Positions 1 through 64,000 of a stretch of 64,000 nucleotides of DNA are shown piece by piece. The position numbers were made by a program, and so were the translations under genes. The first letter of the stretch is position 1. The number at the start of each line of letters is the position of its first letter. This DNA comes from Bdellovibrio reynosensis (GTDB lineage Bacteria > Bdellovibrionota > Bdellovibrionia > Bdellovibrionales > Bdellovibrionaceae). The stretch lies in assembly GCF_022814725.1 (NCBI RefSeq), contig NZ_CP093442.1:1860001-1924000 (forward strand), in the 5' to 3' direction. The notes under the pieces were generated by a model. That model ran no database searches, had not been told where the DNA came from, and worked only from the letters and a program-made list of their open reading frames with translations.

Positions 1-792
1 GATACGTTGTTGGGCGATCTTTAAGTTTTCAGCTTGCGCAAGACTTGCATCAACTGAAGTCATTACGTTCGCTGCACCACGACTGCCACGGAAACTTCCA
101 ACACTGACTTTAACATCCACCTCAGCGGATTTTCTTCCACCGACGCGGGCATTGGCAAAGCCATCTACTGCGACTGTTTTTTCAGCATCACTAGCTGCCG
201 TCGAAGTCACTGCAAAGTCTTGTTGAATAGAAACTGTTTTATCTTCGCCTTGGCCGCTGCTACCAAAATCTTCACTCATTACAGGACGAGTCGACTCGTC
301 GGAACTGTCGCTACCAAAGTTATTACCATCGAACGCATTATTTCCATCAAATGCAGGCGGAGAGAACAGTTCATCTGCTGATTGATAGCCGCCATCCATC
401 GATGGACCTTTATAGACTGAATCTTCCTCTACAGAAGGAGTTCCCACCATAAAGCGCTCGGAAGGTGGCAAATCACCGAAGCCTTCGGGCATTTCAAAAT
501 CAGAATTGCTGGTATTTTCACCAAGATCTTCTTCAGAAGATTCTGAGCTGGCTGAAAATTCTGGAACTTCAAGATCTTTTTCTAAACCTTGTTCAAGCTG
601 ATCCCACATATTGGTGCTGATATTTGTTTTATCAACACGGTGGTCATCACCATCTAAGGTTGGCAAGCCGTCAAAGTCCTCCTCTTCATGACCTGAACGG
701 TATGAAGACTCAGCTTGAATATCCTTAAGGTCGTCCATCAAGGATTCAATCAGGTTGTCTGCAGCTGTGGATTTCTTTTTCTTTTTGCTCAT
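1..792 (-). CDS. Acidic low-complexity protein, C-terminus beyond window
   Basis: An open frame runs from an ATG at 790-792 to the window edge, so only the first 264 residues are visible. The product starts with Met-Ser and five lysines and is then rich in Asp, Glu, Ser and Gly, with no signal peptide or membrane segment. This suggests a mostly disordered cytoplasmic N-terminal region. The last visible part (about residues 205-264) has a Gly-Arg-Lys stretch and the beginning of an Ala/Gln/Lys-rich, helix-like segment. The start is supported by AAGAG just upstream. A CCGATAT box lies 11 nt before the ATG, resembling the promoter boxes of the fibre genes. It is divergent from fibre gene 1. I do not recognise the family. 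Confidence 0.7.
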   Translation of the reverse strand, partial: MSKKKKKSTAADNLIESLMDDLKDIQAESSYRSGHEEEDFDGLPTLDGDDHRVDKTNISTNMWDQLEQGLEKDLEVPEFSASSESSEEDLGENTSNSDFEMPEGFGDLPPSERFMVGTPSVEEDSVYKGPSMDGGYQSADELFSPPAFDGNNAFDGNNFGSDSSDESTRPVMSEDFGSSGQGEDKTVSIQQDFAVTSTAASDAEKTVAVDGFANARVGGRKSAEVDVKVSVGSFRGSRGAANVMTSVDASLAQAENLKIAQQRI

Positions 793-803
793 ATCTCTTT
801 GAA

Positions 804-810
804 ATATCGG
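804..810 (-). promoter_or_regulatory. Possible sigma-28-like -10 box (CCGATAT)
   Basis: On the minus strand CCGATAT lies 11 nt upstream of the start codon of the edge gene. It resembles the CCGATAA boxes in front of the fibre genes but differs in the last bases and spacing, so it is a weaker candidate. A usual -10 to start-site distance would give a leader of only a few nucleotides. Confidence 0.3.
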
Positions 811-977
811 AATTTCGGACGCCGCCCTTAAGGATAAAAGAGTCATGTTTGGATATTCATATCAAAGTCTAGGTGCCAGTTCCGAACGAGGCATTCTGTT
901 TCAATCTGAGTCACTAAGTTCGCCCTATTATATTGATGTAAAAAAGGCCTTATTACTTAGGAAAATCCATAAACATT

Positions 978-984
978 CCGATAA
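978..984 (+). promoter_or_regulatory. Sigma-28-like -10 box, probable leaderless promoter
   Basis: CCGATAA is followed by exactly 7 nt and then the ATG of fibre gene 1. The FliA (sigma-28) consensus -10 is GCCGATAA, with transcription starting about 6-7 nt downstream, which puts the start site on or next to the ATG. No Shine-Dalgarno site is visible. An AGGAAAA stretch lies 10 nt upstream of the TTCCGATAA and recurs at fibre gene 2. The -35 match to TAAA is poor. Confidence 0.5.
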
Positions 985-991
985 ATTAGTT

Positions 992-3900
992 ATGAAAATA
1001 GCTAAAACTTGCACGTTAATGGCGGGCTTAATTCTGTTTACTCTTCTTTTTGCTAAGGATGCTTTGGCATCACCGCAAGCACTGACTTATCAAGGGCGCA
1101 TTTTAAAAACCGATGGAACAGCTTTGGAATACTCCAATGTGAGCTTCCAATTTGAAATCACCAGTCCAAATGGTTTATGTATCATCTATCGTGAACAAGT
1201 CGATCACGTCGACATGACCAACTCAAATGGCGTGTTTGACGTGCCAATTGGTGGGGGCACAAGAAGCTATCCTACCGCTGGCACTTTTAATCTTTTAGAT
1301 TCATTTAATAACTCATCCATTTTCACTTGTGATGGCGGATCGACATATAACGCCGCTGCCGGTGATCAACGTAAGCTGCGTGTGAAATTCCATGACGGAT
1401 CAGGATGGAAGACGATTTCACCGGATAATGAAATTAGATCTGTACCCTATGCGGGTTTTAGTTATTCCTCAGAACGCCTAGGCACTAATGTCGCTGCGGA
1501 TTTTGTTTTAAAAAACAATATCACTTCATGCCCTGCGAATAGCTTTTTAACTTTTGATGGAACCAATTTTTCATGTGCTCCTGTCACTGGCGCAAGTGGT
1601 GGTACTGTTACAGCGGTTTCTTCTACGAATTCTTACTTGTCTGTAGCTAATGGCACTTCAACACCAGCGTTAACTTTAAATGTCGGCTCGGTTGCAAATA
1701 CTGTGGCAGCAGGTGACGACGCGCGTTTCACCAATGCTCGTACACCGACTGGTACTGCGGGTGGGGATCTTAGCGGTACCTACCCAAATCCAAGTGTAGC
1801 AAAACTTCAAGGCGTTGCGGTTTCTTCCACTGCACCTACAAATGGTTATTTCTTGAAATACAACGGGACTGATTGGGCTCCTGTAGCGGTTGCGATTTCT
1901 GATGTGACGAACCTAACTTCGACTATTTCTGGTTTGCACACTACGGCTGCGTTTAACGCTGCTGTGGGAAGCGCTAACTGTGCTGCTCATCAAACGGCTT
2001 ACTGGAATTCTGTTTCAAGCTCTTTTCAATGTCAGGCGATTAACGTTTCAGTTGCTGGGGACGTCAGTGGTGCGATCGGCGCAGTCACTGTTGATAAAAT
2101 TAAAGGTGTTGCGGTAGATACAACAGCTCCAACAACTGGTCAGGTTTTAAAATATGATGGATCTAAGTGGGCGCCAGCATCTGATAGTTCAAATGCTGGT
2201 ACTATTACTGGTGTAACTGCGGGAACTGGTTTAACAGGTGGGGGCTCTTCAGGTACTGTTACTTTGAATGTGAATGCAGGTACCGGGAACAACCAAATTG
2301 TGCAATTAGATGGTTCCGCAAAATTGCCTGCTGTGGATGGTTCTGCTTTGACGAATTTAAATCCTGCTAACCTTTCAACTGTTGTGTCAGTTGCGAAAGG
2401 TGGTACAGGCCAATCGACTTACACCGATGGTCAATTGTTAATTGGTAACACCACCGGGAATACTTTAACTAAAGCTACACTAACTGCCGGTACAGGCATT
2501 TCAGTTACTAATGGCAATGGCTCTATCACTATTGCAACTACGGGCGCGGCTCCAACAGGAAGTGCCAGTGGTGATTTAAGTGGTTCTTATCCAGGTCCAA
2601 CAGTCGCAAAACTTCAAGGTTATGCCGTGGATTCTGCGGCCCCCGCTGCAAACAAAGTTTTAAAATGGGATGGTGTGACAAGTAAATGGACCGCGAACTT
2701 CGTGAAATTAAGTGAGCTCGTAAACTCTACAGGCGGCAGTGCTTTTGATATCGCTTCTTGTACGGCCGCGCAGACAATGAACTGGAGTTCCATCACTGAT
2801 AAATTCCAGTGTCAAAACATCGCTATCGCTAACACTCAAGTTTCTGGATTGGGAACGGCTTCAACTAAAGCTGCTGGTACTGGTGCCAATGAAGTAGCCC
2901 TGCTTGATGGTAGCGGACGCTTGCCAGCAAGTGCATTACCTTCAACTTTAGGTCAATGGACCTTAAACGGTACTTCTACTTACTATAATGCAGGATATGT
3001 TGGAATCGGTACCAACGCCCCTGCTTATCGACTTCATATACAAAGTGAAAACACGGCTAATGAGTATGACGATGATGTGCGCATCGTCACTTATGCCGAT
3101 AGCACTTCACCGTCTTTCATGATGCAAAAAGCACGAGGTACTTCCGCTGCGCCAACGGCGATCTTAAGCGGCAACACTTTCTTAAGTATTGCGGGTAAGG
3201 GCTATTCGACGGCCTTCAACTATGGTGCACAGATTACGGGTGTTGCTGAAGCCAACTGGGCGACGTCTGTTGATTCTTCTTTACGCTTCCAAGTAGCTCA
3301 AGCAGGTACTTTAAGCGAAGCTATGAGAATCATGCCGGGAGGTAAAGTTGGTATCGGTGCCACTGCTCCAACAAGTTTGTTACAGGTAGAAAGTGCTAGC
3401 ACTGCCAACACTGGAATCAACGTTGTTAACACAGCAACTAACGGAAAGAGTTATGGAATCTACTCTTCTGGCGGAAGCCCGACAGCCGCAGGGTCTTTCG
3501 GCGTTTATGACAACACCGCTGGTGCTGCCCGATTCATCATCGATACAAACGGTAAAGCTTCCTTTGGTGGTTCAACACCTCAATCAACTAAACAGCTAAC
3601 CGTGTCCGGTATCGCAACCGCAAACTGCTCTGCTGGTGGAACAGGTATCTGTATCGACAACAGTACGACAAGCGGTCTATATATCGCAGACTCTACTAAT
3701 TCGTTTCAATCCAAATTTGAACAAAATAGTGCAACTCTTGCCCTTGGCACAATTTCAAACCACCCGTTCAAGTTAGTTTCCAACAATGCAGACCGGGTTA
3801 GAATCGAAGCCAATGGTAACGTGGGTATTGGTTCAACCACAGCGGCGGAAAAACTTCACGTATCAGGTTCAACAGCCAGTGGAGCTGTGAATCTTTTAGT

Positions 3901-4852
3901 TGAAAATACAAATGCGACTTCGGCAAGTGCTGTAGTGAGAGTGAAAAACACTTTGCGCAGTTGGGCCATGGCCGTTCGGGGTGATACCTCAAATCACTTT
4001 GTGATCCAGGACGACACCGCAGGTTACGTGCGTATGCTCATTGATTCAAATGGGAAAGTCGGTTTCGGTACTACAACTCCACAAGCAGGCCTTCACGTCC
4101 AAGATACTATGGGCGGAAACGGGTATTTCACTGCCTCCCCATCTGATGGTGGGCTTGAGATCGCCAGTGGTAATGACGGAAGTTCTTTCATCGATTTTAA
4201 AGGAAGCACTAACTTAGCTGCTGACTATAGAGGCCGCATTCTTTACGAAGATGGTGCAGGCTTCTTTATTAACACGAATGGTACTAACCCCGGCAAAGTC
4301 CATATTCGTGAAAGTGATGGTTATGTTGGAATTGGTACCACTAGCCCAACCCAACTTTTAACTGTGAATGGTTCAGCCTTAGCAACGGCTTGGAATACGA
4401 CCTCTGATAAGCGTTTCAAACGTGATGTTCACAACATCGAAAATGCTAATGAAAAATTAAGCCGCCTGCGCGGTGTTCACTTCAACTGGAAAACAGAGAT
4501 GCCAGTGGTAACAGCTGATCGCGAAGCTGATATCGGTGTGATCGCTCAAGAAGTAGAAGCCATCTTCCCAGAAGCAGTAACAACAGATGCGAACGGCTAT
4601 AAGTCAGTAGCTTACAGTAAGTTAGTGGCGCCATTGATCGAAGCATCAAAAGAAACCTACGGCTTGTGTAAAGCTTCAGAGAAACAATGGAATGCATTAG
4701 CAGCCAAACTCGAAACACAAGGTCGTCAAATCGCTTCAATAAAAACTGAAAACACACACCAAGATAAAGAAATCGCAGATCTGAAAAAAGAAAACAAAAT
4801 GCTTAAAGACTACCTCTGCGCCAAAGACTCAAAAGCCCCATTCTGCAAATAA
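992..4852 (+). CDS. MAT-type trimeric fibre protein with S74 chaperone domain (fibre gene 1)
   Basis: Secreted fibre protein of 1286 residues, related to phage tail fibres and the Mosaic Adhesive Trimer proteins of Bdellovibrio, which recognise prey surfaces. The frame is open from an ATG at 845, but I start at 992, where a clear signal peptide begins (MKIAKT, hydrophobic core, cleavage near ALAS). The order is signal peptide; a conserved head beginning TYQGRILKTDGTAL; a long Gly/Thr/Ser/Ala-rich beta-repeat shaft with GDLSGTYPNPSV modules; six GxVGIG-type repeats; and a C-terminal S74 domain. That domain contains SDKRFK with the Ser (about 1138) and Lys (about 1143) of the self-cleaving dyad, then a coiled coil. 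The domain normally trimerises the fibre and then cuts itself off. The neighbouring genes are not phage genes. The paralogue is at 25390-29025. Confidence 0.85.
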   Translation: MKIAKTCTLMAGLILFTLLFAKDALASPQALTYQGRILKTDGTALEYSNVSFQFEITSPNGLCIIYREQVDHVDMTNSNGVFDVPIGGGTRSYPTAGTFNLLDSFNNSSIFTCDGGSTYNAAAGDQRKLRVKFHDGSGWKTISPDNEIRSVPYAGFSYSSERLGTNVAADFVLKNNITSCPANSFLTFDGTNFSCAPVTGASGGTVTAVSSTNSYLSVANGTSTPALTLNVGSVANTVAAGDDARFTNARTPTGTAGGDLSGTYPNPSVAKLQGVAVSSTAPTNGYFLKYNGTDWAPVAVAISDVTNLTSTISGLHTTAAFNAAVGSANCAAHQTAYWNSVSSSFQCQAINVSVAGDVSGAIGAVTVDKIKGVAVDTTAPTTGQVLKYDGSKWAPASDSSNAGTITGVTAGTGLTGGGSSGTVTLNVNAGTGNNQIVQLDGSAKLPAVDGSALTNLNPANLSTVVSVAKGGTGQSTYTDGQLLIGNTTGNTLTKATLTAGTGISVTNGNGSITIATTGAAPTGSASGDLSGSYPGPTVAKLQGYAVDSAAPAANKVLKWDGVTSKWTANFVKLSELVNSTGGSAFDIASCTAAQTMNWSSITDKFQCQNIAIANTQVSGLGTASTKAAGTGANEVALLDGSGRLPASALPSTLGQWTLNGTSTYYNAGYVGIGTNAPAYRLHIQSENTANEYDDDVRIVTYADSTSPSFMMQKARGTSAAPTAILSGNTFLSIAGKGYSTAFNYGAQITGVAEANWATSVDSSLRFQVAQAGTLSEAMRIMPGGKVGIGATAPTSLLQVESASTANTGINVVNTATNGKSYGIYSSGGSPTAAGSFGVYDNTAGAARFIIDTNGKASFGGSTPQSTKQLTVSGIATANCSAGGTGICIDNSTTSGLYIADSTNSFQSKFEQNSATLALGTISNHPFKLVSNNADRVRIEANGNVGIGSTTAAEKLHVSGSTASGAVNLLVENTNATSASAVVRVKNTLRSWAMAVRGDTSNHFVIQDDTAGYVRMLIDSNGKVGFGTTTPQAGLHVQDTMGGNGYFTASPSDGGLEIASGNDGSSFIDFKGSTNLAADYRGRILYEDGAGFFINTNGTNPGKVHIRESDGYVGIGTTSPTQLLTVNGSALATAWNTTSDKRFKRDVHNIENANEKLSRLRGVHFNWKTEMPVVTADREADIGVIAQEVEAIFPEAVTTDANGYKSVAYSKLVAPLIEASKETYGLCKASEKQWNALAAKLETQGRQIASIKTENTHQDKEIADLKKENKMLKDYLCAKDSKAPFCK

Positions 4853-4877
4853 CAAAAAAATCTAAATACAAAAACAA

Positions 4878-4897
4878 AAAGCCCCGTAAGGGGCTTT
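4878..4897 (+). terminator. Rho-independent terminator after fibre gene 1
   Basis: GCCCC-gtaa-GGGGC stem with flanking AAA/TTT pairs, 25 nt after the stop codon. The U tract is short, so termination may be moderate. It lies between convergent genes. Confidence 0.7.
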
Positions 4898-4917
4898 AAA
4901 ATTCGAAGTCATTAACC

Positions 4918-5045
4918 GAGGTTGGCGAGAATGGTCCAAGCGCAAGGCGGAGGATCCTTCCGTAGCGGAGGCGTACCCGTAGGGTACGTTGCAGCGAAGA
5001 GAAGGACCGCACAACGCAGTCGATTGGGCCATTATCGGCGACCGA
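4918..5045. repeat. Structured intergenic repeat, copy A
   Basis: A roughly 100-120 nt element between two convergent genes. GGTCCAA (4933-4939) can pair with TTGGGCC (5024-5030). Inside that, GGATCCTT pairs with AAGGACC with one bulge. At the centre is a perfect hairpin, CGTACCC-gta-GGGTACG (4972-4988). The unpaired segments contain GCAAGGCGGAGG and ACAACGCAGTC. The same arrangement and the same unpaired words recur at 61992-62112 with different but still complementary stem bases. The outermost flanks pair only imperfectly here. Confidence 0.7.
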
Positions 5046-5046
5046 C

Positions 5047-5955
5047 CTAGACAGTAATGACTTTGCGATACTCCGAAAGTCTTTTCTCTAGATCCCCCAG
5101 CGTAACTTTAGAAAGCGCGTTGACTGAGAAATCTTGGATAGTGTGGCTGGCCATCATTGAACCCATGATGCACGCTTGTTTCAAGTTAGCAATCGTTGGA
5201 ACTTCTTTTTGCGCAGCCAAATAACCAAAGAATCCACCGGCGAAAGTATCACCAGCGCCCGTTGGGTCAACAACCGTAGGGATCGGCATCGCAGGAAGGA
5301 TAAAGTAACCTTCGTCTTTGGTGTACATTGCAAAACCATACTCACCGCGCTTGATAACTACAGCTTTAGGCCCCAATGCCGTTAACAATGGAGCTGCAGA
5401 GATAGCGTTCGCAGCGCCAGTAAGCATTTTAGCTTCACCTTCGTTGATTAAAACTAAATCTACTTTTTTAAGAACTTCAACCAACTTGTCTTTTTTAATA
5501 GAAATCCAGAAGTTCATTGTATCCATACCAACGAACTTAGGTTGTTTCACTTGTTCAAGAACTTGTAATTGCAATTCAGGAGCGATGTTAGCCAAGAATA
5601 CAAAAGAAGAATCTTTGAAATGCTCTGGCAATTGTGGATTGAAGTGTTCAAAAACGTTCAACTCTGTTTTCAAAGTTTTTGCTTCGTTAAGATCACCTTC
5701 GTAAGAACCTGCCCAGTGGAAAGTCTTCCCTGGAACTTTAGAAAGACCGCCAAGATCAACACCACGCTTATTTAAAAGCTCATAGTGTTCTTGATCATAG
5801 TCTTCACCGACAACACCAACAACACGCACTTTTGAAAACAATGAAGCTGCCAAAGAAAAATAGTTCGCAGAACCACCTAGGGCGCGATCCACTTTTCCAG
5901 ATGGAGTTTGGATTGAATCATAAGCTAAACTTCCGACTACTAAAATTTCAGACAT
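5047..5955 (-). CDS. PfkB-family sugar/nucleoside kinase
   Basis: A 302-residue cytoplasmic kinase of the ribokinase/PfkB family, which phosphorylates a sugar or nucleoside with ATP. The N-terminal substrate motif GGSANYFS is at about residues 27-34. The C-terminal ATP-site motif DPTGAGDTFAGG is at 230-241, with D236 the likely catalytic base. Length and motif spacing are normal for the family. The exact substrate cannot be read from the sequence. Its start codon overlaps the stop of the upstream rlmN gene (TAATG), so the two are probably co-transcribed and translationally coupled. Structured repeat A lies directly after its stop. Confidence 0.85.
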   Translation of the reverse strand: MSEILVVGSLAYDSIQTPSGKVDRALGGSANYFSLAASLFSKVRVVGVVGEDYDQEHYELLNKRGVDLGGLSKVPGKTFHWAGSYEGDLNEAKTLKTELNVFEHFNPQLPEHFKDSSFVFLANIAPELQLQVLEQVKQPKFVGMDTMNFWISIKKDKLVEVLKKVDLVLINEGEAKMLTGAANAISAAPLLTALGPKAVVIKRGEYGFAMYTKDEGYFILPAMPIPTVVDPTGAGDTFAGGFFGYLAAQKEVPTIANLKQACIMGSMMASHTIQDFSVNALSKVTLGDLEKRLSEYRKVITV

Positions 5956-7160
5956 TATTGTTGCTCCTGTGCAGCGTTGGCTAACATTTCACGTTTATAT
6001 TTTGGAAGACCCGCCAATTTAGAATTGGAGATGTCCATAGAATCTGGCTTGTTTGGCACTTGGCTGGTCAATTGACCGCAAGCCGCATAAATATCACGTC
6101 CCATTGAACGTCTTAAAAGAACATGCGCCCCTAAGCGGATCAATTCTGTATGGAAGGCTTCAACAGCTTCGTCAGAAGGACGCTCGTAACCTGAACCTGG
6201 GTGTTCGTTAAATGGAATGATATTGATTTTGCATGGAACACCGTGAACTAATTTAACCAATTGGCGCGCGTGCTCGATTTGATCTGTTACCCCTTTAAGC
6301 AAGACGTATTCGAAAGTGACCTTATCGCCCGTCGCATTGGTATAGTCCTTACATGCCTTCAACAATTCGGTCGTATTCCATTTTTTATTGATCGGCATCA
6401 CTTGCGTACGGATTTCATCAGTAGGTCCGTTAAGACTCACAGCCAAACGAACCTTCGCTTCAGCCACGCGCCACATTTCTGGAACGATACCGGATGTAGA
6501 CACAGTGATTTTTTTACGAGAAAGATTAATCCCCCATGGAGAGTGAATCACGTCGATTGTTTTAAATACCGCTTCAGGATTGTCTAACGGCTCGCCCATG
6601 CCCATAAATACGATATTAGAAATGCGTTGACCTTCGCCAAGACGATCATGCGCTTGCATGAACTGACCAACGATTTCCTCAGTACGTAAGCGACGTTTCA
6701 ATTTCTGTTTACCGGTGAAGCAGAACTTACAGCCGATGTTGCAACCGACTTCAGATGAAATACACAAAGTCAGGCGATCTTCTGAAGGAATCAATACCGC
6801 CTCAACACTTTGGCCAGCTCCCATATCAAAAAGCATCTTCTGAGTGCCATCGACAGACTTTAAGTGAGTAATAATTTTTGGAAGGTCGAAAGTCAGGATG
6901 CTTGGCAAAGACGCACGAAACTCTTTAGACAAGTTTGTCATTTGCTCGGGGTCTGTGACTCTTTGTTCATAAACCCATTTAAAGATCTGCTGAGCGCGGA
7001 ATTGTTCTTTGCCCTTCCCTTTTAAGTAAGCCTTAAGGTCTTCCAATGTCAGAGAATAAAAATTAACGGGCTTATTTTCTAAAGGTTTTGCGACGTTATC
7101 GTCAGCATAATTAAAAGGGGCAGACGACACAGAGTCGTTAGTGACTGGGTTCAATTCCAT
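5955..7160 (-). CDS. rlmN: Dual-specificity 23S rRNA/tRNA adenine-C2 methyltransferase RlmN
   Basis: Radical SAM enzyme that methylates C2 of A2503 in 23S rRNA and A37 of some tRNAs. From the start I chose it has 401 residues. The cluster-binding motif CNIGCKFC gives C140, C144 and C147. C133, seven residues before it, and C361 (in YAACGQ) match the two other conserved cysteines of the family, which form and resolve the methyl-cysteine intermediate. GMGEPL follows the cluster motif. An upstream ATG at 7188-7190 adds ten residues, but the ATG at 7158-7160 is preceded by AAGGAG at good spacing. The gene is followed by the PfkB kinase with a TAATG overlap. Confidence 0.95.
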   Translation of the reverse strand: MELNPVTNDSVSSAPFNYADDNVAKPLENKPVNFYSLTLEDLKAYLKGKGKEQFRAQQIFKWVYEQRVTDPEQMTNLSKEFRASLPSILTFDLPKIITHLKSVDGTQKMLFDMGAGQSVEAVLIPSEDRLTLCISSEVGCNIGCKFCFTGKQKLKRRLRTEEIVGQFMQAHDRLGEGQRISNIVFMGMGEPLDNPEAVFKTIDVIHSPWGINLSRKKITVSTSGIVPEMWRVAEAKVRLAVSLNGPTDEIRTQVMPINKKWNTTELLKACKDYTNATGDKVTFEYVLLKGVTDQIEHARQLVKLVHGVPCKINIIPFNEHPGSGYERPSDEAVEAFHTELIRLGAHVLLRRSMGRDIYAACGQLTSQVPNKPDSMDISNSKLAGLPKYKREMLANAAQEQQ

Positions 7161-7308
7161 CTTGGGCTCCTTGGGGCTTATTACAGCCATGCTTATTACA
7201 GCTGGGACCTTAAACTAGTCCCGTTGGTTAAAGGATATGTAGGCGCCGTTTGTAGCATAGGCTCCTGTAATTTGCCTAGTAGAAAGGGGCAGTTTAAGCG
7301 ACATAGCC

Positions 7309-7328
7309 AAGCATTTAGGGAAATGCTT
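7309..7328. repeat. Perfect inverted repeat in the rlmN/MFS intergenic region
   Basis: AAGCATTT-aggg-AAATGCTT lies between the divergent rlmN and MFS genes (7191-7427). It has no U tract, so it is more likely an operator-like site or an RNA hairpin than a terminator. Apart from this and a 12-bp direct repeat (GCTGTAATAAGC) near the rlmN start, I see nothing else in this gap. Confidence 0.4.
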
Positions 7329-7427
7329 ACAAGGCTGTCTAAATTTTGGGCCAAGGGCTATAGGGATGCAAAACACGCATAATTAGTTGCCCTTGTCTTG
7401 GCTGCGGGGCCCCTTTAAGATGAGGAC

Positions 7428-8627
7428 ATGATTTGGCCTTTTATTTTTATCTCTTACGCAAGCTTGTTTACTCTCGGCATTTCTGACAACGTCCGTGGGC
7501 CATTATTTCCTGAAATCATGAAACAGTTCGGCGTTTCTGACTCTATGGGCGCTTTAATGTATGTATTAAGCAGTATTGCGGGGCTGGCTGCAAGTTATGC
7601 CGCCCATTCGCTATTACGCCGTTTTGATCGCCTGCAAATCATCCAAGGTGCAGCACTAACCATGGTTATCGCTTTAGTGGGACTTGCCGCCTCCCCGGCG
7701 TTCTCTGTGTTTTTGTTATTCAGTTTTCTGATGGGTGTTTCACTTGGGATCTTGGGTCTGATTCCAAACATCCTGGTTCCGATTGGCTCAACCCCACAAC
7801 GTAAACAAAGAATGCTTTCGGGTCTGCATACAATGTATGGGCTTTCTAGCTTACTAGCTCCGTTATTAACCGCGGCTATTGCTGCCGCGACGGGGAATTG
7901 GCGCTGGGTGTTTGCGACGGTGGCGCTGGCTCCGGTGGCTTTGCTAATTTATTCTTTTCATCCCACACACAGATCCCTTCATAAAAAAGTGGAAATATCG
8001 TCAGAAGATCGTAGGGCGAATAAAAAGAAAAACTTAGCTCCGCAGATCTTCCTAGCGATTATGTTAAGCTCCGCTGTGGCTGCAGAGATTATGATCTCTT
8101 CCCGTCTTGCCCTTTACATGCAAAGAGCATTGAATTTTTCGACAGAGGCTGCCAGCCTTTACGTCACCTACTTCTTCGTATCTATGATGGTGGGCCGTTT
8201 ACTGTTTTCATTTTTGCATTTCAGAAGATCGCCGCAGTATTTGCTTTCAACTTCTTTAATATTAACAGGACTAAGTATTGCCGCGGGTATCTACGTGAAT
8301 CCGCTTTTCTTAGCTCTGACGGGATTCACAATTGCTCCTTTTTATCCAATGTCGATTGCTTGGGTGTCCTCGGAATTTCCCACCGACCTAGACGCTGCGG
8401 TGTCGTATATGAAAGCATCGGATTCTATCGTCTTAATTCTTATGCACTTAGCTATTGGTAAACTGACCGATGTCTTTAGCATTCAAACGGCGATACTAGC
8501 GGGTATCTCATTTGTGGTGATTTCTTTGCTTATGGTTGTCAGCTATAAACCGCTCTTCCATAAGCCGACTCGCCCCGAGGTGAAACCAAAGGCACCTCAT
8601 ATTAGTCCCACGGTCTTCCATCCCTAA
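7428..8627 (+). CDS. MFS transporter
   Basis: A 399-residue inner-membrane protein with about twelve hydrophobic segments, the layout of the major facilitator superfamily. The first segment (about residues 3-20) is followed by a charged loop and a short LLRRFDR stretch at the position of family motif A. A central basic loop (about 185-205, rich in Lys and Arg) separates the two six-helix halves. The tail is Pro/Lys-rich. Substrate and direction cannot be read. The ATG has GAGGAC just upstream. The radical SAM gene begins 25 nt downstream on the same strand, so it may share the transcript. Confidence 0.85.
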   Translation: MIWPFIFISYASLFTLGISDNVRGPLFPEIMKQFGVSDSMGALMYVLSSIAGLAASYAAHSLLRRFDRLQIIQGAALTMVIALVGLAASPAFSVFLLFSFLMGVSLGILGLIPNILVPIGSTPQRKQRMLSGLHTMYGLSSLLAPLLTAAIAAATGNWRWVFATVALAPVALLIYSFHPTHRSLHKKVEISSEDRRANKKKNLAPQIFLAIMLSSAVAAEIMISSRLALYMQRALNFSTEAASLYVTYFFVSMMVGRLLFSFLHFRRSPQYLLSTSLILTGLSIAAGIYVNPLFLALTGFTIAPFYPMSIAWVSSEFPTDLDAAVSYMKASDSIVLILMHLAIGKLTDVFSIQTAILAGISFVVISLLMVVSYKPLFHKPTRPEVKPKAPHISPTVFHP

Positions 8628-8652
8628 TAGAGCTGTGCCATACTAGCCGCCT

Positions 8653-9726
8653 ATGGCGCGTGAATTTCGAAAAGACATTCGCGGTCGTGGAGCTAGTAGC
8701 AACGTCACCAATCGATACGACACCTTAAAATACGAAGCTACCGAAGAAGACTTCGACAATTATGAAACCGAAAAAAGTTTGCTGAAAACGGAAGTTCTGA
8801 AGGATTCGTCTCGCTCCATTATCACGAAAAACAACAGTCCTGATATCGGCTTTGAGTTCTCGGTAAATCCCTACCGAGGCTGTGAGCACGGTTGCGCCTA
8901 TTGTTATGCACGTCCTAGCCACGAGTACTTGGGGTTTTCTCCAGGATTGGATTTTGAATCTAAAATCGTGATCAAAGAAACAGCGCCTGAACTTTTGCGT
9001 GAGGCTTTAATGAAGCCATCGTGGAAACCCGCTGTGATTATGATGAGTGGGATTACGGACTGCTATCAACCCTTAGAGCGAAAATACGAACTTACTCGCG
9101 GGTGCTTGCGCGTTTTGGCAGATTTTAAAAATCCTGTTTCGATGATCACCAAAAATGCGTTGATTACTAGGGACATCGATATCTTCAAAGAGATGATCGA
9201 ATACGATGGAATTAAAATCTATATTTCCGTAACAACTTTAGATCCTGAACTTGGAAAAGTTTTAGAACCACGTACCTCAAGACCCCAAGCTCGTTTGCAA
9301 GCGATTGAAGCTTTGGCAAATGCCGGCGTTCCTGTTGGTGTTAACGTGGCTCCGTGTATTCCCGGCCTGAACGATCACGAATTGCCACAGATCTTAAAAG
9401 CAGCCAGTGAAGCGGGCGCTACTTCGGCGGGATATACACCTTTGCGATTACCTTCTTCTGTTTTACCTATTTTTGAAGAATGGCTAGAGGTGCATCAGCC
9501 TTTAAAGAAAGAAAAGGTTTTAAACTCGGTGCGTGATATTCGGGGCGGCAAATTGAATGACGCGCAGTTTGGATCGCGTATGCGCGGGGAAGGGCCTAGG
9601 GCTGACCAAATGGCGCAGATGTTCGCTCTTTATACTCGCAAATATAATTTAAATATGAAACATTTCAATCTTTCCACCGCCCACTTTCAAAGACCCGGCG
9701 ATCAATTGAAATTTAATATAGAGTAA
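8653..9726 (+). CDS. PA0069/Rv2578c-family radical SAM protein
   Basis: A 357-residue radical SAM protein distantly related to spore photoproduct lyases. The [4Fe-4S] motif CEHGCAYC supplies C77, C81 and C84, followed by YARPSHEYLGF, typical of the family. The C-terminal part contains MRGEGPRADQM. The reaction of this family is unknown. Homologues are often called DNA repair photolyase-like, which rests on similarity only. It is the first gene of a trio with the helicase-nuclease and GIY-YIG genes: its stop is 1 nt before the next start. This supports a nucleic-acid role but does not prove it. Confidence 0.85.
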   Translation: MAREFRKDIRGRGASSNVTNRYDTLKYEATEEDFDNYETEKSLLKTEVLKDSSRSIITKNNSPDIGFEFSVNPYRGCEHGCAYCYARPSHEYLGFSPGLDFESKIVIKETAPELLREALMKPSWKPAVIMMSGITDCYQPLERKYELTRGCLRVLADFKNPVSMITKNALITRDIDIFKEMIEYDGIKIYISVTTLDPELGKVLEPRTSRPQARLQAIEALANAGVPVGVNVAPCIPGLNDHELPQILKAASEAGATSAGYTPLRLPSSVLPIFEEWLEVHQPLKKEKVLNSVRDIRGGKLNDAQFGSRMRGEGPRADQMAQMFALYTRKYNLNMKHFNLSTAHFQRPGDQLKFNIE

Positions 9727-9727
9727 T

Positions 9728-12091
9728 ATGCGTAAAGTGCACGTTGATGTAAAACAATTCTCTGTCCCTGTTCCCAGAGTAGGAAGTATTGAAACCCACT
9801 CTGGTTACGGTGCTTCGCCCGTCAGCGGGCAAGAGATACATGTGCGTGTACAACGTGAACGTATGCGCGAATATGAAGGCTATGAAGCAGAAAAGCGCTT
9901 AGCCTATATTTTTGAAAAAGGCCCTTATCAGTTTAGCATTTCTGGTCGCGCCGATGGTTGTGTCGAAGACCCCGCATTGATTGAAGAAATCAAATCCGCA
10001 TTTGATGTGGAAGAGCTTTACGCCAAACTTTTAAAAGAACCCAACCATCCTTATGTGTGGCAGTTACGCACCTATGGATATTTCTTTTTTAAGGAAACTG
10101 GAAAAGTTCCCCGCCTAAATCTGCATCTTGTTTCTTCACGCAACTTTCGTAGCAAAGACATTAATATAAATTTAGATATTGAAGGTTATGAAGCTTGGCT
10201 AGAACTGCGCCTTGAAGAGTTGGTTGCAGAAACAAAGATCAAAGAAAAACTTTTTGATCGTCGTCAAAAAATTTCTAAAGAAATGACTTTCCCTTTCGCA
10301 GCTCCCCGCCGCGGCCAAAAGGAATTGGTTGAGACAGTTGCTGAAAACTTTGAAGAAGGCCGTGCTTTACTTGTTCAAGCCCCAACAGGCTTGGGGAAAA
10401 CCGCAGGAATTTTATACCCAGCTTTAAAAGAATCTTTAGCTCGCGGGCAAAAGGTTGTTTACGTCACTCCGAAAAATTCCCAGCACCAAGTTGCCGAAGA
10501 AGCTGTGGAAAAAATCCAAGAGCAAGGATGCAAAGTTCGCAGTCTGACCATCACAGCAAAAAGCAAGATGTGCCTAAAAGCTGAGCCTTTGTGCAATCCC
10601 AAGTACTGTGAATTCGCTAAAGACTATTATAAAAAAATCTATGATAACGACTTGGTTAACAAGCTTGCAAAACTGCGTGGAATCACCAGCAGCAAACTTA
10701 AAACCATGGGTGAAGAATACGAAGTCTGCCCTTTTGAACTTTCGGTGGAAGCTATTGAAAGAGCCGATGTTGTCATAGGCGATTATAATTACGTGTTTGC
10801 TCCACGTGGTTTGTTAGGTCGACTTTCAGCGCCGCTTTTAGAAAATGAAAAAGCAAATCTTGTGATTGATGAAGCCCATAACCTGCCTTCAAGATCCCAG
10901 GACTATTTTTCGCCTAGCCTTTCTTTACAACAACTAGGTCAACTTGAACGTGACTTCATCAGGGTTCCAGCGACATTTTCTATTCAAGGTAATGCTTTAG
11001 TTCATCGTGCTCGACGTCTCATTCAATCCTATGGCAAGGATGGAATCAATAGGCGCGTTGAAATTGATTTAGATCCATTCATGGAACTAGATAAGGATAT
11101 TCGCGACCTGACGATGGAGTACCTGGATTCAGATGTAGAAATCATGCCGCAAGACCCGGTTCTGCGCTTCACCAATATGTGGTCCGATTTCGTGAACTCA
11201 ATCACTTTAAGTGGCGAAGAGTTCTTCCAGACTTATCAAAAAAACAACTTCACCGAAATGCTGAAGATCACCTGCTGTGATGCCTCGGAACATCTAAAAC
11301 TTGCTTATAAGGAATTTAAAAACGTTGTGGCTTTTTCTGCCACTTTAAAGCCTTTTAATTATTATCAGGAACTTTTAGGTCTTTCGAATTTAGACACCAA
11401 ACAAGTTGAATTTCAGTCTCCGTTTGAAAAACACAACCGCAAGCTATTAATCATTCCGCAGATCTCAACCAAGTTCACTGACCGCCAAATGAACGCCGGT
11501 AAGATCGCTGACACGATTAATAAAATTACTCAAGTGAAACCTGGGAACTACATTGCCTTATTTCCAAGTTTTGAATTTATGCGCTTGGTGGAAAGCAAGG
11601 TTCGCCTCACTGGTTACAAAGTGCTGGTGCAAGAACGAGAAATGAAACAGCAACAGACCCAAAGCTATTTAGAAGAAATGAAACTTGCGAACAATCCGAC
11701 ATTGTTGTTGGGGGTGCAAGGCGGAGTTTTCTCTGAAGGTGTCGACTTCCCTGGTGACATGTTAATCGGTGCATTTGTCGTGGGACCGGCTCTTCCTAAC
11801 TTTGACTTCGAACGTGAACAGATCCGCAACTATTATGAAAACCGTTATGGAAAAGACAAAGCCTTTAATTATGCCTATGTCTACCCTGCCATGGCGAAAG
11901 CCATTCAATCTGCGGGCCGAGTGATTCGCTCTGAATCAGACCGCGGTGTAATTGTGATGCTTGATTCACGCTTTTTACAAAATGCGTACGCTGAAACAAT
12001 GCCCGACGGATGGTATGATCAATCCCCACAGGAACTCGTTTCTAGCCAAATTCTTGCTGACGTTAAAAACTTTTGGGAAAACACGCCATGA
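9728..12091 (+). CDS. PD-(D/E)XK nuclease fused to XPD/DinG-type iron-sulfur helicase
   Basis: A 787-residue two-part protein. Residues about 50-150 look like a RecB/Cas4-type PD-(D/E)XK nuclease: GRADG with D76, EIKS with E87 and K89, then WQLRTYGYF with Q112 and Y116. Residues about 190-787 form a superfamily 2 DEAD_2 helicase. It has Walker A APTGLGKT (218-225), DEAH (381-384), and C282, C289, C294 and C334 spaced like the XPD/DinG iron-sulfur cluster. The C-terminal half ends with the ATPase motif QSAGRVIRSESDRG. It probably unwinds and cuts DNA or a DNA-RNA hybrid. It sits between the radical SAM gene (1-nt gap) and the nuclease fusion (ATGA overlap). Confidence 0.88.
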   Translation: MRKVHVDVKQFSVPVPRVGSIETHSGYGASPVSGQEIHVRVQRERMREYEGYEAEKRLAYIFEKGPYQFSISGRADGCVEDPALIEEIKSAFDVEELYAKLLKEPNHPYVWQLRTYGYFFFKETGKVPRLNLHLVSSRNFRSKDININLDIEGYEAWLELRLEELVAETKIKEKLFDRRQKISKEMTFPFAAPRRGQKELVETVAENFEEGRALLVQAPTGLGKTAGILYPALKESLARGQKVVYVTPKNSQHQVAEEAVEKIQEQGCKVRSLTITAKSKMCLKAEPLCNPKYCEFAKDYYKKIYDNDLVNKLAKLRGITSSKLKTMGEEYEVCPFELSVEAIERADVVIGDYNYVFAPRGLLGRLSAPLLENEKANLVIDEAHNLPSRSQDYFSPSLSLQQLGQLERDFIRVPATFSIQGNALVHRARRLIQSYGKDGINRRVEIDLDPFMELDKDIRDLTMEYLDSDVEIMPQDPVLRFTNMWSDFVNSITLSGEEFFQTYQKNNFTEMLKITCCDASEHLKLAYKEFKNVVAFSATLKPFNYYQELLGLSNLDTKQVEFQSPFEKHNRKLLIIPQISTKFTDRQMNAGKIADTINKITQVKPGNYIALFPSFEFMRLVESKVRLTGYKVLVQEREMKQQQTQSYLEEMKLANNPTLLLGVQGGVFSEGVDFPGDMLIGAFVVGPALPNFDFEREQIRNYYENRYGKDKAFNYAYVYPAMAKAIQSAGRVIRSESDRGVIVMLDSRFLQNAYAETMPDGWYDQSPQELVSSQILADVKNFWENTP

Positions 12092-13656
12092 GCCTGTTAA
12101 AGCATCCCGTTCTTTTTTTAGATTTGCAGACCACAGGGGCAAAACCTGAGTCAGGAAATATTTTAGAGATCGCCTGGGGTGTTTTATCTTCAGAACAAGT
12201 AACAAGTTATTTGGTTGAACAACCCGACGGCGAAGAGATTCCGCGCCGTATTCAGTTTATTACGGGCATTTACCAAAAACACATGAATGAGGCGAAACCT
12301 TTCACTCAAGTTTTTGCTGAGCTTAAAGATTTCATTAAAGAACACTGCCTTGAAAATCCCGTGGCGGTCATTCATTTCGCTCAGTTTGAAAAACCGTTCT
12401 TAGCTGATGCCTACGAGAAACTTACAGAAGAACTCCCTTTTCAAATTCTTTGCACCCACGAAATCGCAAAAAGACTTTTACCAAACTTACCGACCCGAGG
12501 AATTAAAGGACTGGCCGGTTACTTTGGCTGCCCTTCAGGGGAATTAAAACGCGCTGCGAATCACGTGCAAGCCACCCAAGTGATCTGGCAAGGTCTTACG
12601 GGTTTGCTAGCAGAAAAAAACATTCTTTCTTTAAGCGATCTTAACACTTGGCTTAGCGAAACTCCAAAAACAGCCCGGGTCAAATACGAATACCCACTTC
12701 CTAAAGAAAAGCGTTTAAGCCTTCCGAAGGAACCTGGGGTTTACCGCATGCTAAGCCGCTGGGGCGAAGTCCTTTACGTTGGTAAAGCCACTTCACTTCA
12801 TGACCGTGTGAATAGTTATTTCCGCGGGCAAAAGAATCGCGATAGTCGAAAGCTTGAAATGCTGACCCAAGTTTGGGATTTGCAAGTCACGGTTGTTGGC
12901 AGTCCTTTAGAATCAGCACTTTTAGAGACCGACGAGATCAAACGCTTAAATCCTCCGTACAATGTCAGCTTAAAAGTCGGCAGAAGGGAACTTGCCTTCT
13001 TTAATGAAGATTTTACTTCACTAAGTCCTGTGGCTGATGAAATTCATCAAATAGGTCCGTTTTCAAACGCCATGGCCTTGGATTCAGTTTTGCGTTTAAG
13101 CCAATCCGTCAAAGAACAATCCTTTGATGAAAACATGTTTTACGAACCGATTGATGCTGAACTGCTTGAAGCCGGTTTTGATTTGTTTTGTGATCGCCAT
13201 GGTTTCAGCAAAGAAGATTTTCGTTCGGTCCGCTCTGTTCTTGCCGTAGGCCTTAACTGGTATCGCAAGTTAGTCGAAGAAGCTGAGGAAGAAGAAATCA
13301 TTGAAGAGCCTGAAGAAGCCGCAGCTGACACCGAAACGGAAGATGAAGAAGAAGTGGAAATCGAGCTCACAGCGGAAGACTTAGCCGACAAGTATGAACG
13401 TCATTTCATTCGCTCCGCTGCCACCTATTTACGTACAAAAAAGCTGACTCAGCTATTAAATGCGCGCATTAAAATCGCAGAAAAAATGGAATTAAAGATT
13501 CAAGGCGGCCAAGTGCTGGCGCCACAAAGCCAGCATGTAAAACAAAGATCTTCATGGCAAAATCTTGGTATCGACACCTATGATCGTATGACCGTGCTTT
13601 ATACAGAACTGAACAAACTGCGTTCCAAAAACGAAACTTTAGAAATTACTTTTTAA
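12088..13656 (+). CDS. Degenerate DnaQ-like domain fused to GIY-YIG (UvrC-type) nuclease
   Basis: A 522-residue protein. Residues about 7-175 have the DnaQ/DEDDh exonuclease fold signature, but three of four metal-binding acids are replaced. ExoI reads LDLQTTG (D12, Q14 instead of Glu), ExoII has E101 where Asp is expected (HFAQFEKPFL), and ExoIII has H159 with Q164 instead of Asp. Residues about 212-300 are a GIY-YIG domain with intact key residues: PGVY (Y219), LYVGK (Y230), R240, and the LLETDEIK segment supplying the Glu. A very acidic linker follows (about 395-430). I start at the ATG overlapping the helicase stop (ATGA), because the in-frame TTG at 12073 lies inside the helicase. Related DnaQ-UvrC fusions are known, and their function is poorly understood. 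Confidence 0.85.
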   Translation: MSLLKHPVLFLDLQTTGAKPESGNILEIAWGVLSSEQVTSYLVEQPDGEEIPRRIQFITGIYQKHMNEAKPFTQVFAELKDFIKEHCLENPVAVIHFAQFEKPFLADAYEKLTEELPFQILCTHEIAKRLLPNLPTRGIKGLAGYFGCPSGELKRAANHVQATQVIWQGLTGLLAEKNILSLSDLNTWLSETPKTARVKYEYPLPKEKRLSLPKEPGVYRMLSRWGEVLYVGKATSLHDRVNSYFRGQKNRDSRKLEMLTQVWDLQVTVVGSPLESALLETDEIKRLNPPYNVSLKVGRRELAFFNEDFTSLSPVADEIHQIGPFSNAMALDSVLRLSQSVKEQSFDENMFYEPIDAELLEAGFDLFCDRHGFSKEDFRSVRSVLAVGLNWYRKLVEEAEEEEIIEEPEEAAADTETEDEEEVEIELTAEDLADKYERHFIRSAATYLRTKKLTQLLNARIKIAEKMELKIQGGQVLAPQSQHVKQRSSWQNLGIDTYDRMTVLYTELNKLRSKNETLEITF

Positions 13657-14026
13657 AAACAGAATATTTTAGCTCGACAGCTTCGCCTAGCCAAAGTGCC
13701 GCTTGAGTGTGATCGTAGTGATCATCCCCTGTCAGCTCATGTACTAAAACAGATAGATCCCCACGAGAATGCATAAGCCATAAAACGACTTCAGAAAAAA
13801 GTTCTTTTGGGAAATTAATTTCAAACATGGGAACAGGATGAGGACCAATGGCTTCAGGAATCATTTCCCCAACGAAGACTTTTAGACCCGCAAATTGTTC
13901 GATGGCGGCTTTACGAAAGGTTTCGGCTTGCTGTCTTTGTTCAGCGGAAAAATAGATATGCGCATCGAATTCCCGAGGGAAGCCAGCAGGCAAAAGTTGT
14001 GAATTTACTTTGTAGGGACGTTCCAT
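13646..14026 (-). CDS. DOPA 4,5-dioxygenase-family protein
   Basis: A 126-residue cytoplasmic protein matching the DOPA 4,5-dioxygenase family: FDAHIYF near the N-terminus, GPHPVPMFEI in the middle, and VLVHELTGDDHYDHTQAALWLGE near the end. Conserved histidines in these motifs would bind the iron of an extradiol ring-cleaving enzyme. Bacterial members usually have no known substrate. Its 3' end overlaps the GIY-YIG gene on the other strand by 11 nt, so there is no room for a terminator between them. Confidence 0.8.
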   Translation of the reverse strand: MERPYKVNSQLLPAGFPREFDAHIYFSAEQRQQAETFRKAAIEQFAGLKVFVGEMIPEAIGPHPVPMFEINFPKELFSEVVLWLMHSRGDLSVLVHELTGDDHYDHTQAALWLGEAVELKYSVFKK

Positions 14027-14035
14027 GGCCAGGAT

Positions 14036-15583
14036 TTATAACATAGTCTCTGGAACAAACAATGATAGAAATTCTGACTGAAAGCTTTGCCACCAGCGGG
14101 CGTCGGGTTCTTCGCTAAAGACGATACTCTTTCCACTTTCGACCGTGTTCCATTGCACATCGTTTTTATCATTAAGACTTACCCGATAAGATAGTTCTGG
14201 TAAGAATCTTAAGGCATTATTTAAAAACTGATCAGCCAGCTCCGGGCTTTCAAACAAAACCCCAAACTCAGTATTAAGCTCAATAGATCGGGGATCTAAG
14301 TTCAGTGAACCAACAAACATCGCACGACGATCAAAGATAAAAACTTTGCCGTGCAGACCCAACCTTGCTCCTGAGGTTCCCACCAAACGAAATTTACGAG
14401 CCTTCGGAGTCACGCGCGGTTTAAGTTCATAAAGATCGACACCCGCTCTGATAAGTTGTTTGCGATATTTCTTATACCCAGCAAAAGTTAAAGGGACGTC
14501 ATTTGAACCTAAAGAGTTCGTAAAAACGGAAACCTGCACACCTTTGGCTTCTTTGTTTTTAAAATATTCAACACCCTTTGCACCCGGGATAAAGTAAGGT
14601 GAAACGATGAAGAGCTCTTTTGTCGGAGGTGAAATTGGCATCGCCTCCATATATTTTTTTAAATTTCTTCCGTCGTAGGTATCTTGATTTTCCTGGTCAA
14701 TTTTTTCCGGCGAATCATAGTAGATCTGCGCCCTGCCCCAATAAGTTTTTAGTCGTCCCGCGCGAAAGTCCGCATCTAAACTAGAGCTTGCCAATTGCTT
14801 TGCATAGGATGACTTTTGCAGATCATTAGAAGCGGACGCAAAACTTTCACGAAGGTTTTTATAATCTTCATCGGTGATTTCACGCTGATTTAAAACAGAA
14901 ATGGGCACTGAAAAACCGCTATTCCAATATTCATCAAAGGCATCAGAACACTGACCCACGATAGGACCAAAAGCCCACACGTCGTAATCACCGAAATTTT
15001 CTTCACCGTGGGCCGTAAAGTACTGCTCACCAATATTTCTTCCACCCGTGATGGCCGTTTGATTATCGGCGATCATAAGTTTGCCGTGCATGCGGCGATG
15101 GGCTTGGTGAAACCGGACAATTTCAAATAAGCGTATTTTGCGAAAAGAAAATGGATTAAACATGCGCACTTCAATTTGCGGATGACGATCTAAAGCAAGC
15201 AGCGCATCTTCGTAAGGACCTAAATTTAAATCATCCAGCAGAATCCTTACGCGTACCCCGCGATCAGCCGCCTGGATTACCTCATGTCCCATGGCTTTAC
15301 CGATTCTGTCGTCTGCCCAAAGATAGTATTGTAAATCCAAAGTCTTCTGGGCCATTTGAATGGAAACGATTCGCGCCTTATATGCATCTGTTCCAGCCTC
15401 AAGCGGAACAAATCCAGAATTGCCTTTATGGGCTTGAACGGTGGGACTTAGCAGCTTTCCCAGAACGGTGTCAGAGGTTTCTTTAATGGCGTAGGCCTTT
15501 GGTGAAATGTAGGTTTTAGGAACACCATTGCAACCCACAAACGAAAGGCAAAGTATGAAGAAACCTGACATCACCAACTTCAT
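14036..15583 (-). CDS. Phospholipase D-family lipoprotein (cardiolipin synthase-like)
   Basis: A 515-residue envelope protein with two HKD motifs, the hallmark of phospholipase D/cardiolipin synthase enzymes. The first is HGKLMIAD (H166, K168, D173), followed by GGRNIG. The second is HGKVFIFD (H411, K413, D418), followed by GSLNLDPRS. The N-terminus is a lipoprotein signal with lipobox FVGC (C18), so it is probably anchored in the membrane facing the periplasm. The layout resembles ClsC/YmdC-type proteins. It could make or break phospholipids, either its own or, in a predator, those of prey; the second is inference. The ATG lacks a strong Shine-Dalgarno site. Confidence 0.85.
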   Translation of the reverse strand: MKLVMSGFFILCLSFVGCNGVPKTYISPKAYAIKETSDTVLGKLLSPTVQAHKGNSGFVPLEAGTDAYKARIVSIQMAQKTLDLQYYLWADDRIGKAMGHEVIQAADRGVRVRILLDDLNLGPYEDALLALDRHPQIEVRMFNPFSFRKIRLFEIVRFHQAHRRMHGKLMIADNQTAITGGRNIGEQYFTAHGEENFGDYDVWAFGPIVGQCSDAFDEYWNSGFSVPISVLNQREITDEDYKNLRESFASASNDLQKSSYAKQLASSSLDADFRAGRLKTYWGRAQIYYDSPEKIDQENQDTYDGRNLKKYMEAMPISPPTKELFIVSPYFIPGAKGVEYFKNKEAKGVQVSVFTNSLGSNDVPLTFAGYKKYRKQLIRAGVDLYELKPRVTPKARKFRLVGTSGARLGLHGKVFIFDRRAMFVGSLNLDPRSIELNTEFGVLFESPELADQFLNNALRFLPELSYRVSLNDKNDVQWNTVESGKSIVFSEEPDARWWQSFQSEFLSLFVPETML

Positions 15584-15637
15584 AATGTCAGGTTACGAAA
15601 CAGGCCCAAAAACAGGCCATATGTTATTTAAAATATT

Positions 15638-16666
15638 CTAGTGGGCTGTTTGGATATATTCGATAAGTTCAGGGATCTCACAAGGTACACATCCCACTTT
15701 GCCAACCACCACGCCAGCGGCATAGTTTGCAAGCATACAAGACTGAACAAGTGACAAACCAGAAACCAAACCTAAAGCCAGAGCGGCAATGACTGTATCC
15801 CCGGCACCCGTCACATCAAACACTTTTCGTGCGTATGTTGGGACTTCCGTCACATGGTCATCTGAAAAAATAGTCATACCGTCTTTACCACGGGTAAGAA
15901 CAACTTCTTTAGCGCCAGTGATTTTTTGTAAAGCACGACCTACTTCGACCACCTTATTTGGATTGTCGCGAAGATCGTCAAAATCAAGTCCCGTCAACAC
16001 AACCGCTTCGTCATAGTTAGGCTTAATCAAATCAACACCCAAGTAGAATGAACCGGGATTGTTACGGTGTGGATCCACCATCAATTTTTTATTATGCTTT
16101 TTGCAAATCGCAGAAACTTTTTCGACCACATTGCGAGAAATAACACCTTTTGCATAATCTTCGATAATCACGCAATCCGCTTTATCCACGTTCTTTTCAA
16201 CTGTCGCAATCAAGCGGGCTTCGGCATCCGCAGAAAGATATTTACGAAGTTCATAATCGACGCGCACGATGTGATGGTGCTTTGCCATCACGCGGGTTTT
16301 GCGAGTGGTAGGACGATCTTTATCAACGATCATGTAATCCCAGCTGACTCCGCTTTTTGCTGCCAAAACTTTTAATAGGTCAGCACCCGTGTCTTCACCG
16401 ACAACCGAAACCAGCATCGCTTCGCCACCAAGGCTTGCTACGTTTTGCGCAACGTTGGCAGCAAGGCCCAAACGCATATCTTCTTCATCAACTTCAACAA
16501 CAGGCACAGGAGCTTCAGGGCTGATGCGGCGAACTTGCCCCATCACGTATTCATCAAGACCCACGTCACCGATAATAAGAATCTTTTTTCCCTTTAAACG
16601 AGGAATCTGCTGCACCAAAAGTTCTTTATCTTGAGGACCTACTTGAGCCTTTACAGGTGTTGTCAT
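15638..16666 (-). CDS. hldA: D-glycero-beta-D-manno-heptose-7-phosphate kinase
   Basis: A PfkB-family kinase of 342 residues matching the kinase half of HldE/RfaE, which makes heptose-1,7-bisphosphate for the lipopolysaccharide core. Recognisable segments are GDVGLDEYVMGQVRRISPEA near the start, RLGLAANVAQNVASLGG, and the ATP-site motif DVTGAGDT near the C-terminus. There is no nucleotidyltransferase domain, so that step needs a separate protein not in this window. A longer frame starts with GTG at 16717, but AGGAG is well placed for the ATG at 16664-16666. It is divergent from the AlkB-like gene. Confidence 0.88.
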   Translation of the reverse strand: MTTPVKAQVGPQDKELLVQQIPRLKGKKILIIGDVGLDEYVMGQVRRISPEAPVPVVEVDEEDMRLGLAANVAQNVASLGGEAMLVSVVGEDTGADLLKVLAAKSGVSWDYMIVDKDRPTTRKTRVMAKHHHIVRVDYELRKYLSADAEARLIATVEKNVDKADCVIIEDYAKGVISRNVVEKVSAICKKHNKKLMVDPHRNNPGSFYLGVDLIKPNYDEAVVLTGLDFDDLRDNPNKVVEVGRALQKITGAKEVVLTRGKDGMTIFSDDHVTEVPTYARKVFDVTGAGDTVIAALALGLVSGLSLVQSCMLANYAAGVVVGKVGCVPCEIPELIEYIQTAH

Positions 16667-16760
16667 TTTTTCATTCTCCTGAGGCTTCTTTGTAACGGAA
16701 CTGCTGCCTGCTGTCACTCTCCTTGGCTAGGCTCTGATGCCTATGGTAAAAGGGCTTTCT

Positions 16761-17663
16761 ATGTTCAAACCTAAGGGCTCTTCATCGAAATCAGGCTCCC
16801 CTCCGCCAAAAAGAGGGCTTTTTCAGAAGTCACAACCTTCTGAAACCAAGACCTTGCCCCACAATTTGATCTATAAAAACGCGTTTATTTCAGCCCGAGA
16901 AAAACAAGAGATTCTGACTTATCTAAAGACGCTTTATCCAATCTGGGAAATGCGTTATTCCAAAAATAATCCTCCGCCGGAAAATCAAAAACAGCGTCCC
17001 CTGTTGCGCCCGGTTTATTGGCTTGGTAACTGGCAGTTTGCTTGTCTGAACTACTATCATCCGCCAAAAGGCATCTATAACCGCTGCGTGCAAGCTGAAG
17101 GTTACCCGCCGATTTTAGAATATTTGGTGCAAAAAATTGAAGCCATCGTTCGCGATAGTTACGAACAACGAGACATCCCTCGCGGGTGGCACTTAAACAC
17201 CTGCTTGATCAATTATTATGGCAATCAGATTCAAGAAGACGGCAAACGCTTAGACTGTGCGCGCGTGGGTGAGCATAAGGATTTTGAACCCGGTCCGGTG
17301 GCTTCAATTTCTTTTGGCGAAAAGGCGCTGTTCCAGTTTGTTTCAAGCCGTGGAACGGAGTCTAAGTCCAATGTCGTTTTCCAACAGTGGTTGGAAGACA
17401 GCTCGCTACAAATCTTTGGCGGCGATAAATTCAAGAGACATCTGTTTCACCGTGTGCAACGGGTTGAGAAAAAAGAAGACACGATTTTCCCACTTAATGA
17501 AATCGACAACTTCGAAACTAGAAGAATTAATTTTACCTTTAGATACGTTCCGGACGAGCACATCGTACCTTTTTCACGCCTTCCGGCTGAAGCCAAGGAA
17601 GACGTGCAAGGTTACGTGCAAAAGCTTGCCGAACACTCTGAATTTTTTAAATCCCAACTATAA
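16761..17663 (+). CDS. AlkB-like 2-oxoglutarate/iron dioxygenase
   Basis: From the start used here it has 300 residues. The AlkB-family core is clear: NYYGNQIQEDG, then GEHKDFEPG supplying the HxD iron ligands (H172, D174), the distal histidine in KRHLFHRVQRV (about H230), and RRINFTFR with the two arginines that bind 2-oxoglutarate. Such enzymes remove alkyl groups from DNA, RNA or protein. Substrate choice is not visible. The first 40 residues are Ser/Pro/Lys-rich and look disordered. ATGs at 16737 and 16743 are also in frame. AAAGGG favours 16761, but this is uncertain. Its 3' end overlaps the convergent gene by 6 nt. Confidence 0.85.
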   Translation: MFKPKGSSSKSGSPPPKRGLFQKSQPSETKTLPHNLIYKNAFISAREKQEILTYLKTLYPIWEMRYSKNNPPPENQKQRPLLRPVYWLGNWQFACLNYYHPPKGIYNRCVQAEGYPPILEYLVQKIEAIVRDSYEQRDIPRGWHLNTCLINYYGNQIQEDGKRLDCARVGEHKDFEPGPVASISFGEKALFQFVSSRGTESKSNVVFQQWLEDSSLQIFGGDKFKRHLFHRVQRVEKKEDTIFPLNEIDNFETRRINFTFRYVPDEHIVPFSRLPAEAKEDVQGYVQKLAEHSEFFKSQL

Positions 17664-19364
17664 AGCGATTGGCCACGAGGCCTTTAAAACCGGTTTGCTT
17701 TTCACAAAAGCCCACGTCAGTTTCAAATTTTGATTCAACCAGCGAACCATCATTTCTTGTTCTGACGGATGCATTTGTTTATTCAAAAATCGGAAATCAA
17801 ACTGCGAAAGCGGCAGACTTAAGCTCATGGTTTTTTCTTTACCTTTTGAGTTCTCAAAAGTGATTTCAACGGTAACGAATCCCACTTTTTTACCTGGCTC
17901 TTGAACTTCAAAATGAAGTTTAACGTTTTTATCGAAAAACCCTGCCCATTCATCATCTGATAGCTCAACCTCAAGCCCTTGCTGGGACATTTGAAAGTTC
18001 GGTGAATGGGATAGAACGTAGGACTGAAATAAACCAGTAAAAGCGCTCCATTCATAGGGAATTGGCAATGTGCAGTGAACGCCTTCAGGTAAATCAATCA
18101 CGCGAATATTTTTGCTGTCGTACTTGATAGTTTTATTCTGAAGCAACTGCGAATTCATAAAATAAGGAACCGCTGGATCCTCTTGGGTGGCATAGATCAA
18201 AACAGGCTCTTCGACATTTTTATAGTATTTCCAGAAATCGTTCAGTCCCCAGAAATCATTTCCGTCTTTCATTCCCGGCGGCAACTGCACTGAAGAAATA
18301 TAAGAAAGTCCACCTTTGTAGGTTCTGGCGATCTCAGTGATCGCCTTAGAAAGAAAAGCAAAATTGTCATGTGTCAGCAAAGCAGGAAGTTTTTGATCAA
18401 GACCTAAAAGGCGTTGGCGGCTCCACAGATCGACAACCACTGATTTAAATCCGCCATGGGTCAAATTCAGCATTGTAGGTTGCAGTTGCACGACCGGGCA
18501 AAGTGCTGTGAAGCTATTAATCAGCGGAGTTTTGCCAGAGTTGTACTTGTTCAACAAAGACGAAAATAAAACTCCATGCCCACCTAAGCTCACACCGAAA
18601 ACGTGCACGCTATCAACGATCTGTGAAATAGGCTCATCTGGATTTTTCAAAAGTTTAGCGATCAAAAGATTTTGAATTCCCTCGTCGTAACCACCAAAAG
18701 AAAACTGAGAGTTGTTAGCGACAAAATCAGAGCTGGACATATTTTCAACCATCACCACGTTGAATGGCGATTGCTCAAAGAGCATCATCAACCAAGCTCG
18801 CTCTGGTTTAAAATCTTCGATACTTGAAAAAATTCCTGTGCGCACGATCACAAACGGTCGGCGTTTGAAATCTCCTTTTAGTGCTAACAAGCCTTTCAGT
18901 TTCACGTTTCCTGGAAGATTAAAAACCACGCGACGTAAAAACGGATGCTCTTGCGGTTGGTACTTCATGGACATCATGCTGACTAAATTCGTAAAGTATC
19001 CCGTGTCGCCAGTACTTAAATCGGCTTTACAATCGCTAAAATATTTCTGCACCAGCGCGCCTTGCAGTTGCGCTGATTTTGCTAGACGCGGATCCATCAT
19101 GCGCTCTTGCCAAACCGCCGGAACACAGTGGGATGACATTTCTTTAGTCTTTCCATCAGGCGTCCAGCTAAGCAGGTTTTCGAATACAAAGTTCAGCGCA
19201 TAAGAATAACGCCCTGGGCTGTTACCAAGGAGCGGTGAATTCTCTGGCGGAAAACTGATCCGGGAGCTTTTAAATTGCTCTAGGAATGCTCGTTGAGGAG
19301 TTGTCGCATTTGCGGATAAAGCAAAAGTAAGAAGGCAGATAGATAAAATACAAGACCAACGCAT
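17658..19364 (-). CDS. Secreted alpha/beta-hydrolase-like protein
   Basis: A 568-residue protein with a clear signal peptide (MRWSCILSICLLTFALSANA) from the ATG at 19362-19364. A slightly longer frame begins at 19403 but would spoil the signal peptide. In the middle is HVFGVSLGGHG, a GxSxGG nucleophile elbow typical of lipases, esterases and peptidases (S259). Preceding segments such as RRPFVIVRTGIFSS fit the strand before an oxyanion loop. A late DLPEGVHC could hold the catalytic histidine. I recognise no specific family. It is probably periplasmic or released. The 3' end overlaps the AlkB-like gene by 6 nt, and it is divergent from gdhA. Confidence 0.75.
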   Translation of the reverse strand: MRWSCILSICLLTFALSANATTPQRAFLEQFKSSRISFPPENSPLLGNSPGRYSYALNFVFENLLSWTPDGKTKEMSSHCVPAVWQERMMDPRLAKSAQLQGALVQKYFSDCKADLSTGDTGYFTNLVSMMSMKYQPQEHPFLRRVVFNLPGNVKLKGLLALKGDFKRRPFVIVRTGIFSSIEDFKPERAWLMMLFEQSPFNVVMVENMSSSDFVANNSQFSFGGYDEGIQNLLIAKLLKNPDEPISQIVDSVHVFGVSLGGHGVLFSSLLNKYNSGKTPLINSFTALCPVVQLQPTMLNLTHGGFKSVVVDLWSRQRLLGLDQKLPALLTHDNFAFLSKAITEIARTYKGGLSYISSVQLPPGMKDGNDFWGLNDFWKYYKNVEEPVLIYATQEDPAVPYFMNSQLLQNKTIKYDSKNIRVIDLPEGVHCTLPIPYEWSAFTGLFQSYVLSHSPNFQMSQQGLEVELSDDEWAGFFDKNVKLHFEVQEPGKKVGFVTVEITFENSKGKEKTMSLSLPLSQFDFRFLNKQMHPSEQEMMVRWLNQNLKLTWAFVKSKPVLKASWPIAL

Positions 19365-19474
19365 GAAGGGTATTGTGGCCAAAAAGAACCACTGAGTCAT
19401 CACCTTTTTCCGGAGTGACTTTGAGTATTTACTTAATTAAAGTTTAGGCCTGAGATTTTAAGGAGACACAAATC

Positions 19475-20749
19475 ATGGAACACAAGATAGAGCCCCTTTA
19501 TGATGGGCCTCTTTTCAGAAACGCCATTCAAACTCTCGAAGAAGCGGCAAAAATTATCAACTGTGACCCGAACGTACTTGAGCGCCTAAAACGTCCTCGT
19601 CGCGCTATCACTGTATCGGTACCGGTTCGTATGGATGACTACAGCGTTAAAGTTTTCACTGGTTATCGCGTTCAGTACTCTCCAACTTTAGGCCCCTACA
19701 AAGGTGGAATTCGTTATCACCAAAACGTGGACCTTTCTGAAGTTGTAGGTCTTGCAGCTTTAATGACTTTCAAAAACTCTGTTTTGGGTCTTCCTCTTGG
19801 TGGAGCTAAAGGTGGTATCACCGTAGATCCAACTAAACTTTCTCGTACCGAAAAACAAAACCTGACTCGTCGTTATGCTTCTGAAATTGGACCTTTTGTT
19901 GGACCAACAAAAGACATCCCAGCTCCAGACGTGGGCACTGATCCACAAACTATGGCGTGGTTCATGGATACTTACTCTCAAGAACAAGGTGGCTTCGCGC
20001 AACCTGGTGTTGTAACTGGTAAGCCAGTCGAAATCGGCGGTTCTTTGGGCCGTAACCATGCAACAGGTCTTGGTGTTGTTTATGTTGCTGAAAAAGCTTT
20101 CGAAGTTTGCGGCATGAACATGAAGGGCTCTACGATCGCGATTCAAGGTTTCGGTAACGTAGGTTCTTTCGCAGCGAAATTCGCAGCTGAACGCGGTGCT
20201 CGTATCGTGGCAGTAAGTGACGTATCTGGCGGTATCCATAACGGTGACGGCTTAGACATCGCTGACGTTGTTGAATACGTAAAGGCTCACAAATTCTTGA
20301 AGGGCTATCCTAAAGCTCAACCAATCAGCAATGAAGATTTGCTTGAAGTGAAATGTGATGCTCTTTTCCCGTGTGCTCTTGAAAATCAAATCGACACGCA
20401 CAATGCTGAAAAGATCCAAGCTAAAATCATCGTTGAAGGTGCTAACGGACCTATCACGAATGCAGGAACAAAGATCCTTTCAAAACGTGGCGTATTCATC
20501 GCTCCAGACGTTATTGCTAACGGTGGCGGCGTGATCGTTTCTTACTTTGAATGGGTTCAAGATACGATGGCTCTTTTCTGGGATGAAGATGAAGTGAATA
20601 GCCGCTTAAAAGGTATTATCACTAAAGCTTTCGACAAAGGTTATGCTTTATCGAAGGAAAAAAACATCGACATGAGAAACGCAGCTATGGCTGTATCTGT
20701 TCAGCGTCTTGAAAAAGCCATGCTTTTGCGCGGTCTATATCCAAGATAA
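19475..20749 (+). CDS. gdhA: Glutamate dehydrogenase family enzyme
   Basis: A 424-residue Glu/Leu/Phe/Val dehydrogenase, most like glutamate dehydrogenase, which interconverts glutamate and 2-oxoglutarate with NAD(P)H. Key residues are K100 (ALMTFK), K112 in PLGGAKGG, and D152 in PAPDVGTD. The cofactor domain has GFGNVGSFAA. Length is typical. The start has AAGGAG about nine bases upstream. A predator living on prey protein would use this enzyme to feed amino acids into central metabolism, which is inference. Its stop overlaps the pyrD start (TAATG), placing it at the head of a run of five genes. Confidence 0.92.
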   Translation: MEHKIEPLYDGPLFRNAIQTLEEAAKIINCDPNVLERLKRPRRAITVSVPVRMDDYSVKVFTGYRVQYSPTLGPYKGGIRYHQNVDLSEVVGLAALMTFKNSVLGLPLGGAKGGITVDPTKLSRTEKQNLTRRYASEIGPFVGPTKDIPAPDVGTDPQTMAWFMDTYSQEQGGFAQPGVVTGKPVEIGGSLGRNHATGLGVVYVAEKAFEVCGMNMKGSTIAIQGFGNVGSFAAKFAAERGARIVAVSDVSGGIHNGDGLDIADVVEYVKAHKFLKGYPKAQPISNEDLLEVKCDALFPCALENQIDTHNAEKIQAKIIVEGANGPITNAGTKILSKRGVFIAPDVIANGGGVIVSYFEWVQDTMALFWDEDEVNSRLKGIITKAFDKGYALSKEKNIDMRNAAMAVSVQRLEKAMLLRGLYPR

Positions 20750-21741
20750 TGTCTTTGTCCAAGCCTTGGTTTCTTATACCACCCCAGTGGGCTCACGATC
20801 TGAGCTCACTGGCTTTACCTCTGTACTCTTTCATCCACGGTCGCAAAACTCCGCAATGGAATAGCTTTGACTGGCGTGGACTTCATTTCGCCAACCCATT
20901 GGGAATCGCCGGCGGAGTTGATAAAAATGCTGATAATTTGAAAGACTGGTGGGCTTTGGGCTGCGGTTTTGTTGAAGTGGGAACGGTTACTCCCCGCGCG
21001 CAAAATCCAAATCCTGGTAAGATCATGGATCGTGATCTAGAGCTTCAGGCGATGTGGAATAAGATGGGTTTTCCCAGCGAAGGCGCTGACGACGTCTTTT
21101 ACAATCTTTCTTCGTACGCTCCGAAATATCGTACACCGATTTTTGTGAATATCGGTAAGAACCGCTACACTCCGAACAATCAAGCTGTTCAAGATTATCT
21201 GACTCTAGTCGATAAATTTCGTCCTTTTGCAGATGCCTATGTTGTGAATATCTCTAGTCCCAACACTACGGGCCTTCGAGATCTTCAGAACAAAGAGAAT
21301 CTGGATTCTTTAATCAGTCCTATTGTTGAACGTGTTTCTCGCTATGAACCCACACCTGTCCTGGTGAAGTTATCGCCAGATATGGGCGAAGAAGTTTTGT
21401 CAGAAACTGTTGTGCACTTGGCTAATTTGGGAGTTGACGGATTCGTGTTAACAAACACGACTCTTTCTCGACCTGCTGGCTGCACTTTCCCCGCAGAGGG
21501 CGGCCTTTCTGGGGCGCCTTTAAAGGAACTTTCTAAACGTGCGTTGAAAATCGCAACAGAAAGTTTAGGACAAAAACGCGAAGGCAAGCTTCTAGTCAGC
21601 GTAGGCGGAATTATGACCCCCGAAGATGTCTTTGAAAGATTGCAAATGGGCGCAGATCTTGTTCAAATTTATTCTGCTTTAGTTTTTCATGGACCTCATT
21701 TTTTCCATGACGTAGCAAGAAGGTATAATGACGGACGATAG
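20749..21741 (+). CDS. pyrD: Dihydroorotate dehydrogenase (quinone), class 2
   Basis: A 330-residue FMN enzyme of pyrimidine synthesis that oxidises dihydroorotate and passes electrons to quinone. The N-terminal helix (residues about 5-30, rich in Trp, Leu and Pro) marks the membrane-associated class 2 type. Class motifs include LGIAGGVDKNAD, NIGKNRYTP and NISSPNTTGLRDLQ (with the catalytic serine), and SVGGI near the C-terminus for FMN phosphate. It overlaps gdhA by 1 nt and the mutT-like gene by 14 nt, so translation is likely coupled. Confidence 0.93.
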   Translation: MSLSKPWFLIPPQWAHDLSSLALPLYSFIHGRKTPQWNSFDWRGLHFANPLGIAGGVDKNADNLKDWWALGCGFVEVGTVTPRAQNPNPGKIMDRDLELQAMWNKMGFPSEGADDVFYNLSSYAPKYRTPIFVNIGKNRYTPNNQAVQDYLTLVDKFRPFADAYVVNISSPNTTGLRDLQNKENLDSLISPIVERVSRYEPTPVLVKLSPDMGEEVLSETVVHLANLGVDGFVLTNTTLSRPAGCTFPAEGGLSGAPLKELSKRALKIATESLGQKREGKLLVSVGGIMTPEDVFERLQMGADLVQIYSALVFHGPHFFHDVARRYNDGR

Positions 21742-22189
21742 CGCTGTGGAAAGCAAAACTAGAAAATCTAAAATCCGCAAAGGACATTGGATTCCAGTGG
21801 TTGCTGGTTTTTTGCGCAAAGATGGCAAAATTCTTGTAGGTCAGCGTCCTGAAAATAACTCTTTAGCGGGCCAGTGGGAATTTCCTGGCGGAAAAATTGA
21901 GTCTGGCGAAACACCTGAAGATGCTTTAGCCCGTGAATTAAACGAAGAGCTAGGAATTGAAGCCGAAGTGGGTGAACTAAAACTTGCTTGTACGCATTCC
22001 TATGGTGATGTCGGTATCCTGATTTTGTTTTACGAAATATTATATTGGAAGGGCGAACCCCGCGCGAAACATCACATGATGCTAGAGTGGATTCACCCTG
22101 AAGAACTAAAACACCGAAACATTCCTGAAGCCAATCGCAAAATCTTGCATAAGATTTATAAAGCTCTAGGACTTGAATGGCGAAAGTAA
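21728..22189 (+). CDS. mutT: MutT-like Nudix hydrolase
   Basis: A 153-residue Nudix protein with a full box: GGKIESGETPEDALARE followed by LNEELGI, matching Gx5Ex7REUxEExGU. The preceding NSLAGQWEFPGG is typical of MutT (8-oxo-dGTP diphosphatase), which cleans the nucleotide pool. The first 20 residues are Lys/Arg-rich and extra compared with E. coli MutT. It overlaps pyrD by 14 nt upstream and the next gene by 13 nt downstream. Symbol assigned by motif only; other NTP pyrophosphatases look similar. Confidence 0.85.
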   Translation: MTDDSAVESKTRKSKIRKGHWIPVVAGFLRKDGKILVGQRPENNSLAGQWEFPGGKIESGETPEDALARELNEELGIEAEVGELKLACTHSYGDVGILILFYEILYWKGEPRAKHHMMLEWIHPEELKHRNIPEANRKILHKIYKALGLEWRK

Positions 22190-23286
22190 TACTAGTTAGC
22201 AAAAAAGTTGACGCCACCTCCTGGCAACTTGCTCAGGCCTTAAAAGCCCAGCAACACGAAGTCATCTTGCTTACTAGTTACGGCGAAATTCCCCCTGAAA
22301 GTAATGGCATTGAATTCATGGCTTATTTCAAAAGATGGAATCTGCTTGAAGGCATTAGAATCATCCCTGGCTTGTTCGGTTTACAGCCGCAAATTCTGCA
22401 CATCTTGCTTGATGAAGATAAAATGAATGCCGCGCAGATGGTGCTTTCAACTTTTGCAAAATCCCATCCTTCTTGCGTTTTAACGACGTCATTGCTTCAC
22501 ATCCGCCATGGACTTAGCCGAGGCAATGCGGTTCGCTATTTGATTGAAGAAAGTGATATCGTCACCTGCCCAACAGTAGATTCATTGGGCCAGCTTCGTG
22601 GTCTGAACGTGCGATCTGTTCGACAGGGCCGCGGGATTTTGCCTCCGGTTTTAGACTTGAAAAACGAAATTCACGACGAAGTCTACTCTGGCGAAGAAGT
22701 CGCGTTAGCCCAGCACTTTGCCGATAAAGACTATGTGGTTATTCCTTTTCGTGAAGACAAATTTGATCCAGACTCTGAAACTTTTGTTCGCATCCGCGCT
22801 TTTGCGCAGAAGTATAAAGTGGTCTTGTGGGGAAGCTATTCTCACTGGGCATTAAGGGAACGAAAAAAGTTCGCAAAATGGATGGCTGATTTTGGCTGTT
22901 CAGATTGTTGGACCGTGACTGGACTTTTATCGGCACAAATCAGTCAGCAGCTTTTGGAAAATTCAAAAGCGTTTGTCTTAGCAGGACAACATCTGACCCC
23001 AGTTGAAATGACCGAGTATTATCTGCGCGCCATTCAATCAAGTGCCACATTGATTCTGGATTCAAAACAAACCAGCTTGCATTCTGATTTGTGGAAACAT
23101 GCCGTGAATTGCTGGGTCCTGGACTATCATCATCTGCAAAGAGATCTGGTGAGATTATTAGCGAAATCTCATTTACGAGTTCCTGAAAGTTTATCAGACC
23201 AACTGGCGCAAGACCGTCACGTGATTGATTCGTCCTTGAATGAACTCAATCGTCTGTACAACAAGGCTTTAAATAATCTAAGATAA
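22177..23286 (+). CDS. Glycosyltransferase-like protein, unknown function
   Basis: A 369-residue protein beginning MAKVILVSKKVDATSWQLA, which resembles the first Rossmann strand and helix of GT-B glycosyltransferases. The middle contains a strand-like VVLWGSYSHWAL segment and the C-terminal half has LILDSKQT. No catalytic E-x7-E motif of GT4 is obvious, so it may be a divergent or inactive relative. It starts inside the end of mutT and is followed after 3 nt by a true GT4 gene, so the two may work together. No signal peptide or membrane segment is seen. Confidence 0.6.
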   Translation: MAKVILVSKKVDATSWQLAQALKAQQHEVILLTSYGEIPPESNGIEFMAYFKRWNLLEGIRIIPGLFGLQPQILHILLDEDKMNAAQMVLSTFAKSHPSCVLTTSLLHIRHGLSRGNAVRYLIEESDIVTCPTVDSLGQLRGLNVRSVRQGRGILPPVLDLKNEIHDEVYSGEEVALAQHFADKDYVVIPFREDKFDPDSETFVRIRAFAQKYKVVLWGSYSHWALRERKKFAKWMADFGCSDCWTVTGLLSAQISQQLLENSKAFVLAGQHLTPVEMTEYYLRAIQSSATLILDSKQTSLHSDLWKHAVNCWVLDYHHLQRDLVRLLAKSHLRVPESLSDQLAQDRHVIDSSLNELNRLYNKALNNLR

Positions 23287-23289
23287 GAC

Positions 23290-24549
23290 ATGGCTAAAAA
23301 ACCACGTCTGCCTGAAAGCTTAAATATCTGTCTGACTTCCCATCGCTTTCCGATTTTAAGTCGCGCAACGGATTTAGGTTTTTTATGGCCCATCGCCAGA
23401 GGCCTTGCTCGCGAAGGTCATAAAGTCACAGTTTTAGCTGCTTCTTCCCCCTTAAAAAAACCTGAAGTTTTTAGGGACGGCGTGCGCGCTTACTTTCTTC
23501 ATGAAGGCGAAAAAAACCTAAGCCATATGAATTTTCAGATGGCGGTTCGTCAGCGTTTCAGTCAGCTGCATAAGGAAGAACCCTTTCACATCGTGCACAG
23601 TATTGATAAATCAGCGTTCCGTATTGCCACTCGCAAAGAAGATCTAAAAGTGGCCGTTGCCTATGACGTTGAGGCGACTCAGATGTCACAACTTTTTGCG
23701 ATCCGCGCGATGAAACAAGACACCTTAGGAAGCATGTTAACGACAGCCTTAGCGGTGTCTTATAAGTTTTTGACGACTTATTATGGTGGAGACCGACGTT
23801 TACTTTCGACCGCCGACGGGATCTTCGTTACCAACCCTGAACAACGAATTATTTTAGAGCGTTATTATCTTTATCCCGACTTTCACACCTACACAGTGCC
23901 CTATGGAATTGAGTTAGGTGACTTATCCCCGAAGGAAAAATCCTTAGAGCTGCGTAAAAAACTTGGCATTCCTGAAAACGCCCACATTGCAGCCACGATC
24001 ACTGACATGACCGAGGTTCAAGAGGTTTTACCTCTATTAAGAGCTTTTGAAAAAGTCGCTATCAAAAAACCAAATAGCTATCTGCTTTTAGTGGGTAATG
24101 GTCCGAAGTTTAAAAAGATTGAGTATGAAGTATTAAACCTAGCTTTAGGCAATCGAGTGATCATGCCTGGCGCTGTCCCCGCCAATGAACTTGAAGACTA
24201 TATTTTGTTAGGCGATGTCTTTGTAAACATGAGTTCTAGAACAACTGGTTTTGAACCATCTACTTTGGAAGCTATGGCTCAAAAAAAGGTCGTTTTAGGT
24301 TCCGAAGTGTCCCCGATCGCTAATATTATTGAAGATGGTCGCGATGGATTCTTGTTAAGACCGGCCGATGTGGACTCTATGAGTAATCTTTTGGTGGAAA
24401 TTTTCTCTGGAACCCTGCCTGCTGATGAGATCGGCGATCGAGCCCGCCAAAAAGTGGTCGATTTGTTCGATACAAGCAAGATGGTCCAGGCTACGTTAGA
24501 TGCCTACCGCAAAATCCTTATAAATAGCGGCGCCTATAAGAAGCAATGA
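23290..24549 (+). CDS. GT4-family glycosyltransferase
   Basis: A 419-residue GT-B enzyme. The N-terminal part has LTSHRFPILSRATDLGFLWP and ARGLAREGHKVTVLA, the sugar-acceptor Rossmann fold. The C-terminal donor domain has YLLLVGNGP, NRVIMPGAVP and then FEPSTLEAMAQKKVVLGSEV, the E-x7-E type motif of family 4 retaining transferases. It probably adds a nucleotide-activated sugar to a surface glycan or lipid at the inner face of the membrane. It is the last gene of the gdhA-pyrD-mutT run, 3 nt after the preceding gene. Confidence 0.82.
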   Translation: MAKKPRLPESLNICLTSHRFPILSRATDLGFLWPIARGLAREGHKVTVLAASSPLKKPEVFRDGVRAYFLHEGEKNLSHMNFQMAVRQRFSQLHKEEPFHIVHSIDKSAFRIATRKEDLKVAVAYDVEATQMSQLFAIRAMKQDTLGSMLTTALAVSYKFLTTYYGGDRRLLSTADGIFVTNPEQRIILERYYLYPDFHTYTVPYGIELGDLSPKEKSLELRKKLGIPENAHIAATITDMTEVQEVLPLLRAFEKVAIKKPNSYLLLVGNGPKFKKIEYEVLNLALGNRVIMPGAVPANELEDYILLGDVFVNMSSRTTGFEPSTLEAMAQKKVVLGSEVSPIANIIEDGRDGFLLRPADVDSMSNLLVEIFSGTLPADEIGDRARQKVVDLFDTSKMVQATLDAYRKILINSGAYKKQ

Positions 24550-24636
24550 GTTAAAACTTTTAAAAGTGGTAGTCACAGCCTTTCTGATCTGTATAATCGA
24601 GAGTGTTATCAATACTTTAAGTATTAGGAACCAGAG

Positions 24637-24927
24637 ATGACTAAAGCGGATTTGATTAATTTAATTTCTGAAAAAGCGGGCATCACCCGTGTGAAAGCAG
24701 AGACTGTAGTAAACACTATTTTTGATTCTATGGTTGAAGCACTTATGCGTGATGATCGTATTGAGATCCGTGGTTTTGGTTCCTTTGTGAATCGCCAATA
24801 TGGTGCTTATAAAGGCCGCAATCCTCGTACAGGTGAAATCATCAACGTAGAGGAAAAGAAACTTCCATTCTTCAAAGTTGGAAAAGAACTTAAAGAAGAT
24901 ATCAACAACGGCTCTAAAGAGGGCTAA
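24637..24927 (+). CDS. HU/IHF-family DNA-binding protein
   Basis: A 96-residue histone-like protein. It has the full HU/IHF pattern: MTKADLINLISEKAG, then RIEIRGFGSF, the DNA-binding arm GRNPRTGEIINV, and PFFKVGKELKE. It bends DNA and helps package the nucleoid. The arm proline that intercalates in the minor groove is present. The start has a CCAGAG sequence upstream rather than a strong Shine-Dalgarno site. The gene stands alone with its own terminator. Confidence 0.93.
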   Translation: MTKADLINLISEKAGITRVKAETVVNTIFDSMVEALMRDDRIEIRGFGSFVNRQYGAYKGRNPRTGEIINVEEKKLPFFKVGKELKEDINNGSKEG

Positions 24928-24930
24928 AGA

Positions 24931-24957
24931 AAAAGGGGCTAAAAAGCCCCTTTTTTT
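24931..24957. terminator. Rho-independent terminator, probably bidirectional
   Basis: AAAAGGGGCT-aaaa-AGCCCCTTTT stem-loop followed by a T tract, just after the HU/IHF stop. A tracts and T tracts on both sides let it serve the convergent 94-residue secreted protein gene too. Confidence 0.85.
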
Positions 24958-24984
24958 ATTCCTAAATTTTACTGTCAGAACAGC

Positions 24985-25269
24985 TTATTTTACACACTCA
25001 GTTTTAATAACTTCATAGAAACCGTTGGCTGCTTTGAAAGTCGTTAAACATTTAAAAGTCACACGAGCGTAATAGCCACGAACTTCAGTAGTAATCGCAA
25101 GATCAGCGCCTTCTACAGTCACGAATTTATGACCTTGAACATTCACTGTCTCTTCATCAAAACCAAGAGTTTCAAGAACGCTTTCGTTAGTCATGAACCA
25201 GATTTCTTTCATTTTTCCGGCAAACGCTGGAGAAGCAAAAAGAACAGCAGCAAGAATTAGTTTTTTCAT
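24985..25269 (-). CDS. Small secreted protein, unknown
   Basis: A 94-residue protein with a textbook signal peptide (MKKLILAAVLFASPAFA) and a mature part of about 77 residues. Two cysteines (in FKCLTT and TECVK) near the C-terminus could form a disulfide. The start has GAGGAAT upstream. I know of no family. It lies between the HU terminator and a set of large inverted repeats after fibre gene 2. Confidence 0.75.
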   Translation of the reverse strand: MKKLILAAVLFASPAFAGKMKEIWFMTNESVLETLGFDEETVNVQGHKFVTVEGADLAITTEVRGYYARVTFKCLTTFKAANGFYEVIKTECVK

Positions 25270-25305
25270 AGAAATTCCTCGTTAGGTGAAGTTGATAAAC
25301 GAGGT

Positions 25306-25326
25306 TTTAAGGGATCTGCCCTTAAA
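25306..25326. repeat. Inverted repeat upstream of the small secreted gene
   Basis: TTTAAGGG-atctg-CCCTTAAA, a perfect 8-bp inverted repeat 37 nt upstream of the start at 25269. It has no U tract on the minus strand. It could be an operator or leader hairpin. Confidence 0.4.
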
Positions 25327-25360
25327 TGCAAAACAAAGAAAGAATTTCATGTGATTTTTA

Positions 25361-25384
25361 CGCGGTTAGAAGGATCTAACCGCG
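25361..25384 (-). terminator. Large hairpin after fibre gene 2
   Basis: CGCGGTTAGA-agga-TCTAACCGCG is a perfect 10-bp stem only a few bases past the stop of fibre gene 2. On the minus strand it is not followed by a T tract, so it is either an atypical terminator or a 3'-end stabilising hairpin. Confidence 0.5.
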
Positions 25385-25389
25385 CTTAA

Positions 25390-28300
25390 TTATTTTTTAC
25401 AGAACTCTAATGAAGCATCTTTTTCGCAAAGTGCTTTTTTCATAAGATCTACTTCTTGAACCTTAGTTTTCAAAGCCTTGTTTTCTTCTTCCAAAGAGGC
25501 GATTTGACGTTTGTGCTGAGCCAATTCTTTATGGATTTTTTGGCTGTCGTTGAACCACAATGTATAGAACTGTTTCACCGCTTCGATAACTGGTGAAATG
25601 AAGCCCATGTAGTTTACTTTTTTTATGCCCTTATCATCTGTATTTACTAGGTCCGGAAATACTTTTTCAACTTGCTGGGCGATCACACCGTACTGCACAC
25701 CGCTTGTGTACTTCAGTTCGTCTTTGTATTTATAAGTTACACCTTCGACACGCAGAATTCTATCTAACGAGTTATCGATAGTTTTAATGTCGCTTTTTAA
25801 TCTGCGATCAGACGGAGTTAAAGAGCCCGTATAGGTGATGTTGCGAGCAGTAAGGTCCATAAAAGTACCTAAATTGCGATTATAAAAAACTAGCAAGTTA
25901 CGCGTCCCTTGAGTCGTACCGATTTCGATGTCGCTGCCGCCCGCATCGCCTCCGAAATAAAGAAGATCGCCGTAACCATTTTGGACTGCCATTTCACCGC
26001 CAACTTGAAACTTATAAGCAGGGGTAATTCCCACCCCCACTTTTCCATCTGATTGAGCTCTGAAAATTTGAGTCCATGCACCTGCGGCCGTACTCCATCC
26101 GACTGCAAAAGCATCTGCAGCTTGGGCATTGTCACTGATATTTACGCGAAGTTCTGCAGAGTCAGCTGCTAAATTATAACGCCCCATCCAAAGTGGATCC
26201 GTCACAGTACTGTCTTGAGTTGCAGGCGAAGGCCCACCTTGGAAAGAGATTTTGTTGCCATAGCCGGGCATAGTTCCCGTCGACACTGGGTTCACGGCCC
26301 CTAAGTCAAAATCGTTATTCACAATTAAACCAGTTGAGTCTACTTTCCCGATTTCAGTGTTACCGATCCAGAAGCCAACTTGATTGTTCGAGTATAAATT
26401 AAGTCCTCCAGTATCAACACCAGCAACCACTGTCGTTCGTGGTTTTTGCGGCCCCGTCGCAGAGAAGCCCGCACCTTGATGCGAGATATATCCATAGCGT
26501 GCACCCGTATTAGAAGTACCCACCTGAAATAGTGCGCGTGATAGTGTACCGGTATCATCGGTGTTCATAAGATAACTCGTCACGTCCCCGTCGCCAGATC
26601 CCGTAACATGCAGTTTCGCTGATGGACTGGTCGTCCCGATTCCGACAAGCCCTGTACCCAACAAAGTCATAATCTGAGTGTCATCGAAATGAGAGTCTGC
26701 TTCTTTGACTTCGTCATCATCCGTATCAGCAGAAAATATTAGTTTATTTAATTCAACACCCAGACGGAAATCCGTTGCTGTTGTGCTTTGATCATTGAAA
26801 ATAACACCGGGTTTATACGCCTGAACAACCACATCACTATAACTGTTGGCAGACGTAGCGTCTCTGAAAATTGCTACCGGCTGAGCAGCAACAGCATCGC
26901 GATACACATGGAAATTTGCAGTGGGATTTGTCACATTTATGCCGACATTTCCGCCAGCTGCCAGAGTCATTCTTGTTGCGCCGTTTGTTTCCAAATTTAA
27001 AGCATAGTTATCATTCGTTCCTAAAGTTGCAATCGCTGCAAATGAGTTTCCTCCATTAGCAAAGATTCCAGATGATGAATAAGTAGTACAACCCATTACA
27101 CCCGATGCATTGAAAGTCACTAACTCACCCACAGCACATGTAAATGGCACTAGGCCGTTACCCGTGCCATTCGATGCAATAAGTCTGTTTGCAGTGATCG
27201 AAGTGACACCTGTTCCACCTTTAGAAACCGGAACTGCCGAAGGAAAGTTTGCAGGATCAGCAGTGATCGTTCCAGAACTGACTGCGATACCCGCACCTAC
27301 TTGTACAGCACCTTTAGTTGAAGTTGTCGCATCGTTAATTGAAATAGCTGGTGTTGTTGTACCAGTAGCTACAACGATAGGAGCTGTACCGGTTACACTT
27401 GTAACAGTTCCATTAGTTGGCGTTACCCATTGCAGCCCAGATGCTTGAGCAGAGTTCGCTGATAACACTTGTCCATTCGTACCAACCGCCAAACGAATAT
27501 CATTGGTGCCGTCGTTAACAACGATGTCGCCCTTTGTTGTTAACGGAGACAATCCATCAAACGCAGCCACGGCTGTCGTTTGTCCCGTACCACCGCTTGA
27601 AATCGGCAAAGTTCCTGTCACATCTGAAGCTAAGTTAATTGCGGCTCCACTGCTTGCTGCAGTTAAGCGACCTTGTGCATCCACTGTGATGGAAGCTCTG
27701 GTATAAGAACCGGCAGTGACCGAAGTATTTGCTAAAGAAATTGTTCCGCTTCCAGTAATAGGTCCACCAGATAAGCCAGTGCCAGTTGCAATACTTGTAA
27801 CTGTACCAGAATAAGTATCTGAACCAGGTGCCCACTTCGTACCGTCGTATTTTAAAACCTGACCTGTTACTAAACCTGTTGTATCAACGGTGACACCTTT
27901 GATTTTATCAACACTGACAGCACCAATAGTGCCGCTTACGTCACCCGCGACAGAAACATTGATTGCCTGACATTGGAATGATCCCGAAACCGAATTCCAG
28001 TAAGGAGTTTGGTGAGCTGCACAGTTCGCACTGCCTACTGCAGTATTAAAGGCAGCAGTCGTTTGGTAAGTTGCAAGTGCTGTAGAAAGGTTTGTAACGT
28101 CTGAAATCGCGAGGGCTGCACTTAACCACTGAGTGCCGTTATATTTTAAAAAATGCCCACTCGTTGGCGCGCCCGATGCCACGGCCACACCTTGAAGTTT
28201 CGTTACAGACGGATTTGGATAAGTACCGCCAAGGTCACCGCCGGCAGCACCGGTTGGAGTACGTGCATCAGTAAATCTTGCATCGTTACCTGCTGCCACA

Positions 28301-29025
28301 GTGCCCGCAGTCGTTCCTACAGAAACACCGATCACCGGAATACTTGCAGTTCCACCTTTTGTTAATGGAGCTGATACGTTGACGTCAGATACCATCCCCG
28401 CACCGCCAGCGTCGTTCTGACAGGCAAAAGTAGTTCCGTCGTATGTTAAGTACTGACCACTCACGCAAGTAGTTAGCATATTTTTTAAAACGAAGTCTGC
28501 AATGGGATGAGTATCTAAAGTTTCTGCCGACTTGGATTTTGTCGCCACAGCGGAATGGGCTGCATAAGGTACAGTGCGAATCACGTTATCAGGAGTAATT
28601 AGCTTCCATCCCGTTCCATCGTGAAAATGCACGCGCAGCTTTCTTTCGTCAGATTGACCTGCGTTGTACGGCGTATTCCCTTCACAGACGAAACTTGTGC
28701 TGTTTTCAAATGCGCTTAGAACATTAAACGTCGGATTTGCCGCGATATCAGGATAAGTGATGGTACCAAGACCGATGGGTACGTCAAACACACCACCGGA
28801 ATTATTCATGGAAATACCATTCACTTGTTCGCGATAAATGATGCAAGACCCAGATGGATTCGTTACTTCAAAAAGAAAACTGATCGTTCCAGAATTCAGC
28901 GCAGTTCCATCAGTTTTTAAAATTCGTCCTTGATACATCAACGACGCAGGTGTCGCCAAAGCGAAAGACGCAGTTAAAGAAACAACCATCGAGATTAATT
29001 GACGTGCGATTGCTCGAGTTTTCAT
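25390..29025 (-). CDS. MAT-type trimeric fibre protein with S74 chaperone domain (fibre gene 2)
   Basis: A 1211-residue secreted fibre paralogue of the protein at 992-4852. The start is the ATG at 29023-29025, giving the signal peptide MKTRAIARQLISMVVSLTAS and cleavage near ALA. A longer frame to 29091 exists. The head (YQGRILKTDGTALNSG) and the shaft up to about residue 430 closely match fibre 1, including GDLGGTYPNPSV and CAAHQTPYWNSVSGSFQCQA. After that the two diverge. Three GxVG(I/V/N) repeats follow, then an S74 domain with SDRRLK, giving dyad S1072 and K1077. A coiled coil rich in Lys and Glu ends the chain. It is probably a surface adhesin, as in Bdellovibrio MAT proteins. Confidence 0.85.
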   Translation of the reverse strand: MKTRAIARQLISMVVSLTASFALATPASLMYQGRILKTDGTALNSGTISFLFEVTNPSGSCIIYREQVNGISMNNSGGVFDVPIGLGTITYPDIAANPTFNVLSAFENSTSFVCEGNTPYNAGQSDERKLRVHFHDGTGWKLITPDNVIRTVPYAAHSAVATKSKSAETLDTHPIADFVLKNMLTTCVSGQYLTYDGTTFACQNDAGGAGMVSDVNVSAPLTKGGTASIPVIGVSVGTTAGTVAAGNDARFTDARTPTGAAGGDLGGTYPNPSVTKLQGVAVASGAPTSGHFLKYNGTQWLSAALAISDVTNLSTALATYQTTAAFNTAVGSANCAAHQTPYWNSVSGSFQCQAINVSVAGDVSGTIGAVSVDKIKGVTVDTTGLVTGQVLKYDGTKWAPGSDTYSGTVTSIATGTGLSGGPITGSGTISLANTSVTAGSYTRASITVDAQGRLTAASSGAAINLASDVTGTLPISSGGTGQTTAVAAFDGLSPLTTKGDIVVNDGTNDIRLAVGTNGQVLSANSAQASGLQWVTPTNGTVTSVTGTAPIVVATGTTTPAISINDATTSTKGAVQVGAGIAVSSGTITADPANFPSAVPVSKGGTGVTSITANRLIASNGTGNGLVPFTCAVGELVTFNASGVMGCTTYSSSGIFANGGNSFAAIATLGTNDNYALNLETNGATRMTLAAGGNVGINVTNPTANFHVYRDAVAAQPVAIFRDATSANSYSDVVVQAYKPGVIFNDQSTTATDFRLGVELNKLIFSADTDDDEVKEADSHFDDTQIMTLLGTGLVGIGTTSPSAKLHVTGSGDGDVTSYLMNTDDTGTLSRALFQVGTSNTGARYGYISHQGAGFSATGPQKPRTTVVAGVDTGGLNLYSNNQVGFWIGNTEIGKVDSTGLIVNNDFDLGAVNPVSTGTMPGYGNKISFQGGPSPATQDSTVTDPLWMGRYNLAADSAELRVNISDNAQAADAFAVGWSTAAGAWTQIFRAQSDGKVGVGITPAYKFQVGGEMAVQNGYGDLLYFGGDAGGSDIEIGTTQGTRNLLVFYNRNLGTFMDLTARNITYTGSLTPSDRRLKSDIKTIDNSLDRILRVEGVTYKYKDELKYTSGVQYGVIAQQVEKVFPDLVNTDDKGIKKVNYMGFISPVIEAVKQFYTLWFNDSQKIHKELAQHKRQIASLEEENKALKTKVQEVDLMKKALCEKDASLEFCKK

Positions 29026-29032
29026 ATTAATC

Positions 29033-29039
29033 TTATCGG
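29033..29039 (-). promoter_or_regulatory. Sigma-28-like -10 box, probable leaderless promoter
   Basis: On the minus strand TTCCGATAA is followed by exactly 7 nt and the ATG of fibre gene 2, the same layout as fibre gene 1. AGGAAAA lies 9 nt upstream of it. No Shine-Dalgarno site is visible between the box and the start. Confidence 0.5.
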
Positions 29040-29145
29040 AATTATTGGTGTTTTCCTGAAAATAAAGATGCCGAAATAACGGAGTTTTCACATTTCCGTC
29101 TCAGAGTGAGAAATGGAAAACTATCAGCTGGAAACTACAGGCGTT

Positions 29146-30360
29146 TTATTTATACGCAAACGTACGAAGGTCTGAGATTTCATCGATGCCGTAAAGGCAC
29201 ATAAACAAACGATCAACCCCAAGAGCAATTCCACCTGACGGTGGCATTCCCGCTTCAAGAGCTTTAAAAAACTCTTCATCCAGTTGAATTTCTTCTTTTT
29301 TCATCTCGCTCTTTTTAATTAGATCTTCCTCAGCGCGAAGACGTTGAATTTTTGGATCGTTCAGTTCGTTAAAGGCGTTAGCTAGTTCGTAACCCTTCCA
29401 ATAAACTTCAAAGCGATCTCCCCACCCGTCTTCTGTCATTCGCGCCAAAGCCGCTTGGTAGGGAGGATACTTTTCAACAAAAACTAAATCATCGCTACAC
29501 AATTGCGATTCGATTTTTTCCATAAAGATCAAAAAGAAATAATCATCGATGCTTTCTGCACTCCGCACGTCGACGTTTAGTTTTTGCGCAAGTGCTTTGA
29601 GCTCTGGGATTGAAGTCTCTGGTTTAAAATCAAAATGACAGTGGATTTTAAAAAGCTCTGCTACTGAATAGCTTTTTACCTCTTTAGGCGCAGAGATTTG
29701 CAAAACCTCTGCAAGGAAGCCAACAAGCTTCAACACATCTTCTTTGATAGTTTTTAAATTATCAAAAGCGCGATACCACTCAAGCATCAGAAATTCAGGC
29801 TGGTGGCGTTCCGTGATCTCGCCATTACGGTAACAAGGTGCAAATTCAAAAATCTTATCCGCACCTAAAGCTAAGGCCTTTTTCAAGTGAAGTTCAGGGC
29901 TAGTGCGTAAGAAAAGTTTTTCCTGACGCGAGCCCACCTTTAGCTGACTAGAAAAAACATCTAGACTGGGTTCCGTTCCTGGGCAGGGCACAAGTGTTGG
30001 CGTTTGCACTTCTAGAAAGTCTTTTTCATAAAAGAACTGACGCAGAACCTTCAGATAATTTTCGTATTTTTTTAAAAGATCAGAATCCAAAGTTCTAACG
30101 GGAAGTGCCGCCAACTGCGGCGCTAATAACACGATTTCATCGCTAGAAACAACGGCGATCAAATCACCTTCACTTAGAAACTCGCTGTGTGAAGGTGCTT
30201 TTTCGAATTTGATTTTATGATTTTGATTATCGCGAGCGACGGTTACTTCTAATAGCTCGCCCTCACGCTCAAGCTTATAGATTCGACCAGCCACTAAAAA
30301 AGTCGCTGGCATCGCGGGGTAAGGTTTCCAAATGTTGGTTAAATAATCAGTTCTGGTCAA
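29146..30360 (-). CDS. epmA: EF-P beta-lysylation ligase EpmA-like (LysRS paralogue)
   Basis: A 404-residue class II lysyl-tRNA-synthetase-like enzyme. Class II motifs are clear: PGTEPSLDVF, FLRTSPELHLKKAL, FEFAPCYRNGEITERHQPEF (motif 2) and GGIALGVDRLFM (motif 3). This set is typical of EpmA/GenX, which attaches (R)-beta-lysine to elongation factor P. Unlike the E. coli enzyme (about 325 residues), it carries about 85 extra N-terminal residues, including ATFLVAGRIYKLE and a GDLIAVV strand, that look like an OB-fold. The partner aminomutase EpmB and EF-P are not in the window. It could instead be a shortened LysRS, though the motifs favour EpmA. Confidence 0.83.
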   Translation of the reverse strand: MTRTDYLTNIWKPYPAMPATFLVAGRIYKLEREGELLEVTVARDNQNHKIKFEKAPSHSEFLSEGDLIAVVSSDEIVLLAPQLAALPVRTLDSDLLKKYENYLKVLRQFFYEKDFLEVQTPTLVPCPGTEPSLDVFSSQLKVGSRQEKLFLRTSPELHLKKALALGADKIFEFAPCYRNGEITERHQPEFLMLEWYRAFDNLKTIKEDVLKLVGFLAEVLQISAPKEVKSYSVAELFKIHCHFDFKPETSIPELKALAQKLNVDVRSAESIDDYFFLIFMEKIESQLCSDDLVFVEKYPPYQAALARMTEDGWGDRFEVYWKGYELANAFNELNDPKIQRLRAEEDLIKKSEMKKEEIQLDEEFFKALEAGMPPSGGIALGVDRLFMCLYGIDEISDLRTFAYK

Positions 30361-30372
30361 AGCCCTGCCACT

Positions 30373-30609
30373 TTAGCGGCAAAGACCCTGACCACGCAAG
30401 TTTTCAAGTTGGGATAGAATAGAATCCATATCGTTAGCACCGAAAACCACGTCTTCGTTGACGTAGATCCGGTGTTTAACCCAAAGACCGTTATAGATTC
30501 CTTCGCTAGTTAGGCCACAAGAAGGGGTTTCCACTGGCGTTGCTTGAGCTGGCAGTGAAGATAAAAGTGCGATTAAACAGGTAGTTAAAACAGCGAATAA
30601 AACTCTCAT
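30373..30609 (-). CDS. Small secreted protein, unknown
   Basis: A 78-residue protein. The start at 30607-30609 has AAGGGG upstream and gives a signal peptide (MRVLFAVLTTCLIALLSS, cleavage after PAQA). A longer in-frame extension to 30690 has no such support. The mature part of about 52 residues has two cysteines (SCGLTSEG and the C-terminal LCR), which could pair. The N-terminal VNEDVVFGANDMDSIL is polar. No family recognised. It is 12 nt downstream of the epmA-like start side and divergent from tldD. Confidence 0.65.
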   Translation of the reverse strand: MRVLFAVLTTCLIALLSSLPAQATPVETPSCGLTSEGIYNGLWVKHRIYVNEDVVFGANDMDSILSQLENLRGQGLCR

Positions 30610-30780
30610 ATGTTGCCCCTTCTTTAAAAACTGGGTCTTAAATGACACCAGTTGCCTCCTGCATTCCATATAAAGCAAAGCCCTTGCCAAGTCGGTTCAA
30701 CACCACCCAAAAACATATTGATCTGCAGTTAATCATCCATTATTCCAAGTGTGGAATTACACTCAGGAAAGAGGCATTTT

Positions 30781-32205
30781 ATGCTAGACTTGCAACGCAC
30801 GCTAAAAACTCTGCGGAACGACGCTGATTGGGTCAGCCTCAGATACGTGACCGAAAAAACCACATTACGTTCCGTTCGCGATGAAAAACCGGATCGCAAC
30901 AACATCACTTTCGATCAAGGGGTCATGGTTGAAGTCCTGGTCCAGGGGCATTTTGGATTCGCAGGCACTAGCGACCTCACTGAATCAGGAATCAAAAGAG
31001 CTTTTGCTAAGGCTACGGCCATGGCAAAAAGTGCTGCCGCCTTCAGGGTTCATGAATTTTCAGCCGATCACCGCCCGGTGGCCCAAGGGACTTACCGCTC
31101 GCCAGTGGTAAAACCTTTAGACGCTTTTTCGGCCAAAGAAATCTCTGACATTTTCATCGAAGCTACTCGCGCGATGAAAACTTCAGACAAAATCGTCAGT
31201 CGTTCTGCAACGACCATGATCACAGAAACTCAATTTTACACAATCAGCTCCTCTGGCAGCGAAGTGGATCAAAGCTTCTCAATCGTAAGTACCGATTTTT
31301 CGGCGACTGCGGCAGAAGGAAGTGAAACCCAAACGCGTTCCGATAGCGGAGGCCTTGCTCGATGTTTGCAAGTAGGAGCAGAAATTTTTGATCGCAATAC
31401 CATCCTTGAGCGCTGCCAAAAGATCTCAAGCGAAGCGGTTGAATTGTTATCAGCTGAAAACTGTCCAGATGAAAAAATGGATTTGTTATTAGCCCCTGAT
31501 CAAATGACTTTGCAGGTGCATGAATCCATCGGTCATCCGCTAGAATATGACCGTATCTTGGGTGATGAAAGAAACTATGCCGGTTGGAGCTTTGTAAAAC
31601 CAAACGACTTCGGCAATCTTAAATACGGTTCAAACTTAATGAACGTTACTTTTGACCCGACGATCACCGACGCCATGGCCTCTTATGCCTTTGATGACAC
31701 AGGATTAAAAGCAACCAAAGAATTCCTTATCAAAGACGGAGTCCTTCTTCGCGGCTTGGGCGGCTTAGAATCCCAAGCTCGTTTGGGTCTTCCTGGTGTT
31801 GCAAATTCGCGTTCTTCATCTTGGAACAGAGCTGCTATTGATCGTATGGCTAATATTAATCTTGAGCCTGGAAATTCAAAATTAGAAGACATGATCGCCT
31901 CTGTAGAGCGTGGTGTTTTCATGCTTGCGAATAAGTCTTGGTCCATCGATGACTATCGCAACAAATTTCAGTTCGGTTGTGAATACGCGAAACTGATTGA
32001 AAACGGGAAATTGACTAAGACTTTAAAGAATCCAAACTATCGCGGCACCACGGTGCAGTTCTGGAATAACTTAAAAGCGGTCAGCAACGTGCGTGAAACC
32101 TATGGCTCCCCTTTCTGCGGAAAAGGTGAACCGAATCAAGTTATTCGCGTAGGTCACACAACTCCGTATTGCTTATTTAAAGACGTTGAAGTGTTTGGAG
32201 CATAA
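30781..32205 (+). CDS. tldD: TldD-type metalloprotease subunit
   Basis: A 474-residue member of the TldD/PmbA (peptidase U62) family. The zinc-site motif HESIGH (H247, E248, H252) in LQVHESIGHPLEYDRI matches TldD, the catalytic subunit. The Gly-rich EGSETQTRSDSGG and the C-terminal FQFGCEYAKLIENG segments are family features. TldD and TldE form a heterodimer that digests small or modified peptides. An upstream start at 30751 lacks a ribosome site; AAGAGG fits the ATG at 30781. The TldE gene starts 1 nt after the stop. Confidence 0.92.
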   Translation: MLDLQRTLKTLRNDADWVSLRYVTEKTTLRSVRDEKPDRNNITFDQGVMVEVLVQGHFGFAGTSDLTESGIKRAFAKATAMAKSAAAFRVHEFSADHRPVAQGTYRSPVVKPLDAFSAKEISDIFIEATRAMKTSDKIVSRSATTMITETQFYTISSSGSEVDQSFSIVSTDFSATAAEGSETQTRSDSGGLARCLQVGAEIFDRNTILERCQKISSEAVELLSAENCPDEKMDLLLAPDQMTLQVHESIGHPLEYDRILGDERNYAGWSFVKPNDFGNLKYGSNLMNVTFDPTITDAMASYAFDDTGLKATKEFLIKDGVLLRGLGGLESQARLGLPGVANSRSSSWNRAAIDRMANINLEPGNSKLEDMIASVERGVFMLANKSWSIDDYRNKFQFGCEYAKLIENGKLTKTLKNPNYRGTTVQFWNNLKAVSNVRETYGSPFCGKGEPNQVIRVGHTTPYCLFKDVEVFGA

Positions 32206-32206
32206 A

Positions 32207-33544
32207 ATGAATTTCACTGAAAACATGAAGGTAACCTTCAACAAAGTCGCTGACCATATTCTGGGAAGCTTAAAGTCCGGCGAAGCTGCAAACGTAAACT
32301 TACATGCGGAAGAATCTTTGTTCGTTCGTTTTAACGGCAACAAGGTTCGTCAGAACACCCATGTTGAACAACGCCATTTAAGTCTGTTGCTACAACACGA
32401 GGGAAAGACAGCGAACATTACTTTTTCTATCACCGGTGACGTAACAGAAGATATCAAACGTGCGGATCACTGGCTGGCCCAAGCTCGTAAAGAGTGTGAC
32501 CTTCTGCCTGAAGATCCATTTCAAGTGCCATTAAAAAATAATGGCGTTAGTGATAGCACCTTCAAAGGCAAACTTCTTAATGATGAAGAAGTGATCGCTG
32601 CCATCACAAAACCGGCGGTGGGAACAGACCTCGCTGGTCTTTACTGTGCCGGTCCCTTGATCAGTGCTAATAAAAACTCTTCTGGCCAAAGCCACTGGTT
32701 CGCGACGGAAAACTTCTTTATGGATTATTCGCTTTATCTTGGCGAAAAAGCTGTAAAGTCGATTTACGCAGGCACCACTTGGAATCAAACTGATTTTGAA
32801 GCAAATCTTGCACAAAGTAAAAACCAGCTTCGCCTGATGGATCGTCCTAAGATCACGTTGAAGCCGGGTGCCTATCGCGCTTACCTAGCTCCAGGAGCCG
32901 TTGCTGAAATTAGCTCGATGTTTTCTTGGGGTGCTTTGGGCTGCAACTCTTATAAAACAGGGGCCAGCGCCTTCCAAAAATTAGTGAATAAAGAAAAGTC
33001 TTTATCACCGAAATTAAACCTTATTGAAAACTACTCGATGGGATTAACTCACCGTTTTAATTCATTGGGTGAATTAGCGCCGGAAAAAATGGAACTTGTT
33101 ACTGGGGGCGAGCTAAAAAATCTTTTAACTAGCACCCGTTCAGCAAAAGAGTACGGTTTAGAAGGAAATGCCGCTGATAACTATGAAGCTCCAAGAGCTT
33201 TAGAAATTCTGCCAGGCACTTTGAAAAAAGAAGACATCTTAAAAGAACTGGGAACAGGTCTTTACCTTTCAAATCTTCACTATATCAACTGGTCGGATCG
33301 TTTGAATGCTCGCATCACCGGCATGACTCGCTATGCGTGCTTCTGGGTAGAAAATGGTGAAATCATCGCGCCGATCGCGGATTTGCGTTTTGATGAAAGC
33401 CTTTATGACTGCTTAGGCGCGAATTTAGAGGCCATCACGGATTTCCAAGAGGTCGACCCGATGGTTTCCACTTATGAAAGCCGCTCTTTCGGTGGCAAAA
33501 AAATCCCGGGTATGCTAATCAGGGACTTCAAATTTACGTTATAG
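32207..33544 (+). CDS. tldE: TldE/PmbA-type subunit
   Basis: A 445-residue partner of TldD. It has the U62 fold, with NVNLHAEESLFVRFNGNKVRQ at the N-terminus and FSWGALGCNSYKTGASAFQK in the middle, but no HExxxH zinc site, which is why it is called TldE. The C-terminus carries WVENGEIIAPIADLRFDESL, typical of the family. The start is the ATG 1 nt beyond the tldD stop. A frame from 32186 would overlap tldD. The DUF4286-like gene follows after about 10 nt. Confidence 0.88.
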   Translation: MNFTENMKVTFNKVADHILGSLKSGEAANVNLHAEESLFVRFNGNKVRQNTHVEQRHLSLLLQHEGKTANITFSITGDVTEDIKRADHWLAQARKECDLLPEDPFQVPLKNNGVSDSTFKGKLLNDEEVIAAITKPAVGTDLAGLYCAGPLISANKNSSGQSHWFATENFFMDYSLYLGEKAVKSIYAGTTWNQTDFEANLAQSKNQLRLMDRPKITLKPGAYRAYLAPGAVAEISSMFSWGALGCNSYKTGASAFQKLVNKEKSLSPKLNLIENYSMGLTHRFNSLGELAPEKMELVTGGELKNLLTSTRSAKEYGLEGNAADNYEAPRALEILPGTLKKEDILKELGTGLYLSNLHYINWSDRLNARITGMTRYACFWVENGEIIAPIADLRFDESLYDCLGANLEAITDFQEVDPMVSTYESRSFGGKKIPGMLIRDFKFTL

Positions 33545-33554
33545 GAGTTCTTTC

Positions 33555-33875
33555 ATGGTTACATACATCGTTCACCTAACCGTTCGCCACGAGGTTTACC
33601 CTGAGTACGTCGAATGGCTTAAAAAAGAACACATCAAAGAAGTCCTAGCGTGCCCTGGATTCTTAGGGGCCGATTTATGCCTAAGAAAAGGTGGTAATCT
33701 TGAAGCTTCTAGCAAAGAAGTGAAAGTCGTTTACCGAATCAAAGACGAAGAGCACATGAAGCTTTATATGACCGAATACGCGATGAAACTGCGTGAAAAG
33801 GGTCTTGAAAAGTTCCCAGGACAATTCTCTGCCAGCCGCGAAGTGTGGTTAGAGACTGAAGGGTTCAACGCCTAA
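33555..33875 (+). CDS. DUF4286-family protein
   Basis: A 106-residue small alpha/beta protein. MVTYIVHLTVRHEVYPEYVEW and the C-terminal KFPGQFSASREVWLET match DUF4286, a dimeric alpha-beta-barrel relative of the EthD/antibiotic-monooxygenase type with no known reaction. The ATG has AGGAG upstream. It is the third gene of the tldD-tldE unit and is followed by a clear terminator. Confidence 0.75.
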   Translation: MVTYIVHLTVRHEVYPEYVEWLKKEHIKEVLACPGFLGADLCLRKGGNLEASSKEVKVVYRIKDEEHMKLYMTEYAMKLREKGLEKFPGQFSASREVWLETEGFNA

Positions 33876-33884
33876 AGAGCAAAA

Positions 33885-33910
33885 ACGCCGAGTGAAATCG
33901 GCGTTTTTTT
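33885..33910 (+). terminator. Rho-independent terminator of the tldD-tldE operon
   Basis: ACGCCGA-gtgaaa-TCGGCGT stem followed by a run of eight T residues, 10 nt after the last stop. Confidence 0.9.
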
Positions 33911-34070
33911 TGAATGCGTACTCTAGTTTTTTCGTTCACCGCGAGCAGCTCCCGACCAAGTAGAAGATTCCCGATATATTAATTTTACGTCAAAAAACAG
34001 GCCTGCCTCTATCCTTTCCGCCTAGTGCGGTGTATGTTGAAAAAGATAAAACCTTTATAGGAGGCTCTTT

Positions 34071-34559
34071 GTGGCTACAGCAGCATTTCAAAAAATTCTA
34101 GAAAACTTATCTGGAAACAAAGGTGTGCAAAACCTTCTTGAAAACTTCCAAAAGTTGAACGACGAAATTAAGAAAAAAGAAGTTGAGCTTAAAGATAAGT
34201 TTGACCAACAAAAAGAAGAAAAAATTGAATTGGCTTGGAAGAAGTACCAAGAAATCATCAAAGTTCTAAGCACTTCTGAAGAAAAGCTAGAAAAAGAAGT
34301 GAACACGGCCATCAAAAAGATCAAAAAGTCTGCGGATGATTTGGAAAAAAACATCCAGACTTATAAGAAAAAGGCGATCGCGCAAAAAACTATTTTAGAA
34401 AAAGCTGTTTTCCACAAAACAACGACTAAAAAAGCTTCTTCTAAAAAAACGACTGCGAAAAAAACTGCAGCGCCAAAAGCTAAAGCCGCTAAGAAAGCGA
34501 CTACAAAAAAAGCAGCTGGTAAAAAGCAGACGAAAAAAACAACTAAGAAAAAAGCTTAA
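34071..34559 (+). CDS. Histone H1-like lysine-rich protein with coiled-coil N-terminus
   Basis: A 162-residue protein starting with GTG behind a strong AGGAGG site. Residues about 1-112 are a charged coiled coil rich in Glu and Lys (KKKEVELKDKFDQQKEEK). Residues about 113-162 are a Lys/Ala/Thr tail (KKTTAKKTAAPKAKAAKKAT), like the C-terminal domain of histone H1. It probably binds DNA or RNA non-specifically. It lacks the winged-helix domain of eukaryotic H1. An oscillating GATATATTAA tract about 100 nt upstream might be promoter-related. It carries its own terminator. Confidence 0.8.
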   Translation: MATAAFQKILENLSGNKGVQNLLENFQKLNDEIKKKEVELKDKFDQQKEEKIELAWKKYQEIIKVLSTSEEKLEKEVNTAIKKIKKSADDLEKNIQTYKKKAIAQKTILEKAVFHKTTTKKASSKKTTAKKTAAPKAKAAKKATTKKAAGKKQTKKTTKKKA

Positions 34560-34583
34560 ACTTAGTTCGTTAGTTTTGAATTG

Positions 34584-34613
34584 AAAAAGGAAGGCATCGC
34601 CTTCCTTTTTTTT
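34584..34613 (+). terminator. Rho-independent terminator after the H1-like gene
   Basis: AAAAAGGAAGGC-atc-GCCTTCCTTTTT with a T run. It separates the H1-like gene from the convergent miniprotein gene, and its flanking A tract suggests it works in both directions. Confidence 0.9.
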
Positions 34614-34618
34614 TAGAA

Positions 34619-34762
34619 TCATTGTTTCATCAAGCTGCCGATTGCATAAAAAACCAAGAGCAAATTCAAAGCGAAAATAAATACTTGGAAAAGACTCAGG
34701 GACCCATCCTTAGTTTTGAAGCTGTTGATAAAGTTTTGATTTCCTTTTTTGATGAAGCTCAT
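34619..34762 (-). CDS. 47-residue single-pass membrane miniprotein
   Basis: A short frame reading MSFIKKGNQNFINSFKTKDG and then a hydrophobic helix (about residues 24-43) ending LMKQ. The ATG at 34760-34762 is preceded by AGGAG at good spacing, so it is very probably translated. Two lysines just before the helix fit the positive-inside rule, giving a cytoplasmic N-terminus. The function is unknown. It is convergent with the H1-like gene, using the same terminator region, and divergent from the 34959 gene. Confidence 0.7.
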   Translation of the reverse strand: MSFIKKGNQNFINSFKTKDGSLSLFQVFIFALNLLLVFYAIGSLMKQ

Positions 34763-34958
34763 GGCATTTCTCCTATAAGTAAATCGCTTTTTGCAGTCCC
34801 CGTTCCAAGCTGAAATGCTGTTATAATTGTTTTAACCTCGATAAATCCCAGAAATCAGAAATTTCATTCTTCAAAACAGAAATATATCTATTTGGAATTC
34901 GCTGCACGGATATAGAGTTTCGCTTGCCCCACAGGCAAACCTTCGCTAGTTAAAGCCA
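34763..34958. other. Intergenic region between divergent genes
   Basis: 196 nt upstream of both the miniprotein and the 34959 gene. It contains TATAAT at 34822-34827 in plus-strand orientation, the best -10 candidate for the downstream gene, but no convincing -35 at 16-18 nt. No other signal seen. Confidence 0.35.
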
Positions 34959-35693
34959 ATGATCCGAATTCTTTTGTCTCTTTTTAAATATACTGGCTTT
35001 TTCGTTTTTGGTGCTGTCGCAGCCACTTTCATCGGTTTACTAGCAGTAAGCTATTATGGTGTTGATCAAGTTCATAAAGCCTCTATTTCCAAACCCGAGC
35101 TGCCCTTAAGTACAGCTAAAGCCTCGTTACTTCCTTCTGTTCCCGAATTGCCTACAGACAAAAACGAAGTAAATCCAAATCTGCGTGAGCTTACTCGGTT
35201 GGCGAAAAATTATGCTTCGGAATTTAATCTTTTCGATCAATTGACTGACGCTACGAAATTTAAACCAAAGCCAGAGCTATGCTCAGTACTTTGCAATCCA
35301 GTCGCACTAAGCAAAGAGCGATTACAACTGGAAGGCGCTAATTATTTAGCTGCTTACTATAAAGAACAAGGCACGCGCGCATTCCAAGATCCACTTTTTA
35401 GAATTGTGACCAAAGAAACGGAATTGCTAGCGCAGGTTTATGCACCAAGATTACGTGAAGTGGTTTTGAACCTAAATCGTCCTGTCCTCAGTGCAACCGA
35501 TAAGCTGATGTTAGCAATGCAAGCTGAAGCGGCGGTTTTGATTGAAGCAACTCAAATAGCTATGGCCTGGGATGAAATCCAAAACCAGATTCAAAACCGT
35601 AAGCCGTTACGGGAACTATTTAGGTCCTGCCAGATGGGTTTAAAACCGAAAAAACAGGTTTTTGCAGAGTGTGAATCTCTGATTCCAAACTGA
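34959..35693 (+). CDS. Membrane-anchored protein of unknown function
   Basis: A 244-residue protein with one N-terminal hydrophobic stretch (about residues 8-33, GFFVFGAVAATFIGLLAVSY) that looks like an uncleaved anchor or signal peptide. A Pro/Lys-rich linker follows, then a helical domain of about 170 residues with LCSVLCNPVAL (two cysteines) and a C-terminal FRSCQMGLKP and VFAECESL. Four cysteines outside the membrane could form disulfides. No family recognised. The start has no strong Shine-Dalgarno site (CTAGTTAAAG). It is upstream of gcvP with a separate promoter region between. Confidence 0.65.
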   Translation: MIRILLSLFKYTGFFVFGAVAATFIGLLAVSYYGVDQVHKASISKPELPLSTAKASLLPSVPELPTDKNEVNPNLRELTRLAKNYASEFNLFDQLTDATKFKPKPELCSVLCNPVALSKERLQLEGANYLAAYYKEQGTRAFQDPLFRIVTKETELLAQVYAPRLREVVLNLNRPVLSATDKLMLAMQAEAAVLIEATQIAMAWDEIQNQIQNRKPLRELFRSCQMGLKPKKQVFAECESLIPN

Positions 35694-35798
35694 CGCGGCC
35701 TCTAATTCAAGTCAGGGTTCGGTTTTTTAACATTTCGCCTCGCATTAGGGCAGGTCCGTGCCTTACAAATCTTTCATACCTTAGAGGGCTATGCTACT

Positions 35799-35824
35799 CT
35801 CGAGCGCGTAAAAAACCTCGAGGT
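35799..35824 (+). promoter_or_regulatory. Hairpin overlapping the gcvP ribosome-binding site
   Basis: CTCGAG at 35799-35804 can pair with CTCGAG at 35817-35822 across a 12-nt loop. The second arm overlaps the GAGG Shine-Dalgarno stretch, six nt before the gcvP ATG. Folding would hide the ribosome-binding site. There is no recognisable glycine riboswitch motif upstream. Confidence 0.4.
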
Positions 35825-35829
35825 GTTTC

Positions 35830-38703
35830 ATGAAAATTGCCGATCTTTCCCCACGCAATGAATTTATCCCACGTCACATTGGTCCCTCTGATTCAGACAT
35901 CCACGCGATGTTGAAAACTTTGGGCTTTAACTCTCTTGAGCAAATGGCTGACAAGGTCATCCCTGCGCAAATCAGAAATCAACATAAGTACGAAGATGTT
36001 GGACCCGGCATTTCTGAATACGATCTTTTAAATCACCTGAAGCAGATGGTTTCTAAAAACAAAGTTTTTAAAAATTATATCGGTATGGGTTACCACGATA
36101 CGATCACTCCAACTGTGATTCAAAGAAACATCTTTGAAAATCCAGTGTGGTACACGGCTTACACTCCTTATCAGCCAGAAATTTCTCAAGGCCGCTTGGA
36201 AGCTTTATTGAACTTCCAAACAATGGTGGCTGATTTAACTGGAATGGAAATCTCAAATGCTTCTCTTCTTGATGAAGGAACGGCGGCAGCTGAGGCGATG
36301 TTCATGGCGCACTCACTTTGCAAAACTAAAGCAAACGCTTTTGTTGTTTCGCCAGAAATGCATCCACACGTCATCGAAGTTATTGGAACGCGCGCAGAGC
36401 CGTTGGGCTTTGAAATGATTGTTATGGATCCAGCGAAATATGATTTTGCAAAACCTGTGTTCGGTGTTTTCTTCCAATACCCAAATACTTCTGGTGTGGT
36501 TGAAGATTACTCGGCCCTTGCAAAAAAATATAAAGACCAAGGCGCATTAGTTACTGCTTCTGTTGATATCTTGGCGATGACTCTTCTAACTCCTCCGGGT
36601 GAATGGGGCGCTGACATGGTTGTGGGTAACACCCAACGTTTCGGTGTACCATTGGGTTATGGTGGTCCTCACGCGGCTTTCTTGGCAACTAAAGATGCTT
36701 ACAAGCGTTTGATGCCAGGTCGTCTTGTGGGCGTTAGCGTGGATTCACAAGGGAAGCCTGCTTTGCGTTTGGCTTTGCAAACTCGTGAACAACACATCCG
36801 TCGTGAAAAGGCGACTTCAAATATTTGTACAGCCCAAGTGTTATTAGCAAATATGGCTTCGATGTATGCGGTTTACCACGGACCTCAAGGTCTTAAGAAA
36901 ATCGCTCTTCGTGTTCAGCGTCTGACTGGTATTTTAGCTGAAGGTTTAAACAAGCTTGGTTTCAAAGTAGCGCCGGGCGCTTTCTTTGACACTGTGACTG
37001 TGACGACAGATAAAGCGGCCGCGATCATTGCAAGTGCTGAAAAAATGCAAATGAACTTCCGCAATTTCGGCAACAACAAATTGGGTGTTTCGTTAAATGA
37101 AACAACTTCTTTGGAAGATGTTGAAATGATCTGGGCTGCTTTCAATCTTGGCAACATGCCGACATTCACGGCGTTATCAGTGGATGAAGCGCTTAAAGAT
37201 ATCGAAATCCCTGCGAACCTGACCCGTAACTCAGCTTACATGACTCACGTGGTGTTTAACTCTCACCACAGCGAAACTGAAATTTTGCGCTACATCCATC
37301 AGTTGCAAAACAAAGACATCACTTTGACTCATTCCATGATTCCACTTGGATCATGCACGATGAAGTTAAATGCAACGACAGAACTTGTTCCAGTGTCATG
37401 GCCAGAGATAAGCAAACTTCATCCATTTGCACCGACTATTCAAGCGGCTGGTTTGATTGAAATGATTCATGACCTAGAAAAGAAACTTGCTGACATCACT
37501 GGTTTTGCGGCTGTGAGTTTGCAACCAAATGCGGGTTCCCAAGGTGAATACGCGGGTCTATTGGTGATTCGTAAGTATCACCAATCTCGCAACCAAGGTC
37601 ATCGTAACATCTGCTTGATCCCATCTTCTGCCCATGGAACAAATCCTGCGTCTGCAGCGCTTGTGAACATGGAAGTTGTAGTAGTCGCGTGTGACGATCA
37701 AGGTAACGTCGATATTGCTGATCTTAAAGCGAAGGCTGAACAACATAAAAACAATCTTGCTGCTTTGATGATCACTTACCCTTCAACTCACGGTGTGTTT
37801 GAAGAAGGTATCGTTGAGATTTGCAAAATCATCCACGATAACGGCGGTCAAGTTTACATGGACGGCGCCAACATGAATGCCCTTGTTGGTATGTGCCGTC
37901 CTGGAACTTTCGGTCCTGACGTATCTCACTTGAACTTACATAAAACATTCTCGATCCCTCACGGTGGTGGCGGACCGGGTGTTGGTCCTATCGGCGTGGG
38001 CGCTCACTTAGCCCCATTCTTGCCAAAACATTCTTTGGTGCCAGAGTGTGGACCTAAAGACGGCATTTCTGCGACGACGTCTGCTCCATGGGGAAGCGCT
38101 AGTATCCTTCCGATCTCTTGGGCTTACATTACGATGATGGGTGCAGAAGGTTTAAGAAAAGCGACGCTAGTAAGTATCTTAAATGCGAACTACATTGCTA
38201 AAAAACTAGAAAGCCATTTCCCAGTTCTTTACAAAGGTAAAAACGGTCTTGTGGCCCATGAATGTATCGTTGACGTTCGTGAAATCAAAAAAACTTCAGG
38301 CGTGGATGTTACTGACGTAGCAAAACGTTTGATGGACTTTGGCTTCCACGCGCCAACTATGAGCTTCCCAGTTGCGGGAACTTTGATGATTGAGCCCACT
38401 GAATCTGAATCTAAAAAAGAATTGGATCGTTTCATCGACTCTATGATCGCTATCCGCCAAGAAATCGCGACAGTTGAAAGTGGAAAAATCGATAAAGAAA
38501 ACAATGCGCTTAAGAACGCGCCTCACACAGCTCAAATGTTGATGAAACCTGAATGGAATCATCCGTACAGCCGTGAAGAAGCCGTTTATCCTCTAGAGTG
38601 GTTGCGTCTAAACAAGTTCTGGCCTTCGGTTGCCCGCGTGGATAACGCTTACGGGGACCGTAACCTAATTTGTTCTTGCCCTTCATTGGATGAATACAAA
38701 TAA
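35830..38703 (+). CDS. gcvP: Glycine dehydrogenase (decarboxylating), P-protein
   Basis: A 957-residue PLP enzyme of the glycine cleavage system, which decarboxylates glycine and passes the aminomethyl group to GcvH. N-terminal features are [13 protein letters not shown] and [19 protein letters not shown]-like text. The C-terminal half carries the PLP lysine in [20 protein letters not shown]. The length matches the single-chain type, not the two-subunit type. A hairpin covers the ribosome-binding site. Unlike the usual gcvT-gcvH-gcvP order, it is separated from gcvT-gcvH by about 3.3 kb of unrelated genes. Confidence 0.96.
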
Positions 38704-38710
38704 TTTTTAG

Positions 38711-39694
38711 ATGAAGAAAAAAGTTCTTCTTATCAGACTTGATAAAATTGGCGACCTGATTTGCACCATGTGTGTAGATCAGGTTTCTTTTTTGAAGGAC
38801 TATGAAGTTCAGTGGGTTATCGCCAAGGGACTTAAATTTATCCCGGAAAACGCAGAACCACGCAGAAATTATCTGGAGCTTTCTAAAGAGGACTGGAAAA
38901 CGTCCTTAAATGCCTTACGCAAGTTTATTAAAGAATATCAACCCGATGTGGCGGTCAGCTTTCAGGCCCCGTGGTGGGTGAATTTCGCGCTTTGGGCTGA
39001 AGGCGTGAAAGTTCGCGCTGGCGTTCTATCTCAGTGGCATAGCTTTTTGTTTTTAAATAAAGGATTACGACAGAAACGAAGCCGAGCAGTTCAACATGAA
39101 GCTGCTTACAACATGGATTTGCTTGCCCACGCTTTAAATACTTCTTCGCCCGGCACGGATATCCCTGTTTTAAAATTGAATGCCGCCGACAATGCTCCGC
39201 TTTTAGAAAAGCACGGCTTAAAGCCACAATCCTACGTTGTGGTTCATCCCGGGATGGCGGGTTCAGCTTTGAATTGGCCGATCCCGCGCTATATTGAATT
39301 TATTAAAAAAGCCTCTGAGCAATCGATGATGGTGCTTACCGGTACTCCTGCCGATGAAGTATGGCTGACTGAAATTAAAGAAACCTTTAAAAATAATTCT
39401 CAGGTTTTATCTCTGCAAAATCAGCTGAATGCCGGGGAACTGTTTACCGTTTTAAAAAATGCGAAAGCTGTTGTTGCACCAAGTACGGGAGTTGCTCATA
39501 TGGCAGCTTCATTAGGAACCCCAGTTTTAGGCATTTATTCGCCAGTCCGTGTTCAGCATCCCCGTCGCTGGGCTGCCCGCGGGAAGAACGTTCAGATCTT
39601 CATGCCTGAAAACCAAGACCCGGACCAAGTAGATCCTTCATGCATGCTTGAGATTCAGGCGGATGATTTGCTAAAGGCCTTAAATTCGCTGTAA
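38711..39694 (+). CDS. GT9-family (ADP-heptose-type) glycosyltransferase
   Basis: A 327-residue GT-B enzyme of the lipopolysaccharide heptosyltransferase family (GT9). The N-terminal RLDKIGDLICTM is characteristic, and YVVVHPGMAGSALNWP opens the donor-binding domain. The late segment APSTGVAHMAASLGTPVLGIYSP holds the S/T-G-x-x-H motif of the family. It probably adds heptose to lipid A-core on the cytoplasmic face. It starts 7 nt after gcvP, so it shares the transcript, but a functional link to glycine cleavage is not apparent. Confidence 0.85.
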   Translation: MKKKVLLIRLDKIGDLICTMCVDQVSFLKDYEVQWVIAKGLKFIPENAEPRRNYLELSKEDWKTSLNALRKFIKEYQPDVAVSFQAPWWVNFALWAEGVKVRAGVLSQWHSFLFLNKGLRQKRSRAVQHEAAYNMDLLAHALNTSSPGTDIPVLKLNAADNAPLLEKHGLKPQSYVVVHPGMAGSALNWPIPRYIEFIKKASEQSMMVLTGTPADEVWLTEIKETFKNNSQVLSLQNQLNAGELFTVLKNAKAVVAPSTGVAHMAASLGTPVLGIYSPVRVQHPRRWAARGKNVQIFMPENQDPDQVDPSCMLEIQADDLLKALNSL

Positions 39695-39703
39695 AATCGC
39701 TGC

Positions 39704-40720
39704 ATGCAAAGACTTTACACTTACCCAGCTTCATTTGAAGAATCCATCAGCCGTGCATTATCAAAGCATCAGCTGACGCTTAAGGATTCCAAAGCGCTAG
39801 CGAAATGTGTAATGGCTTTATCGGATTATTTCATTCATCGCCCTGAATCCCCAACACCGTGGAATGAATCTTGGGCCCAGGTTGCCTACCTTTGTTACTA
39901 TTTACCGCTTAATTCCACCCGCCTTCGCGCGCTGATTGATGAGGGTGACAAACGCGGCTTTTTTGATGGCTTAGATCGAGTGATTGATTTCGGTGCGGGC
40001 TTGGCGACAGCTTCACTTACTTTGTCTGAAAAACATCCTTTGAAGTTTCATTTAGTTGAAAGAGCTGCAGAACCACAGCAACTGATTGAAAACTTCTTCC
40101 CGCAATTTAAGTGTGAAGAATGGGTCAGAACTTTTAGCTCTGGCCGACTGAAAGATCCTAAAAAAACTCTGGCGCTGTTTTCCTATTCACTGACTGAATT
40201 AGCAGACCTTCCTGATTGGGCTTATGAATGTGAAGCGTTGATGTTAGTGGAACCGTCTACGCAACAAGATGGCCGAAAGCTTTTAGGATTACGCCAGAAG
40301 CTTTTAGATAAGGGTTACTATGCGTGGGCACCATGTACTCATCAACTAGCTTGCCCGCTGTTAATGAATTCTAAAACTGACTGGTGCCATGACCGAGTTC
40401 ATTTCCAGGCGCCAGAATGGTTTTTAAAAATGGAAGAACAGCTTCCAATGAAAAACCGCACCCTGACGATGAGTTACGTTTTAATGCGTAAGACACCTCC
40501 ACAACCTATTCAAGCGGCTCGCATGGTCGGTGATTTACTGAAGGAAAAAGGAAAGGATCGCCAGTTGGTGTGCCGAGGGCCTCAACGCGAGTTTTTAGCT
40601 TGGATGCACAAGACCGGTATTAGCCAAGAAATTCCAAGAGGAGTTTTGGTGGAACTTCCCAATGATATGCAGGTTGTTTCAAACGAACTTCGTTTAAAAA
40701 GCGAAATTAAAGTCCTGTAG
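39704..40720 (+). CDS. Rsm22/METTL17-family methyltransferase-like protein
   Basis: A 338-residue SAM-methyltransferase-fold protein related to Rsm22 (METTL17), which assists ribosomal small-subunit assembly. The SAM-binding region is DRVIDFGAGLATASLTLS (about residues 90-107). The family's cysteine cluster is present: APCTHQLACPLL followed by TDWCHDRVHF, cysteines that in homologues bind an iron-sulfur cluster. It starts 9 nt after the GT9 gene. It may not have enzyme activity, as some homologues only bind the ribosome. Confidence 0.78.
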   Translation: MQRLYTYPASFEESISRALSKHQLTLKDSKALAKCVMALSDYFIHRPESPTPWNESWAQVAYLCYYLPLNSTRLRALIDEGDKRGFFDGLDRVIDFGAGLATASLTLSEKHPLKFHLVERAAEPQQLIENFFPQFKCEEWVRTFSSGRLKDPKKTLALFSYSLTELADLPDWAYECEALMLVEPSTQQDGRKLLGLRQKLLDKGYYAWAPCTHQLACPLLMNSKTDWCHDRVHFQAPEWFLKMEEQLPMKNRTLTMSYVLMRKTPPQPIQAARMVGDLLKEKGKDRQLVCRGPQREFLAWMHKTGISQEIPRGVLVELPNDMQVVSNELRLKSEIKVL

Positions 40721-40770
40721 CTTTAGCTTCAACCTTTTCGAAAACAAAAAGATTCACTAAAAAGGCAAAA

Positions 40771-40798
40771 AAATACCGAGATCTCTCTCGGCATTTTT
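40771..40798. terminator. Bidirectional rho-independent terminator
   Basis: CCGAGA-tctc-TCTCGG flanked by an A tract before and a T tract after. It lies between the convergent Rsm22-like gene and the TIGR02147-type regulator, so it probably ends both. Confidence 0.85.
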
Positions 40799-40830
40799 TT
40801 AGTCGAATTTGTTAAAAGGTTTTTTCCGAA

Positions 40831-41310
40831 CTATTCGTTAGGACCGAAACCTGATACTGGGAAAAGTGAAACAGAAATTTGGTAAGTTCTGCCACCAGCA
40901 ACACCTGTATCAAGGAACTGAGCCAACTCTTTACGGAATGCTTTGATTTTTTCTTTTGCTTCAGGAAGACGATTTTCATCTACAGTGATTGAAATTGTAG
41001 ATTGCTCGCGCTCTTCTGTCGGCATTTTCTCCAAAAGGCGCTCAAGTTTGCGCTTCATTTTCTTTTCACGGCTGATTTCGCCGAAACGCGATAATTCGTC
41101 TGGAGTAAGGTTCAAACGCTCCCCGAACATACGAATTGTTCTCATTGTGACAGTTCGTTTGCCATTTAGAATTTTGGACAAGAAAGACGAGTCCACTTCC
41201 AAGTGGCGCGCGAACGCACGCAATGAATAACGGGGATAGTTTTGGCTACGGCGAGCCAATTCATCTTCAAGAAACTGTCTAAAATCTGAGTTTTGTTTTA
41301 CGTCCTGCAT
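40831..41310 (-). CDS. Short TIGR02147-type helix-turn-helix regulator
   Basis: A 159-residue protein of the TIGR02147 type, frequent in Bdellovibrio and Fibrobacteres. FRQFLEDELARRSQNYPRYS and a helix-turn-helix with SSFLSKILNGKRTVT form the N-terminal DNA-binding part. The C-terminal ENRLPEAKEKIKAFRKELA and YQISVSLFPVSG match the end of the DUF4423 domain. Family members are usually about 270 residues, so the middle is missing and only the two ends are retained. I take the start as the ATG at 41308-41310 because a longer frame to a GTG at 41358 adds residues unlike the family. No strong Shine-Dalgarno site is seen at either. Confidence 0.75.
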   Translation of the reverse strand: MQDVKQNSDFRQFLEDELARRSQNYPRYSLRAFARHLEVDSSFLSKILNGKRTVTMRTIRMFGERLNLTPDELSRFGEISREKKMKRKLERLLEKMPTEEREQSTISITVDENRLPEAKEKIKAFRKELAQFLDTGVAGGRTYQISVSLFPVSGFGPNE

Positions 41311-41416
41311 GAGGACACAATTATTCAGAGGGGCATTAATAATCAAATAGTTGTTCACACCTTACATAGTTTTAATAATGCCATTCGGGGTGCGTCATTT
41401 GGACTACGAACCTTAC

Positions 41417-41920
41417 TTATTTTTTATTAAATATCAATAACTTACGAGTGCGTCCTCGCTCTTCAATTCTGTAATCTACATTACAAATCTTGTAGTCAGA
41501 ATCGAGCATTTGACAGAGCATTTCTTCCAACTTTTGTTCGTCACGTTGTGGCCCCAGTATCAAGCGTGTGGCTTTTAACAAACCTTGCTCGTGCAGATTC
41601 TTAACAATTTTATGAATGGCGATGCCACCAACTCCAGCAATCACCACTGTTCCCTTTAACACGTCTTTAACTTCTTCACCTGGAAGAGTTAAAAACTGAA
41701 CCTGTGTGTTTTGTTCCACACGAAGGAACTTTTCAGCGAATCGTCGGCTTAGTTTTTCCATAATGCTGCTGACTTGATCGACAAAATAGATCTCGGGGAA
41801 CTTGCCGCTTTTGTAAGCAGAAAGGCCAACAATCCCGTGATCACAACAGAAGTCCCATACGGGCTCTCCAGAAATTAGATGATCATGGATAAACTGCAGT
41901 CGCGGAGTAAGTTGATACAT
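41417..41920 (-). CDS. TrmK-like tRNA adenine-22 N1-methyltransferase
   Basis: A 167-residue SAM-dependent methyltransferase-like protein. VWDFCCDHGIVGLSAYKS is the SAM-binding motif in the position of TrmK, and GTVVIAGVGGIAIHKIV and LILGPQRDEQ are family-like. TrmK methylates N1 of A22 in tRNA. It is shorter than usual (about 230 residues) and lacks the C-terminal helical domain, so it could be a small relative with altered activity. A TTG three codons upstream is an alternative start. No clear ribosome site is seen. It is divergent from gcvT with only 56 nt between them. Confidence 0.75.
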   Translation of the reverse strand: MYQLTPRLQFIHDHLISGEPVWDFCCDHGIVGLSAYKSGKFPEIYFVDQVSSIMEKLSRRFAEKFLRVEQNTQVQFLTLPGEEVKDVLKGTVVIAGVGGIAIHKIVKNLHEQGLLKATRLILGPQRDEQKLEEMLCQMLDSDYKICNVDYRIEERGRTRKLLIFNKK

Positions 41921-41976
41921 AAGGATCAAATAAATGTTTCATTGACTGTCTGTCCAGAGGAAAGGAAACTCGCGCC

Positions 41977-43059
41977 ATGAAAAAGACGCCTTTAGCAGAT
42001 ACGCATGTAAATTTGGGTGCACGCATGGTCGACTTCGCTGGTTGGTATATGCCTGTGCAATACGTTGGCCTTCGCGAAGAACATGATAATGTTCGTAAGA
42101 ACGTTGGTTTGTTCGACGTTTCCCACATGGGTGAGGTTCGTGTGAAGGGACCAAAAGCTTTAGAAACTTTAGAGTGGTTAACAACGAATGACGTTGCAAA
42201 ACTAAATGACGGTGAAGCGCAATACTCTCTTCTTCCGAATGACCAAGGTGGTTTGGTTGACGACATCATCGTTTATTGCTTAAAGAAAAATGAAGACTAT
42301 CTTGTTTGCGTGAACGCTTCTAACAAAGACAAAGACTTTGCTTGGATGAATAAACACAACAACGGTGCAGACCTTGTTGATGAAAGTGACCTTTGGGGGC
42401 AAATCGCGATTCAAGGACCAAAAGCACTTGAACTTTGCGATCGCGTTTTCGGTTTCAAAGTTAGCGAAATGAAACCCTTCCATCTTCAACACGGCACTTT
42501 CCAAAATCACAAGATCATGGTGGCAACAACGGGTTACACCGGCGAAAAAGGCTGCGAAGTTTTCGTTGAGGCTGGCGGCACAGTGGCTTTGTGGAATGAA
42601 CTTCTAGAAAAAGGCAAAGACTTGGGAGTCATGGCCATCGGCCTCGGTGCCCGTGATACTTTGCGCACGGAAGTGAAGTACTCTCTGTACGGTCACGAAA
42701 TTGATGACACAACGAATCCTTATGAAGCCGGCCTTGGTTGGGTAATTAAACCAGCTAAAAAAGACTTCATGGGTAAAGTGTTAATCGTGGGCAAAAAAGA
42801 AGCAGGTCTAACGAAAAGTTTGATCGGTTTTAAGATGCTAGAGAAGGGCATTCCACGTCAGGGTTACAGCCTATTTTCTTTTGACAACAAAGAAATCGGC
42901 AAGGTAACTAGTGGTACACACTCACCGACCCTGGATGAACCTATTGGCATCGCTTACATCGATCTAGCGTATGCTAAAGAGGGAACAGAGTTCCACCTGG
43001 ATATCCGCGGCCGTAAAGTAAAAGCAGTGGTTGTTAAGACCCCTTTTGTTCAGAAATAA
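41977..43059 (+). CDS. gcvT: Aminomethyltransferase, T-protein of glycine cleavage
   Basis: A 360-residue folate-dependent enzyme that takes the aminomethyl group from GcvH-bound lipoate, releases ammonia and forms methylene-tetrahydrofolate. The N-terminus has FAGWYMPVQYVGLREEHDN, and the conserved VFDVSHMGE-like segment appears as LFDVSHMGEVRV. GTSPTLD-like text near the C-terminus appears as TSGTHSPTLDEPIG. Length is normal. The ribosome site is an A/G-rich stretch (GAGGAAAGGA). gcvH follows after 10 nt, forming a gcvT-gcvH operon separate from gcvP. Confidence 0.95.
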   Translation: MKKTPLADTHVNLGARMVDFAGWYMPVQYVGLREEHDNVRKNVGLFDVSHMGEVRVKGPKALETLEWLTTNDVAKLNDGEAQYSLLPNDQGGLVDDIIVYCLKKNEDYLVCVNASNKDKDFAWMNKHNNGADLVDESDLWGQIAIQGPKALELCDRVFGFKVSEMKPFHLQHGTFQNHKIMVATTGYTGEKGCEVFVEAGGTVALWNELLEKGKDLGVMAIGLGARDTLRTEVKYSLYGHEIDDTTNPYEAGLGWVIKPAKKDFMGKVLIVGKKEAGLTKSLIGFKMLEKGIPRQGYSLFSFDNKEIGKVTSGTHSPTLDEPIGIAYIDLAYAKEGTEFHLDIRGRKVKAVVVKTPFVQK

Positions 43060-43069
43060 GGAGCCTCAC

Positions 43070-43459
43070 ATGGCATTTCACATCCCAGAAGACTACTACT
43101 ACACAAAAGAACACGAATGGGCTCAGGTTGACGAGAACATCGTAACTGTTGGTATCACTGAGTTTGCTCAAGACCAACTTGGTGAAATCGTTTACGTGGA
43201 ACTTCCAGAAGAAGGTCAAAAAATCACTCAAGGCCAAACTTTCGGTGTTATCGAATCAGTAAAAGCCGTGAGCGACCTTTATGCTCCTGTTTCAGGCACA
43301 GTTATCGAAGTAAACACAGCTTTGGGTGACGATCCTTCAGTATTGAACGACGACCCAGTAAATGAAGGCTGGTTGGTTCGCATCGAAATGGATACTGAAA
43401 AAGAATTAGCGAACCTTATGAGAGCTCCTGATTACAAAAAGTTGATCAGCGAGAAATAA
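43070..43459 (+). CDS. gcvH: Glycine cleavage system H protein
   Basis: A 129-residue lipoyl carrier of the glycine cleavage system. The lipoyl lysine is K65 in IESVKAVSDLY, at the expected turn. YYTKEHEWAQV is the usual N-terminal segment. The start is the ATG at 43070, behind AAGGAG. An earlier in-frame methionine inside gcvT is not supported. It shuttles the aminomethyl and hydride groups between GcvP, GcvT and the dihydrolipoamide dehydrogenase, the last of which is not in this window. Confidence 0.95.
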   Translation: MAFHIPEDYYYTKEHEWAQVDENIVTVGITEFAQDQLGEIVYVELPEEGQKITQGQTFGVIESVKAVSDLYAPVSGTVIEVNTALGDDPSVLNDDPVNEGWLVRIEMDTEKELANLMRAPDYKKLISEK

Positions 43460-43548
43460 AAGGCATTAGAGCCGCAGAATGCAGAAACTTTTTTCTTGCA
43501 ATCTCGGCCTAAAATGCGCTAAACCTAGTTCTCGATTTTAAAGGTGCT

Positions 43549-43631
43549 GCCCCGCTGGTGAAATTGGCAGACACGCTAGACTTAGGATCTAGTGCGCAAG
43601 CGTGGGGGTTCAAGTCCCTCGCGGGGCACCA
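43549..43631 (+). tRNA. tRNA-Leu (UAG anticodon), CCA encoded
   Basis: GCCCCGC pairs with GCGGGGC to make the acceptor stem. CTAGA-CTTAGGA-TCTAG forms the anticodon stem-loop, with TAG as the anticodon. A long variable arm (GCGCAAGCG) marks a class II tRNA, and GGGGG-TTCAAGT-CCCTC is the T arm. The discriminator A and CCA tail are encoded. A terminator follows. A partial decayed copy of its 3' end lies about 190 nt downstream. Confidence 0.95.
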
Positions 43632-43643
43632 AATCTAAAAATA

Positions 43644-43675
43644 AAAAAAGCGACCCAAAGAGGTCGCTTTTTTTA
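43644..43675 (+). terminator. Rho-independent terminator after tRNA-Leu
   Basis: AAGCGACC-caaaga-GGTCGCTT stem followed by a T run, 12-20 nt after the tRNA 3' end. Confidence 0.9.
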
Positions 43676-43685
43676 TTTTTACACT

Positions 43686-43854
43686 TAGTTCTCGTTAGGG
43701 ACTTGGACTTAAAACTTTGGGGGTTCCAAAAATTAGCAGTACGCTAATTTTTCGATGATCGCAAAGCGATCACCCCGAAGGGGCAAGGGCCACTACGGCC
43801 CGCAGTCGCACTCCCTCGCGGGGCACTTATGAAAGTCAGCGGCCTCGAAGGCCG
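43686..43854 (+). repeat. Decayed partial tRNA-Leu copy carrying a hairpin array
   Basis: A TAGTTCTCG word found upstream of the tRNA recurs here. TGGGGGTTC (43718-43726) matches the start of the tRNA T arm, and TCCCTCGCGGGGCAC (43812-43826) matches its end exactly over 15 bases. Between these lie four perfect hairpins: AAAAATTAGC/GCTAATTTTT (43728-43752), GATCGC/GCGATC (43757-43771), CCCC/GGGG (43773-43783) and GGGCC/GGCCC (43787-43801). A fifth, CGGCC/GGCCG, follows at 43840-43854. The insertion point corresponds to the T loop. The segment is non-coding. Confidence 0.6.
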
Positions 43855-43869
43855 ATGAGTTTCACCCGA

Positions 43870-44298
43870 TTACCCAGCTTTCTTCCTAACCGAATCCCCC
43901 AAAAGCACTCCGCCAAACCTCTCCGTCAACTGACGAAGCTGGGTTTCCCGAGGTGGATACCTTTTATAACTCTCATAAACCTTGTCGTACCAGCGATGAT
44001 ATCGATCATGCCCCGTTCGAGACATAACACACAGATTAGAAGCTCTGTTATCGTCACGCTTGCCATTGATGTGATGTACTACTTCCCAATGCTCCAAACG
44101 CCGACCAAGAATTCCTTCCGCCACAACTCGATGCTCAAGGCGATCCTTGCCATCTGAATGCGATTTCTTAAGAACGTAACCATCACGATTTAACCGCTTG
44201 TCAGAAAAGACCCAGCGCAAAGATAGAAAGATCAGCTTGAAAGGAAGCTTGGCAATAAACCAAAGGAAACTGTAAAAGCGTCTTTTAAGCCATCTCAT
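43870..44298 (-). CDS. HNH endonuclease (HNH_3-type) with hydrophobic N-terminus
   Basis: A 142-residue protein. Residues about 55-101 match HNH_3 homing-type nucleases: EHRVVAEGILGRRLEHWEVV, then HHINGKRDDNRASNL with H75, H76, D83, N84 and N88, and further histidines at 97 and 101. Unusually, residues about 8-31 are hydrophobic and aromatic (FYSFLWFIAKLPFKLIFLSL), resembling a membrane anchor or export signal. No Shine-Dalgarno site precedes the ATG, but a CCGATAA box lies 7 nt upstream. It is next to a broken tRNA-Leu copy with hairpins, suggesting a mobile element remnant. Confidence 0.8.
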   Translation of the reverse strand: MRWLKRRFYSFLWFIAKLPFKLIFLSLRWVFSDKRLNRDGYVLKKSHSDGKDRLEHRVVAEGILGRRLEHWEVVHHINGKRDDNRASNLCVMSRTGHDRYHRWYDKVYESYKRYPPRETQLRQLTERFGGVLLGDSVRKKAG

Positions 44299-44305
44299 GC
44301 AAAGC

Positions 44306-44312
44306 TTATCGG
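44306..44312 (-). promoter_or_regulatory. Sigma-28-like -10 box, probable leaderless promoter
   Basis: On the minus strand TCCGATAA ends exactly 7 nt before the HNH ATG. Eleven bases further upstream is TAATGGTC, five of eight matching the FliA -35 TAAAGTTT, the best -35 of the group. No Shine-Dalgarno site is seen. Confidence 0.5.
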
Positions 44313-44388
44313 ACGCTTCAGCCAGACCATTAGCCAGGCTTTGGAAAGAAAATGATTCAAGATGAGAATAGAAGAGCTTTTTCTATTT

Positions 44389-44718
44389 TTACGCAGTCCC
44401 TGGGGGCTTGTACTTCACTTGCGCAGCTTTTTTAAGCGCTTCTAATGTATCGTCTACCGTCACAAGCACGGTAGTCTCATAATCTTTGACGGCGCCTCCA
44501 GCGGTGATCGCTATCGCCACAGCCGTCATTGCAACGTTATCCGGAGCTTCCCAGACAATGTATCCATCATGACAGCCAAACGCATACCAGAAGCCATTTA
44601 GTTTCCCACCCACAGCTTCAATATAAGTTTGCGCAGCCTTGCGACGATCCTCGCCATGACTGATTAATCGGGCCCAAGCTTCGGGTGTGTAGCTGAACTT
44701 CGTCAGATAAAGCGCCAT
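44389..44718 (-). CDS. GYD-domain protein
   Basis: A 109-residue small cytoplasmic protein of the GYD family, named for FGCHDGYIVWEAPDN (about residues 47-61). YLTKFSYTPEAWARLISH and the repeated helix-strand layout fit. The function is unknown; the fold resembles a dimeric alpha-beta barrel. The start has GGAGCAG upstream. A proline-rich tail (KYKPPGTA) ends it. Confidence 0.8.
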   Translation of the reverse strand: MALYLTKFSYTPEAWARLISHGEDRRKAAQTYIEAVGGKLNGFWYAFGCHDGYIVWEAPDNVAMTAVAIAITAGGAVKDYETTVLVTVDDTLEALKKAAQVKYKPPGTA

Positions 44719-44935
44719 GACTGCTCCTTCGCGATAGCATTTTGAGACTTGATGCTAATCACGAAATAGCGCTTCGCAGGAGATATCCTACTGAAATACA
44801 TAATATGAGCCACACGTAATTGACTTGAGGCAACCCGCGGAACATCCCAGAACTAAAACGCACTTCCCAACACAACCCTAACTTTCACATTTTCCTTCTT
44901 TACAATTAAAGTGCGCCATCAACAAAGGAAGAAAA

Positions 44936-45298
44936 ATGAAACTACTTATCGCAATTGCAACAGTCTTAACTGCGTTCTCTGCTCAAGCTCGTGTAACTAA
45001 CGAAACTTCATTCTGTGACGGTGAATTAAAAAGCGGAACATACGTGCAATTCGAAATCTCTTCGACTGCAGTTCCAACATTCCTAACGGCGATTATGGTT
45101 GTTGGCGAAGACAGAGACTATGATGTGTACTTTAACTGTAAACGCAGCCAAAAAGATTTTTCTGCAATCACATGTGTAGAAAAAGTTCCATCAGGCGTAA
45201 AGTTTAAAGTGAACATGAAAAATGCAACCGCTGAAGTTTATCACGAAACTGAAGTTGAAAATATCTTCAACTACCTTGGCACCTTGAATTGCAAATAG
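44936..45298 (+). CDS. Small secreted protein, unknown
   Basis: A 120-residue protein with a signal peptide (MKLLIAIATVLTAFSAQA) and a mature part of about 100 residues. Four cysteines (FCDGELK, NCKRSQ, ITCVEK, LNCK) could form two disulfides. The ATG has AAGGAAG upstream. No family recognised. A hairpin terminator follows. Possibly a periplasmic or released factor; nothing more can be said. Confidence 0.72.
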   Translation: MKLLIAIATVLTAFSAQARVTNETSFCDGELKSGTYVQFEISSTAVPTFLTAIMVVGEDRDYDVYFNCKRSQKDFSAITCVEKVPSGVKFKVNMKNATAEVYHETEVENIFNYLGTLNCK

Positions 45299-45308
45299 TT
45301 TTTAGATT

Positions 45309-45340
45309 CAAATAAAGCGATCGCCCGGTCGCTTTATTCA
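45309..45340. terminator. Bidirectional terminator hairpin
   Basis: AATAAAGCGA-tcgcccgg-TCGCTTTATT between two convergent genes. The stop codon of the GNAT gene lies inside the right arm. The U tract is AT-rich rather than a pure T run. Confidence 0.65.
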
Positions 45341-45879
45341 TCCAATTCCAAACCAAGCTGCTTTCCATAAGCAGTTCGGCGTTCTTTATTTAAGAATAAT
45401 CTAAGCTCAATTAGAAACTTAAATCGCTCGTGAAATTGCATGCTGCTTATTACAAAACCTTTTTTTAGTTTTGGAATCAGAACAGCAGAATTATTCGGAT
45501 GATGATTACTTGTTACGACCTGGAAGCCTTCTTCGGTAAGGATGTGCAATACATGATCTAACAGTTTAGAATAAGCGCCGCGCTTGCGATATGCGGGAAC
45601 AATGGCAGAGTTTTGCATGTAATAAGTTTCTGCATCAACAGCATAACCAAAATGCCACCCAATAACTTCTGAACCTTCATAAGCTAATAACCGCAGACGG
45701 TACCGCTGGTCATTTTTCTTTCTATCGCTGATTTTATTTTTAGACTGTTCATCAATATCAAAATTAAGCGCAGCTGCAAATCGATTCGAAAAAGCATTAT
45801 CAAAATGCTTTTCTAAAATCTCATTAAGTTCTTCTGCAGAAACTTGCTTCACTGAAAAATTCGTTAGCGCTCTGGACAT
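45334..45879 (-). CDS. GNAT-family acetyltransferase
   Basis: A 181-residue N-acetyltransferase-like protein. QNSAIVPAYRKRGAYSKLLDH is motif A of the GNAT family, binding acetyl-CoA (R/Q-x-x-G-x-x-x/A type). The segment before it (GWHFGYAVDAETYYM) forms the beta-4 strand. The substrate is unknown. The start is the ATG at 45877-45879 with GGGGAAAA upstream. A nine-residue longer frame is unsupported. It ends inside a bidirectional terminator. Confidence 0.75.
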   Translation of the reverse strand: MSRALTNFSVKQVSAEELNEILEKHFDNAFSNRFAAALNFDIDEQSKNKISDRKKNDQRYRLRLLAYEGSEVIGWHFGYAVDAETYYMQNSAIVPAYRKRGAYSKLLDHVLHILTEEGFQVVTSNHHPNNSAVLIPKLKKGFVISSMQFHERFKFLIELRLFLNKERRTAYGKQLGLELDE

Positions 45880-45939
45880 GTCTTTTCCCCGTCTATGAAT
45901 AAACATATCGCAAAGATAATGTGTTCGAGAATCTATTTC

Positions 45940-48753
45940 TTATTCTTTCACAGTCCCCACTAAAATCGGTGAACTATAGTCAACACCTGTAAGCGAAGGT
46001 GGATTAGGCACAGCAATTTGCCCGTACCAGTTGTCGCCCCAGCAGTGCAGGCGACCTTCGTTAATTCCGCAGGTATGGCTGTCGCCTTCACCCAATTTAG
46101 TCCACTTGTCTGAACTGCCTATTTGAACTGGCGACTCACTATCAATGTAAGTACCGTCGCCAACTTGGCCGGAATAATTATAGCCCCAGCAAAAAAGTTT
46201 ACCGCCATTCACAGCGCAAGAGTGTTCTGAAAAAACAGTGATACCTAAAGACTGCCAAGACGTCGAAATACCAATCTGCTGCGGAGTAAGAACATTCCCA
46301 GACCCGGCTCCGTTTCCAACAGCACCCACAGTGTCCTGACCCCAGCAAAATAATTTTCCTGAATTGATACCACAAGTATGCATGTAACCTGCTGCAATCG
46401 CGGTCCATGTTGTCGAAGTACCCACTTGCACAGGTGTAGCAGAGTCTTGACCTAAGCCATCGCCGAGCTGTCCATCCCCGCCCATGCCCCAACAGAATAA
46501 TTTCCCGCCATCAATACCACAGTTATGCCCAGCACCCATGCCCAATGATTGCCACGTTGTTGATGTTCCCACTTGTTGAGGAGTATCAACATTATTACCC
46601 CAGCAAAATAATTTGCCGCCATCAATTCCACAGAAGGAAACTGGGCCTGCAGCAATTTCTTGCCATTGAGTCGATGCACCGATTCGTTCAGGAACTAAAA
46701 CCTTTGCAGTTGAACCTGCACCATTTCCAAGTTCACCATTCTGATCATCACCCCAACAGTACAACCCGCCAGATTTAATTCCGCAGGAAGCGAAAACGCC
46801 GCCAGCAACGTCGGTCCAAGTGCTTCCGTTACCAACCCTTTGCGGAACATACTTTTTAACTAGGGCAGGATCGTTAATTCCAAGTTGTCCATCAACGTTC
46901 TCGCCCCAGCAGTAAAGTTCGCCGTTTTTAATTCCACAGGCAAAACCTAATGCTCCGGTCACATGGGTCCACCCTGTGGCATCACTGGCTTGATGAGGAG
47001 TGTTTACTCTGCCAATTTCTTCGGGACTATATAAGCCTAAATCTCTTCTGCCGGTGTCATCGTCTGTTGTCCAGCAGTACATTTTTCCCGCATCTAAACC
47101 GCAAGCAAAATAGTCTCCGGTAGTAATAGCACTCCACTGCGCTGAAGTTCCGACTTGGGTCACTGATTCAACCTCGTCACCGAAATATATAGTTCCCCAG
47201 CAGTGCAGTTCACCGTTAGAAATAGCACATGAATAACTTTGTCGAGACGTCAGCTTTTCCCAGTCAGTCCCAGCATCGATCAATTGCGGCGTTGTAGTGC
47301 TCACGTCGCCGGCTCCGTTTCCTTGCTGGGCATACATGTCATCGCCCCAGCAATAAAGTTGGCCAGCGTTGATACCACAAGTGTGATCTCCGCCACCCTT
47401 GACCTCTTCCCAAGTTGTTGAAGCACCGATTTGCGCTGGAGTTTGCACGTTCGCTGTTGGCGCGCCGTTACCTTGCTGACCGCGGTTGTCGCGCCCCCAG
47501 CAAAATAGCTTTCCGGCATCAATCCCACAACTATGAGAGGATCCAACACCAATTGAAGTCCAGGTCGTGCTAGCGCCCACCTTCGTCGGAACATTTTGTG
47601 GAAGGTTATTCCCTAGTCCAAGTTGATAGAATTGACTGTCACCCCAGCAATACATTTCTCCAGCATTGATTCCACAAGTGAAAAACATCCCTGCAGAGAT
47701 ACTTTGCCAAGTGTTTGAAGAACCTACTTTTTGCGGAACTGTTGACGGTGTATTTCCAGGGCCATTTCCAAGTGCCTGACTGGAATCTCGACCCCAACAA
47801 AAAAGTTCGCCGGCGTTAATTCCACAAGTATGCTCACCACCTAATGCAAGGGATTGCCACGTGGTGGAAGTGCCAACTCGCGTAGGACTTGTTTGCGGAT
47901 CCGAATGCCCCAACCCTAACTGGCCATAATCGTTATTGCCCCAGCAATAAAGCTTTCCGCTGCTGATCGCGCAGACGTGTTTAGCTCCTGCCTGTACAAC
48001 ATCGTATGATTTCGCGATAGCTGGATTTCCCGGAACTATCGAAAAATTCAGAGCAGCTTTTAAAAGAGACATTCCATTATTAAGTTGTAGTACCTGTAAG
48101 TCTTTACTTGAAAGAGTCGTGCCGGTCGGAATTTTTAAGGCTACATTTACAGATGTTGCACCGGCAGGAATAAAAATTCGTCCTTCAGCATTGAGGTCTT
48201 CAAGTGGAATAGGATTGCTGGAAGATGAATACGAAGAATACTTGACGTACGTATCAAACGGCGCTGCTGCTGATAGATTTAAAGTTGCTGTTTGCGCTGT
48301 AGCAGAACTTTTTAAGACATAATCGGCTTGAGCAAAAGTCATTGTAAGACTTGGTCCAATTGTCAAAGACACTACTGGCGAAAGCGCCGTCACTGAACCG
48401 TACGTCGCTTGAATTTTATATTCACAATTTGCACCATCTAATAAATCAATATCACCGGACAACATTCCGTCTTGTGCGATACTAAGTCCTGTACAAGTAT
48501 TATCCGCTAAAGAAAGAGTTGCCCCCGAAGGAATCCCAGAAAGATCCATTTCGCCATAGTACGGGTAAGACTCAGGAACCGAAGTTGGAAAGTCTGAAAC
48601 TTTATTTGAAAGATCGATGGTAACCGGAGATAACAGACTTGGCTGTTCTAAATCTTTCTTAAAAATGGCAATGTCCAGAGTACATCCTGCAAGAAGATGC
48701 AGTGTTAGCAGAAGGAAGACAGATTTAAGAATGTGCAAGTATGTGCCCGTCAT
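45940..48753 (-). CDS. RCC1-repeat (double seven-blade beta-propeller) lipoprotein
   Basis: A 937-residue envelope protein. A lipobox (LLAGC, C24) follows the signal peptide MTGTYLHILKSVFLLLTLHL. Residues about 25-255 form a beta-rich region that looks immunoglobulin- or Calx-beta-like. From about 258 I count 14 RCC1-type repeats, each with the pattern CGI-x5-CWG, two cysteines eight residues apart (one repeat has CWT). Fourteen repeats fit two seven-bladed propellers. Such proteins bind other proteins or carbohydrates at the surface. The ATG lacks a Shine-Dalgarno site; a CCGATGA box is 7 nt upstream. Confidence 0.85.
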   Translation of the reverse strand: MTGTYLHILKSVFLLLTLHLLAGCTLDIAIFKKDLEQPSLLSPVTIDLSNKVSDFPTSVPESYPYYGEMDLSGIPSGATLSLADNTCTGLSIAQDGMLSGDIDLLDGANCEYKIQATYGSVTALSPVVSLTIGPSLTMTFAQADYVLKSSATAQTATLNLSAAAPFDTYVKYSSYSSSSNPIPLEDLNAEGRIFIPAGATSVNVALKIPTGTTLSSKDLQVLQLNNGMSLLKAALNFSIVPGNPAIAKSYDVVQAGAKHVCAISSGKLYCWGNNDYGQLGLGHSDPQTSPTRVGTSTTWQSLALGGEHTCGINAGELFCWGRDSSQALGNGPGNTPSTVPQKVGSSNTWQSISAGMFFTCGINAGEMYCWGDSQFYQLGLGNNLPQNVPTKVGASTTWTSIGVGSSHSCGIDAGKLFCWGRDNRGQQGNGAPTANVQTPAQIGASTTWEEVKGGGDHTCGINAGQLYCWGDDMYAQQGNGAGDVSTTTPQLIDAGTDWEKLTSRQSYSCAISNGELHCWGTIYFGDEVESVTQVGTSAQWSAITTGDYFACGLDAGKMYCWTTDDDTGRRDLGLYSPEEIGRVNTPHQASDATGWTHVTGALGFACGIKNGELYCWGENVDGQLGINDPALVKKYVPQRVGNGSTWTDVAGGVFASCGIKSGGLYCWGDDQNGELGNGAGSTAKVLVPERIGASTQWQEIAAGPVSFCGIDGGKLFCWGNNVDTPQQVGTSTTWQSLGMGAGHNCGIDGGKLFCWGMGGDGQLGDGLGQDSATPVQVGTSTTWTAIAAGYMHTCGINSGKLFCWGQDTVGAVGNGAGSGNVLTPQQIGISTSWQSLGITVFSEHSCAVNGGKLFCWGYNYSGQVGDGTYIDSESPVQIGSSDKWTKLGEGDSHTCGINEGRLHCWGDNWYGQIAVPNPPSLTGVDYSSPILVGTVKE

Positions 48754-48760
48754 GTATTAC

Positions 48761-48767
48761 TCATCGG
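48761..48767 (-). promoter_or_regulatory. Variant sigma-28-like -10 box, probable leaderless promoter
   Basis: CCGATGA, one base different from CCGATAA, is followed by exactly 7 nt and then the ATG of the RCC1 lipoprotein. No ribosome site precedes the start. It is placed with the group because of the identical spacing. Confidence 0.4.
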
Positions 48768-48846
48768 TAATACTTAGGCAACCTCAAGGGAAATCTAAAT
48801 AATTCCTCAGAAAGTGAGGTCTCATGTTTTTATCAATGGGATTCAA

Positions 48847-49707
48847 TTATAAGCCTGGATAATTTCGTTGATAGAACTTTACTAGTTCTGGCTCCAAACG
48901 TTTTTGGTCCTCTTGCGAATGCCACCGAGCAACTCCTTTTTCTAGACGCTTTAATAGAGAAAGGTTGGTTAAGGCTTTGTTCACATCTTTTATGACTTGT
49001 TTACCCCACTCCGTTTTAGGGCAAGCTACGACAACTTCTACGAAAGGTTTGTTATCGCTTAACGGAACATGCACGACGCGATCCTTGGTGTTTCCAAAAA
49101 GCTCATCATAGTATTTCGCTTCAAAAGGATAACCAAGCGTGTACTGCACACGATTCGTGTTCAGCATGCGATGAACTAACAGGCTTGAAGCCACCGGCAG
49201 GATTTTTTTATTCTTTTTATAGTCATTCTTAAAAAGAACTTCATCAATACCTTCACCATAAAGACGACCAACGCCTAAAAGCCAATGACTTTTTTTATCT
49301 AAAAAATCTTGAAGACTTTTAAGTCCCTTCACTTCACGCAGTTTGCTTTGTTTTAAAAGCACACCATTTGCAGGAATCAAAAAAACGGGTTTAGAAAAAT
49401 AAAAAAGCTTAGCCCACTCCGGGGTATCTAACCACCCCGCATTGCATATGGGCGACTTTTCTTCTGCTTCTTTCAAAACACGGGGGACATTGGCTTCTAA
49501 ATGTTTATGTCGGTACTGCGGTAAAGCCGCGATAAGTTCCCTTTCCACAACATCTAAAACCCCTTGGCCTTTAAATGGAGCTTCAAAAATAAAAATCGGA
49601 GGATCATTCCAACGAATCCATGTAAGCGTTCTCGCTTCACCTTTTGCAAAGCTGCTTATACACACCCAAATATTTAAAAATAAAAAAACGATCGATGCAA
49701 AATGCAT
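48847..49707 (-). CDS. Periplasmic substrate-binding-like protein (TIGR02285 type)
   Basis: A 286-residue secreted protein with the family 3 solute-binding layout. It has a signal sequence (MHFASIVFLFLNIWVCISSFAKG), then TWIRWNDPPIFIFE, LIPANGVLLKQSKLREVKGL and the C-terminal helix EVVVACPKTEWGKQVIK. The family is close to TIGR02285 proteins of delta-proteobacteria, whose ligand is unknown. A permease is not adjacent. The ATG lacks a clear Shine-Dalgarno site, with GGTGG and TATGAAT nearby. Confidence 0.6.
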   Translation of the reverse strand: MHFASIVFLFLNIWVCISSFAKGEARTLTWIRWNDPPIFIFEAPFKGQGVLDVVERELIAALPQYRHKHLEANVPRVLKEAEEKSPICNAGWLDTPEWAKLFYFSKPVFLIPANGVLLKQSKLREVKGLKSLQDFLDKKSHWLLGVGRLYGEGIDEVLFKNDYKKNKKILPVASSLLVHRMLNTNRVQYTLGYPFEAKYYDELFGNTKDRVVHVPLSDNKPFVEVVVACPKTEWGKQVIKDVNKALTNLSLLKRLEKGVARWHSQEDQKRLEPELVKFYQRNYPGL

Positions 49708-50030
49708 ATACTATTCATACCACCTACTCACAGGAAGATAAGGCCTTGCGACAGAATGCAAAAAACTTTCATCGAAGAATTATGTTTAAGAGCATGAATG
49801 GGACCTATTGTCGTAATTAAATTATCAATCGCATCAAAAAAGACAGTGATCAAAATTCCACAGTGAGGTGACCCCGAAACAGCCAATCTCATAACGAAGC
49901 AAAATCCCATTTCGGGCACTTCGCAATCTTAAATTCCTGATTTCTAAGAGGAAAAATGTTTTAGCCCGTTTAATACCTTACCGAAGAGTTCTACATCTGC
50001 TTATCAAATTCACCTTGTTAGGAGAAACAA
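49708..50030. other. Intergenic region without recognised feature
   Basis: 323 nt between divergent genes. A minus-strand frame here (49728-49919) shows no ribosome site and no family features, so I treat it as chance. The last part carries TTAGGAG for the downstream lipoprotein gene. I see no strong hairpin or promoter. Confidence 0.5.
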
Positions 50031-50729
50031 ATGAAGAACGTTACCGGAAATGTACTCACTAAATTAATTTTAGCCACAACACTTCTTATCACTACGGCGG
50101 CCTGTGAAAAGAAACTGGAAGAAGAAGCTTCCACAGGCGGAATTACCGCCGCTGATCTTGCCGGTGATGTCAGATATTCAGCATGTATTCCAGTTGGAAG
50201 CTCTATGGGACCTGACCTAAATGGTAACTCTTATTTTAGAAGCCTAGATCTTAATGATGATAACACCTATACAATGTCTGTTTTCTTTTATACTGGTACA
50301 AATTGTTCAGCGGGCGGTCAAGCCCTGTGGACATATACCACAGCGGGGGCATTTGCAGTGGGCGATGCTATTCCTACCCTGACTGATACTTATGCCATCG
50401 CTTATACAATGACTACTTCCTTAATGACCATGTACTCGTGGGGAACTTGGGCTGCTTATCTAAACGATGCGCCAGGATGTATGACAAACTTCGATGAAAC
50501 ACAGATCTCGACTGAATTAAATATCGCGGGTAAAAACTGTCATCAGTCTGGTAATGGCCGTGACTTCGTCTTACCACAGTTCCCTGCCACAAATTCTGAA
50601 TTCTTAGATGCCATCAAACTTGATACAGTAACTGGAACTATAACAGTTTCTACTCCAGTAAATGTTTGGAATAATGGTCAGACAGGCTCACTTCCAACCT
50701 CAGTCGATTTAGAATACGAATTGCCATAG
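50031..50729 (+). CDS. Lipoprotein of unknown function
   Basis: A 232-residue protein with a lipobox (TTAAC, C25) after a hydrophobic signal (LILATTLLITTAA). The mature part is rich in Thr, Ser, Gly, Asn and aromatic residues and has five further cysteines, consistent with a disulfide-stabilised beta fold. A Glu/Lys stretch (CEKKLEEEA) follows the lipidated cysteine. The ATG has AGGAG upstream. No family recognised. A terminator follows the stop. Confidence 0.75.
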   Translation: MKNVTGNVLTKLILATTLLITTAACEKKLEEEASTGGITAADLAGDVRYSACIPVGSSMGPDLNGNSYFRSLDLNDDNTYTMSVFFYTGTNCSAGGQALWTYTTAGAFAVGDAIPTLTDTYAIAYTMTTSLMTMYSWGTWAAYLNDAPGCMTNFDETQISTELNIAGKNCHQSGNGRDFVLPQFPATNSEFLDAIKLDTVTGTITVSTPVNVWNNGQTGSLPTSVDLEYELP

Positions 50730-50744
50730 TAATCCAGAAAAGGA

Positions 50745-50775
50745 AAAGGCTGCTTTCATGCAGCCTTTCTTTATG
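50745..50775. terminator. Rho-independent terminator
   Basis: AAAGGCTGC-tttcat-GCAGCCTTT followed by TCTTTAT, after the lipoprotein gene and reaching the end of the convergent DUF488 gene. Its symmetry suggests it serves both. Confidence 0.75.
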
Positions 50776-51277
50776 ATGCTTTCTTGGCCTTCTTTAAAGG
50801 CTTTCCAAACATTCCTAGATCGGAACCTTCAGGCAACACATCTAAGTCAATGACCTTCATTTTGGTTTTATTACGAAGCTCTTCAGCCACAAAATGTCTA
50901 TGGCAATCCGAAGCATCAGCTTCATAACACAACAAGGCCGCACGATCAGTTTGTTTTACAAGCTCTACCACTTCCTGCAATTCTTTTTGCGTTTTTGGAA
51001 TGATTTCATCAACAAACTTTCCAAACATCTGATTGCGAGTGATCAGTTTTGCTTTTTCTTCCTTTCGCCAGGCATTGGGTGTTCCTAAAGTGCCATAGTG
51101 AATATACCCGATGCCTTTTTCCTCAAGACGCTCGCGCAGGCGAGACTTTGAAAAACCTTTTTTGCGACTGACTGGATTCTTGCGAATATCAATAATATAG
51201 CTAACTTTGTTTTTCTTTAAACCCTCTAAAAATTGATCAATGTCACAGCCTTCATAGCCGACCGTATAAATAGTCAT
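50771..51277 (-). CDS. DUF488-family protein
   Basis: A 168-residue protein matching DUF488. The N-terminus has TIYTVGYEGCDIDQFLEGL and IDIRKNPVSR, and the C-terminal part has ALLCYEADASDCHRHFVAEEL, the most conserved motif, whose cysteine is thought to be catalytic. The function is unknown, possibly thiol chemistry. The start overlaps the DUF3750 stop (ATGA), so it is coupled to that gene. It is the last gene of a UDG-DUF3750-DUF488 unit. Confidence 0.85.
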   Translation of the reverse strand: MTIYTVGYEGCDIDQFLEGLKKNKVSYIIDIRKNPVSRKKGFSKSRLRERLEEKGIGYIHYGTLGTPNAWRKEEKAKLITRNQMFGKFVDEIIPKTQKELQEVVELVKQTDRAALLCYEADASDCHRHFVAEELRNKTKMKVIDLDVLPEGSDLGMFGKPLKKAKKAS

Positions 51278-52065
51278 AACGATCCTTCCTTGGATAACTT
51301 CTGTCCTTCAGTGATTTCTGGGACGGTAAAATCTTTTTGAAATAAAGCTTTGTCCTTCATTCCTAATCTTCCAAGAAATGGAAGTTTGATCGCAGGATTT
51401 GCGAAATCAACACCGAAACTCATGCCTAAAAGATTTAGCTCAATTCCTTCTTCTAATCCGACCGTGGCACCCAACAAGCCAAACAAAGAAAGTTGTACGC
51501 CCGTGCCGGATTCAGAAAACCCAACAGGCTGCCCCGTGCCGATCCAATCTTTACCAACAGCATGGGGAGGCAAGCTTGCATACAAGCCCGGAGTATTGCG
51601 CATCACATGGGAAACAAAGGTGTTACTATTTGGCCCAGGCCAAATTCGATAAGAATCGGGATAGGGATAAGACTCAATAGCTTTCACCACATGGGGAATC
51701 ATCTTTTCAGCTTCTTCACCGCGCAAATCAAAATGCAATGTCGGCTCATTACCAAACCATTTTTGATCAGGTTGACGATGGGTTAAGCGCACGACTTTCA
51801 TTCCATGATTAGCGTAATAGCCCATCACCTCATACACATCGTACTGCTTGGCATTTTTCTGTTTCACAGCAAGCCAGGAATGGACAGCAAGATTTCCCTT
51901 CCATCCATAGGTGCGTGCAGAATAGACCTGCACCATGGCTCTAGTTTCTGACTGCGGAGTCGGAGCTATACCAATAGAACTGCGATCCGCTGTACGCCAA
52001 TCATCAGCCCAAGAAAAAATTGATTTAAAAAATACCATAATAGAAACAAGCATGGCTTTTTTCAC
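51274..52065 (-). CDS. DUF3750-family secreted protein
   Basis: A 263-residue protein of the DUF3750 family. HSWLAVKQKNAKQYDVYEVM and GPNSNTFVSHVMRNTPGL are the two conserved blocks, with a histidine and polar residues suggesting a peptidase- or transferase-like site. From the GTG start (52063-52065), a signal-like helix (MKKAMLVSIMVFFKSIF) precedes the domain. I prefer this GTG because it overlaps the UDG stop (GTGA) and has AAAGGG upstream. A longer TTG start is also in frame. Coupled to UDG and DUF488. Confidence 0.75.
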   Translation of the reverse strand: MKKAMLVSIMVFFKSIFSWADDWRTADRSSIGIAPTPQSETRAMVQVYSARTYGWKGNLAVHSWLAVKQKNAKQYDVYEVMGYYANHGMKVVRLTHRQPDQKWFGNEPTLHFDLRGEEAEKMIPHVVKAIESYPYPDSYRIWPGPNSNTFVSHVMRNTPGLYASLPPHAVGKDWIGTGQPVGFSESGTGVQLSLFGLLGATVGLEEGIELNLLGMSFGVDFANPAIKLPFLGRLGMKDKALFQKDFTVPEITEGQKLSKEGSL

Positions 52066-52688
52066 TGAACCCTTTCTTGCCAATCAGGATGGGATCCTAA
52101 AAGGCTAAATGCTTTTTTGAGTTTCTTTTTTCCTTCCACACTGTGGGGCCAAGTTGAAACTCCGCTGGGATGAGGTAAGCAAATCACATCCACTGCTTGG
52201 CCATGAAACAGTCCCTTCAACTTTTTGCCGACGACGTCCCCTAAAGTTTTCGATTTAGGAAAATCTTTTGCGCCCAAGACTTCCGTGATCGCCACGCGTC
52301 CCACTGCAATCACAAGTTTTGGTTTTAACACCTCTACCTCCTTTTGCAGATGATTTCGGCAATTCGCAATTTCAGCGGCGCTGGGCTCTCTGTCACCCTT
52401 CCCCGCCTTTCCAGGAAAACAGCGCGCCACGGCCGCAATGTAAATCTTTGTACGAAATGTCTCTTCGTCAATGCCAGTGCCCTCATAAAACCATTTAAAA
52501 AGTGTTTTACCGGCAGTATAGGCAAAGGGCTTTCCAAAAGTACTTTCATGAACTCCTGGGGCCTGACCAATAAGCATTACGGAACTTTCAATGGCTGGCC
52601 CATGCACGGGTGTACCGCACATCTGCGGGCACTCTTTGCAACTAGCAATGCCTTTCTGGATGGCTTTTAGTTTTTTAAGTACAGTCAT
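52062..52688 (-). CDS. Family 4-type uracil-DNA glycosylase
   Basis: A 208-residue iron-sulfur uracil-DNA glycosylase. The cluster cysteines are C17 and C20 (CKEC) and C90 and C110 (ARCFPGK, IANCRNHL). GQAPGVHES holds the residues that activate water, close to the GExPG motif of family 4, and GKPFAYTAG and LPHPSG complete the active site. It removes uracil from DNA. The exact subfamily is uncertain because GQAPG differs slightly. It heads an operon with DUF3750 and DUF488. Confidence 0.85.
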   Translation of the reverse strand: MTVLKKLKAIQKGIASCKECPQMCGTPVHGPAIESSVMLIGQAPGVHESTFGKPFAYTAGKTLFKWFYEGTGIDEETFRTKIYIAAVARCFPGKAGKGDREPSAAEIANCRNHLQKEVEVLKPKLVIAVGRVAITEVLGAKDFPKSKTLGDVVGKKLKGLFHGQAVDVICLPHPSGVSTWPHSVEGKKKLKKAFSLLGSHPDWQERVQ

Positions 52689-52849
52689 CTCACTTCCTAA
52701 TTAATACTTCACAGAACCTTTCAAGCTTATAGGAAATTGCGGCAGAGCTCTAGATTGGCTCTGGACAAAGGTTTCGCGCCAGAGTCATAAAAAATATGAA
52801 TTGAAGAATGATTAGAAATAAGATCAAGTTTAATACGGAGACCAAAAAG

Positions 52850-52876
52850 AAAAGACACCTTTTTTAGGTGCCTTTT
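52850..52876 (-). terminator. Terminator of the Zn-dehydrogenase operon
   Basis: AAAAG-a-CACCT-ttttt-AGGTG-c-CTTTT. On the minus strand it follows the stop of the 154-residue protein by about 22 nt and ends in a T tract. One mismatch in the stem. Confidence 0.75.
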
Positions 52877-52898
52877 CGAATCTGTGTCGAGATAAAAA

Positions 52899-53363
52899 CT
52901 ATTTTTTGCGACTTTTTAGAATCAGCGCTAGTGCTGCGATGCCAAGCCCGGCACCGACGCCATAAACAGTGTTTTTTCTTTTGCGACGTTCTTCTTCTGT
53001 TTGAGTTGGTGGGCCGAAAATAAGTTCATCCATTCCGCTTTCAACCATGTCACAACGGTCAGCCAGCATCAGCATCATCCAGCGAGACACTTTGTCTTCG
53101 CCGAGCTTATAAGCTTGATCGCGTAAAAACCCGCTAAGACCTTTTGGCGGACAAGCCGTGCCAAATACTGGCGTTAGCGCGGGCCTTTCAATACTTTTAT
53201 GAATTTTCATGTGCGGCTGCTGACGATCCATGGCTTGCCATCTTGCCCCGTTATCTTCCTTATCGACTTTTCTTTCTCGAGGAACACCAGGACGGTTGGC
53301 TTTGGGAAGATCTGCTCCCCAACCTGGCACACCTGATGGAATACGCGTTTGTTCCATTTCCAT
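52899..53363 (-). CDS. Tail-anchored protein of unknown function
   Basis: A 154-residue protein starting with a Glu/Gln/Pro-rich polar region that looks flexible, then a helical middle part (GLSGFLRDQAYKLGEDKVSRW) with several cysteines. A C-terminal hydrophobic helix (about residues 130-149, VYGVGAGLGIAALALILK) is followed by Ser-Arg-Lys-Lys, a tail-anchor pattern. It starts 9 nt after the Zn dehydrogenase, so it may work with it at the membrane. The family is unknown. Confidence 0.65.
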   Translation of the reverse strand: MEMEQTRIPSGVPGWGADLPKANRPGVPRERKVDKEDNGARWQAMDRQQPHMKIHKSIERPALTPVFGTACPPKGLSGFLRDQAYKLGEDKVSRWMMLMLADRCDMVESGMDELIFGPPTQTEEERRKRKNTVYGVGAGLGIAALALILKSRKK

Positions 53364-53372
53364 TTGAACCTC

Positions 53373-54527
53373 CTAGTGTCTTTCGCTTGGTGGAATTAAA
53401 ATACACTTAATGCAATCATCTTCCTTATTATCAAACATGTGATACGCATCGACGACTCCTTCAAGTGGAACACGATGAGTGATGATCGCTTTAGGGTCTA
53501 AGTTTCCAGCGCGAACATGTTCAATCAAGTGCGGCAAATATCTTTTTACGTTTGCTTGATTCATTCTTAACGTAAGGCCTTTATTTAAGGCTGTACCGAT
53601 AGGGACTGTATTAAATGGCGGGCCATAAACCCCAACTATAGATACAACCCCGTTTTTTCTTACAGAATCAATGGCCCACATAATAGCTGTCGCAGATCCG
53701 GCTTGCATTTTCATTTTGATCCCAGAAATTTCCTGCCACTTCAAACCTTTCGCCTCGCAACCGACAGCGTCGATACAAACATCAGGACCTAAATCATCAG
53801 TCATCCTTTTCAGATATTGGACGATGTCTTTGTGCTCTCTGAAATTTACAACCTCGCATTTTGCGTAGTTTTTTACGAACTCAAGTCGATATTCCAAATA
53901 ATCAACCACAATCACTCGCCCTGCACCGAACAGCCACGCAGATCTTGCTGCCATAATTCCAACCGGACCTGCACCAAAAACAACAACCGTATCGCCTTCT
54001 TTAATTTCACCCATTTCGGCTGCTTGATAACCCGTTGGAACTACGTCGGTCAGTAACAGCGCGTCCTCTAAGTTGAAATCAGGTGGAATCTTCATTGGTC
54101 CCACATCAGCGAAAGGCACTCGCACATACTCTGCTTGGCCACCATCATATCCCCCCGTGGTGTGCGAATAGCCATAAATTCCGGAACCTACCGTCGAGTT
54201 AGGATTGGTGTTGTCGCAATTTCCGAAAAGCTGTTTTGTACAGTAAAAGCAAGCTCCGCAGGCAATGTTAAACGGAACTAGTACATGATCGCCGACTTTT
54301 AAGTTTTGCACTGAAGATCCAACAGCCTCGACCACCCCTGTGAACTCATGACCAAACGTAGATCCAACTCTGGTGTCTGGCACAAGACCATGGAAAATAT
54401 GAACGTCAGAGCCACAAATGGCAGCGCGGGTGACTCTTATGATGGCGTCATTGGGATGTTCAATATCAGGCATCGGTTTATGATCAAGGCGGATTTTATA
54501 GGGTCCCCGATAGGTCATTGCCAACAT
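53373..54527 (-). CDS. Zinc-dependent alcohol dehydrogenase (formaldehyde dehydrogenase-like)
   Basis: A 384-residue medium-chain dehydrogenase. The catalytic zinc ligands appear in AICGSDVHIFHG (C38) and GHEFTGVVE (H in GHE). The structural-zinc cysteines are CGACFYC and FGNC. The cofactor motif is VVFGAGPVGIMAA. It looks like the glutathione-independent formaldehyde/threonine dehydrogenase type. Its usual substrate is an alcohol or aldehyde with NAD. The start has AGGAG-type sequence upstream. The tail-anchored protein follows. Confidence 0.85.
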   Translation of the reverse strand: MLAMTYRGPYKIRLDHKPMPDIEHPNDAIIRVTRAAICGSDVHIFHGLVPDTRVGSTFGHEFTGVVEAVGSSVQNLKVGDHVLVPFNIACGACFYCTKQLFGNCDNTNPNSTVGSGIYGYSHTTGGYDGGQAEYVRVPFADVGPMKIPPDFNLEDALLLTDVVPTGYQAAEMGEIKEGDTVVVFGAGPVGIMAARSAWLFGAGRVIVVDYLEYRLEFVKNYAKCEVVNFREHKDIVQYLKRMTDDLGPDVCIDAVGCEAKGLKWQEISGIKMKMQAGSATAIMWAIDSVRKNGVVSIVGVYGPPFNTVPIGTALNKGLTLRMNQANVKRYLPHLIEHVRAGNLDPKAIITHRVPLEGVVDAYHMFDNKEDDCIKCILIPPSERH

Positions 54528-54793
54528 AGAAGAACTCCTTCCTAGAGATCTTAAAAAGTGAATTTGAGAAATCTATTGCAAGTTCAACGCCGTCACTTCG
54601 AGCTATCACTGCGCATTGAAAGAGGTTGTGCTTATTTTACCCAGCATGAAATTATGGCAACGAATGACATTTTTTGGTCCTTCATAGAGTCAATTTTATA
54701 CTGGCACCGTCAATTCTACGTCCATACACTAAATTTATTTCTAATTACTTTGAACTCTTAGTATCTATTCTGCGTTTGGGTTACGGTGGTATT

Positions 54794-55759
54794 GTGAAAG
54801 CCTGTTTTCTAATTTTCATTTTAGTTCTCTTTGGTGCGAGGGCCTGGTCTGCGAACGTGCAGATTTTTGGCGCCCAAAATGACAGTGATCTTAGTTTCTT
54901 ACAACAACACGCCCGGCTAGCAATTTCAGAATTTGAAAAGATATTTGGCCAGTTATCTAAAGACATCAAGATCGATTTAAATAGCAGTAACTGCCTTCGC
55001 GTTGGTTATAATTATACAGACCAACTTATTTATTTTTGCAGCAATAAATCCGTCATCAACATGGGCTTAAATTCTTCAGACGTCATTTATCATGAAACTT
55101 TTCATGCAATGTTTTGTCAGAAGTTCCCCCATACGTGCACAACGGATTTTTTAGATTCGATTGATCACCGTGCAACTCACGAAGCGTTGGCAGATTTTTT
55201 TGCCCAACAGATTTCACAAGATGAAGAATTTGGTGAAAATTTTTATACCGATAAAAAAGCCATCAGAAGCTATGCTACAAAACTTTGCTACGCCTTGGTC
55301 ACCGGGTCCCATGAAAAAGGAAATGCGCTGGTTTCCCACCTTATCGAAAAAAATCATAGCTGGCTGGATAAAGACACTTGGTTTGATTTAGAAAAGTTCC
55401 GCATCCGCACCGAAGAATCATCAAAAGACATCTGCTTTGCCAAGTCCAGTGCCTTAGAAATTTCAATAAAACCTACCAATGCTAGTTATTCCTCTTTGAA
55501 TCGATATCGCTTGACCCCAAGCGGTATTCTTTTTTTATCGGCCTCTATGAACGATGCAGTTTTAAAACGGTTCCCCGATTTTTCAATACGCTTTGAAGTG
55601 AATGACACTGAAAAGTTCATAATTAGTAGCATAGACGAAAAAACTTTCGCGGTGAAACCTTTGGTAACAGAGGGATTTTCTACTTCCTCAGCTCTTTTTT
55701 TAAATGGCAACGACCTTGTCGGCCGAATCCCTTTTTATTTTGGAATTAAGATAAAATAA
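54794..55759 (+). CDS. Secreted zinc metallopeptidase-like protein (gluzincin type)
   Basis: A 321-residue protein starting with GTG, with GGTGG upstream and a signal peptide (MKACFLIFILVLFGARAWSA). The zinc motif is HETFH (H100, E101, H104). About 25 residues later HEALADFF supplies E130 and D134, matching the ExxxD of thermolysin-like (gluzincin) peptidases. Several cysteines (C67, C82, C108, C115) could form disulfides. A frame from an ATG at 54674 is longer but has no such support. It is probably secreted and could digest prey protein, an inference. Confidence 0.7.
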   Translation: MKACFLIFILVLFGARAWSANVQIFGAQNDSDLSFLQQHARLAISEFEKIFGQLSKDIKIDLNSSNCLRVGYNYTDQLIYFCSNKSVINMGLNSSDVIYHETFHAMFCQKFPHTCTTDFLDSIDHRATHEALADFFAQQISQDEEFGENFYTDKKAIRSYATKLCYALVTGSHEKGNALVSHLIEKNHSWLDKDTWFDLEKFRIRTEESSKDICFAKSSALEISIKPTNASYSSLNRYRLTPSGILFLSASMNDAVLKRFPDFSIRFEVNDTEKFIISSIDEKTFAVKPLVTEGFSTSSALFLNGNDLVGRIPFYFGIKIK

Positions 55760-55760
55760 A

Positions 55761-55786
55761 AAAGCCGGTGTTCCCGGCTTTTTTTG
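55761..55786. terminator. Rho-independent terminator
   Basis: AAAGCCGG-tgttc-CCGGCTTT followed by six Ts, between convergent genes. The stop of the metallopeptidase-like gene is 2 nt upstream. Confidence 0.88.
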
Positions 55787-56224
55787 TTATTTTTTCTTTT
55801 TGGTTGGAGCCGTTTCCTCAGCCTTCACATCTAGATCAAGTCCCTGGGCGTGTCGATTTTCAAGCTTTTGATTACCGTACATATCTAAAGCCTGGATACG
55901 AATGTCTGCGATCTGTTCGCACTCTTTCACCAGTTCTTTATCTTGGCAAGCCTGGTAAAGCTTACGACGAATACTATTCCAGGTTTGATACCATTCTGCA
56001 GCTTCTTCTAATTTACTTTTCGACGTCTTTTCTAGGCCAGGAATCGATTTCAGCGAAACCTGCAGTTTTTCTAGATAGAATTCTTTTTGATCTGCGCGCA
56101 GATCTTTAAATTCGTCATACGAAGACATCCAAAATGGCGGGGCAGACATATCAATCTTGTCTGCCGCCATACTTAGATTTAAGTAGCCGATAAAAACTAA
56201 GATGAAAATCAAAGAAGCCCGCAT
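55787..56224 (-). CDS. Small secreted helical protein, unknown
   Basis: A 145-residue protein with a signal peptide (MRASLIFILVFIGYLNLSMA). The mature chain is mostly helical and charged, with CQDKELVKECEQ (two cysteines) in the middle and a Lys-rich tail. The ATG is 1 nt downstream of the stop of the 3D-domain gene, so the two form an operon. Family unknown. Confidence 0.7.
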   Translation of the reverse strand: MRASLIFILVFIGYLNLSMAADKIDMSAPPFWMSSYDEFKDLRADQKEFYLEKLQVSLKSIPGLEKTSKSKLEEAAEWYQTWNSIRRKLYQACQDKELVKECEQIADIRIQALDMYGNQKLENRHAQGLDLDVKAEETAPTKKKK

Positions 56225-56225
56225 C

Positions 56226-56969
56226 CTATCTCACTCCTGATGTTGAATTTGCAACCATCGCAATTTGCATCGAAGAGTTTGAACTTGTACCTTCAAGCGC
56301 TTCGTGAATCACTGCCATTTTCATTTCATTTTGTTCTGAACCACGGCGAGTAACCCAGAAGTTTTTGCGATCAGAACAATCACTTACGTCGGCCATGATA
56401 GTATTAACATCTGCATTTGTACCAAACGAATTTCTTTCATCATGCATGCCCATTGTGCCAGTGAAAAGATCAAAACGATTTGGACCTTTAATAGCTCCAC
56501 CTTTGTCATGCACAATCAGATAGCCTGGATGAACAAAGGATTTACCGTTTGGTAAAGTCATAACTTTACCTTTCAGTGATGGCATTTCGATAATGTCGCC
56601 CATGCTATAGTACTTTGGATCAGCAGCTACAGAGATATAGGGAATCAAACATTGGTTTGAAGCCCCAAAAGCAGTTTCACAATTTCCCATCGAAATCGTT
56701 TTATTATTATAAGTTAACAGACGATTCCCCGGAAGGATCCCTGAACCCTGCATACGAACCTCACGACGGAAAGCTGCGCAAGGTTGCGAAGACTGACAGT
56801 AGTCCTTCACATGCGGGATGAAATAAACAGAAGTCGTTGCTGTGCTACTTGAGCACAGTGGTGCGATCCCCGCTTCCGCAACGATGACGAAAACACTTGC
56901 TAGAATAGTTTTCGTAACAAGTTTAGTTGCGACTTTCACTGTATGTACTGAGTTCTTTGCGTTTGTCAT
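56226..56969 (-). CDS. 3D (MltA-type) domain protein
   Basis: A 247-residue envelope protein with an N-terminal signal-like helix (about residues 15-33). The C-terminal part has the 3D domain: AADPKYYSMGDIIEM, then HPGYLIVHDKGGAIKGPNRF and DLFTGT, where the aspartates of the 'three D' pattern lie. This double-psi beta barrel occurs in MltA lytic transglycosylases and peptidoglycan-binding factors. A Cys pair (DYCQSSQPCAAF) is near the N-terminus. It probably acts on peptidoglycan. No strong Shine-Dalgarno site precedes the ATG; TTTATAG sits about 6 nt upstream. Confidence 0.7.
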   Translation of the reverse strand: MTNAKNSVHTVKVATKLVTKTILASVFVIVAEAGIAPLCSSSTATTSVYFIPHVKDYCQSSQPCAAFRREVRMQGSGILPGNRLLTYNNKTISMGNCETAFGASNQCLIPYISVAADPKYYSMGDIIEMPSLKGKVMTLPNGKSFVHPGYLIVHDKGGAIKGPNRFDLFTGTMGMHDERNSFGTNADVNTIMADVSDCSDRKNFWVTRRGSEQNEMKMAVIHEALEGTSSNSSMQIAMVANSTSGVR

Positions 56970-57098
56970 ACAAAGCTATAAAGCAAAGACTGGGCCTGCT
57001 ATTGAGCCGTTTAATGGCACTTGATCGTCAGAAAATTAACAGGCGTTGTCACATTCAACACATTCTCAAAATGAAATTTCTCTGTTTGGTACATCCGT

Positions 57099-57662
57099 TT
57101 ACAGTATCTGTATCTGAAAACGATAGAAGGCCGCTTTGAAAGCGCTACTTAGCTTTATACTTTCCTTAGCATCAACCTTTAATGTGTCGCCTTGTTTCAA
57201 TAAGACAGCTTCGCCAAATCCTTGAACCTTGATAGATCCCTCACAGCAGAAAAAGTAGTTCGCTGTCTCAGCACAATCAAAGTGAAACTCTTCATCTTGT
57301 ATTTTTTGAAAACTCATATGAGCAATTACCTTTGCGCGGTTAAAAATAATTCCCAGGTCGACAACTGTGTCGGTGACAAGTTCTGATTCGATCACTCGCT
57401 CGCCAGGAAATGCTAGAATATGACTTTGCCCAAGTTTTTCGCCATTAAGAAACAGTCCCGCTCCTTTCCAAACACTTAACAAACGATCATAACCAGGAAA
57501 ATTTGAAAAGGGCGATGACGCTTCCACCGTGGCAGAACTGATGCGCCATAAAAAATCCTGAGGGAAAACGGCTGATGCGGGATAAATATCAATTTGGGCG
57601 GTAGAGCCCAGTCCGTTTTTCCAGGACATCGTCTGATATTCTAAACTTCGAATGACTTTCAT
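57099..57662 (-). CDS. HutD/Ves-family protein
   Basis: A 187-residue cupin-fold protein of the HutD/Ves family. The N-terminal MSWKNGLGSTAQIDIYP and SSPFSNFPGYDRLLSVWKG are typical. The fold is a two-domain beta barrel. HutD is linked to histidine use and Ves to cold-induced traits in other bacteria, but here it has no histidine genes beside it. It follows the AhpD-like gene by about 50 nt on the same strand and may share its transcript. Confidence 0.8.
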   Translation of the reverse strand: MKVIRSLEYQTMSWKNGLGSTAQIDIYPASAVFPQDFLWRISSATVEASSPFSNFPGYDRLLSVWKGAGLFLNGEKLGQSHILAFPGERVIESELVTDTVVDLGIIFNRAKVIAHMSFQKIQDEEFHFDCAETANYFFCCEGSIKVQGFGEAVLLKQGDTLKVDAKESIKLSSAFKAAFYRFQIQIL

Positions 57663-57711
57663 TCTAAAAAGCTAGCGGGCTTTCAAGAAGCCCGCAACCT
57701 TGATCTTGGCA

Positions 57712-58623
57712 TTATTTACTTTGAGACACTTTTTTTGGCGGCATTGCTTTTGATTTATCTAAGTATTTAAAAATTTGATTTACTTCATTTTCAAATGCTT
57801 TTTCATCCTGCCGAACACCGTTAAGCACTGTGCTCCAGTTACGCACAATACCTGCTAAGGCAACAGCCTCTTTAATTTCTTGGGGACTTGCACCATTTGC
57901 TGTTGCAAAGCGCGTGTCAGCATAGGTGCAATAATCACAAGGAATCTGACTTGAAACAGCTAGGCTAATAAGATCCTTCGTTTTAGGCGACAAAGACGTG
58001 TTCGGATTCGCATTCATGTCCCTAAAGTTTTTCCATGCTCCTGCAATTCCAGCTTCGGGATAATTTCTTAAGAAGGCCGGAACAAAACCAAAAGTCTTTT
58101 CGATTTCTTTGTAAGCACTTTGCGCGTCAGTCACTTGAACAGGCTCTTTGACTTCCGTTTGCTGAGGCATTTTGGCCGTAGCTGCAACCATACGATCGAT
58201 GTCTTTTCTAAAGACTTCTGCATCGTAAAGATTACCGTAAAGATTTGCGCTCCACTTTCTGGTGAAGCCCGCAATAGCGATGGCTAAACGAATGTCTTCC
58301 GGTTTTGCGCCGTGAAATGCCAATGCTTTTTTATGGAAGTAAATACAGTAACGACAAGGAATTTGCGAAGACACTGCAAGGCCAATAAGTTCCTTTGTTT
58401 TTCCATCAAGGGCTGTGTTTGGACTTAATTGAATGCCCTTAAACTCTTCCCAGGCTCCGGCGATACCTTCTGCAGGATATTCTTTCATGAAAGTGGGAAC
58501 CATTCCTAAAGTTTGTTTGATATCATCGTAAACTTGAGTTTGCTCTGCTGATACTTTTACTTTTTCTGCGGCATAGGCGCTAAAGGCGATACTGCAGATC
58601 ACTAACAGGATCCATTTTTTCAT
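57712..58623 (-). CDS. Secreted tandem AhpD-like (carboxymuconolactone decarboxylase family) protein
   Basis: A 303-residue protein made of two similar halves. After a signal peptide (MKKWILLVICSIAFSAYA), each half has the AhpD motif SSQIPCxYC. The first reads CRYCIYFH with the usual CxxC and following histidine. The second reads CDYCTYAD, with aspartate replacing histidine. AhpD proteins reduce peroxides by CxxC chemistry; this export version is unusual. The ATG at 58621-58623 has AGAGAGG upstream. A longer frame adds 26 residues without a signal. Confidence 0.8.
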   Translation of the reverse strand: MKKWILLVICSIAFSAYAAEKVKVSAEQTQVYDDIKQTLGMVPTFMKEYPAEGIAGAWEEFKGIQLSPNTALDGKTKELIGLAVSSQIPCRYCIYFHKKALAFHGAKPEDIRLAIAIAGFTRKWSANLYGNLYDAEVFRKDIDRMVAATAKMPQQTEVKEPVQVTDAQSAYKEIEKTFGFVPAFLRNYPEAGIAGAWKNFRDMNANPNTSLSPKTKDLISLAVSSQIPCDYCTYADTRFATANGASPQEIKEAVALAGIVRNWSTVLNGVRQDEKAFENEVNQIFKYLDKSKAMPPKKVSQSK

Positions 58624-58953
58624 CGTACACCTCTCTTTGAATTTGTATTTCGAACACTTAAGCCTCGCTAAGCAAGAGCTTCCCTTTAGAAGTGCCGACA
58701 ACCAGAGAACCCCCGTTCAACACACGAAAATGGTGCTTTCGTTCTATGTGACACAGATGTAAGGCCAGATCTCATATATTCGATTTGAAATCTAATACAT
58801 TTGATCTGAGGCACATTTTTACTCAGTCTGAAAGTTTCCTCTTTAAATCCGCAACACTTTACGCTAGAAAGAAGACTCCAATACCGTCTCTCTTGAGTGA
58901 ATAGCGTTCGGCCTTTCTTCTCTTTAGTGGCACCCAATCCTAAGGAGGAATTC

Positions 58954-59298
58954 ATGGGCAAAAAAATTTACGTTGGAAATCTATCATATTCATGTGACGA
59001 CCAATACTTAGCAGATATCTTTGGTGAGTTTGGAACTGTTGAATCAGCTCGCATCGTTATGGATCGCGATTCTGGTCGTTCAAAAGGTTTCGGTTTCGTA
59101 GAAATGTCTTCTGACGAAGAAGCTTCTGCAGCTATCGAAAAATTAAACGGTACAGACCAACAAGGTCGTAACATCAACGTTTCTGAAGCTAAACCAATGG
59201 CTCCTCGTGAGAACCGTGGTGGTGGCTTCGGTGGCGGCGGCAACCGTGGCGGTGGAAACCGTGGCGGCGGCTTCGGCGGCGGACGTCCTCGTTACTAA
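58954..59298 (+). CDS. RRM RNA-binding protein with glycine-rich tail
   Basis: A 114-residue RNA-binding protein. RNP2 (KIYVGNLSYS) and RNP1 (KGFGFVEMSS) identify a single RRM domain (about residues 3-80). The tail is a Gly/Arg/Asn repeat (GGGFGGGGNRGGGNRGGG). This form is like the cyanobacterial and delta-proteobacterial Rbp proteins, which are often cold-induced and bind RNA. The start is the ATG behind AAGGAGG. A longer frame from 58897 is unsupported. It is followed by a strong terminator. Confidence 0.92.
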   Translation: MGKKIYVGNLSYSCDDQYLADIFGEFGTVESARIVMDRDSGRSKGFGFVEMSSDEEASAAIEKLNGTDQQGRNINVSEAKPMAPRENRGGGFGGGGNRGGGNRGGGFGGGRPRY

Positions 59299-59321
59299 TC
59301 TAAGTTTTTAACTTAGAAAAT

Positions 59322-59355
59322 AAAAAGGCTCAGCGTTTTACGTCTGAGCCTTTTT
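59322..59355 (+). terminator. Rho-independent terminator after the RRM gene
   Basis: AAAAAGGCTCAG-cgttttacgt-CTGAGCCTTTTTT. A small hairpin (CTAAGT/ACTTAG) just upstream also lies after the stop. Confidence 0.9.
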
Positions 59356-59377
59356 TATTTTTTGATATTGTTATTAT

Positions 59378-59608
59378 TTAATTCGCACGTACTAGTCTTA
59401 CTTTAATGTCCTCTGGATTCTCTGCAAACTCCCCTTCTTGAACTTCATTTGAAGCCACTAGAACTTTCGTATTTTGAATCGACTGCAATAACTTTTTGTG
59501 AATGATCTTTTGCTGGATCGATGCCTCCTTTACGAGAGAGTTGAAATCCTGTACCGCTGCATTTGCAAATGAACCGTATAAACTTATTATTACTATTAAG
59601 AAGCGCAT
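59378..59608 (-). CDS. Small secreted protein, unknown
   Basis: A 76-residue protein with a signal peptide (MRFLIVIISLYGSFANA) and a short mature chain, predicted helical then acidic (VQEGEFAENPEDIK). The ATG has GGAGG upstream. It lies opposite the RRM terminator. No family recognised. Confidence 0.65.
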   Translation of the reverse strand: MRFLIVIISLYGSFANAAVQDFNSLVKEASIQQKIIHKKLLQSIQNTKVLVASNEVQEGEFAENPEDIKVRLVRAN

Positions 59609-59692
59609 CCTTGCCCTCCGTTATCTACTAGAACCGCGGGCCTTCTAGAGTGGTTAATTGCCAGTGCATTTTTTTGTTGTTACCGTTTTCTT

Positions 59693-60892
59693 ATGAAAAA
59701 TTCTAAAGCAGGCCTTATATTCATTTTTATCACTGTCACCTTGGATATGATCGGTATCGGCCTAGTCATTCCTTCCCTACCCGACATCATGCGACGCTTT
59801 GTAAGTTCAGAAACTTCGGTGTCTTCTTATTTTGGTTATTTCATTTCCTTATACGCGTTGATGCAGTTTTTAGCTTCCCCGCTATTGGGTGCGCTGTCTG
59901 ATCGCTTCGGGCGTCGATCAGTGTTGTTAGTAAGTTTGTTGGTGGCCGGTTTTGATTATCTGTTAATGGCCTTTGCACCAAATCTTTGGATTCTTTTTGC
60001 AGGTCGAATTCTTGCGGGCTTAACGGGTGCGAATATCACAGTGGCAATGGCTTATATTGCTGACGTCAGTGATGATAAAAATCGCGCGGCAAACTTTGGG
60101 ATGATTGGCGCTGCCTTCGGTTTGGGATTTATTATAGGTCCTGCAATTGGTGGCCTGCTTGGTCACTATGGCCCGCACTATCCATTCTTGATGGCGGCAG
60201 GAATGAACTTGCTGAATTTCTTATTTGGATTATTTATTTTGCCTGAATCATTGCCGCAGGAAAAACGTCGCCAGGTCGACATCAGCAAAATCAACCCGCT
60301 AAGTTCACTTAAAAAAGTTTTTGATGCGAAACACATTCTGGCATTTCTAATTATCTATTTCTTGTTCTCGCTGGCTGGGCAGACGCATCCATCGATTTGG
60401 ACTTTGTATACTGAGAAAAGATTCAACTGGTCGACGGCAGAGGTTGGTTTTTCTTTGGCGGTTGTGGGCTTACTAAGTGCCGTAGCGCAAGGATGGCTGA
60501 CTCGAGTCATTATTCCGTGGATTGGTGAATATAAATCCGTCGCTTACGGATCTTTGGGTTATGCCGTTGCTTTTGCACTGTTCGGTTTAGCAAATGAGGG
60601 CTGGATGATGTATGTCGTTCTAATTTTCTCTTCGGTATTTTGGGTGGCCACGCCGGCTTTGCAGTCTTTAATCAGTCACAAAACTCCGCCCCATGAACAA
60701 GGCGAGCTGCAAGGAACACTTGTAAGTCTTGCAAGTTTAGCTGCGATCATCACTCCGATCGTGACGACAAAACTGTTTGCGATGTTTACTGCGCAAAGGA
60801 CTGATGTGTACCTGCCTGGTGCTCCATACTTTTTTGCAGCCATCGTCAGCGTCGTCTGTTGGTTGATTCTTTTAAGAAAAAAAGAAGCGTAA
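59693..60892 (+). CDS. TCR/Tet-type MFS transporter
   Basis: A 399-residue inner-membrane transporter with about twelve helices. Motif A is SPLLGALSDRFGRRSVLL between helices 2 and 3, and helix 5 carries GFIIGPAIGGLLG, both typical of the tetracycline-type drug:proton antiporters. The real substrate is unknown, and homology alone does not show drug resistance. No Shine-Dalgarno site is visible before the ATG. A Lys/Lys-rich tail ends the protein. Confidence 0.85.
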   Translation: MKNSKAGLIFIFITVTLDMIGIGLVIPSLPDIMRRFVSSETSVSSYFGYFISLYALMQFLASPLLGALSDRFGRRSVLLVSLLVAGFDYLLMAFAPNLWILFAGRILAGLTGANITVAMAYIADVSDDKNRAANFGMIGAAFGLGFIIGPAIGGLLGHYGPHYPFLMAAGMNLLNFLFGLFILPESLPQEKRRQVDISKINPLSSLKKVFDAKHILAFLIIYFLFSLAGQTHPSIWTLYTEKRFNWSTAEVGFSLAVVGLLSAVAQGWLTRVIIPWIGEYKSVAYGSLGYAVAFALFGLANEGWMMYVVLIFSSVFWVATPALQSLISHKTPPHEQGELQGTLVSLASLAAIITPIVTTKLFAMFTAQRTDVYLPGAPYFFAAIVSVVCWLILLRKKEA

Positions 60893-61008
60893 GAACTGCT
60901 GCGAAAAAGCCGAAGTGCGTAAAGCGCTCTGGTTACATTATGACTCCATCTTTGTTGGCACCCTCTTTGAAAAGCAAAATAGTGCTTAACCATTTAAAGG
61001 GGGAATGA

Positions 61009-61434
61009 ATGAAACAACTAACCACCATTTTTTTAATTAGTTTTTTTGCTTTGAACACTTACGCAGGAATCTTTGATTGGATTCGTCCAGGTGATGGAGG
61101 TCGTCCTCCTCGTTACCCAGGTGGCGGTCATTCACAAGTCACTTGTTCTGCGACAGACAACGGCTGGGAAGAACACTGGGGTGGTCATGGCAGTTGTCGA
61201 GAGTGTTTGAAAAAACATGGCGACTGCGTTGAAACTTGCAGCATCAAAAACACGACGTGCACTGCTGAAGGTGTTGATTACCGCGGCTACAAAATGACAG
61301 TTCAAGGTCGTTCTGAGTATCGCTTCGATGCTGAACGCGATGCTATGGATCGCTGCCAGTATCGTTATGAAAACTGCCGAATCACAAACTGCAGTGAAAA
61401 TTCAGAACAGGTATCCCGCCGTTCTTGCCGCTAG
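61009..61434 (+). CDS. Cysteine-rich secreted protein, unknown
   Basis: A 141-residue protein with a signal peptide (MKQLTTIFLISFFALNTYA). Next come a Gly/Pro/Arg-rich region (PGDGGRPPRYPGG) and a cysteine-rich domain of about 95 residues with ten cysteines, including CRECLKKHGDCVETC, CQYRYENC and NC/SC near the end. Five disulfides are possible. The ATG has AAAGGGGG upstream. Its stop overlaps the convergent cytochrome b gene by 4 nt (CTAG). No family recognised. Confidence 0.75.
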   Translation: MKQLTTIFLISFFALNTYAGIFDWIRPGDGGRPPRYPGGGHSQVTCSATDNGWEEHWGGHGSCRECLKKHGDCVETCSIKNTTCTAEGVDYRGYKMTVQGRSEYRFDAERDAMDRCQYRYENCRITNCSENSEQVSRRSCR

Positions 61435-61961
61435 TCCACTTTGTTTTTATATCCGTGAACCATCCCCGCCACGAGATTTTGTTTTTCGTGGCGGCTTTCA
61501 TAAAGTGCCCCGATGATATGAATCGCGACAGCACCCATTAAGATGTCTGAAATCCAGTGATGAAGCTCTTCGACCCACTCCTCGCCGAAATATTTATCTG
61601 TGCCCATCATGAAACCTGAAACTGCTAATCCAATAATACAGCTCATTAAAAAAATGATCATCCAACCTGCGATCGGGTTGTGGGACTGATAGGTTTTACG
61701 GGTTTTGAAATTACGAAGATAAGAAAAAATAGACTTGGGTGAAGCAAGCCAGATTTTAAAACGCGCATAGGGGCTACCAAAAAATCCCCAAAACAATCGC
61801 GCAACGACGAACCCCGCAGCAATATACCCAAGAACTTCGTGCGGAGTATCGCCTTCTTCAGTAACCCAGAAGTTTAAAAAAACACAGATCACCAAAGTCC
61901 AATGAAAAACCCGAACAAAAATATCCCAAACGTATATTCTTTCCGGGCTCTTCATTTCCAT
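61431..61961 (-). CDS. Cytochrome b561-like membrane protein
   Basis: A 176-residue membrane protein with four or five helices and two haem-like histidine pairs. IYVWDIFVRVFHWTLV, GDTPHEVLGYIAAGFV and EELHHWISDILMGAVAIHIIG place histidines on helices 1, 2, 4 and 5, typical of diheme b-type cytochromes (Ni/Fe-hydrogenase or b561 type). The start could be 61961 or 61955; AGGAG lies just before. It follows the PepSY gene, with structured repeat B between them. It probably carries electrons across the inner membrane. Confidence 0.8.
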   Translation of the reverse strand: MEMKSPERIYVWDIFVRVFHWTLVICVFLNFWVTEEGDTPHEVLGYIAAGFVVARLFWGFFGSPYARFKIWLASPKSIFSYLRNFKTRKTYQSHNPIAGWMIIFLMSCIIGLAVSGFMMGTDKYFGEEWVEELHHWISDILMGAVAIHIIGALYESRHEKQNLVAGMVHGYKNKVD

Positions 61962-61991
61962 TTTTCTCCTTAAGCCAACTCCACAGCACAA

Positions 61992-62112
61992 GACCGATCA
62001 AAAAGGTCCAAATGCAAGGCGGAGGGTCTTCCCACAGCGCAGACGTGGCAGCGCCACGTTGGAGCGAGGACAAGGCCCGACAACGCAGTCAGTTGGGCCT
62101 TTTTCATCGGTC
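61992..62112. repeat. Structured intergenic repeat, copy B
   Basis: The same element as at 4918-5045. The outer stem is nearly perfect over 19 bp: GACCGAT (61992-61998) with ATCGGTC (62106-62112), and AAAAAGGTCCAA (62000-62011) with TTGGGCCTTTTT. The middle stem is GGGTCTT/AAGGCCC. The central hairpin ACGTGGC-ag-GCGCCACGT is built of different bases from copy A but is still complementary. The unpaired words GCAAGGCGGAGG and ACAACGCAGTC are kept. The A/T tracts beside the stem make it work as a terminator for the PepSY gene in either direction. Confidence 0.75.
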
Positions 62113-62367
62113 TTACTTTTGTTTTACGATGCTTCCATCTACTGGGTTAAAGTAAATTTCTACTTTTTTACCTTCTTTATCCCAACCGTAGATTTCATAG
62201 CAATTGCCGTCGACTTTGAATTTTTTAATTTTATAGCCTTGTGACAAAATCATCTCTTTCATTTTGGCTTCTGGCATCCATTTTTCTTTTGGTTCTTTTG
62301 TGCAATCAGGACCAGCAAAAGAAACCGCAGACGCTAATAGGACAAAAGACATTAAAAGTGCTTTCAT
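62113..62367 (-). CDS. PepSY-like small secreted protein
   Basis: An 84-residue protein with a signal peptide (MKALLMSFVLLASAVSFA). The mature part has GYKIKKFKVDGNCYEIYGWDK followed by KVEIYFNPVDGSIVKQK, the beta-hairpin layout of a PepSY-type domain. PepSY proteins often accompany cytochrome b561 genes, as here, with the cytochrome gene downstream. Two cysteines could form a disulfide. The ATG has GGAGGTTC upstream. It may sense or bind a ligand at the membrane. Confidence 0.8.
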   Translation of the reverse strand: MKALLMSFVLLASAVSFAGPDCTKEPKEKWMPEAKMKEMILSQGYKIKKFKVDGNCYEIYGWDKEGKKVEIYFNPVDGSIVKQK

Positions 62368-62510
62368 TTTTGAACCTCCAAGTAAGGTTGATGTGTCTAA
62401 TAAAAGGAGCTGCTTGTCTAGGGTCGAGCCTGACTCATCAGCTCACTGAAAACAAGATGAAAAATGCCGTAAATATTGTTCTGATATTTAAGTAACAAAA
62501 GGAACACCCT

Positions 62511-63122
62511 TTGACGAATAGCTTAAAGTCATTGTTTTTAAACCCGGCGCCCTTGGATCTTCATGAAAAACTGCACCGTCATGCCTGTGTCGCAGTGATT
62601 CTTCGGGGTCAAAAAATGGAAGATTTAGAAGTCGCTTTTATTCAAAGAGCCTTCAATCCCGACGATCGCTGGTCAGGACACATCGCTTTTCCTGGTGGCA
62701 AAAGGGAAGAATCTGATGCTTCGGATCTGGATGCAGCTTTGCGCGAAACTCAGGAAGAGGTCGGCTTGCAACTTTCACCTGATGAGCTTGTAGGTCGTCT
62801 TGACGATATACAAGCCCGCAAATCAGGAACGATGCTGGATTTTTATATTCGACCTTTCGTGTTTCATATTGATCGCGAATTTGGGATCACATTGGATGCT
62901 TCTGAGGTGGCCGATTTCTTTTGGACGCCTCTGAAAGAAATCCTGTCACCGCACCGACAAACATTTTATGGAGTCGTGCGCGATACCGGTGGAATTCGTT
63001 TGCCTGCAGTTCATTTAGACAGGGATCCACCATTATGGGGCTTAACTTATATGATGATTCTTAACTTATTTGATCGTTTGAAATTAAGCGCATATAAAAG
63101 TTCGACAGTGAAAAACTTGTGA
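62511..63122 (+). CDS. Nudix hydrolase (CoA diphosphatase type)
   Basis: A 203-residue Nudix protein. SGHIAFPGGKREESDASDLD and ALRETQEEVGL form the Nudix box, in the arrangement of CoA pyrophosphatases (NudL type), which usually have the LxFPGGKxE preamble. VDDFYIRPFVF-like text follows. The start is TTG with AAAGGA upstream at good spacing; no nearer ATG is in frame. The substrate is likely CoA or a derivative, but other nucleotide substrates are possible. Confidence 0.8.
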   Translation: MTNSLKSLFLNPAPLDLHEKLHRHACVAVILRGQKMEDLEVAFIQRAFNPDDRWSGHIAFPGGKREESDASDLDAALRETQEEVGLQLSPDELVGRLDDIQARKSGTMLDFYIRPFVFHIDREFGITLDASEVADFFWTPLKEILSPHRQTFYGVVRDTGGIRLPAVHLDRDPPLWGLTYMMILNLFDRLKLSAYKSSTVKNL

Positions 63123-63186
63123 GCAAAAAAAAGCCGTTTCAATTCTAGATTCGGATAAAAATCCGCAGAAAAAAATAAAAAGGCCT

Positions 63187-63212
63187 TAACTCTACAAAGG
63201 TCTAGCCGATAA
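63187..63212 (+). promoter_or_regulatory. Sigma-28-type promoter with full GCCGATAA box
   Basis: GCCGATAA at 63205-63212 matches the FliA -10 consensus in all eight bases. TAACTCTA at 63187-63194 is a reasonable -35 match to TAAAGTTT, with a 10-nt spacer rather than 11. It lies about 30 nt upstream of the start of the 29-residue frame, so this promoter gives a normal leader. Confidence 0.55.
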
Positions 63213-63241
63213 GTTTACTACCTTGTACGAAAGGAGCCTTA

Positions 63242-63331
63242 ATGGCGAATTTTAAAGTAGTACGTCGCGAATATATCTATAACAGGGAGATTCGTGAATT
63301 GGCTTTACATACGGAGACGGGGCCGCCTTAA
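63242..63331 (+). CDS. 29-residue miniprotein with strong ribosome site
   Basis: A short frame beginning MANFKVVRREYIYNREIREL and ending TGPP. The ATG has AAAGGAG at ideal spacing. It is placed between a full sigma-28-type promoter and a rho-independent terminator, so it is a complete small transcription unit. The peptide is basic then acidic, soluble, with no cysteine or membrane segment. It could be an anti-sigma, toxin or regulatory peptide, or the transcript may act as a small RNA; the sequence does not tell. Confidence 0.55.
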   Translation: MANFKVVRREYIYNREIRELALHTETGPP

Positions 63332-63360
63332 CTAAGCTAGAAAAATTAGCTACAAAACAA

Positions 63361-63394
63361 AAAACCATAATCGCACAAGGGATTATGGTTTTTG
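63361..63394 (+). terminator. Rho-independent terminator of the miniprotein unit
   Basis: AAAACCATAATC-gcacaagg-GATTATGGTTTT followed by T-rich DNA. About 30 nt after the miniprotein stop. Confidence 0.85.
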
Positions 63395-63420
63395 TTTTTT
63401 TTGGCAGTTTGCAAATCAAG

Positions 63421-63882
63421 CTACTGCTGGAATTTTAGTTCTTTCATCGCATTTAAATCAGATGTTGTTGCACGCAAACGCACACCTAATGACTTCGCCG
63501 TGGCTCTATAAAACTTCAAAGCCATTGCTGGATCTGCTTGAAATAGATTGCTTAATTTTGCAAACGGGATTTCGGCGATATGGGATGATTCGATACTTTG
63601 AACGGTCGCAGATCTTTTGCCACCATCAATGAAGGGCATTTCACCGAAATGAGAACCAGATCCTAAAGTTCTGATTTGAATCTCATCACCGCCACCCGTG
63701 CTAACAGAGATTTTTACGGAACCCATCACCACGACATAAAAAGCATCCGCCTCCTGCCCGACAGAAAAGATATCCTGACCAGGAACGAAATTTTTAAGTT
63801 CAGCAACTGAAGCGACCTTCTGCAAATCTGCATCAGAAAATTCAGAAAAAAGATAAATTGATTTGAGCATTTTTAAGTCCAT
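63421..63882 (-). CDS. Cyclic-nucleotide-binding-domain protein
   Basis: A 153-residue protein that is almost only a cNMP-binding (CRP-like) domain. It has GQDIFSVGQEADAFYVVVMG in the beta barrel and then FGEMPFIDGGKRSATV, the phosphate-binding cassette with Glu and Arg. There is no DNA-binding domain, so it is a single-domain sensor or regulatory subunit rather than a transcription factor. The start is the ATG at 63880-63882, with GGAGG upstream. A longer frame is unsupported. Confidence 0.85.
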   Translation of the reverse strand: MDLKMLKSIYLFSEFSDADLQKVASVAELKNFVPGQDIFSVGQEADAFYVVVMGSVKISVSTGGGDEIQIRTLGSGSHFGEMPFIDGGKRSATVQSIESSHIAEIPFAKLSNLFQADPAMALKFYRATAKSLGVRLRATTSDLNAMKELKFQQ

Positions 63883-63964
63883 GCGGCCTCCGAAGTAATA
63901 TTTTTCGGTGTTCTGCAAAGACCGTCAAGAGGACTCAAACGCCATAGACCTATGTCCAACAAAA

Positions 63965-63993
63965 AAAGCCAGGAGTGTAATCCTGGCTTTGGT
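63965..63993. terminator. Rho-independent terminator near the window end
   Basis: AAAGCCAGGA-gtgtaa-TCCTGGCTTT, with A and T tracts on either side. It is upstream of the cNMP gene and probably serves a gene beyond the window. Confidence 0.75.
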
Positions 63994-64000
63994 GTTTTTT

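Follow-up and report, generated by a model that had tools for sequence, protein, structure and literature searches.

An EndoDinG helicase-nuclease and a pseudo-DEDDh/GIY-YIG protein encoded by a conserved gene pair in Bdellovibrio and its relatives, a candidate DNA damage repair module

The window analyzed here is a stretch of 64,000 nucleotides from the genome of Bdellovibrio reynosensis (contig NZ_CP093442.1, positions 1,860,001 to 1,924,000). Its open reading frame listing places three plus-strand genes in tandem, at 8653 to 9726, 9728 to 12091, and 12088 to 13656. The TAA stop of gene 1 (9724 to 9726) is separated by 1 nt from the ATG of gene 2 at 9728, and the TGA stop of gene 2 (12089 to 12091) overlaps the ATG of gene 3 at 12088 in an ATGA; the start and stop coordinates thus confirm the tandem run described in a first-pass annotation of this DNA. 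An alternative TTG start for gene 3 is listed at 12073, and the homologues start at the ATG at 12088. The features of the locus are as follows.

7428 to 8627: MFS gene, ending 25 nt upstream of gene 1
8653 to 9726, plus strand: gene 1, PA0069-family radical SAM protein, 357 aa, with CxxxCxxC at residues 77, 81, and 84 (nucleotides 8881 to 8904)
9728 to 12091, plus strand: gene 2, EndoDinG, a PD-(D/E)XK nuclease fused N-terminally to an XPD/DinG-type FeS helicase, 787 aa
9728 to 10177, plus strand: PD-(D/E)XK (RecB/Cas4-like) domain of EndoDinG, residues 1 to 150, with H38, E55, D76, E87xK89, and Q112xxxY116
10376 to 10402, plus strand: Walker A motif QAPTGLGKT, residues 217 to 225, with G221, G223, K224, and T225 invariant
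10571 to 10729, plus strand: FeS-cluster Cys region, with C282, C289, C294, and C334 invariant
10868 to 10879, plus strand: DEAH box, residues 381 to 384, with D381, E382, and H384 invariant and A383 nearly so
12088 to 13656, plus strand: gene 3, fusion of a pseudo-DEDDh domain with a GIY-YIG domain, 522 aa, its start sharing an ATGA with the stop of EndoDinG
12088 to 12657, plus strand: pseudo-exonuclease domain of gene 3, residues 1 to 190, with D12, Q14 (E when active), E101 (D), K154 (H), and H159 (D)
12703 to 12978, plus strand: UvrC-type GIY-YIG domain, residues 206 to 297, with Y219, Y230, K233, R240, E280, and N292
13069 to 13653, plus strand: C-terminal region, residues 328 to 522, with a low-confidence acidic linker (399 to 425) in the AlphaFold2 model
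13646 to 14026: DOPA-dioxygenase-family gene, convergent, with an 11-nt overlap with the end of gene 3
14036 to 15583: phospholipase-D-type protein, which carries the DrmC matches

The family calls of the first-pass annotation hold for all three genes. Gene 1 has the CxxxCxxC motif and scores 483 bits against the NCBIfam model NF033668 (rSAM_PA0069; cut-off, 360), which places it in the PA0069 family, and it matches Pfam Radical_SAM at 2e-20. Cys 77, 81, and 84 are invariant in the 12 copies adjacent to EndoDinG, which share five invariant cysteines in all. The description of this protein as photolyase-like finds an echo in matches to spore photoproduct lyase models that fall far under the cut-off (E = 0.0025 in Pfam and 7e-5 in NCBIfam), and nothing of the kind lies above it. 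A literature search for PA0069 together with radical SAM returned no papers.

Gene 2 matches Helicase_C_2 and DEAD_2 in Pfam, and its residues 32 to 762 align with PDB 9kqh_A at 5e-91 in phmmer. The same entry, Finegoldia magna DinG with single-stranded DNA and ADPNP, is the best structural match in Foldseek (TMq, 0.84; query, an AlphaFold2 model with a mean pLDDT of 89.9), with archaeal XPD second; a literature search for 9KQH gave no match. The RecB/Cas4-type nuclease set of H38, E55, D76, E87, K89, Q112, and Y116 is invariant across 28 diverse sequences drawn from Bdellovibrionota, Thermodesulfobacteriota, Nitrospirota, Elusimicrobiota, Cyanobacteriota, Acidobacteriota, Bacillota, and a Lokiarchaeon. 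The protein thus combines an N-terminal PD-(D/E)XK domain, in which the H, E, D, E, and K positions are conserved, with a CCCC FeS motif inside a DinG/XPD helicase core. Judged by these sequence features, gene 2 is a member of EndoDinG, hence known as a family: a 2025 review names EndoDinG as a DinG/XPD subgroup, with the laboratory strain B. bacteriovorus HD100 as the representative, and gives endonuclease activity of the HD100 protein as unpublished data (PMC11981726).

Gene 3 matches RNase_T and GIY-YIG in Pfam. Its residues 1 to 190 adopt, in VIA-align comparisons, the DnaQ/PolC exonuclease fold (Z of 22.2 and rmsd of 1.9 over 184 residues against the polymerase 9qpc_A; Z of 18.7 against E. 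coli epsilon, 1j53), and the following domain matches the UvrC GIY-YIG structure 1yd6 at 2e-15 in phmmer. The catalytic D-E-D-H-D quintet that defines DEDDh exonucleases is, however, replaced by D-Q-E-K-(H/Q/Y) in 31 of 31 family members, a set that includes the copies from Obscuribacterales and one from a reversed-order locus (G102). Four of the five catalytic positions are thus substituted, and the kind of replacement is fixed across the 31 homologues. We infer that exonuclease activity has probably been lost from gene 3; "degenerate exonuclease," the wording of the first-pass annotation, was right and can be put more strongly. Unlike the DEDDh site, the GIY-YIG active site is intact, with Y219, Y230, K233, R240, E280, and N292 invariant in 31 of 31 sequences. 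The DEDD-GIY-YIG proteins of three Bdellovibrionota genomes that lack EndoDinG keep the full D-E-D-H-D (3/3). The C-terminal region, in which a C4 cysteine cluster and a Cho-CTD or UvrB-binding C terminus would be sought in PRK07883-type proteins, has no match in Pfam or NCBIfam, and no cysteine is invariant beyond the GIY-YIG domain in 27 family sequences. A fold search with the gene 3 structure was dominated by matches to the exonuclease domain.

The conserved unit is the pair formed by genes 2 and 3. EndoDinG occurs in 31 of 60 related genomes (a 67-residue fragment in one further genome, G059, was ignored), and the pseudo-exonuclease protein occurs in 26 of the 60, always adjoining EndoDinG. 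The two are adjacent in 22 of 24 Bdellovibrio genomes, and the start of gene 3 overlaps the EndoDinG stop by 4 to 14 nt in nearly all. Within Bdellovibrio this linkage persists in no fewer than five different flanking contexts: the pair lies beside RlmN and MFS genes in the window and beside ATP-synthase genes in five other genomes. It is also found in Bacteriovorax, in genome G088, and at six loci of Obscuribacterales/Melainabacteria. In G102 the gene order is reversed and the Q substitution of the pseudo-exonuclease is kept; the 625-aa neighbour at this locus had been taken for UvrC from its GIY-YIG match, and a family scan identified it as the DEDD-GIY-YIG protein. Chance adjacency, which the first-pass annotation had named as the finding that would undo its proposal, does not account for genes 2 and 3, whose linkage is conserved in relatives and in another phylum.

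In a phylum sample of 144 genomes, the pseudo-exonuclease is present in 18, every one of which carries EndoDinG, and the genes are adjacent in 17; counted by genus, all 5 genera with the pseudo-exonuclease fall inside the 19 of 93 with EndoDinG (chance, 2e-4). Protein distances of gene 3 and EndoDinG are correlated (r = 0.97 over 30 pairs, with 0 of 2,000 permutations as high; r = 0.94 over 11 pairs outside the genus), which shows co-inheritance, not interaction, much of the signal being due to shared ancestry. The pairing is not extended to Firmicutes, because neither partner type was found beside the Firmicutes EndoDinG homologues.

The second type of partner comes from a sister EndoDinG clade, in which an SNM1-like exonuclease replaces gene 3 in the operon. 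Four related genomes without the pseudo-exonuclease carry a metallo-beta-lactamase/beta-CASP exonuclease of family TIGR04122, named "ligase-associated DNA damage response exonuclease" and SNM1/Pso2-like, directly upstream of EndoDinG; three score above the cut-off, and the fourth, a short frame in G028, falls below it. The same arrangement recurs in further Bdellovibrionota and in one Elusimicrobiota genome. On an EndoDinG tree of 115 sequences made by a quick method, with 34 rows having the pseudo-exonuclease and 17 the SNM1-like partner (two pairs of the latter being identical), the two labels are split by a single change (SH-aLRT, 100), compared to 14.5 changes expected with shuffled labels. 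Both partners occur together at no locus. No description of the pairing, of the conserved pseudo-active site, or of the partner switch was found in searchable papers.

A further lead comes from a Desulfuromonadaceae metagenome-assembled contig, where lexA (above the TIGR00498 cut-off), an 82-aa ORF, dinB, and EndoDinG follow one another on one strand with gaps of at most about 15 nt; we treat it as a damage link from a single contig. The reported Bdellovibrio LexA motif, TTACN3GTAA (PMC8565304), has 47 sites in the genome of the window, none of them near the operon, and SOS control through this box was accordingly rejected. We also discarded the guess, made from gene sizes, that a mutagenesis cassette of the TamB/imu type precedes EndoDinG in Pelotalea; these genes encode TamA/TamB.

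EndoDinG has been named and reported to act as an endonuclease, but it has so far been assigned to no pathway. Its association in two phyla with a protein that joins a UvrC-type domain to a uniformly replaced exonuclease site provides a concrete hypothesis for its function, and in view of the SNM1-like swap and the lexA-dinB-EndoDinG operon, damage repair is the reading to test first. Given the SNM1/Pso2-like partner in the sister clade and the desulfuromonad operon, we consider it probable, with appreciable room for doubt, that genes 2 and 3 form a two-protein DNA damage repair module in which EndoDinG acts with GIY-YIG incision and the dead DEDDh domain serves as a dock or end reader. EndoDinG would load on single-stranded DNA beside a lesion or stalled fork and translocate or unwind 5' to 3', a polarity carried over from XPD/DinG helicases, and its PD-(D/E)XK domain may cut or trim the exposed strand. 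The dead DEDDh domain would dock a DNA end or a protein and position the GIY-YIG nuclease, which may incise on the 3' side of the damage (the side is carried over from UvrC and Cho). In the sister clade, the SNM1-like exonuclease would fill the partner role, and the radical SAM protein would be an optional accessory. The suggestion of a nucleic-acid repair role made on first pass therefore survives for genes 2 and 3, through their coupling, the SNM1-like replacement, and the lexA-dinB-EndoDinG order, and does not extend to the three genes as a unit. We counted against the module that G132 encodes both proteins unlinked, that all three genes are missing from two of the Bdellovibrio genomes, and that the lexA-dinB-EndoDinG order comes from one contig.

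Among the alternatives, fork or flap processing fares best. EndoDinG might, in the manner of Dna2, unwind and trim 5' flaps or reversed forks, with the GIY-YIG domain cutting branched DNA and no lesion excised. The combination of a PD-(D/E)XK domain with a 5'-3' FeS helicase does resemble Dna2, as likewise argued in the review (PMC11981726), and a 5' exonuclease of the SNM1-like kind would be a fitting partner in such a role. However, the GIY-YIG domain of gene 3 is UvrC-type by sequence, not Slx1-type, and the presence of dinB and lexA beside EndoDinG in one lineage speaks for damage more than for routine replication. We regard this reading as a tentative possibility.

A single pathway of all three genes, in which the radical SAM enzyme reverses a lesion or modifies the nucleic acid that genes 2 and 3 process, appears doubtful. 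The tandem, nearly coupled order does recur: in 12 of the 24 Bdellovibrio genomes, representing two genomic contexts, the radical SAM gene immediately precedes EndoDinG, and in these 12 adjacent copies its protein distances track those of EndoDinG (r = 0.94). The two also co-occur at the genus level (P = 0.0005 for the relatives and P = 0.014 for the phylum sample, both uncorrected for phylogeny or genome size), and in G043, which lacks EndoDinG, the radical SAM gene comes after lexA. Set against this, the gene is located elsewhere in 2 of the 24 Bdellovibrio genomes and absent from 10, several of which keep genes 2 and 3, and outside the family it is present in just 1 of 14 EndoDinG genera and shows no association with EndoDinG. 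At two loci the MFS gene abuts EndoDinG directly, which is consistent with loss of the radical SAM gene. The three-gene unit of the first-pass annotation was therefore rejected as a conserved entity, because genes 2 and 3 persist without gene 1, and we read the radical SAM protein as most likely an optional accessory to them.

The remaining two roles, both raised on first pass, are unlikely because neither CRISPR-like repeats nor clear defence genes lie in the neighbourhood and because nonpredators carry the pair. For defence, in which the helicase-nuclease and the GIY-YIG protein would destroy invading phage or plasmid DNA, helicase-nuclease pairs are indeed common in such systems, and the PADLOC type IV CRISPR DinG model matches gene 2 at 3.6e-120. 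That match is a naming trap: CasDinG was rejected on architecture and on the absence of CRISPR-like repeats, as positions 1 to 30000 of the window hold no direct repeats of at least 22 nt within 120 nt of each other. There are no clear defence genes among the window neighbours, relatives have RlmN, MFS, HldE-type, and ATP-synthase genes around the pair, and presence in the genus is near-universal, not patchy; we consider defence highly improbable. Degradation of prey DNA, although all or nearly all Bdellovibrio have EndoDinG, is the least credible reading and very improbable, as the pair is found in Obscuribacterales, and EndoDinG also in Geobacteraceae and Bacillota, none of which is, to our knowledge, known to be predatory; nor did a secretion signal stand out in the sequences.

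We therefore return to the damage repair module of genes 2 and 3 and to its relation to known systems. EndoDinG itself shares its PD-(D/E)XK N terminus, CCCC FeS motif, and DinG/XPD motor with the HD100 protein and with Finegoldia magna DinG (PDB 9kqh); the EndoDinG section of the review (PMC11981726) says nothing of a partner gene, an SNM1-like alternative, or linkage to lexA-dinB, and the review text has no match for "neighb." Fusions of DEDD exonuclease and GIY-YIG domains are already known as Cho+Exo and Cho-like+Exo, and the mycobacterial Cho+Exo has been proposed to incise with the GIY-YIG domain and then to digest through the lesion with the exonuclease (PMC1564403). Gene 3 shares this domain order, an N-terminal DnaQ fold followed by a UvrC-type GIY-YIG domain as in PRK07883, and scores 155 bits across both nuclease domains against the NCBIfam PRK07883 models, far under the cut-off of 495. 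It differs in that four of its five DEDDh residues are replaced, its C-terminal region is unmatched, and it is tied to EndoDinG. The digestion step would thus be closed to the DEDDh domain of gene 3, judging from the replaced residues, and EndoDinG may supply another nuclease.

A working analogue is MrfAB of Bacillus subtilis, a helicase and a DEDDh exonuclease that act in UvrABC-independent mitomycin repair (PMC11194089). Both systems comprise two genes, for a helicase and a DEDDh-fold partner, but MrfA belongs to another helicase family and MrfB is a metal-dependent DEDDh exonuclease without a GIY-YIG domain, whereas gene 2 is DinG/XPD-type and the DEDDh site of gene 3 is replaced; the pair is not an MrfAB system. 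The partner of EndoDinG in the sister clade is the same nuclease as that of the ligase-associated TIGR04122 cluster, although in the known cluster its associates are a ligase and an Lhr-like helicase rather than EndoDinG.

With archaeal and eukaryotic XPD and with UvrBC nucleotide excision repair, the pair shares an XPD-type motor and a UvrC-type incision domain, and we know of no other case of these two in one operon. A more specific version of the repair proposal, speculative and on balance rather unlikely, is a bacterial XPD-type excision repair independent of UvrAB, in which EndoDinG would open or verify the lesion and cut on one side with its PD-(D/E)XK domain, gene 3 would position its GIY-YIG nuclease to cut on the other, and the dead DEDDh domain would read the lesion or 3' end. 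If such an XPD and GIY-YIG excision system does exist, two traditions of nucleotide excision repair, that of XPD and that of UvrC, would be joined in one bacterial operon.

The gene order and linkage of EndoDinG (a fusion of a PD-(D/E)XK nuclease with an XPD/DinG-type FeS helicase) and its partner, the pseudo-exonuclease, vary among the compared genomes. The order of the two genes is reversed in genome G102 (L165:1418-5636). The EndoDinG of genome G132 (L166 and L170) belongs to the SNM1-partner sister clade but has no adjoining SNM1-like gene, and a pseudo-exonuclease gene is also present there, unlinked to EndoDinG.

Conserved same-strand genes follow the pair in Obscuribacterales (L085:12459-16418, also L087, L093, and L099), in some loci including one for a TPR-repeat protein. 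Upstream neighbors of EndoDinG are kept within three acidobacterial or Lokiarchaeal genome pairs, and an NCBIfam scan of one neighbor per pair gave no match:

L094 and L096, upstream neighbor of 385-391 aa
L098 and L101, upstream neighbor of 311-321 aa
L103 and L106, upstream neighbor of 242-243 aa

In a Desulfuromonadaceae MAG (L069:13-4507), lexA, an 82-aa ORF, dinB, and EndoDinG form, in that order, one apparent operon. In G043, a genome without EndoDinG, lexA is preceded by GTACGGT-like direct repeats and followed immediately by a PA0069-type radical SAM gene (L148:2909-4740).

The Finegoldia DinG chain of PDB 9kqh carries Ala at the nuclease-site position of D76, which is invariant elsewhere; this is perhaps an engineered inactive mutant. 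The EndoDinG of the window (9728-12091) matches PADLOC model PDLC01439 (typeIV_DinG) at 3.6e-120, and annotation pipelines may therefore confuse EndoDinG with a type IV CRISPR helicase.
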